From NCBI RefSeq assembly GCF_024753565.1, contig NZ_JANTPT010000002.1:1-64000 (forward strand): a DNA stretch of 64,000 nucleotides, given 5' to 3'. The notes under the pieces were generated by a model that saw only the letters and a program-made list of their open reading frames with translations, ran no database searches and had not been told where the DNA came from. Made by a program: the position numbers and the translations under genes. This DNA is from Mechercharimyces sp. CAU 1602 (GTDB lineage Bacteria; Bacillota; Bacilli; Thermoactinomycetales; JANTPT01). This document shows positions 1 to 64,000 of the stretch, one piece after another. Position 1 is the stretch's first letter, and each line of letters starts with the position of its first letter.

Positions 1-338
<338 letters not shown>

Positions 339-390
339 AGAATTTGATTGCTCAAATTTCACTGACTTGGGTCTATCTTTCGCTCTTCAG

Positions 391-402
391 TTTTCAAGGA
401 AC
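391..402 (-). promoter_or_regulatory. boxA-like antitermination element in the rRNA leader
   Basis: The minus strand reads GTTCCTTGAAAACT here, close to the boxA consensus TGYTCTTTGAAAA. It lies about 55 nt upstream of mature 16S and downstream of both promoters, where boxA sits in Bacillus rRNA leaders. NusB/S10-dependent antitermination is inferred from the family. Confidence 0.6.
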
Positions 403-447
403 GTTTTCTTCTTTTTTCCTCACCGCTCTTTCGCGGCGACAAGATCT

Positions 448-477
448 ATCTTACCATAGCAATCTCGCTTACGTCAA
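448..477 (-). promoter_or_regulatory. rRNA operon promoter P2 (proximal)
   Basis: The minus strand shows TTGACG (477-472), an 18-bp spacer and TAAGAT (453-448). Eight nucleotides after the -10 box the sequence GTCG begins (440), a probable G start. The same downstream GTCG at the same spacing occurs at four other stable-RNA promoters in this window. Confidence 0.85.
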
Positions 478-553
478 GAAGTTTTTATCGCGTTTGTCGC
501 TCTGAAATGACTTGCGCTCATTGTTTGTGTCGTCTATTGTAACGACAAGAAAC

Positions 554-582
554 ATATTAGCATGCAATAAAAAGCTTGTCAA
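554..582 (-). promoter_or_regulatory. rRNA operon promoter P1 (distal)
   Basis: The minus strand shows a perfect TTGACA (582-577), a 17-bp spacer and TAATAT (559-554). GTCG again begins eight nucleotides after the -10 box (546). Tandem P1/P2 arrangements are usual for Bacillus rRNA operons. The stretch from 583 to rocA at 763 shows no further element I can support beyond the rocA ribosome site. Confidence 0.88.
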
Positions 583-762
583 TACTCTATATCTATTTAA
601 GCAGCGTAACCTTTTCAACCCCTAGCACCTGCCCATGATAATTGCGTTCCATCAGAAGCATAATAGGTGGGAGACTTTAAAGCAAAGCACAGATACCACA
701 TTCCATTTCCGCTCCCTATACGTTAAAATAATGACGATACGAGATAAAGGAGGAATGTTCAA

Positions 763-2307
763 GTGATCCCTTACAAACATGATCCATGGACAAACTTTAG
801 TGTAGAAGAAAATCGGCGGGCTTATGAAGCCGCTCTTAAGAAAGTTGAAGCAGAGCTAGGTGGGGACTTTGACCTAATCGTAGATGGAAAGCGAATCAAA
901 ACTGACGATAAGATAACTTCTTACAACCCCTCTAACAAAGAGCAAGTGATTGGAACCGTTTCCAAAGCAAAAAGAGAACACGCAGAGGAAGCAATGCAAG
1001 CAGCCTGGACTGCTTTTGAAGAATGGCGCAAGTGGTCCCCAAAAGCACGTGCAGAGATCCTTTTTAGAGCCTCTGCTATCGTAAAGCGCCGCCGCCATGA
1101 ATTCTCTGCCCTTATGACATTGGAAGCTGGAAAGTCATGGGTAGAAGCTGATGGAGATACCTCAGAAGCGATTGATTTCATGGAGTTTTATGGCCGTCAA
1201 ATGATCCAGCTTGCACAAGGGAAACCATGTAATTCTTCTGAGTTTCAACATAATGAATATAACTACCAACCAGTCGGTGTAGGCTTCGCTGTTCCACCTT
1301 GGAATTTCCCATTTGCTATCATGTGTGGAATTACAGTATCCGCACTTGTTACTGGTAATGCCGTACTCTTAAAGCCATCTAGCAACACACCTATTATTGC
1401 AGCTAAATTTGTAGAAGTACTAGAAGAGGCTGGTTTACCTAAAGGTGTACTTAACTTTATCCCCGGCAGTGGCTCTGAAATCGGAGACTACATCGTAGAT
1501 CATCCAAAACTGAGCTTTGTAAGCTTTACCGGTTCACGTGAAGTGGGTTGTCGTATTTATGAGCGTGCCGCAAAAGTACAAGAAGGGCAACAGTGGCTTA
1601 AACGAGTTGTCGCTGAAATGGGCGGAAAAGATACGATCATTGTTGATCGTGACGCTGATTTGGAGCTAGCAGCCCAATCCATCGTTAAATCTGCTTTCGG
1701 ATATTCGGGGCAAAAGTGTTCTGCCTGCTCGCGTGCCATTGTGCATCAAGATGTGTATGAGCAAGTATTAGAACGCACCATTGAGTTGACAAAAGAGTTA
1801 CCTGTTGGTAACCCTACTGATGTTCATACCTTCGTCGGACCCGTCATCGACGCTGGACAATTCCGTTCTATCAGTGAATATATTGAGATCGGAAAACAGG
1901 AAGGTTCCTTGCGCCTCGGGGGTGAAGCAGATGACTCCACAGGTTACTTTATTCAACCGACCATTATTGCTGATCTTGATCCAAACTCCCGTATAATGCA
2001 GGAAGAAATCTTTGGGCCTGTACTTGGATTCTCCAAAGCGAAAGACTTTGAAGAACTATTGGAGATTGCTAACAACACCGATTATGCCCTTACAGGTGCT
2101 ATCATTTCCAACAATCGCGAACACCTGGAACGCGCCCGTCGCGACTTCCAAGTAGGAAATCTCTACCTGAACCGTGGCTGTACTGGTTCAATCGTTGGTG
2201 AGCAACCATTCGGTGGCTTTAAGATGTCAGGTACTGATGCAAAAGCTGGTGGTCCAGACTACCTAAGAAACTTCCTCCATGCGAAAACCGTATCAGAAGC
2301 TTTCTAA
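763..2307 (+). CDS. rocA: L-glutamate gamma-semialdehyde (1-pyrroline-5-carboxylate) dehydrogenase
   Basis: The 514-residue product is an aldehyde dehydrogenase of the RocA/PruA type, which oxidises glutamate semialdehyde to glutamate with NAD+ in proline and arginine breakdown. The catalytic Cys lies in GQKCSACSR (about residue 319) and the general-base Glu in AEMGGKD (about 285); PWNFPFAI and the FTGS cofactor motif precede them. Length matches B. subtilis RocA (about 515). The GTG start at 763 has the strong ribosome site AAAGGAGGAA at 746-755. It is a single gene facing the pirin gene, with a hairpin between them. No proline dehydrogenase gene lies beside it, and no sigma-54 -24/-12 site was seen upstream. 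Confidence 0.95.
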
Positions 2308-2340
2308 CTCCGTTTCCTAGATACTAATCCTCACATAAAT

Positions 2341-2383
2341 AAAGGCTGACCCAAAGCGAGAGAGCTATATGGGGTCAGCCTTT
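2341..2383. terminator. Hairpin between convergent rocA and the pirin gene
   Basis: AAAGGCTGACCC (2341-2352) pairs with GGGTCAGCCTTT (2372-2383), a perfect 12-bp stem. The tails are only moderately T-rich on either strand. It probably terminates rocA and the convergent pirin gene. Confidence 0.7.
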
Positions 2384-2406
2384 ACCTTTACTCCCATTTT
2401 CAATTA

Positions 2407-3114
2407 TTAAAACGGCAAATCGATTAACATCCATTTGGTTTTCTCAGATGCCTTTGCACTCAAGTTTTCAACTTCTGTCATCCTTGCCGAATCTCTTTTA
2501 GTTAATATGGTGCTACCATTAACCTCAATACGTCCTTCAATAACAAATAGGAACAAACGTCTGCCTGCCGATTGTGTAAAGGTAATTTCCATCCCACGCT
2601 CCAGTTCTGACAGATAGATCGTCAGATCTTGGTTGATATGAGCCACACCTGGCTCCGCCGGATTTTTCGCTACGATGGGTAACAATCGATTTTTCATCTT
2701 ACTCTGATCATATTCTACCTGTTCATAAGAAGGGGTTAGCCCATTTTGATCAGGAAAGAACCACATCTGGAATAAGTGCACCTCTTCCTCCGTCGACGGA
2801 TTCATCTCTGAATGAAAAATACCTGTACCGGCACTCATTCGTTGAACTCCACCCACAGAAGTGATGGAGGAATGACCATCGCTATCTTCATGTTTCAACG
2901 ATCCCTGTAACAAGATCGAGACAATCTCCATCTCCTGATGAGGGTGAGTGCCAAACCCTCTCCCCGGTTTGATTACATCATCATTCAAGACTCGAAGCGG
3001 ACCAAAACTCACGTTTTTTGGATCATGATAGTCGCCAAAGGAAAAGCTGAAGTAGCTTTGTAGCCACCCATGATCCACCTTGTGTCTCGACTGGGCTGAA
3101 CGTTTTTCGATCAT
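2407..3114 (-). CDS. Pirin family protein (bicupin, possible quercetinase)
   Basis: The 235-residue protein matches the pirin family, a metal-binding bicupin in the cytoplasm; some members have quercetin dioxygenase activity. The N-terminal cupin shows the metal-ligand pattern GFGTHPHQEMEI (about residues 54-65), the later H-x-D-S-x-G-H turn and SAGTGIFHSEMN. The second cupin is less conserved, as is usual. The ATG has GAGGAGG nine bases upstream. A perfect palindrome at 3136-3159, matching one in the marR promoter, sits just before the ribosome site, so this gene is probably repressed by the upstream MarR protein. True substrate unknown. Confidence 0.9.
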   Translation of the reverse strand: MIEKRSAQSRHKVDHGWLQSYFSFSFGDYHDPKNVSFGPLRVLNDDVIKPGRGFGTHPHQEMEIVSILLQGSLKHEDSDGHSSITSVGGVQRMSAGTGIFHSEMNPSTEEEVHLFQMWFFPDQNGLTPSYEQVEYDQSKMKNRLLPIVAKNPAEPGVAHINQDLTIYLSELERGMEITFTQSAGRRLFLFVIEGRIEVNGSTILTKRDSARMTEVENLSAKASEKTKWMLIDLPF

Positions 3115-3135
3115 CTTTTACATCCTCCTCACCCT

Positions 3136-3159
3136 ATTTATCTTTAATTAAAGATAAAT
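3136..3159. promoter_or_regulatory. Probable MarR operator between marR and the pirin gene
   Basis: This is a perfect 24-bp palindrome with core TATCTTTAATTAAAGATA. A near-identical palindrome overlaps the marR promoter at 3702-3723. Position just upstream of the pirin ribosome site suggests repression or a transcriptional block. Assignment to the adjacent MarR is inference from the shared motif. Confidence 0.75.
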
Positions 3160-3171
3160 GGGTAAAAAATT

Positions 3172-3681
3172 TTAGATTTGTTCTGAACGATAACCAATAT
3201 TTTTAAGGAGATTAATCATGGTCTCTTTTTCTGCTGTCGACAAATCCACAAAGATTTTCTCAATCAAAGCTTGATGCTGGGGGAAAATCTCCCGCATCAC
3301 TTCTTTACCCCTGTCTGTAATCGAAGCGTAGGTGACACGCCTGTCTTTAGGACAAGAAACGCGCTCCAGTAAGCCTTTTTTCTCTAACTTATCTACCACA
3401 TAAGTCATCGTACCACTAGAGATAAGAATTTGCCCGCCAATTTTTTGGATAGGTTGATCTCCTTTATGGTACAACAATTCTAAAACGGCAAACTCAGTCA
3501 TATTAAAACCATGGGAGCGTATATCTTCGGCCACCCTCTGCTCAAGTGCACGCTGGGAGCGAAAGAGTACAACAAAGAGCTTTAAAGCGATCTCACCCTC
3601 TGCTTCATTCATATCCACTACCTTATCTCTTACGAGCTCCTGCTCAGCTAACTCTTCCTGCTTCTTAATCTCTTTATTCAT
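3172..3681 (-). CDS. MarR family transcriptional regulator (autoregulated repressor)
   Basis: The protein (169 residues from the chosen start) is a winged-helix MarR repressor. The HTH region reads PIQKIGGQILISSGTMTYVV and the wing contains the conserved DRRVTYASITDRG. There is no obvious OhrR-like redox Cys near the N-terminus; the one Cys is in the wing (SCPKDRR). An ATG at 3699 lacks a ribosome site and would sit 16 nt from the predicted start, so the ATG at 3681 with AAGGTG upstream is preferred. A consensus promoter at 3722-3750 is overlapped by a palindromic operator. It is co-oriented with the pirin gene and probably controls it. The operator resembles the B. subtilis MhqR site as I remember it, so quinone or phenolic stress is a possible signal. 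Confidence 0.9.
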   Translation of the reverse strand: MNKEIKKQEELAEQELVRDKVVDMNEAEGEIALKLFVVLFRSQRALEQRVAEDIRSHGFNMTEFAVLELLYHKGDQPIQKIGGQILISSGTMTYVVDKLEKKGLLERVSCPKDRRVTYASITDRGKEVMREIFPQHQALIEKIFVDLSTAEKETMINLLKNIGYRSEQI

Positions 3682-3701
3682 TGGCAGCACCTTCACCATC
3701 T

Positions 3702-3723
3702 ATTATCTTTAATTCAAGATAAT
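3702..3723. promoter_or_regulatory. Probable MarR autoregulatory operator
   Basis: This is an imperfect palindrome with core TATCTTTAATTCAAGATA and one mismatched pair. It covers the predicted marR transcription start and touches the -10 box. It shares TATCTTTAATT-AAGATA with the operator at 3136-3159. Confidence 0.75.
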
Positions 3724-3750
3724 TATACTCCCCTCCATATCCCTTGTCAA
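3722..3750 (-). promoter_or_regulatory. marR promoter (sigma-A consensus)
   Basis: The minus strand has TTGACA (3750-3745), a 17-bp spacer and TATAAT (3727-3722), a fully consensus promoter. The palindromic operator begins at its -10 box, so bound MarR should block it. A 12/15 match to the 7-1-7 Fur box lies upstream at 3803-3817 but is too far away to assign. Confidence 0.85.
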
Positions 3751-3865
3751 GGTTAGAAGAAATAGCATAGAGCTCCGCTCCAACTATAGAAGAGTATATG
3801 ATAGAGAATCATTATCGTTTGGGAAAGCACCCCGTGATTTCTCCCCCATTACGATGAAATCACAT

Positions 3866-4801
3866 TCATGAATGAATCCGAACAATAATTTTCCCTCTTG
3901 CCCTCCCCGTCTTACTTAAATCGAATGCTTGATTAATATCCTCCAGAGTAAATACATGTTCAATCAATGTTTTCACATGCCCTTGACTCATTAGATTGCT
4001 GATCTCCATTAACTGTTTTACTCCACGTGTTGGGATAAAGATAACCGTTGCTCTTTTCCTTTGGCGCAACATATATCCTTTTAGTTTCCCTATAAAATGG
4101 CGAAGTGTTGTGACCGGGGTGACGTACAAGCCTGCTTGGGTAAGAAGAGGGAAATATTCTTTATATTCATTGGTTGCTACCGTATCTAAGATGAGATCAA
4201 ACTTACTAAATAACCTGCGGTCAATGACGCGATCTTGACGGTAATCAATGACATGATCTGCACCTAAATTTTTTACAAGCTCAACATTGTTCGTACTACA
4301 AACACCCGTAACCTCCGCTCCTAAAGCTTTGGCCATCTGTACCGCATACGTCCCAATTCCTCCGGATGCACCAATAATGAGTACTTTTTGTCCTGGTTGT
4401 ACATTACCGTAAGTAGTAAGTCCATGCCATGCTGTAATTCCCGCGGTAGGTACTCCAGCAGCTTCTTCGAAAGATACTTCATCTGGTTTTTTCACTACAT
4501 TCTTCTCGTGAACAGTAAGGTATTCACTCGCACATCCGCTCCCAGGTCCCCTCAGCGCAAAGACAGCGTCTCCAGGTTGAAGAAGGGTCACCTTCTCTCC
4601 TACCTCATCCACTACGCCACTAAAGTCGGACCCAACACGATAAGGGAGACCTAGCTTGGACATGGTTTTTTCCATTTTCCAATCTGCTGGGTTCACACTA
4701 GTCGCGTATACTTTAACCAATACTTCGTTTGATTTTGGCCTTGGCTTTGGCTTTTCCCCCACAACCAACGATTTGTTCTTATCCAAAAAAGCAGCTTTCA
4801 C
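3866..4801 (-). CDS. Zinc-less medium-chain dehydrogenase/reductase (quinone oxidoreductase-like)
   Basis: The 311-residue product belongs to the MDR superfamily, quinone oxidoreductase/alcohol dehydrogenase-like, using NAD(P)H. The N-terminal GroES-like fold has TSVNPADWK and GSDFSGVVDEVG; the Rossmann fold has IIGASGGIGTYAVQMAK. Structural and catalytic zinc ligands of true alcohol dehydrogenases are missing. The GTG start at 4801 has GAGGTG seven bases upstream and gives the usual family start (KAAFLD). It lies 63 nt downstream of an arsR gene in the same direction, so the pair probably forms a repressor-controlled operon. Substrate unknown; quinones or enals are likely. Confidence 0.85.
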   Translation of the reverse strand: MKAAFLDKNKSLVVGEKPKPRPKSNEVLVKVYATSVNPADWKMEKTMSKLGLPYRVGSDFSGVVDEVGEKVTLLQPGDAVFALRGPGSGCASEYLTVHEKNVVKKPDEVSFEEAAGVPTAGITAWHGLTTYGNVQPGQKVLIIGASGGIGTYAVQMAKALGAEVTGVCSTNNVELVKNLGADHVIDYRQDRVIDRRLFSKFDLILDTVATNEYKEYFPLLTQAGLYVTPVTTLRHFIGKLKGYMLRQRKRATVIFIPTRGVKQLMEISNLMSQGHVKTLIEHVFTLEDINQAFDLSKTGRARGKIIVRIHS

Positions 4802-4864
4802 GCAAGCACACCTCACTTCAATTTTGTTGTTATATATAAACACATCTACTAATAGGGTGAATAA

Positions 4865-5179
4865 TTACACGTCACATTCCTTTGAAACCAATGCATCTGC
4901 GATTAACTGCATATTGGTGGACACACGTTCACGGGACAGCCAATAATATACTTCTTGACCCACCTTCTTGCTATCCACAATTTGAGCATCTCTTAAAATC
5001 TTAAGATGATGAGAGATCGAAGGTCTAGTAATATCGAAGTGACTTGCAATATCAGTCACATTTGATTTGCCGTTATTGCCTAAAATAAAGGTGATCTGTA
5101 TTCGAATAGGATCTCCTAAGGCTGTGAAGAACTTTGTTATACTTTCAAAATCATTTACATCGATATGAGATTTGCCCAT
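4865..5179 (-). CDS. ArsR family winged-helix repressor, no visible metal site
   Basis: The 104-residue protein has the ArsR/SmtB fold: ALGDPIRIQITFIL, the recognition helix in ITRPSISHHLKILRDAQIV, and the wing KVGQEVYYWLS. The metal-binding CxC of ArsR and CadC is absent (the helix reads NVTDIASHF), and the only Cys is near the C-terminus. It may therefore sense something other than arsenite or cadmium. The ATG at 5179 has AGGAGG six bases upstream. It is first in an operon with the quinone oxidoreductase gene, and its promoter carries a palindrome across the -10 box. Confidence 0.88.
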   Translation of the reverse strand: MGKSHIDVNDFESITKFFTALGDPIRIQITFILGNNGKSNVTDIASHFDITRPSISHHLKILRDAQIVDSKKVGQEVYYWLSRERVSTNMQLIADALVSKECDV

Positions 5180-5214
5180 GTTTGCCCTCCTATTCATGTA
5201 GATATGTTTAAACT

Positions 5215-5228
5215 TACTTACGTAAGTA
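5215..5228. promoter_or_regulatory. Palindromic operator of the arsR promoter
   Basis: TACTTACGTAAGTA is a perfect 14-bp palindrome overlapping the -10 box of the arsR promoter. Autorepression by the ArsR protein is inferred. Confidence 0.7.
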
Positions 5229-5253
5229 TACCACCCATCTTTTTGTTTGCCAA
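5225..5253 (-). promoter_or_regulatory. Promoter of the arsR-oxidoreductase operon
   Basis: The minus strand has TTGGCA (5253-5248), a 17-bp spacer and TATACT (5230-5225). The operator palindrome at 5215-5228 covers part of the -10 box. Confidence 0.75.
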
Positions 5254-5293
5254 GGTAAAAAAATAAGGTACTCTCCTCATAGAGGAGAGTACC
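5254..5293 (-). terminator. Rho-independent terminator of the MA-like peptidase gene
   Basis: A perfect 12-bp stem (5267-5278 with 5282-5293) with a three-base loop is followed on the minus strand by a T-rich run. It lies directly after the stop codon at 5305. Confidence 0.9.
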
Positions 5294-5304
5294 GTTTAGA
5301 CCTC

Positions 5305-6498
5305 TTAAAAATATTGAAACATCGGTGCGTTTGGCTCCTGTCTATTCCCTACTTGTTCTACCCATTCTCTCCCTATTTGTGAAAGTGAGACACCCAATCC
5401 CTTCTGCAATGCTTCTTCTGTCCTCTCATTGGTTTCCGGTAATTTATTGGCTGCATCCTGATCGACCAAAGGATACAACTTTAAATAAGTAAATACTTCT
5501 TGAAGTTTCTTCTCACCGAAACGTTCAACAAGATAGCGATAAAAGTCATAACAATGAGCATAGTATGCTCTCGCATCTGCTGAGCCGAGTAACTCTAACT
5601 GCTGTTCCTTTAACTTCTCCCATGTGTACTGCGACTCTTCTAGTACTGGGTGCTCGCTTTTCATTCCTGGAAGAAGATGTGCTTCATAATATTCTGCCGC
5701 CCCCTCCTGCAACCAATAAGATGCATTGTCCGTAGTGAGATCACTTAATACTTTATGGGTAATTTCATGAACAATACCCGCCGAAAAGGAGCGCGTATCC
5801 CCTTTTTGACCAACAAACTTAATTGACTGACCAAATTCGTTCCAACCCGCCGCCCACTCTGGTAGGGATAGCTTTACCGATTGCCGGAAAAGGATATCAT
5901 CATGGTAAAGCTTAATCTCAGTTTTTTCTGTCTGCTCCCAACCAAACTTTTGCGCAAAGGCTTCAAACGCTTTGTTAGCCGCATCAAGTGCGACCGCCGC
6001 TTGTTCCTTAAGATCGGGATGGCTGTAATGAACGACGACGGATCCTTCCGCCATATGCTGAAAAGGAATATCTGACTCGTACCAATTCCCTTCCACATTT
6101 TTAAAAAGTAATGGAATCTTGAGAGTATGTATCTTACCATTACTTTGATACTCCTGTTTAATTAGCGTATGTAGTTGTAGGTTATCTCCAGGAATGATCG
6201 AAAGCAGTTCCAAATGATACGTTCCTGGATCCACGGTTAAGATCGCATCTTGAAACCACCGTTTCTGCTCTTGCAAATATGTTTTATTTTCAGGATCAAT
6301 AACCTGTTTAAATCTCTGAAAACTCCGCTCATTTATCCCGTGTTCCTTCTCTTGTAATAAGTTTTCGATTTCCAAACGAACATGTTCCATCTCTTCAGCG
6401 GAGGCGAACACCGATGATGAGTCCAAAGTAATCTGCATCACTAACGTCAGGATTAATAAGAGCAAAGAGAATCCTTTCAACCAAGACAATCTACTCAA
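5305..6498 (-). CDS. Secreted peptidase MA-like (gluzincin) protein
   Basis: The 397-residue protein begins with a hydrophobic signal segment (about residues 6-33) ending near VFASAEE, so it is exported or membrane-tethered. The second half holds a zinc peptidase motif, HEITH, followed 24 residues later by EGAAEYYE, the glutamate-zincin pattern of the peptidase MA-like group. A C-terminal helical segment follows. Substrates are unknown. The TTG at 6498 is eight bases downstream of GGAGG; a TTG further upstream lies inside that ribosome site and is rejected. It stands alone between the arsR promoter and pbuG, with its own terminator. Confidence 0.75.
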   Translation of the reverse strand: MSRLSWLKGFSLLLLILTLVMQITLDSSSVFASAEEMEHVRLEIENLLQEKEHGINERSFQRFKQVIDPENKTYLQEQKRWFQDAILTVDPGTYHLELLSIIPGDNLQLHTLIKQEYQSNGKIHTLKIPLLFKNVEGNWYESDIPFQHMAEGSVVVHYSHPDLKEQAAVALDAANKAFEAFAQKFGWEQTEKTEIKLYHDDILFRQSVKLSLPEWAAGWNEFGQSIKFVGQKGDTRSFSAGIVHEITHKVLSDLTTDNASYWLQEGAAEYYEAHLLPGMKSEHPVLEESQYTWEKLKEQQLELLGSADARAYYAHCYDFYRYLVERFGEKKLQEVFTYLKLYPLVDQDAANKLPETNERTEEALQKGLGVSLSQIGREWVEQVGNRQEPNAPMFQYF

Positions 6499-6559
6499 GT
6501 TCAATCCCTCCAATCTTTACCCATAGCTTGTGACAGAAAAACCCCATTCATACCTTCTC

Positions 6560-6592
6560 ATAGAAAATAGACCTGCATATAGCCTGCAGGCC
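6560..6592 (-). terminator. Probable terminator after pbuG
   Basis: GGCCTGC pairs with GCAGGTC around a nine-base loop on the minus strand (6592-6570), followed by TATTTT. The stem is short, so this is moderate. Confidence 0.5.
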
Positions 6593-6634
6593 AAAACCAT
6601 TCGTCTCTCTATTTTTAATCAATTACTAGAATTA

Positions 6635-7951
6635 CTATAAGCTGCCCCCAAACGCAAAACGAATAATAAACAATATCGCTAGGATATATAGAATTGGATG
6701 AACCCGTTTATATTGACCGACGAAAACTTTCGCTAGCGGATAAAAGATAAAACCAATGGCAATTCCAGTAGCAATACTAAAAGTCAGCGGCATCATTACG
6801 ACAGTGAGAAAAGCTGGTATCGCTTCTGTTAAATCATTCCACTCAATATCTTTTAAGCTAGATGCCATCAAAACACCGACGATAATAAGGGCAGGTGAGG
6901 TGATGGCTGCAACTGAGGCGAACGTCTCCACTAATGGGAATATAAATAAAGCTAATAAAAACCAGGCTGCCGTAACAACGGCAGTCATGCCTGTACGTCC
7001 TCCACTTGCCACTCCTGCACTCGATTCAATATATGACGTAACCGTCGATGTACCCAAGGCAGCCCCCGACATGGTAGCGATTGAATCAGCAGTTAACGCT
7101 CGTCCTGCTCGTGGTAATTTGTTCTCTTTAAGTAGATTAGCCTGCTTCGAAACACCGACGAGAGTACCCGCTGTATCAAATAAATCAACGAAAAGAAAAG
7201 CAAATATAATTGAAAAAAGCCCCAGATCAAGCGCACCCATAATATCCATCTGTAATAACGTGGGCGTCACACTTGGTGGAAGAGACACAACCCCTTGGGG
7301 AGGTGGCACTACCCCTGTTATCATGCCTATTATAGCAGTGGTCACCATACCGATGAAGATAGCTCCCTTAACTCCTCTTATCATCAACAAAACGGTGATG
7401 ACGAGCCCCAGTACCGTAAGCAACACCCCAGGTTCTGTAAGGGATGTGTTCATCTGTACCAATGTCGCTTCTGACGCAACCACAATCCCTGCATTTTTCA
7501 AACCTACAAATGCAATAAACAGACCAATCCCGGCAGAAACGGCACTTTTCAAACCTGCCGGAATCGTGTTAATGATCAATTCACGCAAACGAACCAGTGT
7601 TAAAAACAGAAATAAAATACCTGAAATAAAAACGGCTCCTAAAGCTACTTGCCAACTAACACCCATGCCCAATACTACTGTATAAGTAAAGTATGCGTTT
7701 AGCCCCATTCCCGGCGCTAAGGCAATCGGATAGTTAGCCAGAAGACCCATTAATAAAGTGCCCAATGCAGCTGCTAAAGCAGTAGCAACAAACACTGCAC
7801 CAAAATCCATCCCTGCTTCTTTTCCTAATAAATAAGGATTTACCAATAAAATATATGCCATCGTAAAAAATATGGTGGTTCCTGCCAATATTTCCGTTCG
7901 TAATGTTGTCTGGTTTTCTGCAAACCTAAAGTAGTGACCAACTTTCCCCAC
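6635..7951 (-). CDS. pbuG: Guanine/hypoxanthine permease, NCS2 AzgA-like family
   Basis: The 438-residue integral membrane protein has about 12-13 hydrophobic segments and the AzgA/PbuG hallmarks: GTTIFFTMAYILLVNP near the N-terminus, LAPGMGLNAYFTY, and FLFVDLFDTAGTLVGV. It probably imports guanine and hypoxanthine by proton symport. The GTG at 7951 gives a family-like N-terminus, though in-frame sequence extends further upstream. It lies 192-256 bp downstream of guaA in the same direction, as in B. subtilis. It has no separate purine riboswitch that I can find, so it may share the one upstream of guaA. Confidence 0.9.
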   Translation of the reverse strand: MGKVGHYFRFAENQTTLRTEILAGTTIFFTMAYILLVNPYLLGKEAGMDFGAVFVATALAAALGTLLMGLLANYPIALAPGMGLNAYFTYTVVLGMGVSWQVALGAVFISGILFLFLTLVRLRELIINTIPAGLKSAVSAGIGLFIAFVGLKNAGIVVASEATLVQMNTSLTEPGVLLTVLGLVITVLLMIRGVKGAIFIGMVTTAIIGMITGVVPPPQGVVSLPPSVTPTLLQMDIMGALDLGLFSIIFAFLFVDLFDTAGTLVGVSKQANLLKENKLPRAGRALTADSIATMSGAALGTSTVTSYIESSAGVASGGRTGMTAVVTAAWFLLALFIFPLVETFASVAAITSPALIIVGVLMASSLKDIEWNDLTEAIPAFLTVVMMPLTFSIATGIAIGFIFYPLAKVFVGQYKRVHPILYILAILFIIRFAFGGSL

Positions 7952-8206
7952 AGTATTCCCTACCTTCTCATTCGAATGAGTGAAGCCTAGGTTCACAGCG
8001 GTAGTCACAATCACAGCAACCCACTTGTATATCTACTGGAATCAGTACCTAGTCTCTACAGTAGGCATGTCCACAATCATTCTTCTACGTACTTCCTAAA
8101 ATCCAGAGGGATGGATAAGAAGTCTATGAGTTAACAACCCCTCGATTCTCACCCATTCCTCTTTCACGTACCCTTGCCGAAGTGAGTCGACCTCACGTAT
8201 ACGTTC

Positions 8207-9745
8207 TTATTCCCACTCGATCGTAGCAGGTGGTTTAGAAGTGATATCATATACCACGCGATTAACTCCATCAACTTCATTAATAATGCGAGTACTAATT
8301 TTCTCCAGTGTTTCATATGGAATTCGAGCCCAATCTGCCGTCATACCATCAATCGAAGTAACAGCACGAATACCAACAGTATACGCATACGTACGAGCAT
8401 CACCCATTACGCCTACACTCTTAAAGTCAGGAAGGGCGGTAAAGTACTGCCAAATCTCTCGATCTAAACCTGCCAAGCGAATTTCCTCACGCAAAATAGC
8501 ATCCGACTCACGCACGATCTCTAACTTCTCTTCACTTACTTCACCAATAACGCGAATACCAAGACCTGGTCCAGGGAAAGGTTGTCGCCACACAATTTCA
8601 GCGGGCATCCCTAACTCCTCTCCCACAGCGCGCACTTCATCTTTAAAAAGCGTATTAAGCGGTTCTACCAGGTCCATTTTCATATCTTCAGGTAGTCCAC
8701 CTACATTATGATGTGATTTAATCGTTTGCGCGGTCGCCGTACCTGATTCGATAATATCGGTATACAGTGTCCCCTGTCCCAAGAGATCATGCTCACCCAG
8801 CTTTTCCGCCTCTTCTTCAAATACACGGATAAACTCATTTCCAATAATCTTCCGCTTTGCCTCTGGATCAGATACACCTCGCAATTTATCGAGAAAACGA
8901 GCCTGAGCATCCACTTTGATCACATTCATATGAAAATAATCGCAGAAGGTACTCATCACACTCTCCGCTTCTCCTTTACGTAACAAACCATGATCAACAA
9001 AAACACATGTGAGCTGATCACCCACTGCACGGTGTATCAGTGCCGCTACCACAGAAGAATCAACACCTCCGCTCAATGCACAAAGTACTTTGCGCTCCCC
9101 GATGGCATCTCGTAATTCTACAATGGTATCCTCCACAAAGTTTTCCATGCTCCACGTTCCTACACAATTGCATACATCGAAGAGGAAGCGACGCAACATC
9201 TCATTCCCATTTGCCGTATGACGTACTTCGGGATGAAATTGAACAGCGTACTGACGTTTTTGCGCATGGCTCATCGCAGCTACAGGGGCAGAAGGGGTAC
9301 TTGCATCTACTTGGAAACCTGTTGGCGGTGCGGTAACCACATCACTGTGGCTCATCCACACCACTTGTTTTTCTGCCATACCTGCATACATCGTCGCAGA
9401 TGAGGTTAGTTCAATCTCTGCTTTTCCATATTCTCGCTGGGAAGCACGGTCGATGGTCGCCCCGTAGTGCGCTCCCATCATCTGCATTCCGTAGCAGATC
9501 CCCAGAATAGGAATATCTAGATCAAAGATTGCTGGATCACAGCTGGGCGCATCTGGAGCATATACACTGTTAGGACCTCCTGAAAATATGATGCCCTGAG
9601 GTGCGAGTTGCCTTATTTCATCTGCACTCATTTGGTGAGAGACAAGCTCACTAAAAACTCCTAGTTCACGAATGCGTCGCGCGATCAACTGATTATACTG
9701 TCCACCAAAATCGAGTACGATAATACGTTCTTGGGGTTGGTCCAT
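8207..9745 (-). CDS. guaA: GMP synthase (glutamine-hydrolysing)
   Basis: The 512-residue enzyme converts XMP to GMP with ATP and glutamine. The N-terminal class I glutamine amidotransferase has the nucleophile Cys84 in ILGICYGMQ and His171/Glu173 in QFHPEV. The ATP pyrophosphatase domain has LSGGVDSS (residues 224-231), and the C-terminal dimerisation domain ends PPATIEWE. Length agrees with B. subtilis GuaA (513). The ATG at 9745 has GGAAGGG upstream. The leader (9746-9995) carries a guanine-class riboswitch and an intrinsic terminator, so high guanine should stop transcription early. Confidence 0.98.
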
Positions 9746-9781
9746 TTCTAAATCCCTTCCATTCTCTATGATCTAGATATT

Positions 9782-9832
9782 AAAAACGACCAGACCCCCA
9801 GACCGCTAGCGAGCGATACGGGAGTCCGGTCG
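9782..9832 (-). terminator. Riboswitch expression platform: intrinsic terminator in the guaA leader
   Basis: On the minus strand the arm at 9832-9820 pairs with 9799-9787 (13 bp with G-U pairs), followed by TTTTT (9786-9782). It lies 36 nt downstream of the aptamer and 37 nt before guaA, as expected for a transcription-off switch. Confidence 0.85.
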
Positions 9833-9868
9833 GTGTTCATACTATCAAAAACACGATCGTCCCATATG

Positions 9869-9935
9869 CTCGTAGTCCGACCATTTACGGTAGTCGGGTA
9901 GAGACTTTCAGGCCATATTCCTGAAGATATACGAG
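9869..9935 (-). ncRNA. Purine riboswitch aptamer, guanine class
   Basis: The minus strand folds as the purine aptamer. P1 pairs CTCGTA with TACGAG. P2 is UCAGG/CCUGA with loop AAUAUGG, and P3 is CGACUA/UGGUCG with loop CCGUAAA; these two loops carry the known kissing sequences. J2/3 is AAGUCUCUACC, nearly identical to xpt. The J3/1 specificity base is C (ACUACG), which selects guanine or hypoxanthine rather than adenine. It precedes guaA and its terminator. Confidence 0.95.
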
Positions 9936-9989
9936 CGAAACTTATATGATTGCTTACCATATGCTTACCATAACAGGTCTTCTAACAGC

Positions 9990-10019
9990 ATCATATCAAA
10001 GGCATAGAGGCAGGGTCAA
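9990..10019 (-). promoter_or_regulatory. guaA promoter
   Basis: The minus strand has TTGACC (10019-10014), an 18-bp spacer and TATGAT (9995-9990). The -35 box overlaps the stop codon of the upstream transglutaminase gene. Transcripts from here would contain the whole riboswitch. Confidence 0.7.
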
Positions 10020-12229
10020 GGACGCAATTGCTGGAGAAGTTTTCTCCAAAGTAAGTCTACCTTTTTCCATAATGACTGCCCACTTCCCTCATCTTTACCA
10101 TAGCGCGCCTGCTCGTAAATAGAAGTCAACTCTTCTAATTCTTTCGAGGGGGACGAATACCATTCTTTTTTCAATAGATATTCACGCACCGTCTGATCAG
10201 GTGAACGCACCCCTTTACGCCATGCATACAACATCAATACCTGATAAGTACGTTTAACAACGCCCTGCTTTCCTTTGCTAGGCCCACTAGGTAGACGTTG
10301 TAGCCACCACCAATAAAAGGTGCGCCAATACTTGATCGTAATAACCGCAAGCAGTAGCAATAGAGTCAGTATCCACATTATGCGACCTTGCCATTCCTTC
10401 CATATACTGCTGCTTTCACCCTTCGTTGCACTTACTTGTGCTTCCTCAGCCATCTGTCTTTCCAGCGAGGTACGATCTGCGTCCGCTTCACTATGATTGG
10501 TTGACGTTGAGTCATCTTGCTCACTTCCTTGATCAGATTTCTTAGTTTCCTCTTCTAAGGGGGTGGGATTAGTAAAGCCGGGTGTCGGTTCAAACGGGAT
10601 CCAACCAATCCCTGCAAAATAAACCTCTACCCATGAGTGTGCATCAGAATTACGGACAATCACATCATGCTTATCCCGTTTTTCATTATACGCTGATTCA
10701 CCAGGAGCAAACCCTTTCACCCAACGTGATGGGATACCAATAGAGCGTAGCATCACAACCATGGAAGTGGAAAAGTGATTACAGTACCCCACCTTCGACT
10801 CAAACAGGAAATCATCGACAAAATCAGACCCTTTGGGCGGAACGGAAGTCTCTTCTGTATCGTAAGTAAAATTACTGCGTAAATAAGCTTCGATTGCTAC
10901 AGCTCGATCATACGGATTATCTTTGCCCGCAATCACCCGCTCCGTTTGTGCGCGTATCCGCTCAGGGAAAGCCGGCGGAAGCTGAAGATAGTTATAACGA
11001 ATATCGGGGGGGTAGCCTGCTTTACTCGTGCGCAATTGTTTACGGTTGATGACAGGAATTTCGGACTTTAGTTCGGACTTTATTTCATACACATCTGTCA
11101 TATCTCCCGATAGCTCAACTTTACTGGAAGAGACGAGTAACTCACTATTAACATTTACATTCATTTTGAATGAAGTAAGTTGACCTGGAGTAAAGACTAA
11201 GAAATCTGGTGACGCTTCTTTAAAAATATCCGCTGTATTCATCTCCGTCTTTACATTATCGAAAAGAGTTCCCTCTACAGAGGATTCTTCCATATTCTCT
11301 GCAGACAAAGGATATTTTTCAACTCTTTCTTCCACACTGTCTGACCAACCTCGTCCCGTATATAGAGATTTTGCTTCTCCACGCCAATAATATGGAACTT
11401 CTACATTGCTTGCTACAATCGCAATTCTTTCATCCTGAATAAACGGCCCACCCAGCTTTGTATCATCTTTACCATATCCAATTTTTCCTACTCCACTGGC
11501 GTTATTTCCATTTCCTTCAACAAAGGGAAGGAACACAAACGAATCTGACCAACTAGCTGCTGGTTTAGGTGCCCATGTTCCCACAACGACCACAGCGATA
11601 AGAAAGAAGAGAGCAAATCGGTACCATCCTTTTGGTTCCGGCACCTCCTCCATCCTTTCCGCAAAACGCGTCCAACGCATCCATGTAGTGAGGAATACCC
11701 CGACCACGAAAACTCGTATTACCGCTCCCCAAGCTGCAAATGATGTAAGTGAGTCCAGTACGGCAAAATAGAATAATGAGAGCAATAGAATTGGTAAGAC
11801 TCGCTTTTTCTCTACCATCGCATGAAAACTGACCTGAGCGATAAAAGCGATTAAAAGGATGAGCCCTACCGATTGAAGGCGAAGCGGGGGAACACTTAAC
11901 CAATCTCCTAAAACGAGCAGACTTATATATCGTCCGCACTCTATCCATAGTAAGTGGAGCCATTCTAGGTTAAAGAGCGATAACTCCTGAGGGGCATAGT
12001 AGATACGGTGAAGAGTAAACAACATAATAACTGCGATGAGAGTAAGGTTTAACAGATGACTTCTTACTGTCATTTTAGTCAAGATAAAAAGAATTGCCGC
12101 TAGAAATAACCATTTGAGATTCCCTATATTAAGCGCTTCATCTAGTGGGCGTAGCCATTCAATCCATAAATAAGAGGAGACGATAAACAGAATCAACACG
12201 CGTATGTTAAAGGAAACACGTCTAATCAA
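10016..12229 (-). CDS. Membrane protein with transglutaminase-like domain (YebA/TgpA type)
   Basis: The 737-residue protein has several N-terminal membrane segments (about residues 1-230), an extracytoplasmic region with a transglutaminase core, one more membrane segment (about 620-645) and a cytoplasmic DUF4129-like tail. The catalytic Cys is about residue 483 in VGYCNHFS, the His about 531 in DAHSWVEVYF, followed by the Asp-position region WIPFEPTPGF. The family is linked to DUF58 and MoxR partners; substrate unknown. The TTG start at 12229 has AAGGGAGGGG upstream and overlaps the DUF58 stop by 8 nt. An in-frame ATG at 12292 would overlap far more and is not preferred. Order matches B. subtilis yebA. 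Confidence 0.88.
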   Translation of the reverse strand: MIRRVSFNIRVLILFIVSSYLWIEWLRPLDEALNIGNLKWLFLAAILFILTKMTVRSHLLNLTLIAVIMLFTLHRIYYAPQELSLFNLEWLHLLWIECGRYISLLVLGDWLSVPPLRLQSVGLILLIAFIAQVSFHAMVEKKRVLPILLLSLFYFAVLDSLTSFAAWGAVIRVFVVGVFLTTWMRWTRFAERMEEVPEPKGWYRFALFFLIAVVVVGTWAPKPAASWSDSFVFLPFVEGNGNNASGVGKIGYGKDDTKLGGPFIQDERIAIVASNVEVPYYWRGEAKSLYTGRGWSDSVEERVEKYPLSAENMEESSVEGTLFDNVKTEMNTADIFKEASPDFLVFTPGQLTSFKMNVNVNSELLVSSSKVELSGDMTDVYEIKSELKSEIPVINRKQLRTSKAGYPPDIRYNYLQLPPAFPERIRAQTERVIAGKDNPYDRAVAIEAYLRSNFTYDTEETSVPPKGSDFVDDFLFESKVGYCNHFSTSMVVMLRSIGIPSRWVKGFAPGESAYNEKRDKHDVIVRNSDAHSWVEVYFAGIGWIPFEPTPGFTNPTPLEEETKKSDQGSEQDDSTSTNHSEADADRTSLERQMAEEAQVSATKGESSSIWKEWQGRIMWILTLLLLLAVITIKYWRTFYWWWLQRLPSGPSKGKQGVVKRTYQVLMLYAWRKGVRSPDQTVREYLLKKEWYSSPSKELEELTSIYEQARYGKDEGSGQSLWKKVDLLWRKLLQQLRP

Positions 12230-13424
12230 ACGCTTCCCCTCCCTTACTAAATTGCTCCCACTTCGATCCAGAAATCTCCCATACTGTGACATTAAAAGAT
12301 CGCAATTCCTCTAATCTTCGTCGTCGCTCCCCTTCATCGGTAGTCACATCTAGCAAGATAAATAATTCTACGCGAATAGAGCGCAATGATAATTCTGCCA
12401 TGGAACGTATCAACACCTTATCGAGGCGAGAGGTTATGATAGCCAGCGTAGCTGTTTGAGGATATATTCCCTGATATTGAGTCAATGAGTGTGCTACTGT
12501 CATCTTCCCATCTGCTTGCACAAATGAAAGCTGTTTTAAAGAGCGGATGAAATGTTCCTCTCCACTTCCTAGAGGGATATGAATGGGGTTTCTCCCATTA
12601 GTCAACAATCCTGAACGCTCATGTTCCCGAGTTGTATATTGAAGCAGTGAAGCAACTAAACTGACACTATCTTCAAACTTATCGGAGGGAAGTTCTTCGT
12701 AACAATCTAGCAGGAAAAAGAAATCACGAGTCAAATGGTGTTCAAACTCTTTTACCTTCAGTCCCTGGCCACGCGCACTCGCTTTCCAATGTATCCGATT
12801 GAGGCGATCACCTTGAGCATAATCCCGCACCCCTGAAACAGAGGAGATATCTTCCTGATGTTGATGTGAAGAAGCGATACGCCCCATATAACTTTCATAC
12901 ATGGTGTCCCAACGTTTAATCGGAATGATACGTGGATAGACCAGCACTTCATCTTCCAGCGTAAATCGCCATCTCTTTTTTACGATCCCAAAAATATCCC
13001 CTGTCTCTACTTCAACCGCTTGCCACCGGTTAGTTCCTCTTTTTCCAGCATGGATGATATACGTAATCTCCCCTTTCTTTTTCCAACCCGGATACGAGAG
13101 AGTGCGAGTTTTGGAGTGAGAGATTGTTGCCGCAGTCTCCTGATGATCTTCTAAATATAACCAGGGGACTGGCATCCATGATGAAAAGCGATAATTAAGT
13201 TTCACTTTAAGCATATCCCCCACTGTCAAGTGGCGCACCGACAACGATCGCTCCACTTTCAAGTGGCGCACTGAGAGGAACATGATTGCCCCTTCGTATA
13301 CACATAGCAACAGAGCCGCATAAAAAAGAAACCAGGAAACAAAGCTACCTTGGATTCGCCCAAACGCGTACGTAACAAATAGTAGAAAAATGAGGAATAG
13401 AAGAGACCAGCGGGAGCGATTCAT
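12222..13424 (-). CDS. DUF58 domain protein (YeaD-like)
   Basis: The 400-residue protein has two N-terminal membrane segments (about residues 7-22 and 30-50), a beta-rich middle and the DUF58 signature YAQGDRLNRIHWKASAR (about 215-231), followed by a von Willebrand A-like region with FFLLDCYEE. DUF58 proteins work with MoxR ATPases and are often next to transglutaminases; the molecular role is not established. The ATG overlaps the MoxR stop codon by ATGA, showing translational coupling. Corresponds to B. subtilis yeaD. Confidence 0.88.
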   Translation of the reverse strand: MNRSRWSLLFLIFLLFVTYAFGRIQGSFVSWFLFYAALLLCVYEGAIMFLSVRHLKVERSLSVRHLTVGDMLKVKLNYRFSSWMPVPWLYLEDHQETAATISHSKTRTLSYPGWKKKGEITYIIHAGKRGTNRWQAVEVETGDIFGIVKKRWRFTLEDEVLVYPRIIPIKRWDTMYESYMGRIASSHQHQEDISSVSGVRDYAQGDRLNRIHWKASARGQGLKVKEFEHHLTRDFFFLLDCYEELPSDKFEDSVSLVASLLQYTTREHERSGLLTNGRNPIHIPLGSGEEHFIRSLKQLSFVQADGKMTVAHSLTQYQGIYPQTATLAIITSRLDKVLIRSMAELSLRSIRVELFILLDVTTDEGERRRRLEELRSFNVTVWEISGSKWEQFSKGGEAFD

Positions 13425-14389
13425 GATGAGTGAGCCTGCCTATGCTCATATCGAACTGGCACAGGAACATTCCGCATAACTTCCTGCAAAACATGTTTCG
13501 CAGTCTTCCCACTCAGACGTGCTTCTGATTTTATCAATATGCGGTGCCCCAGGGTGGGCAAGACCAATTTCTTCACATCATCCGGTATGACAAACGAACG
13601 ACCTTGTAAAAATGCGTATGCTTGTGCAGTCCGATACAGCGCAATGGATCCACGGGGACTCGCTCCAAGGTAGACCTCACGAGCCGTACGCGTCCCTAAC
13701 ACCAATTCAACCATATACTCTTTAATAGAGGGATCCACATAAACAAGCCTTACCTCTTGTTGCCATTGCAGCAACTCTTCCAAGGTAGTAACGGTAGCAA
13801 GAGTCTTAATCGGATGCTCTTCTCTAATCCGATCCAGCATCTCCAGTTCGTTCTTACGCTCTGGGTACCCGATCCTCAACTTTAACAAAAACCGATCTAG
13901 TTGTGCTTCTGGTAGCGGAAAAGTTCCTTCATATTCAATCGGATTTTGTGTTGCCATCACAAAAAATGGCGGTTGCAACTCATAAGTAGTACCATCTACT
14001 GTCACACTTCCTTCTTCTAACGCTTCCAACAAGGACGCTTGTGTTTTGGGGGAAGTGCGATTAATTTCATCCGCCAATACGACATTTGCCATAATAGGAC
14101 CTGGACGAAATTCGAATTCCATCGTCTTCTGATTGTAAATCGAGATTCCTGTTACATCAGAAGGCAATAAATCAGGAGTAAATTGAATCCGACGAAACGA
14201 TCCGCCAATCGACTTTGCCAATGCGCGCACCAGCATAGTCTTTCCTACTCCGGGTACATCTTCTAACAAGACATGTCCACCCGCTAGTAAACCCACAACC
14301 GCTAGCTCTATCTCTTCCCGTTTCCCGATCAACACCCGTTCTACATTTTGAAGCAAAGATTCCATTTGTGATCCGTATCTATTTTCCAT
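13421..14389 (-). CDS. MoxR family AAA+ ATPase
   Basis: The 322-residue cytoplasmic ATPase has Walker A DVPGVGKTM (about residues 44-52), Walker B VVLADEINR (about 103-111), sensor 1 MATQNP and the C-terminal lid. MoxR ATPases act as chaperone-like remodellers for VWA/DUF58 partners. The ATG at 14389 follows GGAGGGTGCC; the TTG four codons earlier is inside that ribosome site. It leads the moxR-DUF58-transglutaminase operon, which runs into guaA and pbuG with the same order as B. subtilis yeaC-yeaD-yebA-guaA-pbuG. Confidence 0.93.
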   Translation of the reverse strand: MENRYGSQMESLLQNVERVLIGKREEIELAVVGLLAGGHVLLEDVPGVGKTMLVRALAKSIGGSFRRIQFTPDLLPSDVTGISIYNQKTMEFEFRPGPIMANVVLADEINRTSPKTQASLLEALEEGSVTVDGTTYELQPPFFVMATQNPIEYEGTFPLPEAQLDRFLLKLRIGYPERKNELEMLDRIREEHPIKTLATVTTLEELLQWQQEVRLVYVDPSIKEYMVELVLGTRTAREVYLGASPRGSIALYRTAQAYAFLQGRSFVIPDDVKKLVLPTLGHRILIKSEARLSGKTAKHVLQEVMRNVPVPVRYEHRQAHSS

Positions 14390-14658
14390 GGCACCCTCCA
14401 AAAAAAAAGAGACTTTTCATCTATTTCTTATATTAAACTGTTTGCCACCAATATAAAAGAGAACCCTGGCTTGATGAGACTCCTGAAACTTTATTAACAT
14501 CTACTTTTATCATAAACTATTTTTTATCCAAGTGACCAACACACAAAAACAATAAATATCTAATTCTCTTAACCCACCTCTCCTAAGTCCGGAAGGGAGT
14601 AGGCGGTATTTTTATTTATTTTACATTTATTCATTTGACATCCGGAAAGCTTATAAGA
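14390..14658. other. Non-coding region between moxR and tetR
   Basis: About 270 bases between divergent genes hold no convincing reading frame. The one clear structure is a hairpin at 14574-14606 (CCACCTCTCC with GGGAGTAGGCGG) followed on the plus strand by ATTTTTATTT. It looks like a plus-strand terminator although no plus-strand gene lies before it. Confidence 0.5.
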
Positions 14659-14664
14659 TATTAT
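14635..14664 (+). promoter_or_regulatory. tetR promoter
   Basis: TTGACA at 14635-14640 is followed, after an 18-bp spacer, by TATTAT at 14659-14664. The inverted repeat at 14664-14683 begins at the -10 box. Confidence 0.6.
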
Positions 14665-14683
14665 TTACTTACCGGTAAATAAA
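14664..14683. promoter_or_regulatory. Probable TetR operator
   Basis: TTTACTTACC and GGTAAATAAA form a 20-bp inverted repeat with one mismatched pair, centred on TTACCGGTAA. It overlaps the predicted start region of the tetR transcript. Autorepression is inferred. Confidence 0.7.
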
Positions 14684-14699
14684 ATAAAGGATCGATGAT

Positions 14700-15263
14700 A
14701 TGTCAGACAAATATTCGCGAATTTTAGAGATTACATATCAGTTAATTGCCCAGCATGGAATAGAAAAAACGAGTATGTCATTAATTGCTAAGGAAATGGG
14801 GGTCACTAAGCCTGCCATTTATTATTACTTCTCCTCTAAAGAAAAGTTGGTTCGTACTCTGTTTGAGGTGTTAGTCACTGAGATTCAATTTACAAAGTTT
14901 TTTCAAATTGAGAAATACAGTAAGGAAAACTTTTGTGATCAGTTGATTATGGATGGGATACGGATGATTCAGGAACAAGGCGCCGATCCGTACTATGAGA
15001 ATGTAATGCGTCAATATAGCGTTCTCGCGGCACGAGAAAATAAATACCAAGTCATTTTGGAAGAAGTACTGTACGATTTTTTGCAAGGTTTTACTACTCT
15101 ACTACAACGCGCCCATCAATTTGGTCTTCTTCCCGATGAGGAGATTGCCATCAGAGCACAATACCTCACCCTGGTTGTAGATGGATTGGATCAATATACA
15201 GATGAGCGATATGGTTTTGATGCGGAAGCAATATGGAAATTTACTGTGCAAAATTTTTTTTAA
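14700..15263 (+). CDS. TetR/AcrR family transcriptional regulator
   Basis: The 187-residue protein has the TetR N-terminal HTH: ILEITYQLIAQHGIEKTSMS followed by the recognition helix VTKPAIYYYFSSKEKLV. The C-terminal ligand domain (about residues 55-187) is not diagnostic. The ATG follows AAAGGA. A near-palindrome lies on its promoter. The next gene, a DUF418-like membrane protein, starts 19 bp downstream in the same direction and is the likely co-regulated target. Inducer unknown. Confidence 0.9.
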   Translation: MSDKYSRILEITYQLIAQHGIEKTSMSLIAKEMGVTKPAIYYYFSSKEKLVRTLFEVLVTEIQFTKFFQIEKYSKENFCDQLIMDGIRMIQEQGADPYYENVMRQYSVLAARENKYQVILEEVLYDFLQGFTTLLQRAHQFGLLPDEEIAIRAQYLTLVVDGLDQYTDERYGFDAEAIWKFTVQNFF

Positions 15264-15282
15264 ATAAGGGGAGAGAAGAGGT

Positions 15283-16365
15283 ATGGGTATATCCAACAAG
15301 CGTATGATTGGCTTTGATCTAGCGCGAGCACTTGCTATTTTCGGCATGGTGGTCGTCAACTATAAAATTGCGTTACATGCTGAAGAATCTTCCCCACAGT
15401 GGCTAGATGCCCTCACTGGTTTAATAGAGGGCAGAGCCGCCGCTATCTTCGTGATCTTAGCCGGGATCGGAATCTCACTCATGAGCAAGAAAGCGTGGAA
15501 GGACGAAAAAGATCGTACCCATATCCACTCACTCCGGCAACAGATATGGAAACGATCTTTCTTCCTCTTGATATTAGGCACCGGCCTCTATTTGCTCGGA
15601 TGGTCTGCAGACATCTTACACTACTATGCTGTTTACCTCTTTATCGCTTCCTTTTTTCTCACTTCTTCTTCACGCGTATTACTGTGGGCAGCCACCTGTT
15701 CACTTCTAATCGCCCAACTTCTCCAGTTCCTCGGCGATTATACCTATGGGTGGGACTCTACCTTTCAAACTTTTCAACTATTTTGGTCTCCACTCGGTTT
15801 TTTAAGCAATCTATTCTATAATGGCTATCATCCAATCTTCCCTTGGATCGCCTTTGTTTTCTTCGGCATGTGGTTGGGGAGATTTGATTTTAATCAACCT
15901 CATGTAAAAAGAAAATTACTCTTCATTTCCACTACTATCGCAATACTTGTACAAGCTTCTTCCTATCTACTCATACAACTAACTTCTCCTATCATTGGGA
16001 CTGAGCTGGCTGAATACTTTTTTACCACTAAACCGATGCCTCCCACTCTCTTCTATATGATCGCCAGTTCCAGCACATCCGTACTCATCATCTTGCTCTG
16101 CATCTACCTTTCTGAACAGTTTCGTAAACACATCATGATGAAGGCACTCGTTTATACAGGTCAGCTGGCGCTCACACACTATGTGGGGCACTTCTTATTC
16201 CTAGTCGTCCTCTACCTCGTCGGTGTTCCTGAGTACGCCTCTTTGCCATTGGCAGTAGGTAGTTCCCTTCTATTCTTTACTCTCTCGATTGTGCTCTCCT
16301 ACTGGTGGAGAACTTACTTGGTACGAGGCCCCATCGAGTACGCCATGCGCAAGGTAAGTGGTTGA
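15283..16365 (+). CDS. DUF418-like multi-spanning membrane protein
   Basis: The 360-residue protein starts with RMIGFDLARALAIFGMVVVN, the typical opening of the DUF418/DUF1624 acyltransferase-like membrane family, and has about ten hydrophobic segments. Near the C-terminus are TGQLALTHYVGHF and a RGPIEYAMR turn, as in DUF418 proteins. These are suspected transporters or acyl-transfer proteins; no catalytic role is shown here. It follows tetR by 19 bp and probably shares its promoter. A strong bidirectional hairpin follows at 16496. Confidence 0.8.
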   Translation: MGISNKRMIGFDLARALAIFGMVVVNYKIALHAEESSPQWLDALTGLIEGRAAAIFVILAGIGISLMSKKAWKDEKDRTHIHSLRQQIWKRSFFLLILGTGLYLLGWSADILHYYAVYLFIASFFLTSSSRVLLWAATCSLLIAQLLQFLGDYTYGWDSTFQTFQLFWSPLGFLSNLFYNGYHPIFPWIAFVFFGMWLGRFDFNQPHVKRKLLFISTTIAILVQASSYLLIQLTSPIIGTELAEYFFTTKPMPPTLFYMIASSSTSVLIILLCIYLSEQFRKHIMMKALVYTGQLALTHYVGHFLFLVVLYLVGVPEYASLPLAVGSSLLFFTLSIVLSYWWRTYLVRGPIEYAMRKVSG

Positions 16366-16906
16366 GACTCCCATGGTTGCAGCCGAATAAGATTCTTGGG
16401 TAGTTTGGACTGTCTCATCAGTCTATCTCATACGAAAAAAGTTCCCTTATCGATCACACTACACTAAAGACAGAAACAACCGCCCAGATAGTGATATAAA
16501 AATGAACAAGGTCGATTCAGTGAATCGACCTTGTTCATTTTTACTGATCTCCCTTTTTAACCCATTGTGCCACGGTTGCAGTTCGTTTTTCAAAAGCCCA
16601 TCACTGCACCTTCCATGCTCTCCAACTATTCCTTCACTAGACCGACCATCTCTTTTCTTTTACACCAAAGAAGTTTTATTCGATGCGATTTTACAGCTTA
16701 AACAAGTATATTTTCTAAAGAATCTTCAGTTCTTATCTTCCCTAGTGACCGCTAATGAAAAATATTGAAGACTGTCCACAAAACATTTCATTTCCTAATT
16801 AACTGATCTTCAGATGGGGAGGCGATTCTATTGGGGGTTATAAATAATTCTCATTCAACCATCATAAAATTAAGTGGACACGATTATGAGTCAGAGGAGA
16901 ATAAGA
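16366..16906. other. Intergenic region upstream of the copper-related island
   Basis: Besides the terminator at 16496-16542 this 540-bp stretch contains no gene I can support. An 88-codon frame at 16502 begins inside the terminator hairpin, lacks a ribosome site and has no recognisable composition. ATTGGGGGTTATA at 16830-16842 resembles a motif upstream of the histidine kinase (21271-21282) and may be a regulator site. Confidence 0.5.
16496..16542. terminator. Bidirectional terminator
   Basis: A perfect 17-bp stem (16501-16517 with 16523-16539, five-base loop) has a T run on the plus strand (16538-16542) and an A run on its other side. It marks the boundary between the tetR unit and the island to the right. 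Confidence 0.9.
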
Positions 16907-17473
16907 ATGAGTGAATTTCAGATTTTTATTACGTTGGCTTTACTATTGATCGTTATTTTCTCAATTTTATTAACGAGAAAATTCCACAATTCTCTTCATC
17001 ATAACCAACGCATGGTCATCTCAATGATATCAGGGACTAGTATTGGGCTGGTCATTGGATTAATGCTGGCTTCGATGTTTCAAGGGAACTTGTTCATTTC
17101 TACAGTTTCAGGTATGTCAGTAGGGGCTTTTATTGGAGGAATATGCAACTGGAGATTAGGAATGGTTTCATGTATCGAGGGACTATCAGCTGGAATGATG
17201 GGTGGTATGATGGGAGCTATGTTAGGAGAGATGATGACTGTCACCGAATCCATCATTCTAATAAAACTATTTATTACATTAGCTCTATGTTCCCTATTTT
17301 TATATCCTGTGTTAGCAAGTACATCTTGTGCTGATCAATCCATAACATCAAGAAAATGGTTTATTAAACCCTTACTTGTTTTCGTGTTAGTGATTAGTTT
17401 TTTATTAGGAGGAGACTTGATTGTTGATGAACCTATGAATGATCAAGGTCCGCACAATCATCACTCAAATTAA
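16907..17473 (+). CDS. Met/Gly- and His-rich membrane protein of the copper-related island
   Basis: The 188-residue protein has about five membrane segments. One carries the Met/Gly run GMMGGMMGAMLGEMM (about residues 98-112), and the C-terminus is a short soluble tail ending GPHNHHSN. Met and His clusters of this kind can bind copper, and the neighbours are copper-linked, but no family is recognised with certainty. The ATG at 16907 has AGAGGAGA nine bases upstream; an upstream GTG at 16874 has none. It is the only plus-strand gene of the island. Copper membrane transport or binding is inference. Confidence 0.65.
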   Translation: MSEFQIFITLALLLIVIFSILLTRKFHNSLHHNQRMVISMISGTSIGLVIGLMLASMFQGNLFISTVSGMSVGAFIGGICNWRLGMVSCIEGLSAGMMGGMMGAMLGEMMTVTESIILIKLFITLALCSLFLYPVLASTSCADQSITSRKWFIKPLLVFVLVISFLLGGDLIVDEPMNDQGPHNHHSN

Positions 17474-17777
17474 AGTAGAGGAAGATAACTACTGTCCCCC
17501 ACAATAATTAATATCTAACAACGTCCCTTCTAATCCCAAGGCAAACGCCATATCCGGTTCAACCATGATTTGAAATCCATTTCTTTGATCAAAAACCACT
17601 GAAAGAAGCACGTAGATCAACAATATCATTTACCTATAAAACCAAGGGAAGACAGGGTTATTTATTATATTCCTTTAAATTGATACTTAAATAGAATAAA
17701 TAAAAAGCCCCCGTTATAGACCGGAAGCTTTACTGTACCTATCGTTATAAATGTCTTTTTGAAAATCACTTCATTTT
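17474..17777. other. Intergenic region with a possible small decayed frame
   Basis: The region ends with the terminator of the YdhK-like gene (17702-17731). A minus-strand frame of 46 codons (17489-17629) reads with ordinary codon use and ends INYCGGQ, preceded by a stop and without a ribosome site. It looks like the 3' end of a lost gene; I do not recognise its family. Confidence 0.35.
17702..17731 (-). terminator. Terminator of the YdhK-like gene
   Basis: On the minus strand AAAGCTTCCG (17731-17722) pairs with CGGGGGCTTT (17713-17704), including G-U pairs, and is followed by TTATTTATT. Confidence 0.75.
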
Positions 17778-18392
17778 CTAATCAGCTGTTAGCTCACTTT
17801 CTGTAATCCACTTATGATTTGTAACTTCTTTTCCACCATCTGTTGGAGTATAGTCAACCATGTAAACGGTCGTTTCTTCAACTGATTCAATGAGAGCGAT
17901 TGCTCCTTCCATACCTTTCATGTGCGAAGCATTAAGCGTCACTTCTTCCCCCGATTTAAAAGATTCTTTACTATATTCTTTAATTTCTTCATTAATAACC
18001 CATTTATGATTCTTAACTCTCTTACCGCCATTTGTAGGATCATACGAAACGACATACGCTACAGTATCATAGGATCCTACTATTGTAGCTTCTGCTCCTT
18101 CCATCCCACTCATATGGTCTGCCTGGATTATAGCTTGACTACCTACTTCATAAGTAGGATTTTCTGCATCTTCTAAACCTCCTGGTACTTCACTCGAGGA
18201 ATGATCCATGTCTTCATGACTATCCGATTCTTCACTCGTGTTTTCTTCAGAAGTCGCCTCTCCACTTTGGTTTTCGTTTTGATAGGACTCTTCAGTTTGT
18301 CCTTCTTCATTACTTCCAGAGCAAGCCGCTAAAGTGAATATTAAACTTAGAAACAATATGGTCATAAAATATTTAATTTTTTTCAAATTCAT
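17778..18392 (-). CDS. YdhK family lipoprotein with two DUF1541 repeats
   Basis: The 204-residue protein has a lipoprotein signal (TILFLSLIFTLAACSGS, lipidated Cys about residue 24), an acidic Ser/Glu-rich linker, then two DUF1541 repeats. Each repeat has an HMxGMEGA motif and a GGKxVxNHKW motif, at about 104-157 and 163-201. It should sit on the outer face of the membrane. YdhK proteins often accompany copper-handling genes, and the His/Met motifs would suit metal binding, but function is unproven. The ATG at 18392 is very close to GGAGGG; a TTG two codons later has better spacing and could be the real start. Confidence 0.8.
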   Translation of the reverse strand: MNLKKIKYFMTILFLSLIFTLAACSGSNEEGQTEESYQNENQSGEATSEENTSEESDSHEDMDHSSSEVPGGLEDAENPTYEVGSQAIIQADHMSGMEGAEATIVGSYDTVAYVVSYDPTNGGKRVKNHKWVINEEIKEYSKESFKSGEEVTLNASHMKGMEGAIALIESVEETTVYMVDYTPTDGGKEVTNHKWITESELTAD

Positions 18393-18525
18393 TCCCTCCA
18401 ACCCCAAATTTAATATGATATCCTTTCATAACTGTATTTAATAAATTTGCATTTTCTGTGCAAAAAATAGATTTCTGATGCTCAGAATCCATACATTTTG
18501 AGGTTTTCTCTAAATACATTCAACT

Positions 18526-18563
18526 AAAAACGAGGCAGGTATAGTTCTACAACTGCCTCGTTT
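18526..18563 (-). terminator. Terminator after the copper ATPase remnant
   Basis: AAACGAGGCAG pairs with CTGCCTCGTTT across a 14-base loop, followed on the minus strand by a T run. It follows the stop codon of the decayed ATPase and ends the csp transcript. Confidence 0.88.
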
Positions 18564-18576
18564 ATTAGTTTATTAT

Positions 18577-18765
18577 TTAATCTGTCTTTAATAGTTCCGC
18601 GTTAATGGCGACAACAACTGTACTTAAGCTCATTAATACGGCTTCCACTGCAGGACTGAGTACAATACCGATTGGAGCTAACACCCCGGCTGCTAAAGGA
18701 ATCGCAAATAGCTATACCAACATCTGCAGTCGCCAAAGCCGGTGCATCATTATTTATTCATCTTT
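18577..18765 (-). pseudogene. Decayed copper-transporting P-type ATPase, C-terminal remnant
   Basis: The minus strand encodes [14 protein letters not shown], the conserved hinge of CopA-type P1B ATPases. This is joined, out of frame, to [18 protein letters not shown] and [19 protein letters not shown] followed by a stop, which is the C-terminal end of the same family. About 100 residues between these motifs are missing. Upstream of the hinge the expected GDGIN codons are scrambled by small insertions and deletions, and nothing of the rest of the roughly 700-residue protein remains. It lies directly downstream of csp, suggesting a former csp-copA operon. Confidence 0.85.
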
Positions 18766-18776
18766 TCATAGGTATT

Positions 18777-19103
18777 TTATGCAATGCTTTTACATGCTTC
18801 CGCACATTTAAAACAAGCATCTGCACACTTTTGACAATGGTCATGATCATGTTTTTTACATTCATTTCCACATTCTTCACAAATTTTAGCACAGACGCTA
18901 GCTAACTCTGCTGCAAAAGGAGTACCTCTAACTAAAGATTGTTCAAGATAAGCACAGATATCTGCACACTCTCTGTCCAAACGAATACACTGAGCCATCA
19001 TATTTAAGTCTTCTTCTTGCAGGCAAGCATCATAGCAATGGCTACAGGCTTTCATACACTCATGTAGCGACTCAATTACGGTCTGGTACTGTTCATGTGA
19101 CAT
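18777..19103 (-). CDS. Four-helix-bundle copper-storage protein (Csp3-like, YhjQ)
   Basis: The 108-residue protein is rich in Cys with repeated CxxxC spacing along helices: CMKACSHCYDAC, CADIC, CAKICEECGNEC and CQKCADACFKCAEAC. This is the DUF326/Csp signature, whose Cys line the core of a four-helix bundle and store many Cu(I) ions. There is no Tat or Sec signal, so it is the cytosolic Csp3 type. Length equals B. subtilis YhjQ as remembered. AAAGGAGG lies nine bases before the ATG. It is followed by the remnant of a copper ATPase, so storage may now do part of the job of lost export. Confidence 0.93.
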   Translation of the reverse strand: MSHEQYQTVIESLHECMKACSHCYDACLQEEDLNMMAQCIRLDRECADICAYLEQSLVRGTPFAAELASVCAKICEECGNECKKHDHDHCQKCADACFKCAEACKSIA

Positions 19104-19181
19104 TTATAAAGTCCTCCTTTATGTGTTTGTTACATAGGTATAGTAACCCTACAACAGTATAATTAAACTTCTTTACCAGGT

Positions 19182-19850
19182 TTATTTTTCCCATTTATAG
19201 CCGACACCCCATATCGTTTTCAAATGAGTATCGATAGGGTAATCATGTTTTCGAATTTTTTCTCTCAGGTTTCGAACATGGGAATCAATGGTCCTCCCCT
19301 CTGTTTCTGAATCGAATCCCCAGATTAACTCTAATAAATCTTCACGTTCATACACTTGATTCGGTCGTTTGAGCAGCAGCCCCAGCAATTTGAATTCTTT
19401 AGGGGTCAGACGAATTTCCTTATTTTTATAATTGAGTTGGTGTGAATCTTGATTCCATATTAAACCATTGACTTCAACTTTCGTTTGATTCTTTTCTCGC
19501 CTTAACAGAGCTTCTATCCGAGCGAGCAGGATTTCCTCATCGAACGGTTTCGTAATATAGTCATCCGCTCCTATGTGCAAACCATGAAGAATATCTTGTT
19601 TTTGATCTTTTGCGGTAAGCATGATAATTGGAATATTCGTTCTTTCTTTAATCTTCGTGCATGTAGCAAAACCATCCATCTCTTTCATCATGATATCTAA
19701 CAGGATCAGATCATAAGTTTGTTCATTTAATTTCTTGAGAGCCTGATAACCACTCAAAGCCTCATCACAGGTAAACCCATGAGGAGTTAGGTATAAGGAG
19801 ATTAAATTTAGCATTCTTTGTTCATCATCAACAAGTAAAATTCTAGTCAT
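19182..19850 (-). CDS. OmpR/PhoB family response regulator
   Basis: The 222-residue protein has a receiver domain with acidic residues Asp8/Asp9, phospho-acceptor Asp52 in LLDIMM and Lys101 in ITKPFDEE. A winged-helix DNA-binding domain follows (LTPKEFKLLGLLLKRPNQVY, then RTIDSHVRNLREKIR and WGVGYKW). The ATG at 19850 has AAAGGAGGGAA upstream and overlaps the kinase stop by ATGA. The kinase precedes the regulator, the reverse of the commoner order. Its location suggests a metal-stress response, which is inference. Confidence 0.93.
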   Translation of the reverse strand: MTRILLVDDEQRMLNLISLYLTPHGFTCDEALSGYQALKKLNEQTYDLILLDIMMKEMDGFATCTKIKERTNIPIIMLTAKDQKQDILHGLHIGADDYITKPFDEEILLARIEALLRREKNQTKVEVNGLIWNQDSHQLNYKNKEIRLTPKEFKLLGLLLKRPNQVYEREDLLELIWGFDSETEGRTIDSHVRNLREKIRKHDYPIDTHLKTIWGVGYKWEK

Positions 19851-21229
19851 AAACTTCCCTCCTTTGGCCAAGACACTTGAATACATAATCCATTCTGATT
19901 CTTAGCTTCAACTTTCCCTCCATGAATCTCTACAATCTCTTTAACGATAGCAAGCCCCAACCCAGTTCCCCCTGAGTTCCTAGATCTTGATTTATCCAAT
20001 CGAAAAAGACGATCAAAAAGATAAGGAATGGACTCTTCCGGGACACCAGGTCCTTCGTCTCTTATGGTAATCAACACTTTCATGTGCAGCTTTTGAACTT
20101 GAATCCAGACGCTAGGATGCCTGCCAGAATACCGTAGGGCGTTGTCTAAAAGATTCATAATCACTTGCTTGAAACGAATAGGATCTGCATAAACCTCGAG
20201 CTCTTCAGGACAATCGATTCTTACTTCAGCGACATGCGTTTTTATCAGTGGGTACAGCTTCTGTTTTGCATCCAGTATTAAGGGCTTAACTTTGCATGAT
20301 TCCGGCTGAATGGCAAACGTATTTTCATCCATTTTTGCTAATTGAAAAAGTTGTTGAATCATTGTTGTAAGACTTTCGGTCTCTTCTTTAATAATTTCAA
20401 GGTACTTTCTTCTATTCTCTTCACTTGTCTGCTCTCGGGATGCAATATCGGCGTACCCTTTTAAATAAGTTAGGGGAGTGCGTAATTCATGAGCAATCGA
20501 AGACAAAAAGTCGTTACGTTCCTGCTTCATTCTTTCTAAATCTTCAGCTAAACGATTGATGGAACGAGCTAATACTCCAAGTTCATCATTATAATGTTCA
20601 CTCAACTCCACATTTGTCTCCCCATTGCTTAGCTTTTCAGTCTCTTCTTTCATCCTAATGAGTGGTTTGGTTACCAGCTTTGAAAGAGTGAACACGACAA
20701 TCATGGTCACAACAAGGATGAGTACCATGACAAAAATGAACTGCCGAGAGAGATGAGTGGTAAGATCTCTAATGATGGAAGAAGGTGAAAACATATACAC
20801 ATTGCCTTGAAGTTCCCCATTGATCATAATGGGGGATAATGTTGCTACGTAGGGAGAGGTTTTCCACTGCTCTTCAACTATTATCCCTTTATATTTTGGA
20901 CTTGTTCTATATTCTTGAATTAATTCTCTGTGAAATGAATCAATAGAGGATGAACTAGATAGAATGTTGCCTTGTTCATCTGTAATGACTACATCTGTTA
21001 TTGCTTCTGACTCCATTAGCGCTACATGATTCAGTGTAGCCTCATCGAACTTCTTCTCTAGTACATCTCGATGACTCCCACCTCGACTTAGAAGTCCATC
21101 CAACACTTCATCAATTTGATAATTTGATATATTCGTATACAAAACAAAGAATAACGAGAATTCTATAATGGTCATTAAGAGAAAGAACAACAATCCTATT
21201 TTTAATGAAATGCTTTTCCTTATATTCAT
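19847..21229 (-). CDS. Membrane sensor histidine kinase
   Basis: The 460-residue protein has two membrane segments (about 11-32 and 163-184) enclosing an extracytoplasmic sensor of about 130 residues, then a HAMP domain. The HisKA box has His247 in SSIAHELRTPL, and the HATPase domain has NLLDNALRYSG (N box), DEGPGVPEES (G1) and GGTGLGLAIVKEIVEIHGG (G2). It pairs with the overlapping OmpR-type regulator downstream. GAGGAG lies before the ATG. The sensor region has no His/Met/Cys cluster that would prove metal sensing. Confidence 0.93.
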   Translation of the reverse strand: MNIRKSISLKIGLLFFLLMTIIEFSLFFVLYTNISNYQIDEVLDGLLSRGGSHRDVLEKKFDEATLNHVALMESEAITDVVITDEQGNILSSSSSIDSFHRELIQEYRTSPKYKGIIVEEQWKTSPYVATLSPIMINGELQGNVYMFSPSSIIRDLTTHLSRQFIFVMVLILVVTMIVVFTLSKLVTKPLIRMKEETEKLSNGETNVELSEHYNDELGVLARSINRLAEDLERMKQERNDFLSSIAHELRTPLTYLKGYADIASREQTSEENRRKYLEIIKEETESLTTMIQQLFQLAKMDENTFAIQPESCKVKPLILDAKQKLYPLIKTHVAEVRIDCPEELEVYADPIRFKQVIMNLLDNALRYSGRHPSVWIQVQKLHMKVLITIRDEGPGVPEESIPYLFDRLFRLDKSRSRNSGGTGLGLAIVKEIVEIHGGKVEAKNQNGLCIQVSWPKEGSL

Positions 21230-21428
21230 ACTATCTCCTCAAAGGACGTCAATTGAGTCGACCACCCAAAATTGGGGGTATATCCATAATGACCGTGATA
21301 TAGGAGAGCAAGGCCGGATATAACTGAAGACAGCAAGGCGATATAGACCTAAGACCACACTCCCATCCAAAAACATCGCTTTTTTTTTCAACAATAACCT
21401 ACCTCTCTAGTAAGCACGCTTACTCTTT
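21230..21428. other. Leader region of the histidine kinase with an inverted repeat
   Basis: ACCCAAAATTGGGGGTATA at 21264-21282 is a partial inverted repeat (CCCAA/TTGGG) whose right half nearly repeats the ATTGGGGGT motif at 16830. It resembles GC-core copper-repressor sites such as CsoR operators, but weakly. No gene is visible. Confidence 0.35.
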
Positions 21429-22358
21429 TTATTTCGTTTTCCCTTTATCAATAATTTGTTCCCATTCTTTCCCGTAATTAGAAGTTATATAACTGCTCCC
21501 ATTAATTGTGAATATAACAAACTCACCATCCGCATCTGGGTTTTTAGAGATATACATAACAGCATCTTCCCCTAACTTAGGGAGTTCCATGTTTTCTTTT
21601 GTTTGTTCATTCCAATCATAAACCTTTAATGAAGCCTCTCCGGTATAAAGACCGTAGTATAATCGATCTTCTGTGAAATATAAACCGCTTCCTTGTCCTT
21701 GTTCAGAAATGATCTTAAAGGTTTCTCCTCCATTTTCACTGAAGTAAATACCTGTAGCATCTGCCACTGCCACGATTTTATCATCATCCGGATGCACGGC
21801 AATTTGCAAAATTTTCTCTCCTACATTTTCGGCCGTAATCTTTTCCCAACTTCTCCCTTGCTCCGTGCTTTTATAGAGACCTTCGTCCATCTCAGAATTA
21901 GAACGCTCGTTTAATACATAAATGGTATGGTTTCTCGCCCCTACCCCCATTGCATGAAAGTCGCTTTCTCCTTCAAAAGCAAGAGGTGATAGTTCCTTTT
22001 TAGTCAACTCCCCTCTTTGAAGTCCAACAGGATTAGGTAAATCACTTTGTTCACCTGGATGTCCTGAAGTATAAAAGCCATCATCCACCACATTAAAACC
22101 CATGTAATCATTTTTGTGGTATGTAGATTCCAGCCAATCCCCATCTTGAAAAATCTTCACACCCGAATGCGCAGCGTATGCAATAGTTTCTCCATTTACA
22201 TACCCCATTCCGTGCACATGCTTTAATGATCCGTCAAATGATTCTGTAGCTACTTGTAAGGATTCTTTGCCCGCTTCTTTTTGGTTACTCTCTCGTTCTA
22301 ATTGGCTACAGCCTGCAATAACTGTAATCGATACTAATATCATAAGGGTTATTTTCAT
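21429..22358 (-). CDS. F510_1955-type lipoprotein with sortilin/BNR-like propeller repeats
   Basis: The 309-residue protein has a lipoprotein signal (ILVSITVIAGCSQ, Cys about residue 17). Several repeats of the type YKSTEQGRSWEKIT, YFSENGGETFKII and YITSNYGKEWEQII follow, which are BNR/sortilin-like beta-propeller blades. It should be anchored outside the membrane. Similar proteins are annotated as F510_1955 family glycosylhydrolase, but I see no catalytic residues, so an enzymatic role is doubtful. The ATG at 22358 follows AAGGAG. It lies 199 bp upstream of the kinase gene in the same direction. Confidence 0.7.
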   Translation of the reverse strand: MKITLMILVSITVIAGCSQLERESNQKEAGKESLQVATESFDGSLKHVHGMGYVNGETIAYAAHSGVKIFQDGDWLESTYHKNDYMGFNVVDDGFYTSGHPGEQSDLPNPVGLQRGELTKKELSPLAFEGESDFHAMGVGARNHTIYVLNERSNSEMDEGLYKSTEQGRSWEKITAENVGEKILQIAVHPDDDKIVAVADATGIYFSENGGETFKIISEQGQGSGLYFTEDRLYYGLYTGEASLKVYDWNEQTKENMELPKLGEDAVMYISKNPDADGEFVIFTINGSSYITSNYGKEWEQIIDKGKTK

Positions 22359-22457
22359 TTCAACCACTCCTTGAAACAATCTCAACTAATCTTCTCAAAA
22401 AAATATCGAGAAATTGTGAAGAAATCTATATTCTCTTGAACCTCTCTTCAAAAAGAA

Positions 22458-22497
22458 AAAGCCTGAAGATACAACCTTCGTCGCATCTTCAGGCTTT
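22458..22497. terminator. Bidirectional terminator
   Basis: AAAGCCTGAAGAT pairs with ATCTTCAGGCTTT around a 14-base loop, with T-rich tails on both sides. On the minus strand it ends the decayed frame at 22517. Confidence 0.85.
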
Positions 22498-22516
22498 CAT
22501 TTTCTTTTACTGATGA

Positions 22517-22670
22517 TTAAAAAACTACATCGTACCCTTGATCTTCGACTGCTTGCATCACCTCTTTAACATCTGTCGCCAATACCTTTTTAGACCCTTT
22601 CCAAAACTAATCGGTGTTGTTAAAAACCCGCATCAACAAACCGTAATCGTGCGGTTTATATTTAAACGGA
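22517..22670 (-). pseudogene. Decayed reading frame, possible heavy-metal-associated (CopZ-like) C-terminus
   Basis: The minus strand reads about 47 codons with one in-frame TAG at codon 20 and stops at both ends. The last part, KEVMQAVEDQGYDVVF, resembles the end of CopZ-type metallochaperones (KEAIEDQGYDV), while the upstream part (PHDYGLLMRVFNNTD) is not recognised. It has no ribosome site. A terminator follows directly. A mutated remnant of a copper gene fits the island, but family assignment is weak. Confidence 0.4.
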
Positions 22671-22697
22671 GATTATGGACAAGTTGAGAATGCAATT

Positions 22698-22742
22698 AAA
22701 AATGAAGCCTCCCAATAGAAAATACTATTTGGGAGGCTTCAT
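22698..22742 (-). terminator. groESL operon terminator
   Basis: A long stem (ATGAAGCCTCCCAA with TTGGGAGGCTTCAT) is followed on the minus strand by TTTTTAATT. It lies about 80 nt after the groEL stop codon. Confidence 0.88.
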
Positions 22743-22822
22743 CGATTCAATCTAAATTTGATCCAGTCAGTGCGAATTTACAGGGTTTCAAATCCTTGTC
22801 TATCTAAGGGTTTGAGAGCAGC

Positions 22823-24478
<1,656 letters not shown>

Positions 24479-24604
24479 CTAAATTGTAAGGATTGGATAT
24501 TTTGTAGCTTATACATCCAAAGTCAGTGATAAGAGAGATTTCCCTACCTAATCAAGCAGGAAAGCCTCTCTCATCTGAGCACATACAGGCGAAAAAGTCA
24601 CTTC

Positions 24605-24886
24605 CTACTCTACAATCGCCAATACGTCACTCTCGCGTAACACTAAGTATTCTGTTTCTCCGACTTTCACTTCAGTGCCGGCATATTTGGAAAAGATGAC
24701 ACGGTCGCCTTCTTTCACTTCCAACTCAACTTTATGACCGTTTTCAAAACGACCACTTCCTACCGCAACCACTTTCCCTTCTTGCGGTTTTTCTTTAGCG
24801 GAATCAGGCAAAACTATGCCACTTGCTGTTGTCTCTTCTTGTTCGATCGCTTCCAATACGATACGATCACCCAATGGTTTGATCAT
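24605..24886 (-). CDS. groS: 10 kDa co-chaperonin GroES
   Basis: The 93-residue co-chaperonin has the family start [16 protein letters not shown], the mobile loop [17 protein letters not shown], and the [15 protein letters not shown] roof region. It caps the GroEL ring in an ATP-dependent way. The gene has AGGAGG before its ATG and a perfect CIRCE operator in its leader, so the groS-groL pair should be repressed by HrcA and induced by heat. Confidence 0.99.
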
Positions 24887-24932
24887 CGAAAACCCTCCTT
24901 CGTAATCAGGCGGAATTCATATTTTAATTTTG

Positions 24933-24959
24933 TTAGCACTCATTAAGGTCGAGTGCTAA
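24933..24959. promoter_or_regulatory. CIRCE element (HrcA operator)
   Basis: TTAGCACTC, a nine-base spacer and GAGTGCTAA match the CIRCE consensus exactly. It sits between the groS promoter and ribosome site. Confidence 0.97.
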
Positions 24960-24970
24960 CACCCATTATT

Positions 24971-24999
24971 ATGATATTCCTCTTGCACTCATTTTGCAA
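24971..24999 (-). promoter_or_regulatory. groS promoter
   Basis: The minus strand has TTGCAA (24999-24994), a 17-bp spacer and TATCAT (24976-24971), placing the start a few bases before the CIRCE element. Confidence 0.6.
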
Positions 25000-25094
25000 G
25001 ACCTTTGCTAAAAAAAATTTATGTAAATACTTTTATATCGTTGAATAGGCTCCAGCAAAAAACATGATGGTCAGTTGATTTCCTCTCTCTATGT

Positions 25095-25134
25095 AAAAAA
25101 GAACAACCACCGAATGATCCACCAGTGGTTGTTC
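25095..25134 (-). terminator. tatC terminator
   Basis: GAACAACCAC (25101-25110) pairs with GTGGTTGTTC (25125-25134), followed on the minus strand by TTTTTT (25100-25095). Confidence 0.9.
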
Positions 25135-25140
25135 ATATAT

Positions 25141-25902
25141 TTATTCTTTCGTCTCTTCCCACATGCGTTCTCGCTCCTCATCTAATCTAATAAGGCGGCG
25201 ATCAAGCCACGCACAGAGGGCGATACTGATCTCATATAGCAAAAACAACGGAATGGCCACCAGAATATTAGAGATAAAGTCTGGGGGCGTAATCATTGCA
25301 GCCACAACGACTAAAGCGACATAAGCAAATCTCCGTCCCTTGCGCAACATAGACGGACGCAGGATACGTAGACGTGTAAAAAAAAGAACAATAATCGGTA
25401 ACTCGAACAGAAGCGCCATCGGGAAGCATATACGAAACATAAAGGAGAACACTTCATAGATGCCGTAGGTCATTTCTGCTCCCAACACTCCATTTAACGT
25501 TTCCATAAACATAATTAAATAGGGAAACACAATAAACAATCCAAAACTTAATCCCAAAGCGAATAGCAATACGGCGATTGGAATGTAGACAAGGGTAGCG
25601 CGCTGTTCGTGCGGCAACAATCCAGGTTTTACAAACTTCCAAATCTGATATAACAGAACAGGGAGTGTGAGGCAAAAAGCAATAACAAATGCAAATTGCA
25701 TGATCACCGTAAGCGGATCCATGGGATTGAAAATATGAAATGAAAATCCTTCTAGGGAAGGACGCTTTTTAAACCACTGAATAATGGGGCCCGCTAAATA
25801 TATTCCTAGACCCATCGAAACAATAAATGTCCCCAACACCCATAAGATTCGACTACGTAATTCTACAAAATGGTCTAGCGCGGTTTGATTCTGCTCGGTC
25901 AT
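25141..25902 (-). CDS. tatC: Sec-independent protein translocase TatC
   Basis: The 253-residue membrane protein has six membrane segments and the TatC signatures HFVELRSRILWVL near the N-terminus and FCLTLPVLLYQIWKFVKPGL (about residues 83-102). The later Glu-containing MALLFELPIIVLFF segment and DFISNILVAIPLFLLYEISI follow. It forms the twin-arginine signal receptor of the Tat translocase. No tatA lies next to it, unlike the B. subtilis tatAY-tatCY pair, so TatA must be elsewhere. The ATG at 25902 follows AAGGA with good spacing. It follows rex by 33 bp. Confidence 0.96.
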   Translation of the reverse strand: MTEQNQTALDHFVELRSRILWVLGTFIVSMGLGIYLAGPIIQWFKKRPSLEGFSFHIFNPMDPLTVIMQFAFVIAFCLTLPVLLYQIWKFVKPGLLPHEQRATLVYIPIAVLLFALGLSFGLFIVFPYLIMFMETLNGVLGAEMTYGIYEVFSFMFRICFPMALLFELPIIVLFFTRLRILRPSMLRKGRRFAYVALVVVAAMITPPDFISNILVAIPLFLLYEISIALCAWLDRRLIRLDEERERMWEETKE

Positions 25903-25935
25903 CTTCAATCCTTCCTTTATAAAACAAATGCAAGT

Positions 25936-26601
25936 TTAACTGATAGGATAAGGGTTGTCCTCATCATCCACAGGAAAATTCTTTAGAAAATAGATCAACG
26001 TTTGCAGTTCGGACGTTAAGTCAATGTGATGAATGCGCACGGTAGAAGGTGCCGTAATACGAGTGGGACTAAAGTTTAAAATCCCGCGAATTCCCGACTC
26101 TACAATTTGATCGGTCGTCGTTTGCGCCACATTAGCTGGCACCGTTAATATAGCTACTCCTACTTGATGAAGTTGACACACGTCGGGCATGCGTTCCATT
26201 GGAAAAACAGGAATATCATCAATTTCACGCCCGATCTTTGCTTTATCAGTGTCAAAGCCAGCCACAATCTTAGTGCTGTGACTGCGATAAAAATTGTAGC
26301 GCAACAGTGCTGTACCTAAATAGCCTACTCCTACCAAAACCACGTTTGTTACTTCATCCTGATGCAGAAAATCACGTAAGAACTGCAATAAGTACTTTAC
26401 GTTATAGCCATATCCTTTTTTTCCTAGTTCACCTAAGTAAGAAAAGTCACGACGAATGGTAGCTGAATCAATCTGAAGAGCATCGCTCAACTGAGTAGAC
26501 GAAACCCGTTGTTTTCCGATAGCGTGTAACTTCTCCAGATACCGATAATACAAGGGGAGGCGTTTGGCCGTTACCTTAGGAATCTGTATTTCTTGAGACA
26601 T
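25936..26601 (-). CDS. rex: Redox-sensing transcriptional repressor Rex
   Basis: The 221-residue protein has an N-terminal winged helix (LPLYYRYLEKLHAIGKQRVS, then DSATIRRDFSYLGELGKKGYGY) and a Rossmann domain with GVGYLG (residues 91-96) for NAD(H). Rex senses the NADH/NAD+ ratio and represses respiration and fermentation genes. The ATG at 26601 follows GGAGGAAGCGAC; an in-frame start further upstream has no such site. Its promoter has an extended -10 (26671-26679). No clear Rex box was seen in its own leader. Confidence 0.97.
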   Translation of the reverse strand: MSQEIQIPKVTAKRLPLYYRYLEKLHAIGKQRVSSTQLSDALQIDSATIRRDFSYLGELGKKGYGYNVKYLLQFLRDFLHQDEVTNVVLVGVGYLGTALLRYNFYRSHSTKIVAGFDTDKAKIGREIDDIPVFPMERMPDVCQLHQVGVAILTVPANVAQTTTDQIVESGIRGILNFSPTRITAPSTVRIHHIDLTSELQTLIYFLKNFPVDDEDNPYPIS

Positions 26602-26670
26602 GTCGCTTCCTCCAGGGATTGTACAGTCTTTCAACGTTCATCTTGTAGTAAAGTTCATACTCTCATTCCC

Positions 26671-26679
26671 AGTATAGCA
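26671..26679 (-). promoter_or_regulatory. rex promoter, extended -10
   Basis: The minus strand reads TGCTATACT, an extended -10 box, about 70 bp before the rex ATG. The -35 region is weak. Confidence 0.5.
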
Positions 26680-26693
26680 CACTCCCCTTCACA

Positions 26694-27308
26694 TCACGGA
26701 GAGCTCTTATGGATAAATGGCAACTTGTGATACTGAAAAACCCCTTCTGAAGTAAGCACTTGATGTAAAGGTTCATCATGCGACTCAGCATATACAGTCT
26801 CTACTATCTGCCATGGATAAGCAGCTCCCATACGTATACAGTCAAGCGGAAGATCTTCCGCAAAAAAGCGATCGTAATAGCCGCCCCCGTAGCCTAGACG
26901 AAACCCTTGCTGATCAAATGCGAGACCCGGTACGATAGCAAGCTCCACCAGGTCTGGGGCAACTTTATTTTCTGCTCGTGCAGATGGCTCCCAAATTCCA
27001 TACGCTCCTTCTTCCAGTTGAGTAAAGTCTGTTAAACTGTATAGGATCATCTTTTTATTTAATGGGTCCGTACGTGGGAGAACGACCTTCTTTCCATCCT
27101 CCCAACTACGTTCTATCGCCACACATAAATCCACCTCTTGCCGAAACGACATATAGTATAAAATCGTCTGAGCTTCCTCATACTCAGGACTTTCAAGAAG
27201 GTGCATACACACGGCATGCGAACCCTTCTTCGCTTCCTGCTTCTCCATCTGGTTTCTTCGTTCCCTCATTTGACGTCGTAAGGCGCGCTTATCTTTTTTT
27301 AGTTGCAA
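26694..27308 (-). CDS. 5-formyltetrahydrofolate cyclo-ligase
   Basis: The 204-residue enzyme (MTHFS/YqgN type) converts 5-formyl-THF to 5,10-methenyl-THF with ATP. The N-terminal basic helix LKKDKRALRRQMRERRNQM, the EVDL motif (FRQEVDLCVAIE) and the nucleotide loop GFRLGYGGGYYDRFF are present. The TTG start has GAGGAGGAG eight bases upstream. It is divergent from ydiF and co-oriented with rex. In B. subtilis moaC, not this gene, lies between ydiF and rex. Confidence 0.93.
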   Translation of the reverse strand: MQLKKDKRALRRQMRERRNQMEKQEAKKGSHAVCMHLLESPEYEEAQTILYYMSFRQEVDLCVAIERSWEDGKKVVLPRTDPLNKKMILYSLTDFTQLEEGAYGIWEPSARAENKVAPDLVELAIVPGLAFDQQGFRLGYGGGYYDRFFAEDLPLDCIRMGAAYPWQIVETVYAESHDEPLHQVLTSEGVFQYHKLPFIHKSSP

Positions 27309-27412
27309 AAATAAATCTCCTCCTCAAAACTCTAATCTTCTAGAACCGCAGGATTTGCTCACAAACCCTTACTTACGCTACACTGAAATAGGAAAAAATG
27401 AGGTGAACGCAA

Positions 27413-29314
27413 ATGAATCTGTTACAACTGAAGAAGGTGTCCAAATTTTTCGGCGCTACTCCAGTTTTTACTGAGGCTGATTTACGTGTCAACAGTAACG
27501 AGCGTGTCGGGATCGTAGGTCCTAATGGAGCTGGCAAAACGACGCTCCTGAAAGTTATCTTAGGTCAATTAGAAGCAGATCAAGGCGAGATCACCAAAGC
27601 AAAGCAAATTCGCATCGGTTATCTCGCACAAACAAGTGGTTTAGACTCCAGTCGCACCATCTGGGATGAAATGTTATCTGTATTCTCCCACATACGTGAG
27701 ATGGAGACACAACTCCGTCATTTGGAAAACATGATGGGGGATGAGAAAGTATTAGCTGATGATCATAAATACCAAAAAGTATTAGATCAATACGCTCATA
27801 TCCAGGAAGCGTTTGAAAAGGAAGGCGGATATCAATATGAGACCCGTATTCGCGGAGCTCTACACGGTCTCGGGCTAGCTAATCTATCCTGGGAAGAAGC
27901 GATTATTCATTCCTTGAGCGGGGGGCAAAAAACCCGAGTCGCTCTCGCCAAGATGTTATTAGAAGAGCCTGACCTACTCATCCTCGATGAGCCGACCAAT
28001 TATCTGGATATGGAGGCGTTACGCTGGCTAGAGCAAACATTGGCTCACTATCCTGGAGCCTTACTCCTCGTCTCTCATGATCGTTACTTTCTCGATCAAC
28101 TGGTGGAAATCATTTATGAAGTGGATCGTCATCAAGTGACTCGTTATACAGGCAATTATACTCGCTATTTACAGGAAAAAGAAGAGCGTCTCCTCCAATG
28201 GCAACAAAGCTACGACAAGCAGCAAACAGAAAAGAACAAGTTGGAAGAGTTTGTACAACGCAATATTGCTCGTGCCTCTACCACAAAACGGGCACAGAGC
28301 CGCCGTAAAACGCTTGAAAAAATGGAGATGATCACTGCTCCACCAAAAGAGCGTAAACAAGCTGCTATACGCTTTCCTACTGCCCAAACCAGTGGACAAG
28401 AGGTACTCACCATCACAGATGTAAGTATTGGGTACGGAAGCAATGTATTGGCTGACAACCTTCACTTCCACATTAAGCGGGGAGAACGTATCGCCTTATT
28501 AGGTCCAAACGGCGCCGGCAAAACGACCTTATTAAAGACAATTGCTGGTCGCCTCCCCATTTTAGCTGGAGAAATACAATTTGGAGCAGGCGTACAGATG
28601 GATGTCTATGATCAGGAGCAGACAGGCCTCACCCCCGAAAATACCGTGCTGGATGAATTGTGGAATGAGCATCCCAATTTGGATCAAACAACTGTCCGTT
28701 CTTATCTCGGACAATTCCTCTTTCATGGCGATGATGTTTTTAAACTCATCTCTTCTCTCTCCGGCGGAGAAAAAGCACGCCTATCTCTATTAAAGCGAAT
28801 GATTAATCGCGCCAATCTGCTTCTAATGGATGAACCGACTAACCACTTAGATATGCCCAGTAAAGAACGCTTAGAAGATGCATTACAAACATATACGGGT
28901 ACCCTTTTATTTGTTTCGCACGACCGTTATTTTATCAATAAATTAGCGACACATATTATTCGTTTAACTCCCACCGGCTTACTTCACTTCGAAGGAAATT
29001 ATAACCAGTTCCTGCAATTTGAAGCAGAGCAACAAGCTGCCCAGCAAGCAAAGAAAAAAGAAAGTTCCCCTGTTCGCAAGAGCAAAGAGCATGAGAAGAA
29101 AGAGACCGTTTCTGTAGCTCAATCCTTAGCAGCACTGGAAGATACCATTGCTCAATTAGAAGAGGAGAAAGAGAAAATCGAAGAAGAACTGTGTCAGCCT
29201 GAAATATTTCAACAGCCGGATAAGAGTCAACCTCTACAAGAACAGCTAACCCACCTTACCAACCAAATAGAAAAGCAGACTCAGAAGTGGTCCGAGTTGG
29301 CTGAAGAGATTTAA
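27413..29314 (+). CDS. ydiF: ABC-F family ATP-binding protein (YdiF-like)
   Basis: The 633-residue cytoplasmic protein has two ABC domains without membrane segments. Walker A motifs are GPNGAGKTT at residues 36-44 and again near 364, signatures are LSGGQKTR and LSGGEKAR, and Walker B regions end LDEPTNYLD and MDEPTNHLD. The inter-domain linker is basic and helical, and the C-terminal 80 residues form a Glu/Lys/Gln-rich coiled coil, as in YdiF/Uup. ABC-F proteins act on the ribosome. AGGTG precedes the ATG. It is the only rightward gene in this block. Confidence 0.93.
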   Translation: MNLLQLKKVSKFFGATPVFTEADLRVNSNERVGIVGPNGAGKTTLLKVILGQLEADQGEITKAKQIRIGYLAQTSGLDSSRTIWDEMLSVFSHIREMETQLRHLENMMGDEKVLADDHKYQKVLDQYAHIQEAFEKEGGYQYETRIRGALHGLGLANLSWEEAIIHSLSGGQKTRVALAKMLLEEPDLLILDEPTNYLDMEALRWLEQTLAHYPGALLLVSHDRYFLDQLVEIIYEVDRHQVTRYTGNYTRYLQEKEERLLQWQQSYDKQQTEKNKLEEFVQRNIARASTTKRAQSRRKTLEKMEMITAPPKERKQAAIRFPTAQTSGQEVLTITDVSIGYGSNVLADNLHFHIKRGERIALLGPNGAGKTTLLKTIAGRLPILAGEIQFGAGVQMDVYDQEQTGLTPENTVLDELWNEHPNLDQTTVRSYLGQFLFHGDDVFKLISSLSGGEKARLSLLKRMINRANLLLMDEPTNHLDMPSKERLEDALQTYTGTLLFVSHDRYFINKLATHIIRLTPTGLLHFEGNYNQFLQFEAEQQAAQQAKKKESSPVRKSKEHEKKETVSVAQSLAALEDTIAQLEEEKEKIEEELCQPEIFQQPDKSQPLQEQLTHLTNQIEKQTQKWSELAEEI

Positions 29315-29367
29315 GTAGAAGAGATGAACTCACATCAAACGAAGCTCCATCAAGTTAAACGTGAAAG

Positions 29368-29408
29368 AGCGGGAGGGCACCCTGTAGATGCCGCCGGCTC
29401 TTTTTTTC
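29368..29408 (+). terminator. ydiF terminator
   Basis: AGAGC...GGCTCT forms a GC-rich hairpin with small bulges, followed on the plus strand by seven T residues. It separates ydiF from the convergent pxpC. Confidence 0.75.
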
Positions 29409-29415
29409 TCCACTT

Positions 29416-30384
29416 TTACGAAATAGTATGTGACACCATCTCTATCTGACGCAAGAGCCGTTCCCGATGAATCGCCTCTGTCTGTGCTGCTTCCACTGAT
29501 ACCGCGCAAAAAGAAAGCTGATCTCCTGGAGCTAATTGAGCAACTACAGACAGGTCAGCTGAGATCACAGTGGCAATTTGTGCATATCCCCCTGTTGTTT
29601 GGCGGTCTGCCATCATGACAATCGGTTGACCCTCTGGTGGAACCTGCACCGTTCCTTTGGTTACCGCTTCACTTAACAACTCGATCTGCGTACGCTCCAT
29701 CTTCTGTTCTCCATAAAGGCGGTATCCCATACGATTGGAGTCTACACCGATCTGATATGACTGTGTAAAAAAGAGTTCTATGCTCTTCTTGCTAAACCAC
29801 CGATCATCTGGACCTAGCACAACGCGCACTCTGGGTGCCGCCGAATATGAGGGTAGTAACGAAGGAGAAAGTTTGCGACCCGCTCGAGTACTACGTGAGC
29901 TCTGCCCGATGCGTATACGATCCCCTTTTTGTAAAGGCCGTCCCTCAAAGCCGCCGATCCCACCTTGAACATAGGTGGAGCCACTTCCTAATACTTCTTC
30001 TGACTCTATTCCTCCCGCTATTGCGACATAAGTGCGCCATCCTGTTCTCCTTGTTGTGAAAGTAAGTGTTGCTCCTTTAGCTAGCCGAAAGCTTCGCCAA
30101 GGAAGGATCTTCGTGGCTCCCACCTTCGCCCCTAAATCTGCCCCACCTAATGCCAGCAACAGATCACACTCTGCTCGCAAACTGCTGCCTGGACCTGTCA
30201 CTTCTAGTACGGGTGCAGTACGAGCGTTACCTACCAATAAATTAGCAAGCTGGTGTGCCTGCTCATCCATCGCCCCTGCAGGTACAATTCCCAGCTGCTG
30301 ATAACCATAGCGCCCCCCATCTTGAATCGTCATGAACATACCAGCCCGCACAACCTCTAATTCTCTAAGCCCTGGTTGATTCAT
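29416..30384 (-). CDS. pxpC: 5-oxoprolinase subunit PxpC (KipA-like, biotin-dependent carboxyltransferase family)
   Basis: The 322-residue protein matches the PxpC/KipA family: MTIQDGGRYGYQQLGIVPAG near the N-terminus, NLLVGN, LEVTGPG, and the C-terminal MADRQTTGGYAQIATV. With PxpA and PxpB it hydrolyses 5-oxoproline (pyroglutamate) to glutamate using ATP. It is third in a pxpB-pxpA-pxpC operon, 27 bp after pxpA. The gene order differs from the B. subtilis kip locus. Confidence 0.94.
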   Translation of the reverse strand: MNQPGLRELEVVRAGMFMTIQDGGRYGYQQLGIVPAGAMDEQAHQLANLLVGNARTAPVLEVTGPGSSLRAECDLLLALGGADLGAKVGATKILPWRSFRLAKGATLTFTTRRTGWRTYVAIAGGIESEEVLGSGSTYVQGGIGGFEGRPLQKGDRIRIGQSSRSTRAGRKLSPSLLPSYSAAPRVRVVLGPDDRWFSKKSIELFFTQSYQIGVDSNRMGYRLYGEQKMERTQIELLSEAVTKGTVQVPPEGQPIVMMADRQTTGGYAQIATVISADLSVVAQLAPGDQLSFCAVSVEAAQTEAIHRERLLRQIEMVSHTIS

Positions 30385-30411
30385 TCCTCCCCTCCCCCTT
30401 CGCTTCTACGC

Positions 30412-31167
30412 TTACATTCCAATACGAATCCCTTCTGCCCGTAAGCCATTATACAGCTCCTGCAAAAATCCCAGTGCTTGTGGTGAATCCCCATGTACGC
30501 AAATCGTATCCGCCTGTAAATGTATTGATGTTCCGGTAACCGTGCGCATGGTGCCCGTGCGCAGGCAGGTAATGATTTGCTCGATTGCTTCAGTAGAGCT
30601 GGTTATTAACGCATTCTTCTGACTGCGTGGAGTTAAACTCCCATCGGATTGGTAGGTACGGTCAGCAAACACCTCTTCTGCTACCGTAAGCCCTAGTTTG
30701 CGCCCTCTTTCCACCAACACACTTCCTGCCAGAGCATACAGTACTAACGACGTATCCAAATCATACACCGCTTTTGCTATCGCTTCCGCGATAGTGGAGT
30801 TATGCGCTCCCATATGATATAAAGCTCCATGAGGTTTCACATGATGAAGGCGACCGCCATGAAGGTGAATAAACGCTTGCAACGCACCGATCTGATACAC
30901 CACGAGATTGTAAACCTCTCTTGCTTCCATGTCCATATAACGACGCCCAAACCCCATTCGATCGGGTAATCCAGGATGAGCCCCTATGTTTACCTGATAC
31001 GCTTGCGCCCTCTCCACTGATGTTTGCATCACATTGTGATCTCCCGCGTGATAACCACACGCGATGTTGACAGACGATATATAGCGATATACTTGATCAT
31101 CAACCTCTAGCCGATACACACCAAAACTTTCTCCTAGATCGCAATTCACATCGACCACGCTAATCAT
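30412..31167 (-). CDS. pxpA: 5-oxoprolinase subunit PxpA (LamB/YcsF family)
   Basis: The 251-residue protein has the family signature VDVNCDLGESFG at the N-terminus, then SVNIACGYHAGDHNVM, GAHPGLPDRMGFGRR and the HVKPHGALYH motif. It forms the 5-oxoprolinase complex with PxpB and PxpC. Its ATG lies inside the 3' end of pxpB (8-nt overlap) after GGGGGAG, so translation is probably coupled. Confidence 0.95.
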   Translation of the reverse strand: MISVVDVNCDLGESFGVYRLEVDDQVYRYISSVNIACGYHAGDHNVMQTSVERAQAYQVNIGAHPGLPDRMGFGRRYMDMEAREVYNLVVYQIGALQAFIHLHGGRLHHVKPHGALYHMGAHNSTIAEAIAKAVYDLDTSLVLYALAGSVLVERGRKLGLTVAEEVFADRTYQSDGSLTPRSQKNALITSSTEAIEQIITCLRTGTMRTVTGTSIHLQADTICVHGDSPQALGFLQELYNGLRAEGIRIGM

Positions 31168-31930
31168 TTTTCTCCCCCTTACTAGTACTGCTAATACGAT
31201 ACTCGCCTGCTTTTACCTCTTGCTCAATCTGATGATATACTGCACGACTAATTGGAATAAAGCGAAGGTAATCACCTGCTCGATACGGTACTAGCTCAGG
31301 ATCATTCCAATCCAGCAAAGGAATAGGGGTACGACCGATGATGCGCCATCCGCCTGGAGAAGAAATTGGATAAACCCCTGTCTGCGTGCCCGCAATCCCC
31401 ACCGATCCGCTCTCCACATAAGGGCGGGGAGTAGCTAAACGAGGTGTAGCAATTCGTGAGGACATTCCGCCTAAATAAGGAAATCCTGGTGTGAAGCCGA
31501 TCATATAGATGAGATAATCGGGACGGCTATGTTCCCTAATCACTTCTTCTTCACTCACATGATGAATGCATGCCACATCTACTAAGTCAACCCCCAGCTC
31601 TTTCTCATAACAGACAGGAATTTTAAGTCGCCTAGGAGAGAATCGCTCCTCGTGCTTGTCAGCATGTAATTGATATAATTGCTCCACCAGCATGGTGTAG
31701 TTTACTTCGTATGGGTTGTAATAGATGGTCACACTTCCATAGGTGGGCACCCACTCTTCTATTCCCACGAGTGGATTGGACTGCAGTAGCCTACACCATT
31801 GACGCACGCGTCGATGGAGTTGAGGGGAGATCTCTCTCCCAAAGGACAAGCGGACGGCACGATCTCCCATAGGATGAATGGAGAATTGACCCTTCTTGTC
31901 TCCTAAATGAACCTCCTTCTCCTCCCACAA
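31160..31930 (-). CDS. pxpB: 5-oxoprolinase subunit PxpB (KipI-like)
   Basis: The protein has the KipI/PxpB features: SIHPMGDRAVRLSFG, VTIYYNPYEVNY, GFTPGFPYLGGM and VGIAGTQTGVYPISSPGGW. It probably forms the PxpBC heterodimer; KipI of B. subtilis also inhibits the sporulation kinase KinA. The start is uncertain. The open frame runs back to 32035 through DnaA boxes, which is unlikely to be coding. A perfect AAGGAGG at 31918-31912 is followed by no in-frame ATG, GTG or TTG at the right distance. I place the start at the TTG at 31930 (256 residues); the first in-frame ATG is at 31870. Confidence 0.85.
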   Translation of the reverse strand: MWEEKEVHLGDKKGQFSIHPMGDRAVRLSFGREISPQLHRRVRQWCRLLQSNPLVGIEEWVPTYGSVTIYYNPYEVNYTMLVEQLYQLHADKHEERFSPRRLKIPVCYEKELGVDLVDVACIHHVSEEEVIREHSRPDYLIYMIGFTPGFPYLGGMSSRIATPRLATPRPYVESGSVGIAGTQTGVYPISSPGGWRIIGRTPIPLLDWNDPELVPYRAGDYLRFIPISRAVYHQIEQEVKAGEYRISSTSKGEKND

Positions 31931-31931
31931 T

Positions 31932-32166
31932 TTATCCACAACCCCTCTCTTCAAAACATACAACCCACACTTCTTTTCCACTAAGTTATCCACATTATCC
32001 ACAGGGGTGTGGATGGGAATATCCACACCCCCCATGAAATCGTAATTATATGGGAAATTTCGGTTAATTTCGACAAAAAGAGCGGGTTTTCATCTACCTG
32101 ATGGTTCTGTTTTTCCATATAGTTCTCACTTTTTATCCACTAAGTTATCCACACAGCTGTGGATAA
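31932..32166. repeat. DnaA-box cluster between tsaD and pxpB
   Basis: Five perfect DnaA boxes (TTATCCACA) occur in 235 bp: 31932-31940, 31986-31994, 31995-32003 and 32145-32153 on the plus strand and 32158-32166 on the minus strand. Two one-mismatch copies lie at 32019-32027 and 32133-32141, and a two-mismatch copy at 32008-32016. Two boxes are directly abutted and two face each other across four bases. dnaA and dnaN are not here, so this is probably a DnaA-titrating or regulatory cluster rather than oriC. Confidence 0.88.
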
Positions 32167-32371
32167 CTTCACTCTTCTTCTTCCCTTTTAGGTAAGAACA
32201 CGCTATAAAAAGGATATATATTCCTTCATCTGTTTACGTCTTTCCTCCAAAAAGTGGACGGTTCTCATGAACAAACTAAGCTTAGCCATCCACTTCATGA
32301 ACATATAGTCTACTCTTTCGAGCAGTACCTCTTCCTACCCTCTCCAATCATGCTAACAAACATCCATAAGG
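32167..32371. other. Non-coding region downstream of tsaD
   Basis: Apart from the DnaA boxes just left of it, I see no gene, strong hairpin or clear promoter in this 200-bp region. The tsaD transcript has no obvious terminator here. Confidence 0.4.
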
Positions 32372-33415
32372 TTACTCCGCAGCCTCTTCATTGATTAAAG
32401 GTAAGTTAGCGTTGGCATTTAGGGTAAAGTCAGCCCGGTGCCCTCCTTGATAAGCAAAGGTACCGGCCGCAGCGATCATAGCAGCATTATCAGTACAAAG
32501 AGAGAGTGGAGGAAGACGAAGACAAACATCGGTAGTATTTGTACGAGATGTCAATGCTGAGCGCAAAGCTTTATTCGCCGATACCCCACCTGCTAAGAGT
32601 AATTGATTCACTCCCCTTGCCTTCACTGCCGCTAATGATTTTTCTACCAATACCTCTATCACAGCTGCTTGAAAACTTGCTGCTAAATCAGCGGAATAAA
32701 TCTCTTCCCCCCGTTGAGTAGCATTGTGAATGGTATTCATCACAGCCGATTTCAACCCACTAAAACTAAAATCAAAAGAGCCCTCTTCTAACCATGCACG
32801 TGGAAGAGAATAGCTAGGCTTTCCCCTTTGGGCCAACTTTTCTACTTGGGGTCCTCCAGGATAAGGGAGCTGTAACAAACGCGCCACTTTATCATACGCT
32901 TCCCCAGCCGCATCATCGCGCGTACGTCCTAAGCGTTCAAATTGCATGTGATCTTTCATATATATTAATTCAGTATGCCCACCTGAGACAACAAGTGCTA
33001 CTAAAGGAAAAGAAAGCGGCTGAATTAAGTGATTAGCATAAATATGACCCGCAATATGATGAACGGGAATCAGGGGTATCCCTGTAGAAAAGGAGAGCGC
33101 TTTTGCCGCCGAAACACCTATAAGAAGAGCCCCGACCAAGCCCGGACCTTGTGTAACAGCAATAGCAGTTATTTCATTCAGCTTTACTTCTGCCTGATCT
33201 AACGCCTCTTGGATAACCAATGTAATATTTTCTACATGACGACGTGAAGCTACTTCAGGCACTACGCCACCAAAGCGTTGATGCACTTCCATCTGCGAAG
33301 CGACTACGTTCGAAAGAATGTGCTCCCCGTCCGCCACCACCGACACCGCTGTTTCGTCACAGCTCGTCTCCAAACCCAGCACCAATGTCCGTTTGTTCAA
33401 TGTATTATTTCTCAT
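32372..33415 (-). CDS. tsaD: tRNA N6-adenosine threonylcarbamoyltransferase TsaD
   Basis: The 347-residue enzyme (Gcp/YgjD/Kae1 family) transfers threonylcarbamoyl to A37 of ANN-decoding tRNAs. It has [11 protein letters not shown] (residues 14-24), the metal ligands His120 and His124 in [24 protein letters not shown] and the C-terminal [12 protein letters not shown]. Its ATG overlaps the end of rimI by 11 nt, so it is the last cistron of the thiL-tsaE-tsaB-rimI-tsaD operon. Confidence 0.98.
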
Positions 33416-33866
33416 GTAATGTCACCCACATTATAATTGCGTCTTCGTGATTGTCCGAATAATAGCGTGGACGAATCCCTTTCTGTTCAAATCCTAATTT
33501 TTGATAAAGTGCCAATGCTACTTTGTTTGATGGACGCACTTCCAAAGTCATTTTCGTAGCTCCCAACATGAGGGCCAACTGCCGAACATAGTGCATTGTA
33601 CTCTCACCTAGGGAGTAACCGCGAAATGTCGGCAAAATAGCAAAGTTGGTAATGTGAGCTTCATCCATAATGACCCACATACCACAATAACCAATTACCC
33701 GCTCTGCCACTTCCACTACAGTATAGTGGGCCATTCGATTATGCTTTATCTCTTGAATAAATGCTTGTCTCGTCCATGGAGTAGGAAAAGATGCATGTTC
33801 TACTTCCAGAACTGCAGGGATATCTTCTATTTTCATCGCACGAAAATGAACATCTGCTTGCATCAT
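33405..33866 (-). CDS. rimI: Ribosomal protein S18-alanine N-acetyltransferase RimI (GNAT)
   Basis: The 153-residue GNAT protein has [16 protein letters not shown], the acetyl-CoA region in [18 protein letters not shown] and [19 protein letters not shown]. By family and context it acetylates ribosomal protein S18 or a related target. The ATG at 33866 overlaps the tsaB stop by ATGA; longer in-frame extensions into tsaB are rejected. Confidence 0.93.
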
Positions 33867-34573
33867 GTATGATCCCCTTGCTGTTTTTCCTTCCACTTTG
33901 TCTCCGCTTCTGTTAACTGTAAATATTCGGGAACAAAAGAATGAGCATCGACGCTCTCTCCCTTCTTCCACTTCTCCCAAGCGATCTGTGCCAAGCGGCT
34001 CGCTCGTGGGATGTTTTCATCTGCATAGCCGAAAAAAGCATCCTCGCCCACCGCCTCTATGATCATAGGGCGAAAAGAGGCGACATCATCCCCAAGAAAG
34101 AGAAGGGGCCCTTTATCTTTCAAATATAGCAACCATTCATCTAAAGGTCGCACTCCCTCAGGAGCATCCTTTTTTCCACTTCCATCTGTCCACTGATATA
34201 AACCTGTGTAGATTCGGCGACGACGCGCATCAAACATGGGTACAATCTTACCTGTAAATCTGTTGCCATTACTTGCTAATGTCTCTAAACTGGATACACC
34301 GATTAAAGGCAGTTTAAGGCTCCATGCCATTGTTTTTGCTGTGGTTACACCAATGCGTACACCTGTATACGATCCTGGCCCCTGTGCAACCGCAATTACG
34401 TCAATATCGTTAATACTCAGCCCTAAATCAGTTAGCAGATGGTTTATAGTGGGCATAAGGCGCACTGAGTGATTCTTTTTTAGATTGGTTGTAACTTCTC
34501 CTAGCACGTGCCCTTCTTCTACCACAGCCACTCCCAACACGAGCGTGGATGTATCTAGCGCCAACATTTTCAC
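33863..34573 (-). CDS. tsaB: tRNA threonylcarbamoyladenosine biosynthesis protein TsaB
   Basis: The 236-residue protein has the ASKHA-type N-terminus MLALDTSTLVLGVAVVE and AVAQGPGSYTGVRIGVTTAK, and lacks the metal-ligand His pair of TsaD. It dimerises with TsaD in the t6A complex. The GTG start (34573) follows GGGAGCGAA and overlaps the tsaE stop by GTGA. Confidence 0.96.
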   Translation of the reverse strand: MKMLALDTSTLVLGVAVVEEGHVLGEVTTNLKKNHSVRLMPTINHLLTDLGLSINDIDVIAVAQGPGSYTGVRIGVTTAKTMAWSLKLPLIGVSSLETLASNGNRFTGKIVPMFDARRRRIYTGLYQWTDGSGKKDAPEGVRPLDEWLLYLKDKGPLLFLGDDVASFRPMIIEAVGEDAFFGYADENIPRASRLAQIAWEKWKKGESVDAHSFVPEYLQLTEAETKWKEKQQGDHT

Positions 34574-35031
34574 TTCGCTCCCAGCTCCTCACATAATTTC
34601 CCCACTCGAGGATGGGTTGAACTCAAACAAATCTGCCGAGTCCCCTCAGCTAGTAACGTAATTGTAACCCACCAACAATCTTCTGGTAGTTGCGGCTCAA
34701 TATGCTGCGCCCATTCGACCAGAGTAATCCCATCTCCAGCAAAATACTCTTCCAAGCCCAACTCCTCTTCAGGATTTTGAATGCGATATACGTCCATGTG
34801 GTAAAGCGGAATCGGGGCTTCATACTCTTTAATCAACGTAAAAGTAGGGCTATCTACAGGATCGCTAATGCCAAGCTCTTCAGCAAAGCCTTGTGTAAAA
34901 GTAGTCTTGCCTACCCCAAGATTACCAACGAGAGCTACCACCTCTCCTACTTGCATATGCTGAGCAAGTTTCCTTCCCAACGCTTTCGTCTCCTCTGCAC
35001 TATGTGTCTCCCACACACAATTAGCGTTCAT
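34570..35031 (-). CDS. tsaE: tRNA threonylcarbamoyladenosine biosynthesis ATPase TsaE
   Basis: The 153-residue ATPase has the P-loop GNLGVGKTTFTQGFAEELG and the switch region DSPTFTLIKEYE, followed by LYHMDVYRI and a VEWAQ motif. It supports TsaBD in the t6A pathway. It lies 6 bp downstream of thiL. Confidence 0.97.
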   Translation of the reverse strand: MNANCVWETHSAEETKALGRKLAQHMQVGEVVALVGNLGVGKTTFTQGFAEELGISDPVDSPTFTLIKEYEAPIPLYHMDVYRIQNPEEELGLEEYFAGDGITLVEWAQHIEPQLPEDCWWVTITLLAEGTRQICLSSTHPRVGKLCEELGAK

Positions 35032-35037
35032 GTTCTT

Positions 35038-36027
35038 TCACCTCTTTCGTCCATGGTTATAACCGGCACGTGTCAACTGCTCCCGTTCACCTGATCGTAC
35101 AATCTCGACCTCACTTCCCCGACCGCTCTCCACATAGCCTATCGGGATCATCGGGGTCGGCGCGCTGGCAGCTTTACGTTGAAACCAAGTTGCTGGTGCA
35201 GTGCCCAGCAGCTGAAAGTCTTCCCCACCGTGTAGAGCCCACTCATACGGGTCCATCTGCATTTGGTCAGCATAAGCGATCACTTCCTTACTCAGTGGTA
35301 GCTTATCCTGTTCCAATAGAAGATGTACACCACTTGCATCAGCGATCTCCCACGCTTCTTGCGAAATCCCATCACTAATATCATTTAAAGCGATACGCTC
35401 GCCGCTAGCAGCTAGCCACTTTCCCAATGTCACACAGGGATGCGGTCGCCGGTGTGCCTGTAGCAGTTTAGGATGTAGCTCACTACGCTCCTCATCATGG
35501 TGAAGGAGAATATTTAAACCAGCAGCTGAGTCCCCTAACGTACCTGTAACAAACACAATATCTCCTTTCTCTGCAGTAGAACGACGTAGCGCCCTCCCTG
35601 CCCTCACCTCACCCAGTATCGTCAAAGTAAGTACCAATGTATGCGGGGATGAGACCGTATCTCCTCCTACCAGAGTAACCTCATGCTTAGCTGCTAACTG
35701 ATACAGCCCTTTGTAGATTTCTACAAGTTCTGATTCTGACCAGTTACTCGGAACTGCAAGTGAGAGCAAAGCAAAGGTTGGCGTAGCACCCATCGCCGCC
35801 ATATCACTCAAGTTAGCGGCCATCAGCTTCCAACCAATATCAGCTGGTCGCATGGTAGCTCGCAAAAAATGAACCGTCTCCACCATCGTATCACTACTGA
35901 TTACCACCTGATACCCAGGCGCCATACTTACAACGGCTGCGTCATCACCCGCGTCAACAACGACAGGTCTTGTTACTGGTGGACGCTGAGCCAACAGTTG
36001 CTGGATCAGTACAAATTCATCACGCAT
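35038..36027 (-). CDS. thiL: Thiamine-monophosphate kinase
   Basis: The 329-residue enzyme of the PurM-like fold phosphorylates thiamine monophosphate to the diphosphate. It has VVVDAGDDAAVVSM, the metal site VISSDTMVETVHF, LSDMAAMGATPTFALLSL and LVGGDTVSSP. GGGGTGATGAGGA precedes the ATG. It is the first gene of the thiL-tsaE-tsaB-rimI-tsaD operon. Its start codon is only 19 nt after a tRNA-array terminator, leaving no room for a promoter of its own. Confidence 0.96.
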   Translation of the reverse strand: MRDEFVLIQQLLAQRPPVTRPVVVDAGDDAAVVSMAPGYQVVISSDTMVETVHFLRATMRPADIGWKLMAANLSDMAAMGATPTFALLSLAVPSNWSESELVEIYKGLYQLAAKHEVTLVGGDTVSSPHTLVLTLTILGEVRAGRALRRSTAEKGDIVFVTGTLGDSAAGLNILLHHDEERSELHPKLLQAHRRPHPCVTLGKWLAASGERIALNDISDGISQEAWEIADASGVHLLLEQDKLPLSKEVIAYADQMQMDPYEWALHGGEDFQLLGTAPATWFQRKAASAPTPMIPIGYVESGRGSEVEIVRSGEREQLTRAGYNHGRKR

Positions 36028-36046
36028 TCCTCATCACCCCGCTATA

Positions 36047-36077
36047 TAAAAAGACCGTAGCAGTAATCGCTACGGTC
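36047..36077 (-). terminator. Terminator of the first tRNA array
   Basis: GACCGTAGC pairs with GCTACGGTC around a seven-base loop (36053-36077), followed on the minus strand by TTTTTATA. thiL begins 19 nt further on. Confidence 0.9.
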
Positions 36078-36081
36078 GCTG

Positions 36082-36155
36082 TGGAGCGGGTGATGGGAAT
36101 CGAACCCACGCATTCGGCTTGGAAGGCCGATGTTCTACCATTGAACTACACCCGC
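36082..36155 (-). tRNA. tRNA-Gly(TCC)
   Basis: Full cloverleaf with encoded CCA. Acceptor GCGGGTG/CACCCGC; the anticodon loop CTTCCAA gives TCC. Last gene of the first array. Confidence 0.97.
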
Positions 36156-36180
36156 ATATTAGAAGTATGTTTTTACAAAG

Positions 36181-36257
<77 letters not shown>

Positions 36258-36292
36258 AAAGTGCGTCAGCTGCACTTACATCATAGTAGTGA

Positions 36293-36379
36293 TGGTGCGG
36301 TCGGCGAGACTCGAACTCGCACAGCCATGAGGCCACTACCCCCTCAAGATAGCGTGTCTGCCAATTCCACCACGACCGC
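36293..36379 (-). tRNA. tRNA-Leu(GAG)
   Basis: Class II cloverleaf with a long variable arm and encoded CCA. Anticodon stem CTATC/GGTAG, loop TTGAGGG, giving GAG. Confidence 0.95.
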
Positions 36380-36401
36380 GTAACTTGCTAATAGATATAT
36401 G

Positions 36402-36485
36402 TGGTGCGGGTGAAGGGACTCGAACCCCCACGTCATAGACGCTAGATCCTAAATCTAGTGCGTCTGCCAATTCCGCCACACCCGC
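36402..36485 (-). tRNA. tRNA-Leu(TAG)
   Basis: Class II cloverleaf with encoded CCA. Anticodon stem CTAGA/TCTAG, loop TTTAGGA, giving TAG. First gene of the array. Confidence 0.96.
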
Positions 36486-36554
36486 ATGGTTACGCTACAA
36501 GTAGCGATTTATTTTTGATCATCCGGTAGATAACATCTCCCGTCGACAAGTACT

Positions 36555-36583
36555 ATCTTACCACGGGGGTAAATGCGAGTCAA
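36555..36583 (-). promoter_or_regulatory. Promoter of the first tRNA array
   Basis: The minus strand has TTGACT (36583-36578), a 17-bp spacer and TAAGAT (36560-36555). GTCG begins eight nucleotides after the -10 box (36547). TGGTAAGATAG and CTTGTCG are shared with rRNA P2 at the same positions. Confidence 0.88.
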
Positions 36584-36746
36584 GCATTTTTTTATATTTT
36601 TTTATCGCAAGTGATCTGACCCACATCTATTCCTCAGCTAAGCGGTAACTTCAGTAGAAATGCTTTGCTTTACATATGTAATCCCAATCGTCCAAGCTTC
36701 ACAAGAGTGAACCACGGACAGGAGCACAAACATCCCTTATCCCTGG

Positions 36747-36787
36747 TAGGAAAAAACCTTCCCAATACACATAAAGAGAAGGTTTTT
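36747..36787 (-). terminator. Terminator of the second tRNA array
   Basis: GAAGGTTTT pairs with AAAACCTTC around a 16-base loop and ends in a T run on the minus strand, four bases after the tRNA-Lys CCA. Confidence 0.8.
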
Positions 36788-36790
36788 ATT

Positions 36791-36866
36791 TGGTGAGCCA
36801 TGCAGGATTCGAACCTGCGACACCCTGATTAAAAGTCAGGTGCTCTACCAACTGAGCTAATGGCTC
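36791..36866 (-). tRNA. tRNA-Lys(TTT)
   Basis: Cloverleaf with encoded CCA. Acceptor GAGCCAT/ATGGCTC; anticodon loop CTTTTAA, giving TTT. Last gene of the second array. Confidence 0.97.
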
Positions 36867-36889
36867 GAGACAAAAAAAATAAACATCAT

Positions 36890-36964
36890 TGGCTGGGGCG
36901 GCAGGGATCGAACCTGCGCATGACGGAGTCAAAGTCCGTTGCCTTACCGCTTGGCTACACCCCA
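36890..36964 (-). tRNA. tRNA-Gln(TTG)
   Basis: Cloverleaf with encoded CCA. It has the U1-A72 start typical of bacterial tRNA-Gln (TGGGGTG). Anticodon loop CTTTGAC, giving TTG. Confidence 0.96.
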
Positions 36965-36982
36965 ACAATATTAATAATGAAG

Positions 36983-37059
36983 TGGGGCGACTAATGGGAA
37001 TCGAACCCACGAATGCCGGAGCCACAATCCGGTGCGTTAACCACTTCGCCATAGCCGCC
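36983..37059 (-). tRNA. tRNA-His(GTG)
   Basis: Cloverleaf with encoded CCA and the extra G-1 opposite C73 that marks tRNA-His. Anticodon loop TTGTGGC, giving GTG. Confidence 0.96.
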
Positions 37060-37069
37060 TCAATATAAA

Positions 37070-37145
37070 TGGCGGAGCTGACGGGATTCGAACCCGCGAT
37101 CTCCTGCGTGACAGGCAGGCATGTTAACCCCTACACCACAGCTCC
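37070..37145 (-). tRNA. tRNA-Asp(GTC)
   Basis: Cloverleaf with encoded CCA. Acceptor GGAGCTG/CAGCTCC; anticodon loop CTGTCAC, giving GTC. Confidence 0.97.
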
Positions 37146-37166
37146 GCGTTACAATAAGTGTTGCAA

Positions 37167-37242
37167 TGGTGGACGATGACGGGTTCGAACCGCCGACCCC
37201 CTGCTTGTAAGGCAGGTGCTCTCCCAGCTGAGCTAATCGTCC
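37167..37242 (-). tRNA. tRNA-Val(TAC)
   Basis: Cloverleaf with encoded CCA. Acceptor GGACGAT/ATCGTCC; anticodon loop CTTACAA, giving TAC. Confidence 0.97.
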
Positions 37243-37254
37243 ATAATAAATTTT

Positions 37255-37330
37255 TGGTGACCCGTAGGGGATTCGAACCCCTGCATGCCAGCGTGAAAGG
37301 CTGGTGTGTTCACCGCTTCACCAACGGGCC
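37255..37330 (-). tRNA. tRNA-Glu(TTC)
   Basis: Cloverleaf with encoded CCA. Acceptor GGCCCGT/ACGGGTC with one G-U pair; anticodon loop CTTTCAC, giving TTC. Confidence 0.97.
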
Positions 37331-37354
37331 AAATAAAATATTGTCACTTCGTTA

Positions 37355-37447
37355 TGGCGGAGAGAGCGGGATTCGAACCCGCGCGGGATCTTACGACCCC
37401 CTAACGGTTTAGCAAACCGTCCTCTTCGGCCTCTTGAGTATCTCCCC
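37355..37447 (-). tRNA. tRNA-Ser(GCT)
   Basis: Class II cloverleaf with a long variable arm and encoded CCA. Anticodon stem ACGGT/ACCGT, loop TTGCTAA, giving GCT. First gene of the second array. Confidence 0.97.
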
Positions 37448-37547
37448 ATGCATTTGGCAAATATAACTAACGAACTGTTGCTTGTCCGCGTAAATGTGTT
37501 GCGCCTTTGCTAGGAGGAAGAGATTTCTCTTCCGAGCGACATTTTTT

Positions 37548-37576
37548 ATTATACGCTACTTTACAGTTAAATGCAA
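37548..37576 (-). promoter_or_regulatory. Proximal promoter of the second tRNA array
   Basis: The minus strand has TTGCAT (37576-37571), a 17-bp spacer and TATAAT (37553-37548), with GTCG eight nucleotides after the -10 box. Confidence 0.88.
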
Positions 37577-37661
37577 GCACTTCTTTTAAAAAATATTTTA
37601 ATCCTTCTTATCTGCTAATTGCTTAATGCTGGTAAATCCCTGGTCTCAAGCGACTTTTATA

Positions 37662-37690
37662 ATTTAACATATAACATGAAAAGATGTCAA
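37662..37690 (-). promoter_or_regulatory. Distal promoter of the second tRNA array
   Basis: The minus strand has TTGACA (37690-37685), a 17-bp spacer and TTAAAT (37667-37662), with GTCG eight nucleotides further on. The shared GTCG supports this otherwise weak -10 box. The two-promoter layout mirrors the rRNA operon. Confidence 0.7.
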
Positions 37691-37930
37691 CACCCTGCTT
37701 AATATTTTTTTTACACACTCCCAAAAACAAGATATTTACACCCTCAAGGTAGGAAGCCCAGCACATAGGAGCGTTCTCCTATGGAAAGTTCGACCGTATT
37801 CTGGTATCTTATTCATATGAGCGAAAACTCATTAAACTAATGGATGCAATTTTATCGTATCAAATTTTAACGTATCCTATATAAAATAACCCTATTTACG
37901 CACTCAATAACCATATTCCTGTCCTTACTA

Positions 37931-37959
37931 TTGACCTGGTACTAAAAAACAATTAATCT
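37931..37959 (+). promoter_or_regulatory. spo0M promoter
   Basis: TTGACC (37931-37936), a 17-bp spacer and TAATCT (37954-37959) lie 38 bp before the spo0M start. B. subtilis spo0M uses sigma-H; I see no good sigma-H match here. Confidence 0.65.
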
Positions 37960-37996
37960 ATTGAACGTAATCACTTGTAAATGATCAGGAGGATGA

Positions 37997-38725
37997 TTGG
38001 CATCCATGACTGTACAAACCGTGTCTAGTCTCCAACTAGACGGGACCATTGTGGATACGAAGTTAGACAAAACACATTATCGCCAAGGTGAATGGGTACT
38101 CGGAGAGGTAATCATCTCTTCAGATATCGCCACTTCGTTGGAAAATATCACTCTATCCTTAGTCATTCCTATGGGAACCCAAGCAGAAGAAGAGTACTTG
38201 ATGGCAGATTATCTTCTAACTGAGTCGGTTCAGGTAGAAGCAAATAAAACGGTACATATTCCCTTCCGCTTTGAACTCCCTTGGGATACACCGGTAACGC
38301 TCGATCAGTACCCCATCTTCATAAGAACGGATATTCAATCCGGCGAGGAGTACTATCTGTCGGAGATGGGTGAGATTGAAATCTTTCCACATCCTTTGGT
38401 AGAAAATGTGCTGGGTGTAATGGAACAACAAGCATTTCAACTTTTTAATGTAGAGTACAACTTTAATAAAGAGACGGAAATGCATCCCTTCGCTCAAGAG
38501 TTTACTTTCCAACCTCCGGAGTCCATCACACAGGATCTGGCCGAAACCAAGGTGATTTTTGATCCTATTGATGAAGAGGAGAAGGTAGACATTCGTATCG
38601 AACTACTTAGTCCGCAACAGGAGTCGACCCAATTCCAACTATTAGTAAACAAAACAAACCATGATGCGAGTCAGTTTGAAGATCAACTCATTCATATTCT
38701 TAACGAGTATCTACAAATTAGCTGA
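37997..38725 (+). CDS. spo0M: Sporulation-control protein Spo0M (arrestin-like)
   Basis: The 242-residue protein matches the Spo0M family, with an arrestin-like beta-sandwich. It has the conserved TKLDKTHYRQGEWVLGEVII opening, then IPFRFELPWDTPVT and a long C-terminal beta domain. Spo0M affects sporulation and cell morphology and is cytoplasmic or membrane-associated. AGGAGG lies just upstream. Both TTG 37997 (spacing 4) and ATG 38006 (spacing 13) are possible starts. A single gene with its own promoter and a strong terminator. Confidence 0.9.
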   Translation: MASMTVQTVSSLQLDGTIVDTKLDKTHYRQGEWVLGEVIISSDIATSLENITLSLVIPMGTQAEEEYLMADYLLTESVQVEANKTVHIPFRFELPWDTPVTLDQYPIFIRTDIQSGEEYYLSEMGEIEIFPHPLVENVLGVMEQQAFQLFNVEYNFNKETEMHPFAQEFTFQPPESITQDLAETKVIFDPIDEEEKVDIRIELLSPQQESTQFQLLVNKTNHDASQFEDQLIHILNEYLQIS

Positions 38726-38780
38726 CAAAACGTGGGTTCACACCACCATACTATGAACTCTTTCTTATTTCTTCTCACAG

Positions 38781-38820
38781 AAATCGCTCTGCTAAAGTAA
38801 ATGCTTTAGCAGAGCGATTT
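38781..38820. terminator. Terminator between spo0M and the convergent unknown gene
   Basis: A perfect 17-bp stem (38781-38797 with 38804-38820) with a six-base loop. The plus-strand tail TTTCTTATT is moderately T-rich. Confidence 0.85.
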
Positions 38821-38824
38821 CTTA

Positions 38825-39277
38825 TTATCCTTCAATATTCTTCTCTTCCCCCACTTTTTTCTCCATCACCTTTAATATCCGTTGAAGCTCTACCTTCATT
38901 TTTTGTACCCGTTTTGCTCGGCTTTCCCACGGAAATTCCATCGTCTGCACCATCACTTCACCCATGCGGCGCTCATCGTAATGAAGGAACTTGGTCACTT
39001 GTTCCAACACACCAACTAAATCATGCAACTCTTCATAAGTTAGACGGACTACATCCTCTTCATCGGTATACTCCTGCACCGCTTCTTCCTCCTCTGTTTC
39101 TGTACTTGTCAGTTTCGATGATACCTGTACCACGTATACCTCCGTGTCTTTCATCACTAATTGAAAGCCTTGATCCTCCGCTTCGATTCGCTGAATCGGT
39201 CGTTCGCTCTCTTCCATTCCTTCCAAATCAGCTACGATCAATTGGAGCATCCATTGGATCACTCCTTGCTCCCCCAT
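38825..39277 (-). CDS. Acidic hypothetical protein
   Basis: The protein of about 150 residues is not recognised. It is acidic, with an internal Glu/Thr-rich stretch (TETEEEEAVQEYTDEEDVV), helical flanks, no signal peptide and no membrane segment. Three successive ATG codons (39283-39277) follow GGGGAGAGGG; the last has the best spacing. It lies divergent from the ThiF/MoeB gene. The C-terminus is basic and helical (SRAKRVQKMKVELQRILKVM). It may act in a complex, but nothing shows its function. Confidence 0.6.
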   Translation of the reverse strand: MGEQGVIQWMLQLIVADLEGMEESERPIQRIEAEDQGFQLVMKDTEVYVVQVSSKLTSTETEEEEAVQEYTDEEDVVRLTYEELHDLVGVLEQVTKFLHYDERRMGEVMVQTMEFPWESRAKRVQKMKVELQRILKVMEKKVGEEKNIEG

Positions 39278-39381
39278 CATCATCACCCTCTCCCCGCTCA
39301 ATCACAGCTATTGCTCATTCAGTTATAATAGATTAAGAGAGCGAATGCTCTATTATTTCTTGATTATAGGTAGGTGAAACC

Positions 39382-40413
39382 ATGTCTTTACAAGATCGTT
39401 ATTCTCGCCAAACACTTTTCCCATCCATTGGATTTGACGGTCAAGCTAAATTACAAGCAGCACGCGTCACCATCGTTGGCCTCGGAGCTCTAGGAAGTGC
39501 TAGTGCCAATCATCTAGTACGAGCAGGCGTGGGACATGTTCATCTCATTGATCGCGATTTTGTCGAGCACAGCAATTTACAGCGACAAATGCTCTACGAC
39601 GAACAAGATGCTCATCAACGACTTCCCAAAGCGATAGCGGCTAGAAATAAATTGTCCGCCATCAATAGCGATGTCCGTCTCACTGCAGATGTTATAGATC
39701 TTACCTGGCAAAATAGTGAACAACTCTTACAAAATGCTGACCTTATCATTGATGGATCGGATAATTTTACGGTACGCTACCTACTCAATGATATCAGTGT
39801 GAAACACAAGATTCCTTGGATATATGGTGGAGCGGTAAGTGCTCATGGATCATACTTCTTCATCCGACCTGGAATAACCCCCTGCCTCACCTGTCTTTTC
39901 CCCCAACCGCCGGAAGCAGGGGCCGGAGAGACTTGCGATACTGCAGGTGTGATCGGACCGATCATCCATGTAATTGCCTCTTATCAAGTGACAGAAGCTC
40001 TGAAATGGCTTGTTGGCGATATCAACTCTCTAGATAATCGCTACCATCATTTTGATCTGTGGAGTAATCACCATTCTTCCTTTTCAGTGCAAGCAAAACG
40101 TAATCCCATTTGCCCAACTTGCGTTAAGCACCAATATCATCACCTACAACCCAACGATACATCTGCCGATTTCGTTTCTCTGTGCGGACGAAACAGCATT
40201 CAATTCACCCCTGCCAAGCGCCCTTCGCTCTCACTAACTGAGATAGCCACAAAACTTGCACCCGTAGCCCGCTTGGAACAAAACGCATTCCTGCTTAGAG
40301 CCGACTTCGGTGAGCATCAGTTAGTTATTTTTCCAGATGGTCGCATCCTCATTCAAGGAACAGATGACCCTGCGCTTGCCCGATCGTTTATCTCCAAGTA
40401 TATCGGATACTAG
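39382..40413 (+). CDS. ThiF/MoeB/HesA family adenylyltransferase
   Basis: The 343-residue enzyme has the E1-like fold: TIVGLGALGSASANHLVRAGVG (ATP site), LIDRDFVEHSNLQRQ, SDNFTVRYLLND and the GETCDTAGVIGP Cys loop. Zinc ligands lie in CLTC and CPTC. It adenylates the C-terminal Gly-Gly of ThiS- or MoaD-like sulfur carriers. About 75 residues after the zinc site form an extra C-terminal domain. No thiS, thiG, moaD or moaE gene is near, so thiamin and molybdopterin roles cannot be separated. AGGTG precedes the ATG. Confidence 0.88.
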   Translation: MSLQDRYSRQTLFPSIGFDGQAKLQAARVTIVGLGALGSASANHLVRAGVGHVHLIDRDFVEHSNLQRQMLYDEQDAHQRLPKAIAARNKLSAINSDVRLTADVIDLTWQNSEQLLQNADLIIDGSDNFTVRYLLNDISVKHKIPWIYGGAVSAHGSYFFIRPGITPCLTCLFPQPPEAGAGETCDTAGVIGPIIHVIASYQVTEALKWLVGDINSLDNRYHHFDLWSNHHSSFSVQAKRNPICPTCVKHQYHHLQPNDTSADFVSLCGRNSIQFTPAKRPSLSLTEIATKLAPVARLEQNAFLLRADFGEHQLVIFPDGRILIQGTDDPALARSFISKYIGY

Positions 40414-40422
40414 TACGTGAAC

Positions 40423-40454
40423 ATAACCGACCTATACAGGTCGGTTATTGTTTG
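40423..40454. terminator. Terminator between convergent ThiF/MoeB and thioredoxin-like genes
   Basis: ATAACCGACCT pairs with AGGTCGGTTAT around a four-base loop (40423-40448), with TTGTTTG after it on the plus strand. Confidence 0.75.
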
Positions 40455-40461
40455 ATCTCTC

Positions 40462-41016
40462 TTACGCTTGCAGGCGATCTTTCATACTGTTATACACAAC
40501 ATCCCAAAGCTTTTCATCCTGCACCAATCTCTCTTTAAATCCGCGATACATCTTCTTCTGTTCTTCTTGGAAGCTAGGATCTTCCGCAGGAGGAAGAGCA
40601 TTGCGCATCTCAGTAACCAACTCTTGTACCTGTGGAGCCCGCGGACCCCAGACAGCAATCTCCTCCCCCGCTTCATTGAGGAGAATAAAGATGGGAATGG
40701 AGCGAGAGGTTCCATTCGTAAGGTACTGATCCATCAAATCCAAATGGTCATCACGGTTGAGACAACGAAGTGATATACCTGCCTCTTCCGCAATGCGAAT
40801 CATCACTGGCATACATAACATTGCATCTCCGCACCAATCCGCGGTTAAGACCACCATCTTCAACTGCTGATCACGCAATGACTGCCACGCTGTACGATCA
40901 GCCTGCGGTACCTGAAATCCTTGGTAGACGGTGAGTAAACCTTCACGATTCACCTTCATTTCATCGATATATTGCTTTACCGTCATGCCTTTATCATGCC
41001 ATATATTTAAATTCAT
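40462..41016 (-). CDS. Thioredoxin-family protein with a spaced Cys pair
   Basis: The 184-residue protein has the thioredoxin fold: LKMVVLTADWCGDAMLCMPV, then the cis-Pro region SRSIPIFILLNEAGEEIAVWG. Instead of CxxC it has C-GDAML-C, five residues between the cysteines. About 45 residues precede the domain (TVKQYIDEMKVNREG) and a helical tail follows. Some Bacillus thioredoxin-family proteins share this layout, and their redox partner is not known to me. The fold is clear; disulfide exchange is uncertain because the spacing differs. Confidence 0.82.
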   Translation of the reverse strand: MNLNIWHDKGMTVKQYIDEMKVNREGLLTVYQGFQVPQADRTAWQSLRDQQLKMVVLTADWCGDAMLCMPVMIRIAEEAGISLRCLNRDDHLDLMDQYLTNGTSRSIPIFILLNEAGEEIAVWGPRAPQVQELVTEMRNALPPAEDPSFQEEQKKMYRGFKERLVQDEKLWDVVYNSMKDRLQA

Positions 41017-41122
41017 TCTTCATCAACCTCTCATCTATGGAATAACACACCTACACACAGCCCCTCATATACTAGGAGCAAAAATAAGTATTTCGATTCG
41101 TGTGATACAAGGAGAGAGCATA

Positions 41123-41260
41123 ATGCCCAAATGGTTAAAAAAACAACTCATGCAAGCCTATTATGGAAAAGACCGTCACCAAATACGTTTTCTCAACGAT
41201 TGTTGGTTTATGTTTAATGAACAAAATAAACAACCGCTGCGACAAGAAATCAAATCATAG
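41123..41260 (+). CDS. cmpA: Cortex morphogenetic protein CmpA
   Basis: The 45-residue protein starts MPKWLKKQLMQAYYGKD and continues RHQIRFLNDCWFMF, matching the CmpA family (MPxWLKxQ...KDxxQI..LNxCWxFY). In B. subtilis CmpA is a 37-residue adaptor that with ClpXP removes SpoIVA and polices spore-envelope assembly in the mother cell. AAGGAG lies eight bases before the ATG. It sits beside tex, as in B. subtilis. The last eight or so residues (NKQPLRQEIKS) extend beyond the B. subtilis length. It is divergent from the thioredoxin-like gene. Confidence 0.9.
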   Translation: MPKWLKKQLMQAYYGKDRHQIRFLNDCWFMFNEQNKQPLRQEIKS

Positions 41261-41281
41261 TGACAGTACTTAGCCCTTCCG

Positions 41282-42157
41282 TTATTCATTCTTCCATACC
41301 TGTAAAAATGGATACGGATTGACAGCCTCCCGGTTCCACGGAACCTTCCCTTCTTGAACGTAAATACCAAAGTGAAGGTGAGACGGAAACTGACCCGTCG
41401 TTCCTTCCGGGCCATAACCTGAATCTCCCACATATCCAATCACATCTTCTTTTTCGATGCGATCCCCTTCCTCGATCCCATCCGCATAGTGATTCATATG
41501 AGCATAATAGTAATAAATCTGCGGATGCTTACTATCGCGAAGTGTGAGGCTCCATCCACCTAATTCATTCCATCCCTTCCTCACAATTGTACCTGCCGTC
41601 ACTGCCACAATCGGGGTTTTGGGTTTGGCAAACATATCTGTTCCTTCATGTTGCCGCTCCCCTCCATATGTGCGAGCTGCTCCCCATGAATCGCTATACT
41701 CAACGGCTGATTCATCTTGCTTCATAAATGGAAATGCATTCTCCTCCGCTAATGAAGCCGCTTGCCACTGATAAGACTTAGCAATTACCCTAGCTTTATC
41801 TGCCTCAGCTGGTGAAAGCTCCTCTTCCAGCCACATAGCAAACGCCTTTTCATCAGAGCCCAGCACTTTCTCCTTATTCGCCAACAACTGGGCACGTTGT
41901 TCAACCTCTTTCCGCTTAACCCCTTCATAAGTAGAAGTTACTTCATCCCAGGCAGCTAAATAAGCCCACGGAACCTTTTTCTCTTTCGCTATTTCCACAT
42001 ATAGAGGGGCTAATTTACCTGGCAATTCCAACTCCCGCACTTCCTGTGCATCTAGGAAGGGGGTGCGGGGGTCTATCCATGCTTTTTCCCACAAAACATA
42101 CCATATACTTCCCCCTAGTATCAGAAGCAACACCAGTAACCTACTCCAACCCCTCAC
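41282..42157 (-). CDS. M23 family peptidase with N-terminal membrane anchor
   Basis: The 291-residue protein has one N-terminal hydrophobic segment (about residues 6-23), a helical middle region and a C-terminal LytM domain. Zinc ligands are in HEGTDMFA (His and Asp) and SHLHFGI (HxH), with YYYAHMNHYADG between them. It probably cleaves peptidoglycan cross-bridges outside the membrane. The middle part is built like a lysozyme-like or helical regulatory domain (PWAYLAAWDEVTSTYEG). The GTG start is used. It lies just downstream of tex in the same direction, so a role in spore or cell wall remodelling is plausible but unproven. Confidence 0.85.
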   Translation of the reverse strand: MRGWSRLLVLLLILGGSIWYVLWEKAWIDPRTPFLDAQEVRELELPGKLAPLYVEIAKEKKVPWAYLAAWDEVTSTYEGVKRKEVEQRAQLLANKEKVLGSDEKAFAMWLEEELSPAEADKARVIAKSYQWQAASLAEENAFPFMKQDESAVEYSDSWGAARTYGGERQHEGTDMFAKPKTPIVAVTAGTIVRKGWNELGGWSLTLRDSKHPQIYYYYAHMNHYADGIEEGDRIEKEDVIGYVGDSGYGPEGTTGQFPSHLHFGIYVQEGKVPWNREAVNPYPFLQVWKNE

Positions 42158-42163
42158 CTATAT

Positions 42164-44326
42164 CTATCTCCCTTTTTCACGCTCGTTTTCTACTGGAATC
42201 ATCGCTAACCCAACACGTTGTCGCTCCTCATCTACTTCCAATACCCATACATCGACAATATCACCGACTGCCACTACATCGAGAGGATGACGAACAAAAC
42301 GGTCACTAAGCTTAGAAATATGGACAAGCCCATCATTTTTTAATCCAATGTCTACAAAAGCACCAAAGTCAACCACGTTACGCACGGTGCCCTTTAACTT
42401 TAACCCCTGTGTCAGGTCCTCTAGTTGAAGTACATCGGATCGCAAGATGGGGGCAGGCATCTGATCACGAGGATCTCTACCTGGACGAATTAGCGCTTCT
42501 AATATGTCCCTCATCGTTGGTAAACCGCATTCCAACTCTTCTGCCAGGCGATGCGGATCTGCCGCACGCACTTTTTGTTGGAACGCAGGCGTCCCAATAT
42601 CAGCAATATTCATCCCCCAAATGGTGAGCAATGCTTGCACAATAGTGTATGATTCCGGATGAATCGGTGTTTTATCCCGCGCATCCTCACCATCCATAAT
42701 TCGCAGAAACCCAATACACTGCTCATATGTCTTCGCCCCTAATCTCGGTACTTTCTTCAGCTCTTTCCGATTTGAAAAGGAGCCTTCCTCCTCACGCATA
42801 CGCACAATATTGTTAGCGACAGAAGCCGATATCCCTGCTACATATTGCAATAATGCAGACGAAGCCGTGTTGACATCTACACCTACATGATTTACAGCCG
42901 ATTCCACCACGGTGGTCAAACTTTGTTCTAACTGCTTTTGTGACACATCATGCTGATACTGCCCCACCCCTATTGCTTTAGGGTCAATTTTAACCAATTC
43001 AGCCAGAGGATCTTGTAGGCGACGAGCAATAGAGATAGCGCTCCTCTCAGCCACATCCAAATCAGGAAATTCTTCACGAGCACGTTTTGAAGCTGAATAT
43101 ACACTAGCCCCTGCTTCATTCACCATCACATAATGTAATGGACGATCCACCTCCGGAAACAGATCCGCCACAAATTGCTCAGTCTCTCTAGAAGCAGTAC
43201 CATTGCCGATCGCAAACAAATCTACGTTCCACTTGGCAATACACTCTTTCATTCTTCTTTTTGCCTCATCCACGCGTGCATGTGGTTTAGTCGGATAAAT
43301 AACACCATACTCCATTACCTTCCCTGTCGGATCAACTACTGCCCATTTACAACCTGTACGGTATGCTGGATCTAAAGCAAGTACCCACTTCCCACGAATA
43401 GGGGGTTGCAATAACAATTTGCGTAGATTTTCTGAGAAAATATGTATCGCTTGTGTTTCCGCTTTTTCTGTTAAAGCTGCTCGAATCTCCCGTTCAATCG
43501 CAGGAGCGAGCAAACGCTTATAACCATCCTCCAGAGCTTCTTGCAAATAACGATGAGGAAACTGTTGATTAAAGAACAACTTAGCAATATGACGAAAGAT
43601 CTCCTCTTCTTCCACTACTGCTTTCACCCGCAGAAAATCCTCTCGCTCCCCACGATTGACGGCCAAAATACGATGGGGTGGTGCTTTTTTGATTGGCTCA
43701 TGCCAATCATAGTACATCTCATACACACTCTCGAGCTCTTTATCTTTTGCTGTAGACGAGAGCACGCCCACGTCCCATGTGTGTGTGCGCAACCATTGTC
43801 GGATCTTAGCATCATCTGAGATGCGCTCCGCAATGATATCCATCGCCCCTGCCAAAGCATCCTCCACTGTGGCTACTTCCTGCTCTTCATTCACATATTG
43901 CTGTGCCTCTACTTCCCCTGCTTCCGCTTCTGTCGTCTTTAATAAAAATTCTGCCAGTGGTTCTAAACCGCGTTCTTTAGCTTTAGAGGCTCTTGTTTTC
44001 CGTTTCTGCTTATACGGACGATATAGATCCTCCACTTCCTGAAGTTTCTGGGCTTGTTCGATATGACGGCGAAGGTCATCACTTAATTTCCCTTGTTCTT
44101 CAATTAAGCGTAAAACTTCTTGTTTTCGTTGATGTAACTGAACCATGTACTGATAACGATCATCAATGGCTCGCAATTGCTCCTCGTCCAATTCTCCCGT
44201 TCGTTCTTTTCGATAGCGTGCAATAAAAGGGATCGTGTTTCCATCTTCTATCATGGCGATACAGGCAGCCACGTATTTTTCTTCAAATTCCATCTCTGTC
44301 GCAATTTGTTGGTAAATCTGTTTCAT
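42164..44326 (-). CDS. tex: Tex family S1 RNA-binding transcription accessory protein
   Basis: The 720-residue protein has the Tex N-terminal helical domain (EDGNTIPFIARYRKERTGELDE), a YqgF RNase H-like domain (about 305-430, with LALDPAYRTGCKWAVVDPTGK), helix-hairpin-helix motifs (NTASSALLQYVAGIS, KVPRLGAKTYEQCIGFLRI) and a C-terminal S1 domain (GTVRNVVDFGAFVDIGLKND). It binds nucleic acids and influences transcription. The ATG at 44326 gives the usual length and N-terminus (B. subtilis about 719 residues), though its ribosome site is weak; longer in-frame forms add an unconserved leader. Confidence 0.95.
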   Translation of the reverse strand: MKQIYQQIATEMEFEEKYVAACIAMIEDGNTIPFIARYRKERTGELDEEQLRAIDDRYQYMVQLHQRKQEVLRLIEEQGKLSDDLRRHIEQAQKLQEVEDLYRPYKQKRKTRASKAKERGLEPLAEFLLKTTEAEAGEVEAQQYVNEEQEVATVEDALAGAMDIIAERISDDAKIRQWLRTHTWDVGVLSSTAKDKELESVYEMYYDWHEPIKKAPPHRILAVNRGEREDFLRVKAVVEEEEIFRHIAKLFFNQQFPHRYLQEALEDGYKRLLAPAIEREIRAALTEKAETQAIHIFSENLRKLLLQPPIRGKWVLALDPAYRTGCKWAVVDPTGKVMEYGVIYPTKPHARVDEAKRRMKECIAKWNVDLFAIGNGTASRETEQFVADLFPEVDRPLHYVMVNEAGASVYSASKRAREEFPDLDVAERSAISIARRLQDPLAELVKIDPKAIGVGQYQHDVSQKQLEQSLTTVVESAVNHVGVDVNTASSALLQYVAGISASVANNIVRMREEEGSFSNRKELKKVPRLGAKTYEQCIGFLRIMDGEDARDKTPIHPESYTIVQALLTIWGMNIADIGTPAFQQKVRAADPHRLAEELECGLPTMRDILEALIRPGRDPRDQMPAPILRSDVLQLEDLTQGLKLKGTVRNVVDFGAFVDIGLKNDGLVHISKLSDRFVRHPLDVVAVGDIVDVWVLEVDEERQRVGLAMIPVENEREKGR

Positions 44327-44422
44327 TTCCACACTCGGTTCACTACTTTCTATCTCTAATTCCACCTCCCTCTCATCATACCGAAAGGAGTACAAACGAC
44401 GCAAACAAATAAAGCCATCTGC

Positions 44423-45205
44423 TCAGATGACTTCAGACGGCTCTGAATTGATGGCTTCACGCAATTTGTGCAATGCCTTGCGCTGCAAACGCGAAACATG
44501 CATTTGTGAGATCCCTAACGCTTCTCCCGCTTGCTTTTGACTATGGTTTTCAAAAAAGGTAAGCTGTAAAATCTTCTGCTCCCGCTCCGATAAAATCTGA
44601 AATGCTTTTTCCAAAATCATACGCTGATCTACTTGCTCAAAAGAGATATCCTGCTCTCCTACAAGATCGAGCAGCGTAATTTGACTTCCATCACTACCTG
44701 CTTCAATGGGACTATCCACAGAGACTGCATTGTAGCTGCGTCCCATCTCCATCGCTTCTAATACTTCTTCCTCACGAACCTGGAGATGTTCTGCAATCTC
44801 TGCCACCTGTGGAGAGCGTTGATTTAATGTAGTCAACTCCTCCACGGCACGCTTAATACGAGGACCCAGCTCTTTAATACGCCGTGGCACATGAACACTC
44901 CACGTTTTATCCCGCATATGACGCTTGATCTCACCTACGATTGTAGGGATCGCGAAGCTTTCAAACGTATGTCCATATGTTGTATCAAAGCGTTTCAGAG
45001 CCGCTAATAAGCCGATCATCCCAACTTGATACAGATCCTCATATGGTTCCGCACCACGTGAAAACTTTGCCGCCATATTAGAAACAAGTCCTTGATAGTG
45101 CTTAACCAGCTCTTCCTGTAATCCCGGATCCTCTTCTTCCTGATAGCGAACAATCTTTTCTTTAATCGATTCTTTAGTAAGATTTTGTCTCGGAGATTGC
45201 GACAT
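44423..45205 (-). CDS. sigB: RNA polymerase sigma factor SigB
   Basis: The 260-residue protein is a group 3 sigma factor of the SigB/SigF/SigG type. Region 2 has YEDLYQVGMIGLLAALKRFD, YGHTFESFAIPTIVGEIKRH and RDKTWSVHVPRRIKEL; region 4 has LSEREQKILQLTFFENHSQK and QAGEALGISQMHVSRLQRKA. The gene order rsbU-rsbV-rsbW before it identifies it as SigB rather than SigF. The ATG at 45205 follows GGTGGAG and overlaps rsbW by 32 nt. No rsbX follows; tex is next, transcribed in the same direction. Confidence 0.93.
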   Translation of the reverse strand: MSQSPRQNLTKESIKEKIVRYQEEEDPGLQEELVKHYQGLVSNMAAKFSRGAEPYEDLYQVGMIGLLAALKRFDTTYGHTFESFAIPTIVGEIKRHMRDKTWSVHVPRRIKELGPRIKRAVEELTTLNQRSPQVAEIAEHLQVREEEVLEAMEMGRSYNAVSVDSPIEAGSDGSQITLLDLVGEQDISFEQVDQRMILEKAFQILSEREQKILQLTFFENHSQKQAGEALGISQMHVSRLQRKALHKLREAINSEPSEVI

Positions 45206-45659
45206 GTGGCTCCACCTCATCTCTGCGAAGATACTTCGTCATGACCACCACAACCCCTTCGCCATCGCTGATCTCTACATTATCCATCAATGTTTTCATC
45301 AAATAGATACCAAGACCGCGTTCGCGCATCAGCGGCAGAGGTTGATCGTTTTGAATCGGTCCACATGAGGATTGCACACGAGCGGAGTCAAAGCTGCATC
45401 CTTTGTCTTCCACCTTTACTTCTAAACGATCCGCAAATAAAGAATACGTCACCGCAACTTCTCCCGTCGCTGTACCTTGGTATGCATGCTCCACTGCATT
45501 GGTACAAGCTTCTGCAATTGCCAGCTTCATATCTTCAATATCATCATAAGAAAAGCCCATTCGATTAGCAATCCCAGAGAGTGATAAACGGACAATCCCC
45601 ACAAAATCAGGCTTTGCCGGAATATTTATTGTGATTTCATCAACAGCTTCTACCTTCAT
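45174..45659 (-). CDS. rsbW: Anti-sigma-B factor and serine kinase RsbW
   Basis: The 161-residue protein is a GHKL-fold kinase with N box EACTNAVEHAY (residues 50-60), G1 VEDKGCSF and G2 RERGLGIYLMKTL. RsbW binds and holds SigB, and phosphorylates RsbV. Its ATG overlaps the rsbV stop by ATGA. Confidence 0.95.
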   Translation of the reverse strand: MKVEAVDEITINIPAKPDFVGIVRLSLSGIANRMGFSYDDIEDMKLAIAEACTNAVEHAYQGTATGEVAVTYSLFADRLEVKVEDKGCSFDSARVQSSCGPIQNDQPLPLMRERGLGIYLMKTLMDNVEISDGEGVVVVMTKYLRRDEVEPHVAISETKSY

Positions 45660-45991
45660 CCTTCTCTTCCCTCCTTTTCTCCTTGATGAATCGTAAAGAT
45701 CTCACTTAATCCAGTTATTTCCAATAAACGATACAAGCGTGACCCTACACCAACCAACGTTAACTGACCATCCTTGACACGTAAGGCTTTATACGCTCCG
45801 ATCAACACTCCTAGCCCCGTACTATCTATATAATCAACACCAGATAAATCCAACGTAATATGATCTTCTTTCTTCGTTAATGGCATCACTTTATCCCGTA
45901 ACGCGGGTGCAGTGTACACATCAATCTCACCGCGAATTACTAATACTGATCCTGTATCTATCCCACTTCTTTCTTCAATTGAAACATTCAT
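45656..45991 (-). CDS. rsbV: Anti-anti-sigma factor RsbV (STAS domain)
   Basis: The 111-residue STAS protein has the phosphorylation segment DYIDSTGLGVLIGAY, with Ser57 the expected site. Unphosphorylated RsbV sequesters RsbW and frees SigB. The ATG at 45991 follows GGAGGGTGAGATCC. A sigma-B-like promoter lies directly upstream (46022-46047), giving rsbV-rsbW-sigB an autoregulatory start as in B. subtilis. Confidence 0.95.
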   Translation of the reverse strand: MNVSIEERSGIDTGSVLVIRGEIDVYTAPALRDKVMPLTKKEDHITLDLSGVDYIDSTGLGVLIGAYKALRVKDGQLTLVGVGSRLYRLLEITGLSEIFTIHQGEKEGREG

Positions 45992-46021
45992 GGATCTCAC
46001 CCTCCGATACTAGTACTTACT

Positions 46022-46047
46022 CTACCCGTTCCTCTTCCTCATAAAAC
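46022..46047 (-). promoter_or_regulatory. Sigma-B-dependent promoter before rsbV
   Basis: The minus strand has GTTTTA (46047-46042), a 14-bp spacer and GGGTAG (46027-46022), close to the sigma-B consensus GTTTWW-N12-15-GGGWAW. It sits in the gap between rsbU and rsbV, where B. subtilis has its sigma-B autoregulatory promoter. Confidence 0.75.
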
Positions 46048-47049
46048 CTAAAGCCGACGAAGCATTAAAATCGTTTGATCATCCCGTAGCTCATAATTAG
46101 CTTTTTCATACAGATATTGAAAAGTAGCATCTACTGTTTCTTGCGCAGTTGAGTCTAAATGATTTTCCAATATTTCCCGTAGACGGTCTCGCCCTAAAAA
46201 CTGCTCATCGATTCGACATTCCGTTACCCCGTCTGAGAAAAGGATGATCGCATCCCCTGGTGCCAAATCTAAACTATACTCCTGATAGTGAACATGACGA
46301 CTAACACCTAGTACCAGCCCCCGGGTAGTCATATCATAAAAACGCTTTTCGGCAGCGCAATAATAAAAGCCAGGCTCATGCCCTGCAGTGGCATATCGAA
46401 AACGGTGCGTCTGTTCATTATATAGACCGTACACCATCGTTATAAACATACTGGAGTCCACATTTCGCTCTACCACAGCGTTAATATGTCGCAAAATTTC
46501 TGATGGCGAAGGAGATTCTTCGTCTAATCCATCCATCGCGTATTTGATCATCGACATGCATAGAGCAGCAGGAATCCCTTTACCAATAATATCGGATAAA
46601 GCTACTCCAAGAGTCCCATCTTCATGTAAAACAAAGTTGTAGTAATCCCCACTCATGCGATGAGCGGGCACGCTGATGGTACCAATATCTAAGCCCGGAA
46701 AATCAGGTGCTCCATCAGGGAGGAGCGTTTGTTGCATCCCCACTGCTACTTCTATTTCCGACTCCAGCTCCTGTTGTCTTGTAACTAACATCTCGTGCTC
46801 TCGATAAGCAATACCATACCGTACCATGATTTCAATCAACACATCAAAGGATAGATTCACATCTACAGGAAGATCCTCAATCCATTCTTTTAATCCCGCT
46901 AAATGAAATCCTACTATTTCTTCCGGGGGAAGAAAATCCTCTAACATCCATTTCCCTAATTGACCTACAGCATATAAATGATCTTCCTTCTGTTCTTTTA
47001 AATAGGAATGAAGGATCTCAACATATTGTTGCTTAAAGTTCTTATCCAC
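46048..47049 (-). CDS. rsbU: PP2C-type serine phosphatase RsbU
   Basis: The 333-residue protein has an RsbU-like N-terminal helical domain (about residues 1-90, FKQQYVEILHSYLKEQKEDH) and a SpoIIE/PP2C catalytic domain with MSGDYYNFVLHEDGTLGVALSDIIGKG, ATAGHEPG, LFSDGVTE and DDQTILMLR metal sites. It dephosphorylates RsbV-P to activate SigB. The GTG at 47049 follows GAGGTGAAAGA. In B. subtilis the N-terminal domain binds RsbT; no rsbR, rsbS or rsbT precedes it here, and mazF is the next gene upstream. Confidence 0.93.
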   Translation of the reverse strand: MDKNFKQQYVEILHSYLKEQKEDHLYAVGQLGKWMLEDFLPPEEIVGFHLAGLKEWIEDLPVDVNLSFDVLIEIMVRYGIAYREHEMLVTRQQELESEIEVAVGMQQTLLPDGAPDFPGLDIGTISVPAHRMSGDYYNFVLHEDGTLGVALSDIIGKGIPAALCMSMIKYAMDGLDEESPSPSEILRHINAVVERNVDSSMFITMVYGLYNEQTHRFRYATAGHEPGFYYCAAEKRFYDMTTRGLVLGVSRHVHYQEYSLDLAPGDAIILFSDGVTECRIDEQFLGRDRLREILENHLDSTAQETVDATFQYLYEKANYELRDDQTILMLRRL

Positions 47050-47146
47050 TCTTTCACCTCGATTGGAGTGATATCCCACCCTATTATTTCTTTATTATTA
47101 TACAAAAAGTTGAGAGCCTACTTGATAAAAAAAAACGCAAGCATAT

Positions 47147-47180
47147 GAAAAAGATGTGGAAGATTTCTCTCCCACATCTT
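47147..47180 (-). terminator. mazEF terminator
   Basis: AAGATGTGG pairs with CCACATCTT around a 12-base loop (47151-47180), followed on the minus strand by TTTC. It isolates mazEF from rsbU. Confidence 0.75.
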
Positions 47181-47271
47181 ATCACACACCGCTTTTCGTG
47201 GTTGGTACCATATCAGCTCGGGATTTTTCTTACGAATAACATCCGAATTAACGAGTATTAATGCTCAGAAG

Positions 47272-47622
47272 TTAAAAATCAATCAATCCCAAGCTGATCT
47301 GCAATGCTTCGTTTACGAACTCCATCATCTCATCATCCAGGCTAGTAATCTTATCAGTTAGACGCTGTTTGTCGATGGTACGTATCTGTTCCAACAAAAT
47401 AACAGAGTCGCGATCAAAGCCGTTCGCCTTTGCGTCAATTTCCACATGGGTTGGTAACTTCGCTTTTTGGATCTGAGCGGTGATCGCGGCGACGATAACG
47501 GTGGGGCTAAAGCGGTTACCAATATTATTCTGAATGACGAGGACAGGCCGCACGCCTCCTTGTTCGGAACCAACCACTGGAGAAAGATCCGCGAAATAGA
47601 CATCGCCACGCTTAACAATCAA
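47272..47622 (-). CDS. ndoA: EndoA / MazF-type endoribonuclease toxin
   Basis: The 116-residue protein is almost the same as B. subtilis Endo[41 protein letters not shown], and [18 protein letters not shown]. It cleaves mRNA at UACAU-type sites and is inhibited by the upstream antitoxin. It starts at TTG (47622) after GGGGTG, five bases after the antitoxin gene. Located between sigB and alr, as in B. subtilis. Confidence 0.97.
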
Positions 47623-47627
47623 GTTGG

Positions 47628-47900
47628 CTACACCCCACTAACCATACGAACCAACGTATCATCCGCCTCTTCTTCCGCTTCGAAAGCTTCCAATGCGTAA
47701 TTGAGGTTAATTCGACCCATCTCCATGTAGCCTCGTTGCATCATTTCACGTATGACACGCTTTTTGCGCTCATTTAAATACAACTTCATCGCTCGGCGGA
47801 CAAACTCGCTCCGATTCGATTTTTCTTTTGCTACCATTCCATCTACCTCTTCAAGTAAATGATCAGGTAAGCTAATCATTATTCTCTTCGTATCAGACAA
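47628..47900 (-). CDS. ndoAI: EndoAI antitoxin (MazE-like, ribbon-helix-helix)
   Basis: The 90-residue protein has a CopG-type ribbon-helix-helix N-terminus ([19 protein letters not shown], then [15 protein letters not shown]) and an acidic C-terminal segment ([11 protein letters not shown]) that would bind the toxin. TTG start at 47900 with GGGGGTG seven bases upstream. First gene of the toxin-antitoxin pair. Confidence 0.95.
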
Positions 47901-48084
47901 CTACAAGCACCCCCAACTATCTTCTCCGTTGGCGATTTTCTCTTCTCAATACTACCATTATGTCAGTTATGTTGCAAAAATATACTTTTATAGAGAATAA
48001 GCTCAACTGACGAAATGCCCACATTCTTAACATTATTCGACTTTCCCTACTTCATTCCTGCTTTGTCATTACACGTTTTCATAA

Positions 48085-49275
48085 TTAGAATAAGTCCCCT
48101 GAGGTGGCGTGCAGATAATTGATCACCTGTGTCTCCTGTCCCTCTTTTATATATATGCGAGGCACACGGCGACTAATCTTACTCGTCACCTCATATGAGA
48201 TCGTATTTAACATATCTGCCACTTCATCAACGGAGATGGATGAAGCGCGCTGATTGCCATACAATACAACCTCATCTCCTACTTTTACCGGCATGACTGA
48301 GCTAACGTCAATCATCATTTGATCCATGCAGACACGGCCCACAATCGGAACCCTCTTCCCTCCAATTAAAGCAACGCCGCGATTAGATAGCTGTCTGCTA
48401 AATCCATCCGCATAACCGATTGGCAAGGTAGCAATCCATTGTTTCCCATTTACAGTGGTTGTTTTCCCATAACTAACCCCGTACGATTTAGGTAAGCGCT
48501 TCACACGAACAACCTTTGTTTTAAGTGTTAATGCAGGACGAAGCGCAATTCTAGAACGGTCCACTTCTGGTGAGGGATAGTATCCATACAAGCTGATTCC
48601 AATCCGCACCATCGAATATGCATATTGAGGGAGATCAATAGCCGCACCGCTATTGGCCGCATGCACTATCGGGGGTAATAACCTTTCTGCTTGTAATTGA
48701 TCGATTACGCGCTGAAATCGAGCCGCTTGTTCGTGTGTATACGTTTTATCCTTTTCATCTGAACAGGCAAAGTGGGTAAACAGCCCCGATACCTTAATCT
48801 TGTTGAGAGAAGATAGTTTTTCCATAATCGCTACGGTTTCATCAACGAGAACTCCCATACGTCCCATGCCCGTATCCACTTTGACATGAACTGACAACGG
48901 TCGTTCTAAATCAGTGAGCACATGTGCCATCGCTATAGCATCCTCAGATGAGTTAATCATTAGCGTGATATCTTCCTGCGCCGCGATAGCAGCTGCTACA
49001 GGTGGGGTGTATCCCATCACCAACAGAGGTACCTTAATCCCTCCCCGACGCAGTTCAAGCGCTTCATCTAAAAAAGCTACCCCCAGCCAGTCTACCCCTG
49101 CTTCCACAGCCGCTTGTGCTACTGGCTGAGCACCATGACCATATCCATCTGCTTTTACAACCGCCATCAACTGCGTACCCGAAGGTAAGTGACAACGAAA
49201 TTGCTTCACATTATGGCATATCGCATCAAGATCTATCTCGGCCACTGTGGGCCTACAGTATTGAACACTCTTCAT
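48085..49275 (-). CDS. alr: Alanine racemase
   Basis: The 396-residue PLP enzyme interconverts L- and D-alanine for the cell wall. Lys41 in MAVVKADGYGHG holds PLP, with SMVRIGISLYGYYPS and the C-terminal GRVCMDQMMIDVS present. Order ydcC-like - alr - ndoAI - ndoA matches B. subtilis. GGGTGAGTGC precedes the ATG. The C-terminus is about 7-8 residues longer than typical. Confidence 0.97.
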   Translation of the reverse strand: MKSVQYCRPTVAEIDLDAICHNVKQFRCHLPSGTQLMAVVKADGYGHGAQPVAQAAVEAGVDWLGVAFLDEALELRRGGIKVPLLVMGYTPPVAAAIAAQEDITLMINSSEDAIAMAHVLTDLERPLSVHVKVDTGMGRMGVLVDETVAIMEKLSSLNKIKVSGLFTHFACSDEKDKTYTHEQAARFQRVIDQLQAERLLPPIVHAANSGAAIDLPQYAYSMVRIGISLYGYYPSPEVDRSRIALRPALTLKTKVVRVKRLPKSYGVSYGKTTTVNGKQWIATLPIGYADGFSRQLSNRGVALIGGKRVPIVGRVCMDQMMIDVSSVMPVKVGDEVVLYGNQRASSISVDEVADMLNTISYEVTSKISRRVPRIYIKEGQETQVINYLHATSGDLF

Positions 49276-49279
49276 GCAC

Positions 49280-49702
49280 TCACCCGTTTACCTTCTTAAG
49301 TTGGCTTCGCAATGCCGTGAGAAAGTCATCTGAAACCAAAAGATATATTTTTTTATTATGCAATTTACTGCGGAAGATATGTCCTAAATCATATGTCCGC
49401 TCCAAATCGAGTAACGGATACACGCTTGTTTTTCTACCGACTCTCACCTCTAAGCGATCTGCATATAACGCATAACGTGGATGCACTACTACTCGGTACA
49501 GTACAGGAAATCCAAACATAATAACAGCCGCTACCATTAGGAGAGCAATGATAAATGGTGTTGAACGCACTTCAAAAAAAGAGAGTAATACAAAAAAACC
49601 CACCAAGAATAAGCCCATCTCTATATAGCGAGTGGTGGGGCTTTTACGATATAAAAGGATTGTGTATGAGGTTGCTTCCTCACGAATGACGGAATCACTC
49701 AT
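49280..49702 (-). CDS. Small membrane protein with possible PH-like domain
   Basis: The 140-residue protein has two adjacent membrane segments (about residues 28-42 and 48-70), followed by a soluble C-terminal domain, YALYADRLEVRVGRKTSVYPL, with the strand pattern of bacterial PH-like domains. It lies 4 bp upstream of alr in the same direction, so it is translationally linked, which is unlike the B. subtilis locus. No function is known to me. Confidence 0.65.
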   Translation of the reverse strand: MSDSVIREEATSYTILLYRKSPTTRYIEMGLFLVGFFVLLSFFEVRSTPFIIALLMVAAVIMFGFPVLYRVVVHPRYALYADRLEVRVGRKTSVYPLLDLERTYDLGHIFRSKLHNKKIYLLVSDDFLTALRSQLKKVNG

Positions 49703-49826
49703 CGTTAGTACCTTACCTTCCCCTTATCATACCTACTTCATTGATTCTTTGTCCTCATAGGTATCATACTCTCTTTTCCGCGATATTGCAAAGGAGAAGG
49801 CTAGTTTCCAGACTGTCAATTATTCC

Positions 49827-49876
49827 AAAAAAAAACCCCTTCACAAGCCTTGGAAGCAGGCTATATAAAGGGATTT
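49827..49876 (-). terminator. Terminator of the ydcC-like gene
   Basis: AAATCCCTT pairs with AAGGGGTTT, and an inner AGCCT pairs with AGGCT; a run of nine T residues follows on the minus strand. Confidence 0.88.
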
Positions 49877-49883
49877 ATACCTA

Positions 49884-50891
49884 CTATTTTGCTGGTTGTG
49901 TCACCACGGACTGTGCAATTTTCTCCATCTCTGCCTCTGGCAAGTCACCGTACAATTCAAATTGGGTACCTTCATATGTCCAGGTCAAACGTTTTTTCTC
50001 TTCCATCTCTACCATCACTCCATACGTAAAGCCTAGATCAATCGGAGTTCCCTCCGCTGTTAAACTAGCATGGACAGCGCTCGGATGACTTTGGGCTAAA
50101 GTAAAAGGACGATCACCTTGATAGCGCATAACCACTGTTTTTCCATTCATCGACTCCACTGTATTTTCCCCTGTCAAGCGGCTTCCCTCAGGCACATAAC
50201 CGGGGGTGAGAACGGAAAACTTCTCTTCTTCCTCTGTACTCGGACTCTTCTTAAGGGCGAAGGCGGAGCGATTGCGCTCGAGATCAAAGGCATCGGCATC
50301 AAAAGTAGGATTTATTTCAAAAGAATCAAACGTGACCGTAACAAGGGCTTCATGATTTTCATCATATACTTCTACTTTATCTGGACTCAAATCTTGCTTC
50401 ATCCAGATTTTTTGTGATTGAAAAGATTGATGTTGTTTATAACTAGCTGCTACTTCAAACTGATACACTCCTTCCGTCGCCTCAAATTGACGCTCTTTAT
50501 CTTCGATAATGCTGTTCATCAATGTTTGATAAAGATAAATTTGTCCGTTCGCTTCTGGCCAATCGCTCTGGAAGCGAAAACTTTTATCCAAATGTGGGGT
50601 TATCACGTATACTCCATCATCGTTGCGCAATAAAACTTGCGTAATCTCTTTCTTCTTATTTTTAAGAGAGACACGATAAAAATGGGGTTGTTGATACCAC
50701 ACCTCTACATCATACTCCTGTGGTTCATTGCCAGTAGCAACTTGCATTTTCGCTTTACTCTTGTAGCTTTCCATCTTCTCCAATCTCTTAGAAACATCCC
50801 GTATCACTTCATCTGAACTTTTGGGCCCACATCCAGTCAGCCATACGGTCAACAATAATATGATTGCCAAAAGTAACGGTGTACGACGCAC
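49884..50891 (-). CDS. LolA-like lipoprotein (YdcC homologue)
   Basis: The 335-residue protein has a lipoprotein signal (LLLAIILLLTVWLTGCGP, Cys about residue 20) and a LolA/LppX-like beta-rich region with KMESYKSKAKMQV, VWYQQPHFYRVSL and KIWMKQDLSPDKVEVYD. Position between acpS/nnr and alr equals B. subtilis ydcC, a sporulation protein required in the forespore or mother cell (details from memory). The GTG at 50891 follows AAAGGAG with good spacing; another GTG lies three codons upstream. Confidence 0.85.
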   Translation of the reverse strand: MRRTPLLLAIILLLTVWLTGCGPKSSDEVIRDVSKRLEKMESYKSKAKMQVATGNEPQEYDVEVWYQQPHFYRVSLKNKKKEITQVLLRNDDGVYVITPHLDKSFRFQSDWPEANGQIYLYQTLMNSIIEDKERQFEATEGVYQFEVAASYKQHQSFQSQKIWMKQDLSPDKVEVYDENHEALVTVTFDSFEINPTFDADAFDLERNRSAFALKKSPSTEEEEKFSVLTPGYVPEGSRLTGENTVESMNGKTVVMRYQGDRPFTLAQSHPSAVHASLTAEGTPIDLGFTYGVMVEMEEKKRLTWTYEGTQFELYGDLPEAEMEKIAQSVVTQPAK

Positions 50892-50900
50892 TTGACCCAC

Positions 50901-51079
50901 TCCTTTTATCGAATGATCTAAAAATATAGACTTTTATTGTTGGCGTAAGATCGCATGCACAACCTTATACTTTTGTGTATCTGTGCAAACGATCCACCCA
51001 TCTAACCGCGCTTCAAACAGCCCCTTCACCGATTCCGACACTTCAAGGATGAGCCCATTTTGCTCCCACTTATTTTTAC
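50901..51079. other. Intergenic region with an unassigned reading frame
   Basis: The minus strand carries an open frame that ends at 50934 and runs back into the 3' end of nnr. Its last part (FEARLDGWIVCTDTQKYKVV, then HAILRQQ) reads like protein. No ATG, GTG or TTG with a ribosome site was found near its beginning. It may be a lost fragment or chance. Confidence 0.3.
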
Positions 51080-52627
51080 TTAACGGGGTGCGTACATGGA
51101 CTCCAACTGCTGCAGAAGAACCCCAATTTCTGCAGCCACTTCTGTAGCTACCACACTATGCGCCGATTTTGTGCCTGCCGCACTTTCTGCTGCTTTGCCA
51201 TGAAGATAGACACTCATAGCGACCGCTTGTTGCAAGGGAAGAGAACGTGCCAGCAGAGCGCCTATCATACCCGTTAATATATCACCTGATCCACCTTTGG
51301 CTAAAGCGGGATTTCCCGTAGGATTAACTACTTGCTTCCCATCAGGATAAGCGATAATCGTATAAGTTCCTTTGAGTACAACAGTTACTCCATAGCGAAG
51401 GGCGAAATCACGTGCCACTTGATGACGTGCCGCCTCTACCTCTGCAATAGAGATTCCAAGCAGGCGGGCCATCTCACCTGGATGAGGTGTGAGAACAACA
51501 TCTTGCGCATCGCATAACCAATCTGGATCAAGAGAAAGTATATTAAGTGCATCGGCATCGAGCACGAGAGGAACTTCCGCCTGCTGTAATAGAGTGCGCA
51601 GCCATTCACCTTCAGTAGAAAAACGTCCCAGCCCCGGTCCTACTGCAATAGCTGTAATGTCACGCTGCTTTAATTCGGTTGCCGTTGGCACTATCGTAAA
51701 CTTCCCTCTATTATCGGGCCACGCCCACACCATCGCCTCTGTCACTTTGCTCGCCATCACTTGCTCTGCCCATGCGGGCACAGCAAGCGTCACTTTCCCG
51801 GCTCCAGAGCGTAAAGCCCCGATTCCTGCCATTTCCGCCGCCCCTACCATCCCTTGTGCCCCACCGACGATTAACACATGTCCATATGTGCCTTTATGCC
51901 CCCACTTTTCACGCTGGCGCAGTGCCTGCTGCCACAGATGGGGATGGTTTACTTTCACCTCCGGTTCACAGAGACGAACAACCTCTGTCGGAATCCCAAT
52001 GTCTGCCACAATGATTTCTCCACAATAGCGCGCAGTAGGAAAGAGATAATGTCCCCACTTGGGAAAAGCGAACGTAATAGTGAGGTCTGCATGAATACAA
52101 ACAGGATGAGACTTCCCTCTATCTACATCTACTCCACTTGGCACGTCAACGGCTACCACCCAATTCAACCCTGCTTCATTAATAGCGGAGATCACGCGTG
52201 CAGTGGATGGTCGGACTTCACCGCTGAGTCCCGTACCCAATAAAGCGTCGACCACCCCATCCACAGTAGCGAGCGCTTGTAGAAAGAGAGAATGCTTTTC
52301 CTCTTCGTACCACCCAATCGGGATGTCAAGGGCTTCACAAGCTTCTAAAAAAGTGGTCGTATCTGCACTCATTCTTGCACGGCTACCCACAATCCACACT
52401 TGCACATCCCAGCCTGCCTGTTGAAGATGACGCGCTGTAACAAAGCCGTCACCACCATTGTTTCCTCCACCCGCAAGGATGAGCACTCGTCCATCAGTGT
52501 ATCGTTCCTGCACTGCCTGGCTGACAGCTAGCCCCGCCCGTTCCATTAATACAACTCCTGGAATAGAGAATGCAGCGCTGCTAAGTCGATCGATCTCACG
52601 CATTTCTTGTGCGGTAACTACATACAC
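51080..52627 (-). CDS. nnr: Bifunctional NAD(P)H-hydrate epimerase / ADP-dependent NAD(P)H-hydrate dehydratase
   Basis: The 515-residue protein repairs hydrated NAD(P)H. The N-terminal epimerase has AGGGNNGGDGFVTARHL and AVDVPSGVD; the C-terminal ribokinase-like dehydratase has HVLIVGGAQGMVGAAEMAG, AVGPGLGR, LDADALN, LTPHPGEMARL and NPTGNPALAKGGSGDILTG. The GTG start has AGGAGGGAC upstream. It lies downstream of acpS in the same direction. Confidence 0.96.
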   Translation of the reverse strand: MYVVTAQEMREIDRLSSAAFSIPGVVLMERAGLAVSQAVQERYTDGRVLILAGGGNNGGDGFVTARHLQQAGWDVQVWIVGSRARMSADTTTFLEACEALDIPIGWYEEEKHSLFLQALATVDGVVDALLGTGLSGEVRPSTARVISAINEAGLNWVVAVDVPSGVDVDRGKSHPVCIHADLTITFAFPKWGHYLFPTARYCGEIIVADIGIPTEVVRLCEPEVKVNHPHLWQQALRQREKWGHKGTYGHVLIVGGAQGMVGAAEMAGIGALRSGAGKVTLAVPAWAEQVMASKVTEAMVWAWPDNRGKFTIVPTATELKQRDITAIAVGPGLGRFSTEGEWLRTLLQQAEVPLVLDADALNILSLDPDWLCDAQDVVLTPHPGEMARLLGISIAEVEAARHQVARDFALRYGVTVVLKGTYTIIAYPDGKQVVNPTGNPALAKGGSGDILTGMIGALLARSLPLQQAVAMSVYLHGKAAESAAGTKSAHSVVATEVAAEIGVLLQQLESMYAPR

Positions 52628-52755
52628 CCTTTGTCCCTCCTAACCGCGTTATATCTATATGTGCCTATCTTCGATGATATGCAGACAAGACTGACAGGCA
52701 CTTAGAGAGTGAGAATATCTGCCCCTTACTGCCTATTCCCCCTCTCTACTTCCCT

Positions 52756-53139
52756 TTATGGCGATGCCAATCGCTCAACCACAACTATAGCAGTAGCATA
52801 AGCCTTAGTATGAGAGATGGAGAGGTGAAGTGATACGTCCTCTCCCCACCCTAGGTTTTTCTGCGCTCGCTCTGATAGACGCAGGTACGGACGACCCGCT
52901 TTATCTTTTACAACATCAATATCTAAAAAGCCGATTTGACTACCAATTCCTGTGCCAGCTGCTTTTACAACCGCTTCTTTGGCAGCAAATCGTCCTGCCA
53001 CCATTTCTAGACGGCGACGTTCATGTTGAGAAAGAAGCTTTTGTTCCTCCTCGGTGAGGATCCGTTTAAGTAAGCGATCTACTCCAATTTCCCTGATTCG
53101 ATCCATCTCCACCAGATCCGTACCGATGCCAATAATCAT
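52756..53139 (-). CDS. acpS: Holo-[acyl-carrier-protein] synthase
   Basis: The 127-residue enzyme moves 4'-phosphopantetheine from CoA to acyl carrier protein. It has the signatures IGIGTDLVEMDRI, AGRFAAKEAVVKAAGTGIG, and LSISHTKAYATAIVVVE. It begins 14 bp after the ABC permease gene and lies upstream of nnr, as in many Bacillales. Confidence 0.97.
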   Translation of the reverse strand: MIIGIGTDLVEMDRIREIGVDRLLKRILTEEEQKLLSQHERRRLEMVAGRFAAKEAVVKAAGTGIGSQIGFLDIDVVKDKAGRPYLRLSERAQKNLGWGEDVSLHLSISHTKAYATAIVVVERLASP

Positions 53140-53153
53140 CTCCTACCACCCCT

Positions 53154-54275
53154 TCAGTCCACATCCCATCGGAAGCTCCAAGCTGCTATAGCGAAAGAGG
53201 CGATTAACCATGCACTTAAAACCAATGCAGGAATCCATAGATCGATAATGGTGGCACCCGTATTCATCACCCCACGCAATGCATCCGTCAAGTATCCAAT
53301 CGGTATTGCTTTTACCAAAGGTTGAAGAAACCCCGGCAGATCCCGAACAGGGAAAAAGATTCCACCAACAAAGATCATAGGAAAAGAGATTAAACCCGCT
53401 ATAGGTCCAGCGCTCTCCGGCGTTTTTGCTAAACTGGCGATAATAAAACCAATCGACAAAAATGTGAGGGTACCCAATAAAATAAAGAGCAACAAGAGCA
53501 ACCACGATCCATATACGTGAACCCCGAAAACAAAATATGCCACTAATACTACCACTAATGCTTGCAGTCCATTCAGCAAGATCCGAGCCGATATTTGCGC
53601 AGCAATAAAGGTAGCACTATTAAGTGGGGTTCCTTGCATCCGGCGCAAAATACCGCGTTCTCTCCAAGAGGCAATCGTCGCAGCTACCCCGTTCAAATTA
53701 TTTGTCATGATTAATAGCGATAAAATACCAGGAACCAAAAAATCGATATAATTGAGCTCTTTTGCATGTACATTTTTCGCTTCCACCGTAATACGCGGCT
53801 CAAAACCAACTACTTCTTTATTTTGTTCATCTACTGCTTGTTCCACCAGCGTGGACCCAATCTCTTTTAATGTTTGATTGCTTTCATCCAAATATAGGAG
53901 TATTTTATGATCGGAAGATTTCCCATGTTGCTGTAATTGGGTAGAGAAGCCGGACTTGATCACCACCAGCGCGTCCAGTTCACCTTCTTCAAGAAGTTGA
54001 ACCCCAGCTTCCACATCCTCACTTTGCTCCAACTCACTCCAAGTAAACCCCTCTTTTTGCTGCAATTGTGAGAGAAACGCTTGCGACGCTTGCGACTGAT
54101 CTTGATCGACCACCGCTAATTTGAGGGAGAAAGGAGCACTGTCTTCTTTTCCTCCTAAAAGAGTACCCAAGGCTAAAATCATAAAGACGGGTAAAATTAA
54201 AGACCAGATAATCGTATTTTTATTACGTAGAAACAAGAGCAGCTGCACTTTGGTCAGTTGTAAATAAGCCTTCAT
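53154..54275 (-). CDS. ABC-2 type exporter permease
   Basis: The 373-residue membrane protein has one N-terminal segment, a large extracytoplasmic loop (about residues 45-180, with a Val/Glu-rich part and SNQTLKEIGSTLVEQAV), then five segments. The motif FPMIFVGGIFFPVRDLPGFL is typical of drug or peptide exporters of the ABC-2 class. It overlaps the ATPase gene by 4 nt and probably forms the exporter with it. Substrate unknown (drug, lipid or antibiotic are possible). Confidence 0.88.
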   Translation of the reverse strand: MKAYLQLTKVQLLLFLRNKNTIIWSLILPVFMILALGTLLGGKEDSAPFSLKLAVVDQDQSQASQAFLSQLQQKEGFTWSELEQSEDVEAGVQLLEEGELDALVVIKSGFSTQLQQHGKSSDHKILLYLDESNQTLKEIGSTLVEQAVDEQNKEVVGFEPRITVEAKNVHAKELNYIDFLVPGILSLLIMTNNLNGVAATIASWRERGILRRMQGTPLNSATFIAAQISARILLNGLQALVVVLVAYFVFGVHVYGSWLLLLLFILLGTLTFLSIGFIIASLAKTPESAGPIAGLISFPMIFVGGIFFPVRDLPGFLQPLVKAIPIGYLTDALRGVMNTGATIIDLWIPALVLSAWLIASFAIAAWSFRWDVD

Positions 54276-55186
54276 TCTGCTGTCAACCTCTTTCCTGTTC
54301 GCTCCAAAAATACATCTTCCAAGGTCGCACTACGGGTGCGAAGTCCTGCAAGCAAAAACTGGTGCTCATCGGCAAGTGCAATCAGTTCCCGTAAGGTCGT
54401 CGACAAAGAATCCGTAGATAAGGTGACTATCCCTTGCTCGGATTGATGCACCTCTTTTACTCCATGTAACCGTTCCATGTGAGGATGAACGAGCGTAGAC
54501 TCCAATTCGAACTGAATCACACTATCGGAAGCGAGGCTACGAATCAACCCCACTGGAGTATCAATTGCCATCACTTTCCCTTGATTCATAATAGCCACAC
54601 GATCACATAACTTCTCTGCCTCCTCCATATAATGTGTAGACAAGAAGATCGTCCGGCCCTCGCGCTTCAACTGCAGAACAATTGCCCATAAGTCCCTGCG
54701 CGCCTTCGGATCTAATCCTGTCGTCGGTTCATCGAGGAATATCACTTTCGGATCATGCACTACAGCCAGGGCTATCGCCAACCGCTGTCGTTGGCCGCCC
54801 GATAAATGCTTCACTAGCGCATCTGCCTTCTCTTCTAAATGAAATGCTTGCAGCAATTCAGACAGAGGGCGTGATTTTTCATAAAAACTAGCATAAAGTC
54901 GAATGATCTCTTTCACCTTTAGATGATCAAACAACGATGTCGATTGCAATTGCACACCAATCAATTGCTTTATTCGCTTAGGGTATCGCACAGCATCTAC
55001 CCCATCTATACAGATCTGTCCACCATCGGGGGTGCGCAGCCCTTCGATCATCTCCATCGTCGTAGTTTTACCTGCACCATTGGGACCTAATAAGCCAAAA
55101 ACCTCTTCCTTTTTAATAGTGAAGGAGACTCCTTTTACTACCTCTTCGCGACCATACTGTTTGACCAGTCGGCTCACTTCAATCAT
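54272..55186 (-). CDS. ABC transporter ATP-binding protein
   Basis: The 304-residue ATPase has Walker A GLLGPNGAGKTTTM, Q loop GVQLQSTSLFDHL, signature VKHLSGGQRQRLAIA and Walker B VIFLDEPTTGLD, with the H loop STHYMEEAE. The C-terminal 80 residues resemble the DrrA/YxlF regulatory tail. It pairs with the overlapping permease. No strong ribosome site precedes the ATG. Confidence 0.93.
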   Translation of the reverse strand: MIEVSRLVKQYGREEVVKGVSFTIKKEEVFGLLGPNGAGKTTTMEMIEGLRTPDGGQICIDGVDAVRYPKRIKQLIGVQLQSTSLFDHLKVKEIIRLYASFYEKSRPLSELLQAFHLEEKADALVKHLSGGQRQRLAIALAVVHDPKVIFLDEPTTGLDPKARRDLWAIVLQLKREGRTIFLSTHYMEEAEKLCDRVAIMNQGKVMAIDTPVGLIRSLASDSVIQFELESTLVHPHMERLHGVKEVHQSEQGIVTLSTDSLSTTLRELIALADEHQFLLAGLRTRSATLEDVFLERTGKRLTAE

Positions 55187-55414
55187 TGTATTAGACAGCT
55201 TTCTCCACTCCTCTTATGTAATGAACGTTGCCGAGAATGAAGCTCTTCTTCTCCTCAGTATAACCGAAAGATGCAGGTCTTTTCGATGTAAGAAGAGAAT
55301 GAGTGACATAAGTATCGCATTCTATATGTATCAACAAAGTGAGTTGCGGGGGAAAGTATAGAGGAAGATCGTCCGTATGTTTACTGTCGGAGGCACTGAA
55401 CGGAGGGATTGTAC

Positions 55415-56014
55415 ATGATTGAAAATCAGGAGAATAACAGAAAGGTGATTTACTTAGAGTCTGCCCGCAAAAAGAAAGGTGGTAAACTTTCCTCCACTGA
55501 ACATCAAGAGAACACACCTTTACTCATGCGCAAAGTGAGTAAAGGCGCGGAGAAAGTATCCCCAAACCCCATAATCACAAAGAAGACACCATTTACTTAT
55601 TCAACCGGGATTCTTGATTGTGATCACCATACGAAAATTATGGTGAAAATAAACAATCAACATGAGCAACAACTTCCTGTTCATCTGCAGGCATATGACT
55701 GGTCTGACGATCAGGCGTATCCTCTCTCCTTGTCTGAACAACGTCCGATCGTCCTCGCTCCGCACAGCAAAGAGACAATCACCATTCCCTTCGATCCAAA
55801 TCAAATGCGATATGAAGTTCGTATTCAGTCCCCCAAACGGAAATCATTACGTGTTCACCTCGTTCTCCTCGCTCAACCGTGTGCCGAAAAGCCCGATCTT
55901 ATTCACATTCAAGAAATTCCTATCCAGCAGCAATACCCTCCTTACACCTTTTTTATGATCCTGATACTGATTGGACTACTTACCCTTCTACCCGTTTTAT
56001 GGTTAATCATGTAG
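55415..56014 (+). CDS. Hypothetical tail-anchored protein
   Basis: The 199-residue protein is not recognised. It begins with a basic, disordered-looking segment (NRKVIYLESARKKKGGK), has a beta-rich middle (HLQAYDWSDDQAYPLSLSE, RYEVRIQSPKRKSLRVH), and ends in one membrane helix (FFMILILIGLLTLLPVLWLI) with almost no tail, so most of it should face the cytoplasm. The ATG at 55415 follows GGAGGGATTG; a TTG two codons upstream overlaps the ribosome site. Divergent from the ABC exporter genes. Confidence 0.6.
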   Translation: MIENQENNRKVIYLESARKKKGGKLSSTEHQENTPLLMRKVSKGAEKVSPNPIITKKTPFTYSTGILDCDHHTKIMVKINNQHEQQLPVHLQAYDWSDDQAYPLSLSEQRPIVLAPHSKETITIPFDPNQMRYEVRIQSPKRKSLRVHLVLLAQPCAEKPDLIHIQEIPIQQQYPPYTFFMILILIGLLTLLPVLWLIM

Positions 56015-56117
56015 AGTAGATGTGACAACTTCCTGATATTACGCATGTGTTTGTAGGGCTTTACACGTGTATGAGCGAAGTTAAAAGATGGACAAGATGC
56101 ATAAGGAGTTGGATACG

Positions 56118-56408
56118 ATGTACCAAGTCAACAATAAGATCACTATTATCTCTGAAGAGCAAGCTCAACACTTACGGGAACGTTTTATGAAGGCACCGCA
56201 ATCGATGAAAGAAGTACCCGGTTTTATTTCCTTTCGTCTTCTACGAGCAGAAGATGGATCCCACTTCATCGTAGAAACAACCTTTACCGATAAGGAAGCA
56301 TTCCAACAGTGGACAGCTAGCGACCACTTTCAGCAAGCACACGGAGGAAAGAGGAAACAAAATTCCTCCTCAGATAACTTAGCCGCCTATGATATAATCA
56401 TAGCGTAG
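56118..56408 (+). CDS. Heme-degrading monooxygenase (HmoA/IsdG-like)
   Basis: The 96-residue ferredoxin-like protein matches antibiotic-biosynthesis-monooxygenase/IsdG enzymes. The probable catalytic residues are Asn6, Trp65 and His75 in AFQQWTASDHFQQAHGG, with VPGFISFRLLRAEDG before them. IsdG-type enzymes open heme to release iron. The ATG at 56118 follows AAGGAG; a start further upstream lacks one. The CopD-like membrane gene follows by 29 bp in the same direction. Confidence 0.85.
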   Translation: MYQVNNKITIISEEQAQHLRERFMKAPQSMKEVPGFISFRLLRAEDGSHFIVETTFTDKEAFQQWTASDHFQQAHGGKRKQNSSSDNLAAYDIIIA

Positions 56409-56437
56409 TCTATAGATTAAAGGAGTTTAGAAGACAA

Positions 56438-56893
56438 ATGGATTGGACATATAAGATCACTTTATTTCTACACGTTATCTTTGTCGCCACCTGGTTTGGT
56501 GGATTATCAATGATGACCATCTGGACCCGAAAAGCGATGAAAGGAAACCCTACACAAGCACAAAAGGTAGAATCCCTTCGTTCTATTCACCGTGTCAACC
56601 TTACGATGTTAATTCCAAGTAGTGTAATCGCGCTACTCACTGGATTTTATCTTTATTTTTCTATCGGGCTCGACCCAACCCCGTTGTGGTTGCTCGTGAA
56701 AGAAAGATTTGCTAGCATTGCGATTCTCGTCTACATTCTCTTCTTTACCTTCTTCGGGAAAAGCTTGCTTAAAAAAGCAAGTGCTGACACCGACCAAGTA
56801 GACGCTGGCATGAAACGTTATGCTATGTTTTTAAACATCTCTACACTCGTATTACTCATCATCATCTTTTTTGCTACCACCAAAATCTCATAA
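56438..56893 (+). CDS. CopD/DUF2269-like four-helix membrane protein
   Basis: The 151-residue protein has four membrane segments. The first contains KITLFLHVIFVATWFGGLSM, with a conserved His in helix one, as in DUF2269, CopD-domain and HemJ-like membrane proteins; HRVNLTMLIPSSVIALLTGF follows. It probably binds heme or metal in the membrane. It follows a heme monooxygenase gene by 29 bp, suggesting a shared heme or iron task, which is inference. Confidence 0.7.
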   Translation: MDWTYKITLFLHVIFVATWFGGLSMMTIWTRKAMKGNPTQAQKVESLRSIHRVNLTMLIPSSVIALLTGFYLYFSIGLDPTPLWLLVKERFASIAILVYILFFTFFGKSLLKKASADTDQVDAGMKRYAMFLNISTLVLLIIIFFATTKIS

Positions 56894-56901
56894 CAGATCA
56901 C

Positions 56902-56945
56902 AAATACCCGAACACAAGGTAGAATCACCTTATATTCGGGTATTT
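56902..56945. terminator. Bidirectional terminator
   Basis: AAATACCCGAA pairs with TTCGGGTATTT; the plus-strand tail is TTTTCTTG. It serves the CopD-like gene and the convergent CBO0543 gene. Confidence 0.75.
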
Positions 56946-57394
56946 TCTTGTCGAAAGATCGGCTTCTCCACCCAATCAAAATGCACCTTCATCAGCCATA
57001 ATAACCCGATATTGGCAAGCGTAGAAAATCCAATATTCCACCCATGATCATAGTAAATGCGATGCTGTAAATGAAGTACCCATTCCATCCAATCTAGACC
57101 CGCCACACCGCCGCTCCACCACATCCATCGCCACAATTTCCGCGTTGGATACTGCTGCACAAAAATCCATACACCTACCGGATACAAACTGAGATTAAGG
57201 AGTATATTGGGCCATAAATCCGGAAGAAGTGGATCTTTATAATACCAAAACCCCCACGTGACAAAAATTGTATCCAAAATAAACGAAAGTAACGCTCCAA
57301 ACAGAGCAGTCGGATACCCGATACGCCACCGTGATTTATCAATTATCGCTATCCCTAACCCCCAGAAAATCAGCGCCATCAGCAGAAACGGCAT
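56930..57394 (-). CDS. CBO0543 family membrane protein
   Basis: The 154-residue protein has four to five membrane segments rich in Trp and Tyr, with LDTIFVTWGFWYYKDPLLPDL and RKLWRWMWWSGGVAGLDWMEW, fitting the CBO0543 family of unknown function. Its leader is unusual: a terminator-like hairpin with a T run ends directly at the ATG, and the ribosome site lies in and just after the hairpin's 3' arm. Confidence 0.75.
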   Translation of the reverse strand: MPFLLMALIFWGLGIAIIDKSRWRIGYPTALFGALLSFILDTIFVTWGFWYYKDPLLPDLWPNILLNLSLYPVGVWIFVQQYPTRKLWRWMWWSGGVAGLDWMEWVLHLQHRIYYDHGWNIGFSTLANIGLLWLMKVHFDWVEKPIFRQENTRI

Positions 57395-57441
57395 AAAAAA
57401 ACACCTCCCTCCTCTTTAATATGGTTTTAGAGAGAAGGGAG
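57395..57441 (-). terminator. Hairpin plus T run between the MFS gene and the CBO0543 gene
   Basis: CTCCCTTCTCT (57441-57431) pairs with AGAGGAGGGAG (57415-57405), 11 bp with one G-U pair. GTG and seven T residues (57401-57395) follow on the minus strand. The next base is the CBO0543 ATG at 57394. It is a normal terminator for the MFS gene, but its 3' arm also contains the Shine-Dalgarno sequence of the next gene. Confidence 0.8.
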
Positions 57442-57474
57442 CATGCACAGCTCAGGTATTATAGCACTTTTCTA

Positions 57475-58749
57475 TCAATCAACAGTAAGGATTAATTTTC
57501 TCTTTTTAATGATCATATAAAGGGCGAAAAGCATGACAGCCAGTCCGCAACCCGTCAAGATCAATCGCAAGGAGACACCGACGGAGAGCAAGATCGAAAT
57601 CATAGCGAAAGACAAGGGCTTTAACCCCATTGATGCAGTCACAACCATTCCCATCACACGTCCAATCTTATCCTCCTCTGTTTTCTCCATCAATAAGCTC
57701 ATAATGGGAATATCGATAAAAGCGAGACTAGCTCCCATGATAGAAAGCAACAAAATCCCTTGCCACAAAGCATCAATCTGACTTAAGCAGATCAGCCACA
57801 TCCCAAGCGTAACCATCAGACCCATAGCGATCAATCCACGTTTTTTACGGATATTTAATCCTCCAACCACTACAGCCCCTATAAGCATCCCCCCAGCAAG
57901 CGCACTTTCCATATAACTTAAGTCAAGGGCGTCTCCAGCGAGAAAGAGGTCGACGATGAGGGGAACACCCATCATTAACGCGCCACTAAAAAAGAGGTTA
58001 ACCACCATTGCTATGCCCATCAGCGTCAGTAAAAAGGAGGACGTGCGTACATAACTCCATCCTTCTTTCATATCTTTCCAGACAGAGGTTTTACCTGCTG
58101 CTACGTGGGACTCCTGTTCATCCGTTTCCTTTTCTTTTATAAAGAGAAGAGCAACAACAGCAAGAAGCAGTACAGCGGCAATACTTAAAAATGAAGTTTC
58201 ATAACCGATCACCATGGTCATCCCTGCCAACATGGGAGCAATCATCATTGAGGATTGCATCGTCATCTGAATAACCGCGTTGGCCCTCGTCAACTTCTCC
58301 TTGCTCACGATGCGGGGAAGAAGAGAGCTTTGCGCCGGCCAAAAAAAAGCATCTAATACACCAAAACCAAGAGCAAAAAAGGTAAGCATCCAAATATTAA
58401 GGTAGTCGAACAGTAAAATGGCTACCATCGCTATCACTAAGAGGGCTCGTGTACCATCTGAAACCGCCATAATCGTGGAGCGACGAAAACGATCCGCGAT
58501 TACGCCTCCCACCATCATAAAAAGAATGCGAGGAACGGTCGTTGCCATCATCACCATCCCCAGAGAGGCGTGTAAGCCTAACGCTTTAATCACGTACCAT
58601 GATTCTGTAATCATATACATAGAGATGGCAAAACCAGAGCATATCGTTGCCACCCACAACAGGAGAAACGAGCGATTCCGCCACAGCGACCCACCTGTTT
58701 TCTCCAATGCCACTTTATTTTCTGCCACATGTACCGCTCCTGCTCCCAT
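57475..58749 (-). CDS. Major facilitator superfamily transporter
   Basis: The 424-residue protein has 12 predicted membrane segments in two halves, with a long central loop of charged residues (ETDEQESHVAAGKTSVWKDM). The conserved GGVIADRFRRSTIMAVSDGTR (shortened here) is the MFS loop 2-3 motif; the fold is similar to tetracycline/macrolide efflux proteins of the MefE/MdtG class. ATG after AGGAGG. It lies 59 bp downstream of an ArsR-type regulator in the same direction and is probably controlled by it. Substrate unknown. Confidence 0.85.
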   Translation of the reverse strand: MGAGAVHVAENKVALEKTGGSLWRNRSFLLLWVATICSGFAISMYMITESWYVIKALGLHASLGMVMMATTVPRILFMMVGGVIADRFRRSTIMAVSDGTRALLVIAMVAILLFDYLNIWMLTFFALGFGVLDAFFWPAQSSLLPRIVSKEKLTRANAVIQMTMQSSMMIAPMLAGMTMVIGYETSFLSIAAVLLLAVVALLFIKEKETDEQESHVAAGKTSVWKDMKEGWSYVRTSSFLLTLMGIAMVVNLFFSGALMMGVPLIVDLFLAGDALDLSYMESALAGGMLIGAVVVGGLNIRKKRGLIAMGLMVTLGMWLICLSQIDALWQGILLLSIMGASLAFIDIPIMSLLMEKTEEDKIGRVMGMVVTASMGLKPLSFAMISILLSVGVSLRLILTGCGLAVMLFALYMIIKKRKLILTVD

Positions 58750-58808
58750 GCCTTTTCCTCCTAGTGTTGATAAGCTACACTCATAATATCCTAGGTTTCT
58801 TCCTCTTC

Positions 58809-59471
58809 CTACGGTCGCCCGCTTGAAGTAGGCTCCGTCTGCGGTCCGATTTCATCCTCAACAACGCAACCTGATATCTCTGTTTTCTCCTCCGTTTGAA
58901 ATCCAACACTACTGAGGTAATACCATTTTCCGTACTCACCCGCTTCATCCTGCAGCTTATCCAATTCACTTACCAGTTTGCGATAACGTGATAACCACTC
59001 TTTAAACTGGTCTTCACGTAGCCGATATTCGGCTTGCATCGATAAGTTGCTCCAAGTATCATGGGCACCTTCTCTCATCTCAAATGCTTCATCCGGTGCC
59101 ATTAAGGCACGCTGTTTAGCGCGATTTAGCATTTCTACAATTGTGTAGCGCCGTGTCTGTTTCAACTCTGCTACATGTGGCAACAGGGAATCTGAAATAT
59201 AAAAATCAATAGCCACCGCTTGATAAAACTTTTGTACGATTCCTTTTTTCTCTTCTTTACGCACTAGAGAAATTAACCCATTCTTTTCTAACTCCCCCAA
59301 ATGATAATGGATACGGGAACGAGAATGTTCTAACTTCTTCGCTAATTGTTGTCCTGTATATGCGCGCTCTATCAAATGAAGTAACATACGGATGCGTAGT
59401 GGATCACTAATCGCCTTAAGCTGTTCATAGCGATCCAATTGAAAAGCCCTCTTCTGCTTGATATCCGGCAT
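58809..59471 (-). CDS. ArsR-type winged-helix regulator with long C-terminal domain
   Basis: The 220-residue protein has an N-terminal winged helix (LKAISDPLRIRMLLHLIERA, YTGQQLAKKLEHSRSRIHYH) of the ArsR/YlmH type, then a helical C-terminal domain of about 110 residues. It has no CxC metal motif. It is the first gene of a pair with the MFS transporter. Its promoter is TTGACT-N18-TACAAT, with a GGTAAA-N5-TTTACC repeat just downstream. It probably represses transporter expression until an inducer binds. Confidence 0.85.
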   Translation of the reverse strand: MPDIKQKRAFQLDRYEQLKAISDPLRIRMLLHLIERAYTGQQLAKKLEHSRSRIHYHLGELEKNGLISLVRKEEKKGIVQKFYQAVAIDFYISDSLLPHVAELKQTRRYTIVEMLNRAKQRALMAPDEAFEMREGAHDTWSNLSMQAEYRLREDQFKEWLSRYRKLVSELDKLQDEAGEYGKWYYLSSVGFQTEEKTEISGCVVEDEIGPQTEPTSSGRP

Positions 59472-59496
59472 CTAAATCAAGCTCCTTTTCTTACAC

Positions 59497-59513
59497 GGTA
59501 AAATTTATTTACC
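59497..59513. promoter_or_regulatory. Probable operator of the ArsR-type regulator
   Basis: GGTAAA and TTTACC form an inverted repeat separated by five bases (59497-59513), beginning four bases downstream of the -10 box. Self-repression is inferred. Confidence 0.6.
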
Positions 59514-59516
59514 CGT

Positions 59517-59546
59517 ATTGTATACTTAGACAAGCAGAGGAGTCAA
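59517..59546 (-). promoter_or_regulatory. Promoter of the ArsR-MFS operon
   Basis: The minus strand has TTGACT (59546-59541), an 18-bp spacer and TACAAT (59522-59517). Confidence 0.65.
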
Positions 59547-59620
59547 TGCTTTTTTCAGCACTCATCACTCCACCCCTTTAGGCATACATTGAGATGATAA
59601 GTAGCTAATAATGGGGTGAA

Positions 59621-61528
59621 ATGATGATTACGATCAGTTTATGTATGATTGTTCGTGACGAAGAGAAGACACTTGCGCGCTGTCTCGATTCGGTGAAGGA
59701 TATTGTCGATGAGATTAATATTGTGGATACAGGTTCGGTAGACCGCACCAAAGAAATTGCCCGCCGCTATACTGATCGTATCTATGACTTTGCATGGATT
59801 GATCATTTTGCCGCTGCCCGTAACTACTCATTTGAACAAGCAAGCAAAGAGTATATCATGTGGTTAGATGCGGACGATGTGCTCCTAGAGCAAGATCAAC
59901 AAAAATTAGCTTCCTTAAAACAGGAGCTTGACAACACCACTGATGCCGTATCGATGGATTATCACCTTTCCTTCGATAAGAACGGAAAAGTGACCTACAG
60001 CTTAAAACGGTACAGACTGGTCAAACGTGAAACTCGCTATGACTGGGAAGGTGTCGTCCATGAATGCTTACCGATTGGCGGGAAGATTGTTCACAGTGAT
60101 GTGATTGTCACGCATCAACCCATAAAGAAGAAAGAAAAGGGGGATCGCAACCTCCGTATCTATGAGCATCACTTAGCACAGGGAAAAGAGTTTACTCCCC
60201 GCGAACTTTACTATTACGCAAACGAATTAATGGAACATAAGCGTTACGAAGATGCCGCTACTTTTTATCAAAAGTTTCTAGACGGCGGTCGCGGCTGGAT
60301 CGAAGACCGCATCAATGCCACCCTCAAATTAGCAGACTGCTGTGTTCAGCTCGGTGATGCCGAACGTGGAGCCGCCGCCGCCTTACTCGCACTTAAATTG
60401 GATGCTCCACGAGCCGAAACGTGCTGTTGGCTCGGAAACTACTTCCTAGAAAAAGGGCAGAACAACACATCCGTCTATTGGTATGAACTAGCTACAAAGT
60501 TAGAACCGCCTACTGACTTCACAGGACACCTTAACCACAGCTATTGGACCTGGCTTCCCCACTTACAATTATGTGTCGCCTATGACCGGCTCGGCAAAAG
60601 ACAACGTGCCTACTACCACAACGAAATGGCACGTCGCTATCGTCCACATGATGCCAGCGTACTACACAATAAAAAGTATTTAGATTCCATCCTAAAAAAA
60701 CCACTTCCCGTTCACACCGCCTCTATCCATGACTCATTCTCTGCTGAAGAAGAGCGCTTCTCTCCCATCTTTATCGGTGGTGAAGGACGTTCTGGAACCA
60801 CTTTAATGCGTATTATTCTCGATAGTCATCCCCATATTGCCTGTGGTCCTGAAACTGGATTTTTTGTCCACCCTCATGTAGAAAAACTATCTAATCAATT
60901 GGCACAAGCATACCGCATTCGTCTACTTGAATATGATGCCTCTCCCCAGAACACGATGGACTTCGCTTTTGGCCAAATGCTGGAGCAGTTTCACGTACGC
61001 TATATGAAATCTAAAGGAAAACGTCGCTGGGCAGATAAAACACCAAAGAACATTTTATCTATCCCCTTTATTCATCGCTGCTTTCCTGACATGAAATTTA
61101 TTCATCTCATCCGTGATGGACGTGATGCATTTAGCTCACATCTAACAATGAATTGGGGAACGAAAGATGTAAAACAATTTGCTCAGCGCTGGACATATAC
61201 GATGAAGTTAGGACGCCAGTACCGTTCGATGACTGACAGGTATATAGAGGTAAAATACGAAGATCTCGTCCTCTCTCCTGAGGAAACGTTACAGCGTGTG
61301 ATGGCATTTCTAGAAGAACCATGGGATGATGCACTCCTGCGCCATCACCAGCAGCCTCATGATTTAGGGGAAACCTTCGGTCAAGAGAGCAGTGTCTCTC
61401 AAGTGATTCAGCCCATTTACACGCACAAGATCGGTCGCTGGAAGACGGAACTGACGGAGGAACAATTGCACCTCTTTATGGAAATAGCAGCTGACGAGAT
61501 GCGAGCGATGGGATATGAGGATAAATAG
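59621..61528 (+). CDS. Glycosyltransferase-TPR-sulfotransferase fusion protein
   Basis: The 635-residue cytoplasmic protein joins three parts. Residues 1-100 are a GT-A family 2 glycosyltransferase with SLCMIVRDEEKTLARCLDSV, the DxD-like MWLDADDVL and ARNYSFEQA. Residues about 185-360 are helical, TPR-like repeats. Residues about 385-630 form a sulfotransferase with PAPS 5'-phosphosulfate loop IGGEGRSGTTLMRIILDSH and the 3'-phosphate segment FIHLIRDGRDAFSSHL; WADKTPKN and VKYEDLVLSPEETL also match. It might sugar- and sulfate-modify the same acceptor. Acceptor unknown. The start follows GGGGTGAA; two adjacent ATGs are possible. Confidence 0.85.
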   Translation: MMITISLCMIVRDEEKTLARCLDSVKDIVDEINIVDTGSVDRTKEIARRYTDRIYDFAWIDHFAAARNYSFEQASKEYIMWLDADDVLLEQDQQKLASLKQELDNTTDAVSMDYHLSFDKNGKVTYSLKRYRLVKRETRYDWEGVVHECLPIGGKIVHSDVIVTHQPIKKKEKGDRNLRIYEHHLAQGKEFTPRELYYYANELMEHKRYEDAATFYQKFLDGGRGWIEDRINATLKLADCCVQLGDAERGAAAALLALKLDAPRAETCCWLGNYFLEKGQNNTSVYWYELATKLEPPTDFTGHLNHSYWTWLPHLQLCVAYDRLGKRQRAYYHNEMARRYRPHDASVLHNKKYLDSILKKPLPVHTASIHDSFSAEEERFSPIFIGGEGRSGTTLMRIILDSHPHIACGPETGFFVHPHVEKLSNQLAQAYRIRLLEYDASPQNTMDFAFGQMLEQFHVRYMKSKGKRRWADKTPKNILSIPFIHRCFPDMKFIHLIRDGRDAFSSHLTMNWGTKDVKQFAQRWTYTMKLGRQYRSMTDRYIEVKYEDLVLSPEETLQRVMAFLEEPWDDALLRHHQQPHDLGETFGQESSVSQVIQPIYTHKIGRWKTELTEEQLHLFMEIAADEMRAMGYEDK

Positions 61529-61618
61529 TGTCACACAATCGCACACAGCTGTTGCGCATGAACCTACTCCCTCGTGGTACAATCGTAGCTAAGAAGAATC
61601 ATATACGAGGTGACAAAG

Positions 61619-61990
61619 ATGAAAATCATGATCTTTCTCGGTGCGATCAATATGTTTTTAGCTGTTGCGCTAGGTGCGTTTGGTGCTCATGGGCTAGAAG
61701 GAAAAGTATCGGAGCGGATGCTCGCTAATTGGCAAACAGGTTCTTCCTACCATATGACGCATGCGCTCGGCTTATTGCTCATTGGATTAGTAGCCAAGTT
61801 TACCGGCTCTTCCCCACTGGTGATGACAGGAGGCTGGTTTATCCTTGCCGGCATCATCATCTTCTCTGGCAGTCTCTATCTGATGACGCTTACTGATGTA
61901 ACCAAACTGGGAATGATCACTCCTATCGGTGGAGTCTCATTCCTTATCGGCTGGATTTTAATCGCTGTAGCTGCACTAAAAACCATATAG
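61619..61990 (+). CDS. DUF423 membrane protein (YwdK-like)
   Basis: The 123-residue protein has four membrane segments and the DUF423 signatures FLGAINMFLAVALGAFGAHGL and WQTGSSYHMTHALGLLL, followed by ITPIGGVSFLIGWILIAVAA. Function unknown. The ATG follows GAGGTG. Confidence 0.92.
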   Translation: MKIMIFLGAINMFLAVALGAFGAHGLEGKVSERMLANWQTGSSYHMTHALGLLLIGLVAKFTGSSPLVMTGGWFILAGIIIFSGSLYLMTLTDVTKLGMITPIGGVSFLIGWILIAVAALKTI

Positions 61991-62006
61991 CAAAAAAGTA
62001 AAAACA

Positions 62007-62050
62007 AAAAAATCAGCTGCATATAAACCGATCGTAGCAGCTGATTTTTT
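62007..62050. terminator. Bidirectional terminator
   Basis: AAAAAATCAGCTGC pairs with GCAGCTGATTTTTT with T runs on both strands. It ends the DUF423 gene and the convergent enolase-superfamily gene. Confidence 0.92.
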
Positions 62051-62082
62051 TGTTCCCTCATTTTTCATCTGTTCCTCTTTTA

Positions 62083-63231
62083 TTAAGGAGTAAAACTCCT
62101 TCCATCCCAGCGTAAATAGGTAAGTCGTTCTTCGTCCCACTCCACCCCAATCCCCGTTCCTTGCGGAATCGGAACTTGTCCTCCCTCAGGCATGAGCGAG
62201 ATCAACTGGTTTAACGAATTCTCCATCCAATCCCATTCTATTGGTTCAATCCCATCCCCTTGCATTTTACTCCATGCAGGGAGGGTAGATTGAGCACAGA
62301 GCGCATACAGACGAGAGAGTGGCCCATCATATGTATGAGGTGTAATGCGCGTCCCAAAGTGACGTCCCAAATAAAGGCTTTGCCGAAACGATTCCACTCC
62401 TCCCAGATGAAGTAGATCTGGCTGGATGATGTCAAGTGCCCCCTCCTGTAATAACGGTAAAAAAGAAGCGGTCGTAGGTAGTCTCTCTCCCCCGGCAATC
62501 GGCAGAAGTGCATGTTGACGCAGGAGACGGTATCCATCCACCTGCTGGATGGGAAGGGGTTCCTCAAACCACATCCAATGGCATTGGTCGCTAAACACTT
62601 CGTTCCACTTCAAAGCGGTACCCACATCGTAGCTTTGATTCGCATCGAGGGCGACTTCGCCTGCTTCACATAAGCGCTCTTGGAGAGCACGAATATGCTT
62701 TTTATCCTCACAAAATGTCCTTCCTCCTACCTTTACTTTAAATTGACGAAAGCCTGCATCAAAGGCACTTTCCACTCTTTCTATCGAACGCTCCATCCAA
62801 TCGATACGACCACTATAAGATTGAAAAGAAGCGTAGACCGGAATCTGCTCATGTCGGCACCCTCCCCACCAGTCCACAAGAGAAAGTCCTGCGCAGGTGG
62901 CTTTAATTTCCGTTAAGGCCATGCTTACTCCCGCTGCCAGAGCAGCCGATTCCTGCTGTAGTAAGGGGAGCCATCTCGCCTCCTCCATCACATGCTTACC
63001 CCGCAAAAAAGGAATCACCCACTGTTGAAACTGAGTTTCCAATTGTGGTAACCAACCTTTGCACTCTCCCCACCCCACGATGCCTGCATGTGTGACAAGA
63101 CGAATAAGAAAGAGGCTCCGATATGCTTTTAAGCCATTGGCATCTCCATAAGGTTCCTCCAAATGATAAAAGAGAGGAAACGTTTCTACTTTTTCAATCT
63201 GCATTCCCCGCCAGTTTGCATGTCCTTCCAT
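62083..63231 (-). CDS. Mandelate racemase/muconate lactonizing enzyme family protein
   Basis: The 382-residue enolase-superfamily enzyme has a TIM-barrel core with the KxK pair Lys165/Lys167 in FKVKVGG, metal ligands Asp196 (DANQSY), Glu223 (FEEPLP) and Glu249 (GGERLP), and a later His in ITPHTYDGPL. It removes a proton alpha to a carboxylate; candidates include o-succinylbenzoate synthase, N-acylamino-acid racemase or dipeptide epimerase. No menaquinone genes are near. The ATG at 63231 follows GGAGGCG; other in-frame starts exist nearby. Confidence 0.85.
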   Translation of the reverse strand: MEGHANWRGMQIEKVETFPLFYHLEEPYGDANGLKAYRSLFLIRLVTHAGIVGWGECKGWLPQLETQFQQWVIPFLRGKHVMEEARWLPLLQQESAALAAGVSMALTEIKATCAGLSLVDWWGGCRHEQIPVYASFQSYSGRIDWMERSIERVESAFDAGFRQFKVKVGGRTFCEDKKHIRALQERLCEAGEVALDANQSYDVGTALKWNEVFSDQCHWMWFEEPLPIQQVDGYRLLRQHALLPIAGGERLPTTASFLPLLQEGALDIIQPDLLHLGGVESFRQSLYLGRHFGTRITPHTYDGPLSRLYALCAQSTLPAWSKMQGDGIEPIEWDWMENSLNQLISLMPEGGQVPIPQGTGIGVEWDEERLTYLRWDGRSFTP

Positions 63232-63372
63232 CCGCGCTCGCCTCCATCTCTCGTTCATATCCCTATTGTTCCATATCTCCCCTTTTTATTATCCCTGCAC
63301 GAGCATGAAAACCCAAAATGAGGAGACAATAGTGAAAGCCTTGCAATTCGACAGCGGAAAAGGAGTGTACCT

Positions 63373-63765
63373 ATGAATTGGTCTGGATGGGAATGGGATC
63401 GCGTCTTAATTTTATTTGTCAGTCTCGCATTCCTGATGATTGCTGTACAGGTGACCATGTATCACTATCGGCAAAATTTCCATAAGAAGGCGATGTGGAT
63501 TCCTGTGATCGCCGCTCCCCTCTTCTTTATCGTTGGACTATCGCTTACCTTTTACAATGTATCCTGGCTCGCCTCCCTCTTTCTTTTTCTGATGTGGCTC
63601 GGATTGATCGACGGCCTAATCGGATTTATCTATCACGTTAAAGGAGTAGGTAGCCGAGTTGGTGGCTGGAAATTACGTAATTTCTTGATTGGGCCGCCTA
63701 TTATGATGCCCCTTATGTTTTCTGCGCTCAGCGTATTAGGTCTCATTATTATGTATTGGAGGTGA
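63373..63765 (+). CDS. Small four-helix membrane protein
   Basis: The 130-residue protein has four membrane segments (about residues 9-26, 40-60, 64-86, 105-127) and a conserved-looking GLIDGLIGFIYHVKGVGSRV loop. It lies 6 bp before a gluconate 2-dehydrogenase subunit 3-like gene. Similar membrane proteins accompany such gene pairs in Bacillus, as I remember. Function unknown. AAAGGAG before ATG. Confidence 0.75.
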   Translation: MNWSGWEWDRVLILFVSLAFLMIAVQVTMYHYRQNFHKKAMWIPVIAAPLFFIVGLSLTFYNVSWLASLFLFLMWLGLIDGLIGFIYHVKGVGSRVGGWKLRNFLIGPPIMMPLMFSALSVLGLIIMYWR

Positions 63766-63771
63766 GTACAC

Positions 63772-64000
63772 ATGAGTTCATCCCCTTCTTCCAATTATCC
63801 TACTTATGACGTGATGAAAGAGAAAGAGAATTGGGATAAGCATACACAGCAAATTGTGAACAGGCGTCTTTCGGCAACCACTAACTATCACTACCTTACT
63901 CAACACGAGGCAAACCTGATTCGTATCCTAGCACATGCTCTCCTCTACGATGGCGAAGAAGAGATCCTCACCTTTATCATCGCTCATATCGACGAAACAC
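63772..64000 (+). CDS. Gluconate 2-dehydrogenase subunit 3-like protein (partial, cut by window end)
   Basis: Seventy-six codons are visible. The sequence has WDKHTQQIVNRRLS and YHYLTQHEANLIRILAHALL, resembling subunit 3 of membrane gluconate 2-dehydrogenase. Normally a GMC-family catalytic subunit follows; this lies outside the window. GGAGGTG precedes the ATG. The gene is incomplete at its 3' end only because the window stops. Confidence 0.75.
   Translation, partial: MSSSPSSNYPTYDVMKEKENWDKHTQQIVNRRLSATTNYHYLTQHEANLIRILAHALLYDGEEEILTFIIAHIDET

Follow-up and report, generated by a model that had tools for sequence, protein, structure and literature searches.

DnaA is the protein that starts chromosome copying, and tsaD (also named gcp) is an essential tRNA-modification gene. 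In Bacillus subtilis a cluster of DnaA boxes lies at gcp/ydiF, and the primary papers on it, known to us through reviews, are reportedly those of Ishikawa (2007) and Okumura (2012). Among the top 20 regions bound by DnaA in vitro, the stretch downstream of gcp/ydiF is region 4; it contains 10 sites, has a Kd of 0.15 uM for ATP-DnaA, and at 55 nM yields 16-fold more DNA with ATP-DnaA than with ADP-DnaA (PMC4447404). Six clusters outside oriC jointly restrain initiation in this species, their joint deletion leading to early initiation and a strong effect being seen only after the removal of all of them (PMC5295017), and a cluster moved to the terminus has a weaker effect (PMC5010248). A preliminary description of the locus considered here had stated that B. 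subtilis carries a cluster beside gcp which helps to limit initiation, and this is right (PMC4447404, PMC5295017). Judged from sequence, the cluster found downstream of tsaD in Mechercharimyces sp. CAU 1602 is the apparent orthologue of the gcp/ydiF cluster, so that what is new is the breadth of its conservation and not the element itself.

The cluster and its gene neighbourhood

The window, that is, the whole stretch of DNA analysed (64,000 nucleotides), harbours between positions 31932 and 32166 (235 bp) five perfect DnaA boxes (TTATCCACA) and two one-mismatch copies, a motif scan of the window returning the same count as had been given in the preliminary description. The cores of related clusters could be aligned in the order A-(21 to 25)-B-9-C-(42/43)-E-12-F. 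In these terms the CAU 1602 cluster is formed by box F (31932..31940, plus strand, perfect), a degenerate box D (31974..31982, plus strand, TTTTCCACT, two mismatches, 12 bp from box C), box C (31986..31994, plus strand, perfect), which abuts box B (31995..32003, plus strand, perfect) with a 9-bp step, and box A (32019..32027, plus strand, ATATCCACA, one mismatch), a 24-bp step away from box B. Boxes A, B, C and F are in register with those of the relatives, and E is lost. An inverted repeat with 11-bp arms, read from the sequence, surrounds box A (32004..32031, no strand, GGGGTGTGGATGGGAATATCCACACCCC). Three further boxes are located at 32133..32141 (plus strand, TTATCCACT, one mismatch), 32145..32153 (plus strand, perfect) and 32158..32166 (minus strand, perfect), the last being the sole minus-strand box among the seven.

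The cluster lies downstream of the stop (32372) of tsaD (32372..33415, minus strand), between this gene and pxpB, both of which are on the minus strand. The longest open reading frame of pxpB covers 31160..32035; because residue 56 is the first to match the PxpB family, the gene probably starts in fact near 31870-31940, where its start is poorly defined. The first box (31932) overlaps this start, a small correction to the earlier placement of the cluster between tsaD and the pxp cassette. The cassette continues with pxpA (30412..31167, minus strand) and pxpC (29416..30384, minus strand), and beyond it an ABC-F ATPase gene (abcF, 27413..29314, plus strand) occupies the position of ydiF; this gene is convergent with tsaD and about 3 kb from the cluster, with pxpBAC in between. 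The preliminary description had a pxpBAC cassette and other rearrangements enter the locus, but pxpBAC did not enter in this genome alone: several Thermoactinomycetales genera (five loci) have pxpBAC between tsaD and abcF, with or without a good cluster, and a private insertion is ruled out by the occupation of the same interval in these genera. Its placing of the cluster far from dnaA and dnaN is accurate, dnaA-dnaN being on contig C4 and the cluster on contig C2. Elsewhere in the window (35970-37412), short open reading frames with peptides typical of tRNA genes read as protein (e.g. QLVEHLTFNQGVAGSNPAWL) suggest a tRNA gene cluster.

Exact boxes occur 64 times in the genome (2.93 Mb, 11 contigs), as compared with 16 times for the reversed letters, and by a Poisson estimate the chance of five boxes within 235 bp is about 2e-9. 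The tsaD cluster is the densest box group of the genome outside oriC and the only strong cluster found there, and the sole other group of comparable density is oriC itself, at rpmH-dnaA-dnaN on contig C4. When the genome is ranked with the profile R1, the conserved core of the cluster (31933..32027, minus strand) comes first with 43 bits and the two oriC halves come second and third (28 bits), the window itself being one of the 20 rows of the R1 model. Other close pairs of perfect boxes outside oriC and tsaD are found only at 121510-121531 of contig C3, in an intergenic position between two genes, and at 351461-351480 of contig C1, where a long gene encoding a LamG-like or phage-tail-like protein ends.

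Distribution across the Bacillota

Among the named tsaD loci, boxes lie close 3' of tsaD in Kroppenstedtia, Brevibacillus, Planococcus, Oceanobacillus, Lysinibacillus, Macrococcus and others, and also in Alkaliphilus and Sporomusa; the cluster occurs at tsaD across the Bacilli and is also present in Clostridia and Negativicutes. A survey of 110 other Bacilli genera, each represented by one genome picked regardless of the cluster, left 107 genera with enough sequence, and 70 of these 107 carry four or more boxes, each with no more than one mismatch, in the 300 bp downstream of tsaD. With reversed letters none of the same 107 genera reaches four boxes, and never even three. Four boxes are likewise held by 38 of 747 pieces of about 1 kb taken from the named loci, all 38 lying within about 3.6 kb of the end of tsaD, on its downstream side. 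In an even draw of 149 genomes from the Bacillota, R1 matches 0-5 kb downstream of tsaD were obtained in at least 78, and upstream in none among the matches listed; R1 was built from tsaD-side clusters, and the plain box counts are independent of it. The tsaD of Escherichia coli, used as an outgroup with one genome, has no box cluster. The comparison of tsaD downstream regions, which the preliminary description had set as a test able to refute its reading, leaves that reading standing, as the relatives do have boxes.

Within the Thermoactinomycetales, four or more boxes are present in 18 of the 40 genomes examined, and roughly half of the genomes are without the cluster. Genes inserted at seven Paenibacillus-type loci and in Jeotgalicoccus displace the cluster, which then lies some 2.2-3.5 kb away from tsaD; abcF was identified at six of these displaced loci, and there the cluster ends near the 3' end of this gene. 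The cluster is therefore kept at the locus through rearrangement, yet it is dispensable, and its position between the convergent 3' ends of tsaD and abcF is incidental and varies among relatives. Selection on place, as proposed in the preliminary description, is supported by the presence of the cluster at tsaD in Bacilli, Clostridia and Negativicutes, but such selection is not absolute, about half of the order being without it. The selected place could be that relative to tsaD or that on the chromosome. The distance from tsaD to oriC was rejected as an explanation of presence or absence: no association was seen in 31 genomes, with approximate distances and with presence scored among the matches listed.

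A description of the conservation of the gcp cluster was not found in the literature searched, in which the papers of Okumura (2012) and Ishikawa (2007) are represented through reviews and may already contain one. Within the literature examined, to the extent that it was accessible, the cluster is conserved far more widely than is described.

Spacing, phasing and conservation of the boxes

The layout recurs together with the boxes. Distances of 9, 12, 21, 22, 42, 43 and 54 are each found in 18 to 43 of 68 genera, as compared with null means of 6 to 10, and the boxes are helically phased, with a vector strength of 0.58-0.62 at 10.5-11 bp (0.62 at 10.75 bp), where the null reaches at most 0.16; the null in both cases treats genera as independent and ignores their relatedness. 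The Sporomusa cluster shares the 24-9-54 spacing of CAU 1602, and in cluster-bearing Bacilli one box orientation is dominant (360 vs 117). When Thermoactinomycetales are compared with other Bacilli, identity is 83% in the boxes and 30% in the spacers, for which composition predicts 27%; the rows compared were selected for having boxes, so that the spacer figure is the informative one.

These data bear on whether the cluster could be a functionless box-rich stretch, present by chance or by inheritance. Such a reading could draw on the fact that related genomes are not independent and that R1 was itself derived from tsaD-side clusters. However, the boxes are kept next to spacers near chance identity, profile-free box counts give the same link to tsaD, and clusters persist despite displacement by inserted genes, and the reading is hardly credible. 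A chance origin in particular was rejected on the link to tsaD in both box counts and profile, on the spacer identity and on the Poisson estimate. The cluster is a real, functional-looking element.

Proposed role in the control of initiation

By analogy with B. subtilis, from which DnaA binding, a preference for ATP-DnaA and an effect on initiation are carried over, the gcp/ydiF orthologue probably acts as an oriC-like decoy, by which ATP-DnaA is taken up and initiation delayed. The protein, above all in its ATP form, would assemble cooperatively on the helically phased boxes, in an array which resembles the box layout of oriC without its unwinding element. The cluster would then compete with oriC for ATP-DnaA, so that initiation would be delayed, and passage of the fork would double the copy number of the cluster.

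The likeness to oriC could also be taken to mean that the cluster is a secondary or relict replication origin, in that its box layout resembles both oriC halves and its step lengths are similar to those of the oriC at rpmH-dnaA-dnaN, where boxes step 8-9, 44 or 53, and 12. Unlike this oriC, the cluster is without an AT-rich unwinding region, dnaA, dnaN and a skew switch: no GC-skew switch is present in the window, the AT-richest 30-bp stretch reaches 77% as compared with 87% in the dnaA-dnaN gap, and the gene annotation of the window has no initiator gene nearby. On skew and AT content a secondary origin was rejected, and we regard it as highly improbable.

A different use of the same boxes would be a local transcription switch, in which DnaA represses or blocks a neighbour (here pxpBAC, with a promoter perhaps within the cluster) or read-through from tsaD. 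A promoter-like site, TCGAAA-17 nt-TATAAT (32045..32073, minus strand), is located inside the cluster and faces pxpB, and several B. subtilis clusters, that of ywlC among them, are sites where DnaA works as a transcription factor (PMC8203912). This site is weak evidence, one such site being found where 1.1 are expected by chance, and gcp and ydiF are absent from the eight directly regulated sets of the review (PMC8203912). In addition, 18 families are represented among the downstream neighbours at 88 loci, a variety that speaks against a single regulated neighbour, and ABC-F, where found, is always convergent, so that many loci have no downstream promoter there. A transcription switch appears rather unlikely; an effect of DnaA on pxpBAC transcription in this genome is possible, since the promoter-like site lies within the cluster.

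The decoy reading supposes that DnaA is held by the cluster; a datA-like element would instead speed the hydrolysis of ATP by DnaA. The preference for ATP-DnaA and the origin-side position of the B. subtilis cluster do parallel datA (PMC4447404, PMC5010248), but B. subtilis is without IHF, Hda and datA (PMC13220808), and no report of hydrolysis at the cluster was found in the literature searched. Accelerated hydrolysis is very unlikely as its mode of action.

Other conserved clusters in the Bacillota

Matches to R1 other than those at tsaD were expected to represent oriC. This expectation was wrong, 60 of the 64 listed non-tsaD matches not lying within 2 kb of dnaA, and these led to a second conserved cluster of similar layout, present in many Bacillota in the comFA-comFC / hpf-secA neighbourhood, where it lies near the middle of the loci. 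Genes of this one neighbourhood, namely comFA-comFC, flagellar or zinc-ribbon genes, hpf-secA, or a gene for a solute-binding protein, are shared by 36 of the 40 R1 matches that were examined away from both tsaD and dnaA. The comF/hpf site is absent from the eight strong sites of B. subtilis (PMC4447404).

At tsaC (ywlC), the other locus of t6A synthesis, 27 of 30 Bacilli genomes show four or more boxes over the promoter region and the start codon; most of the 30 had been chosen for having the tsaD cluster. These clusters lie from -350 to +30 of tsaC at similar offsets, in an arrangement unlike that of the tsaD cluster, and none was found in the tsaC gene body or downstream of it in the 30 genomes. 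The tsaC gene of CAU 1602 (contig C2, 236488-237075) has no box cluster, and the direct targets of DnaA listed for B. subtilis include ywlC (PMC8203912). The clusters at both t6A loci may be a coincidence or may reflect a link between replication and translation. The proposal of a connection, through tsaD and tsaC, between DnaA and the t6A tRNA-modification pathway of Bacilli is post hoc, the tsaC pattern having been noticed after the fact, and it is unlikely. If it were true, the two clusters would couple the start of replication to translation capacity, and the link to tsaD would be functional and not only a matter of a convenient place near the origin.

Comparison with known systems

Until now, clusters outside oriC amounted to six sites that act jointly in a single model species. 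That one such site has stayed at a single gene, its spacing phased, in groups from the Bacilli to the Clostridia and Negativicutes points to an ancestral element of initiation control, and the cluster is a strong candidate for an old replication brake known so far only from B. subtilis. The recurring step lengths suggest a rule, open to testing, for the requirements of a DnaA array other than boxes.

Like datA of E. coli, a DnaA-box cluster away from oriC that holds initiation back in a manner dependent on its chromosomal place (PMC5010248), the tsaD cluster lies outside oriC, and here the same restraining role would apply; datA, however, works with IHF and ATP hydrolysis, and B. subtilis does without IHF (PMC13220808). 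The closest likeness is to the gcp/ydiF cluster, with many boxes in a short stretch, downstream of tsaD, in the same place. The convergent genes gcp and ydiF directly flank the cluster in B. subtilis, whereas in CAU 1602 pxpBAC separates it from abcF. It is one of six clusters outside oriC in B. subtilis and the only strong one found outside oriC in CAU 1602, in which a clean test by a single deletion would be possible.
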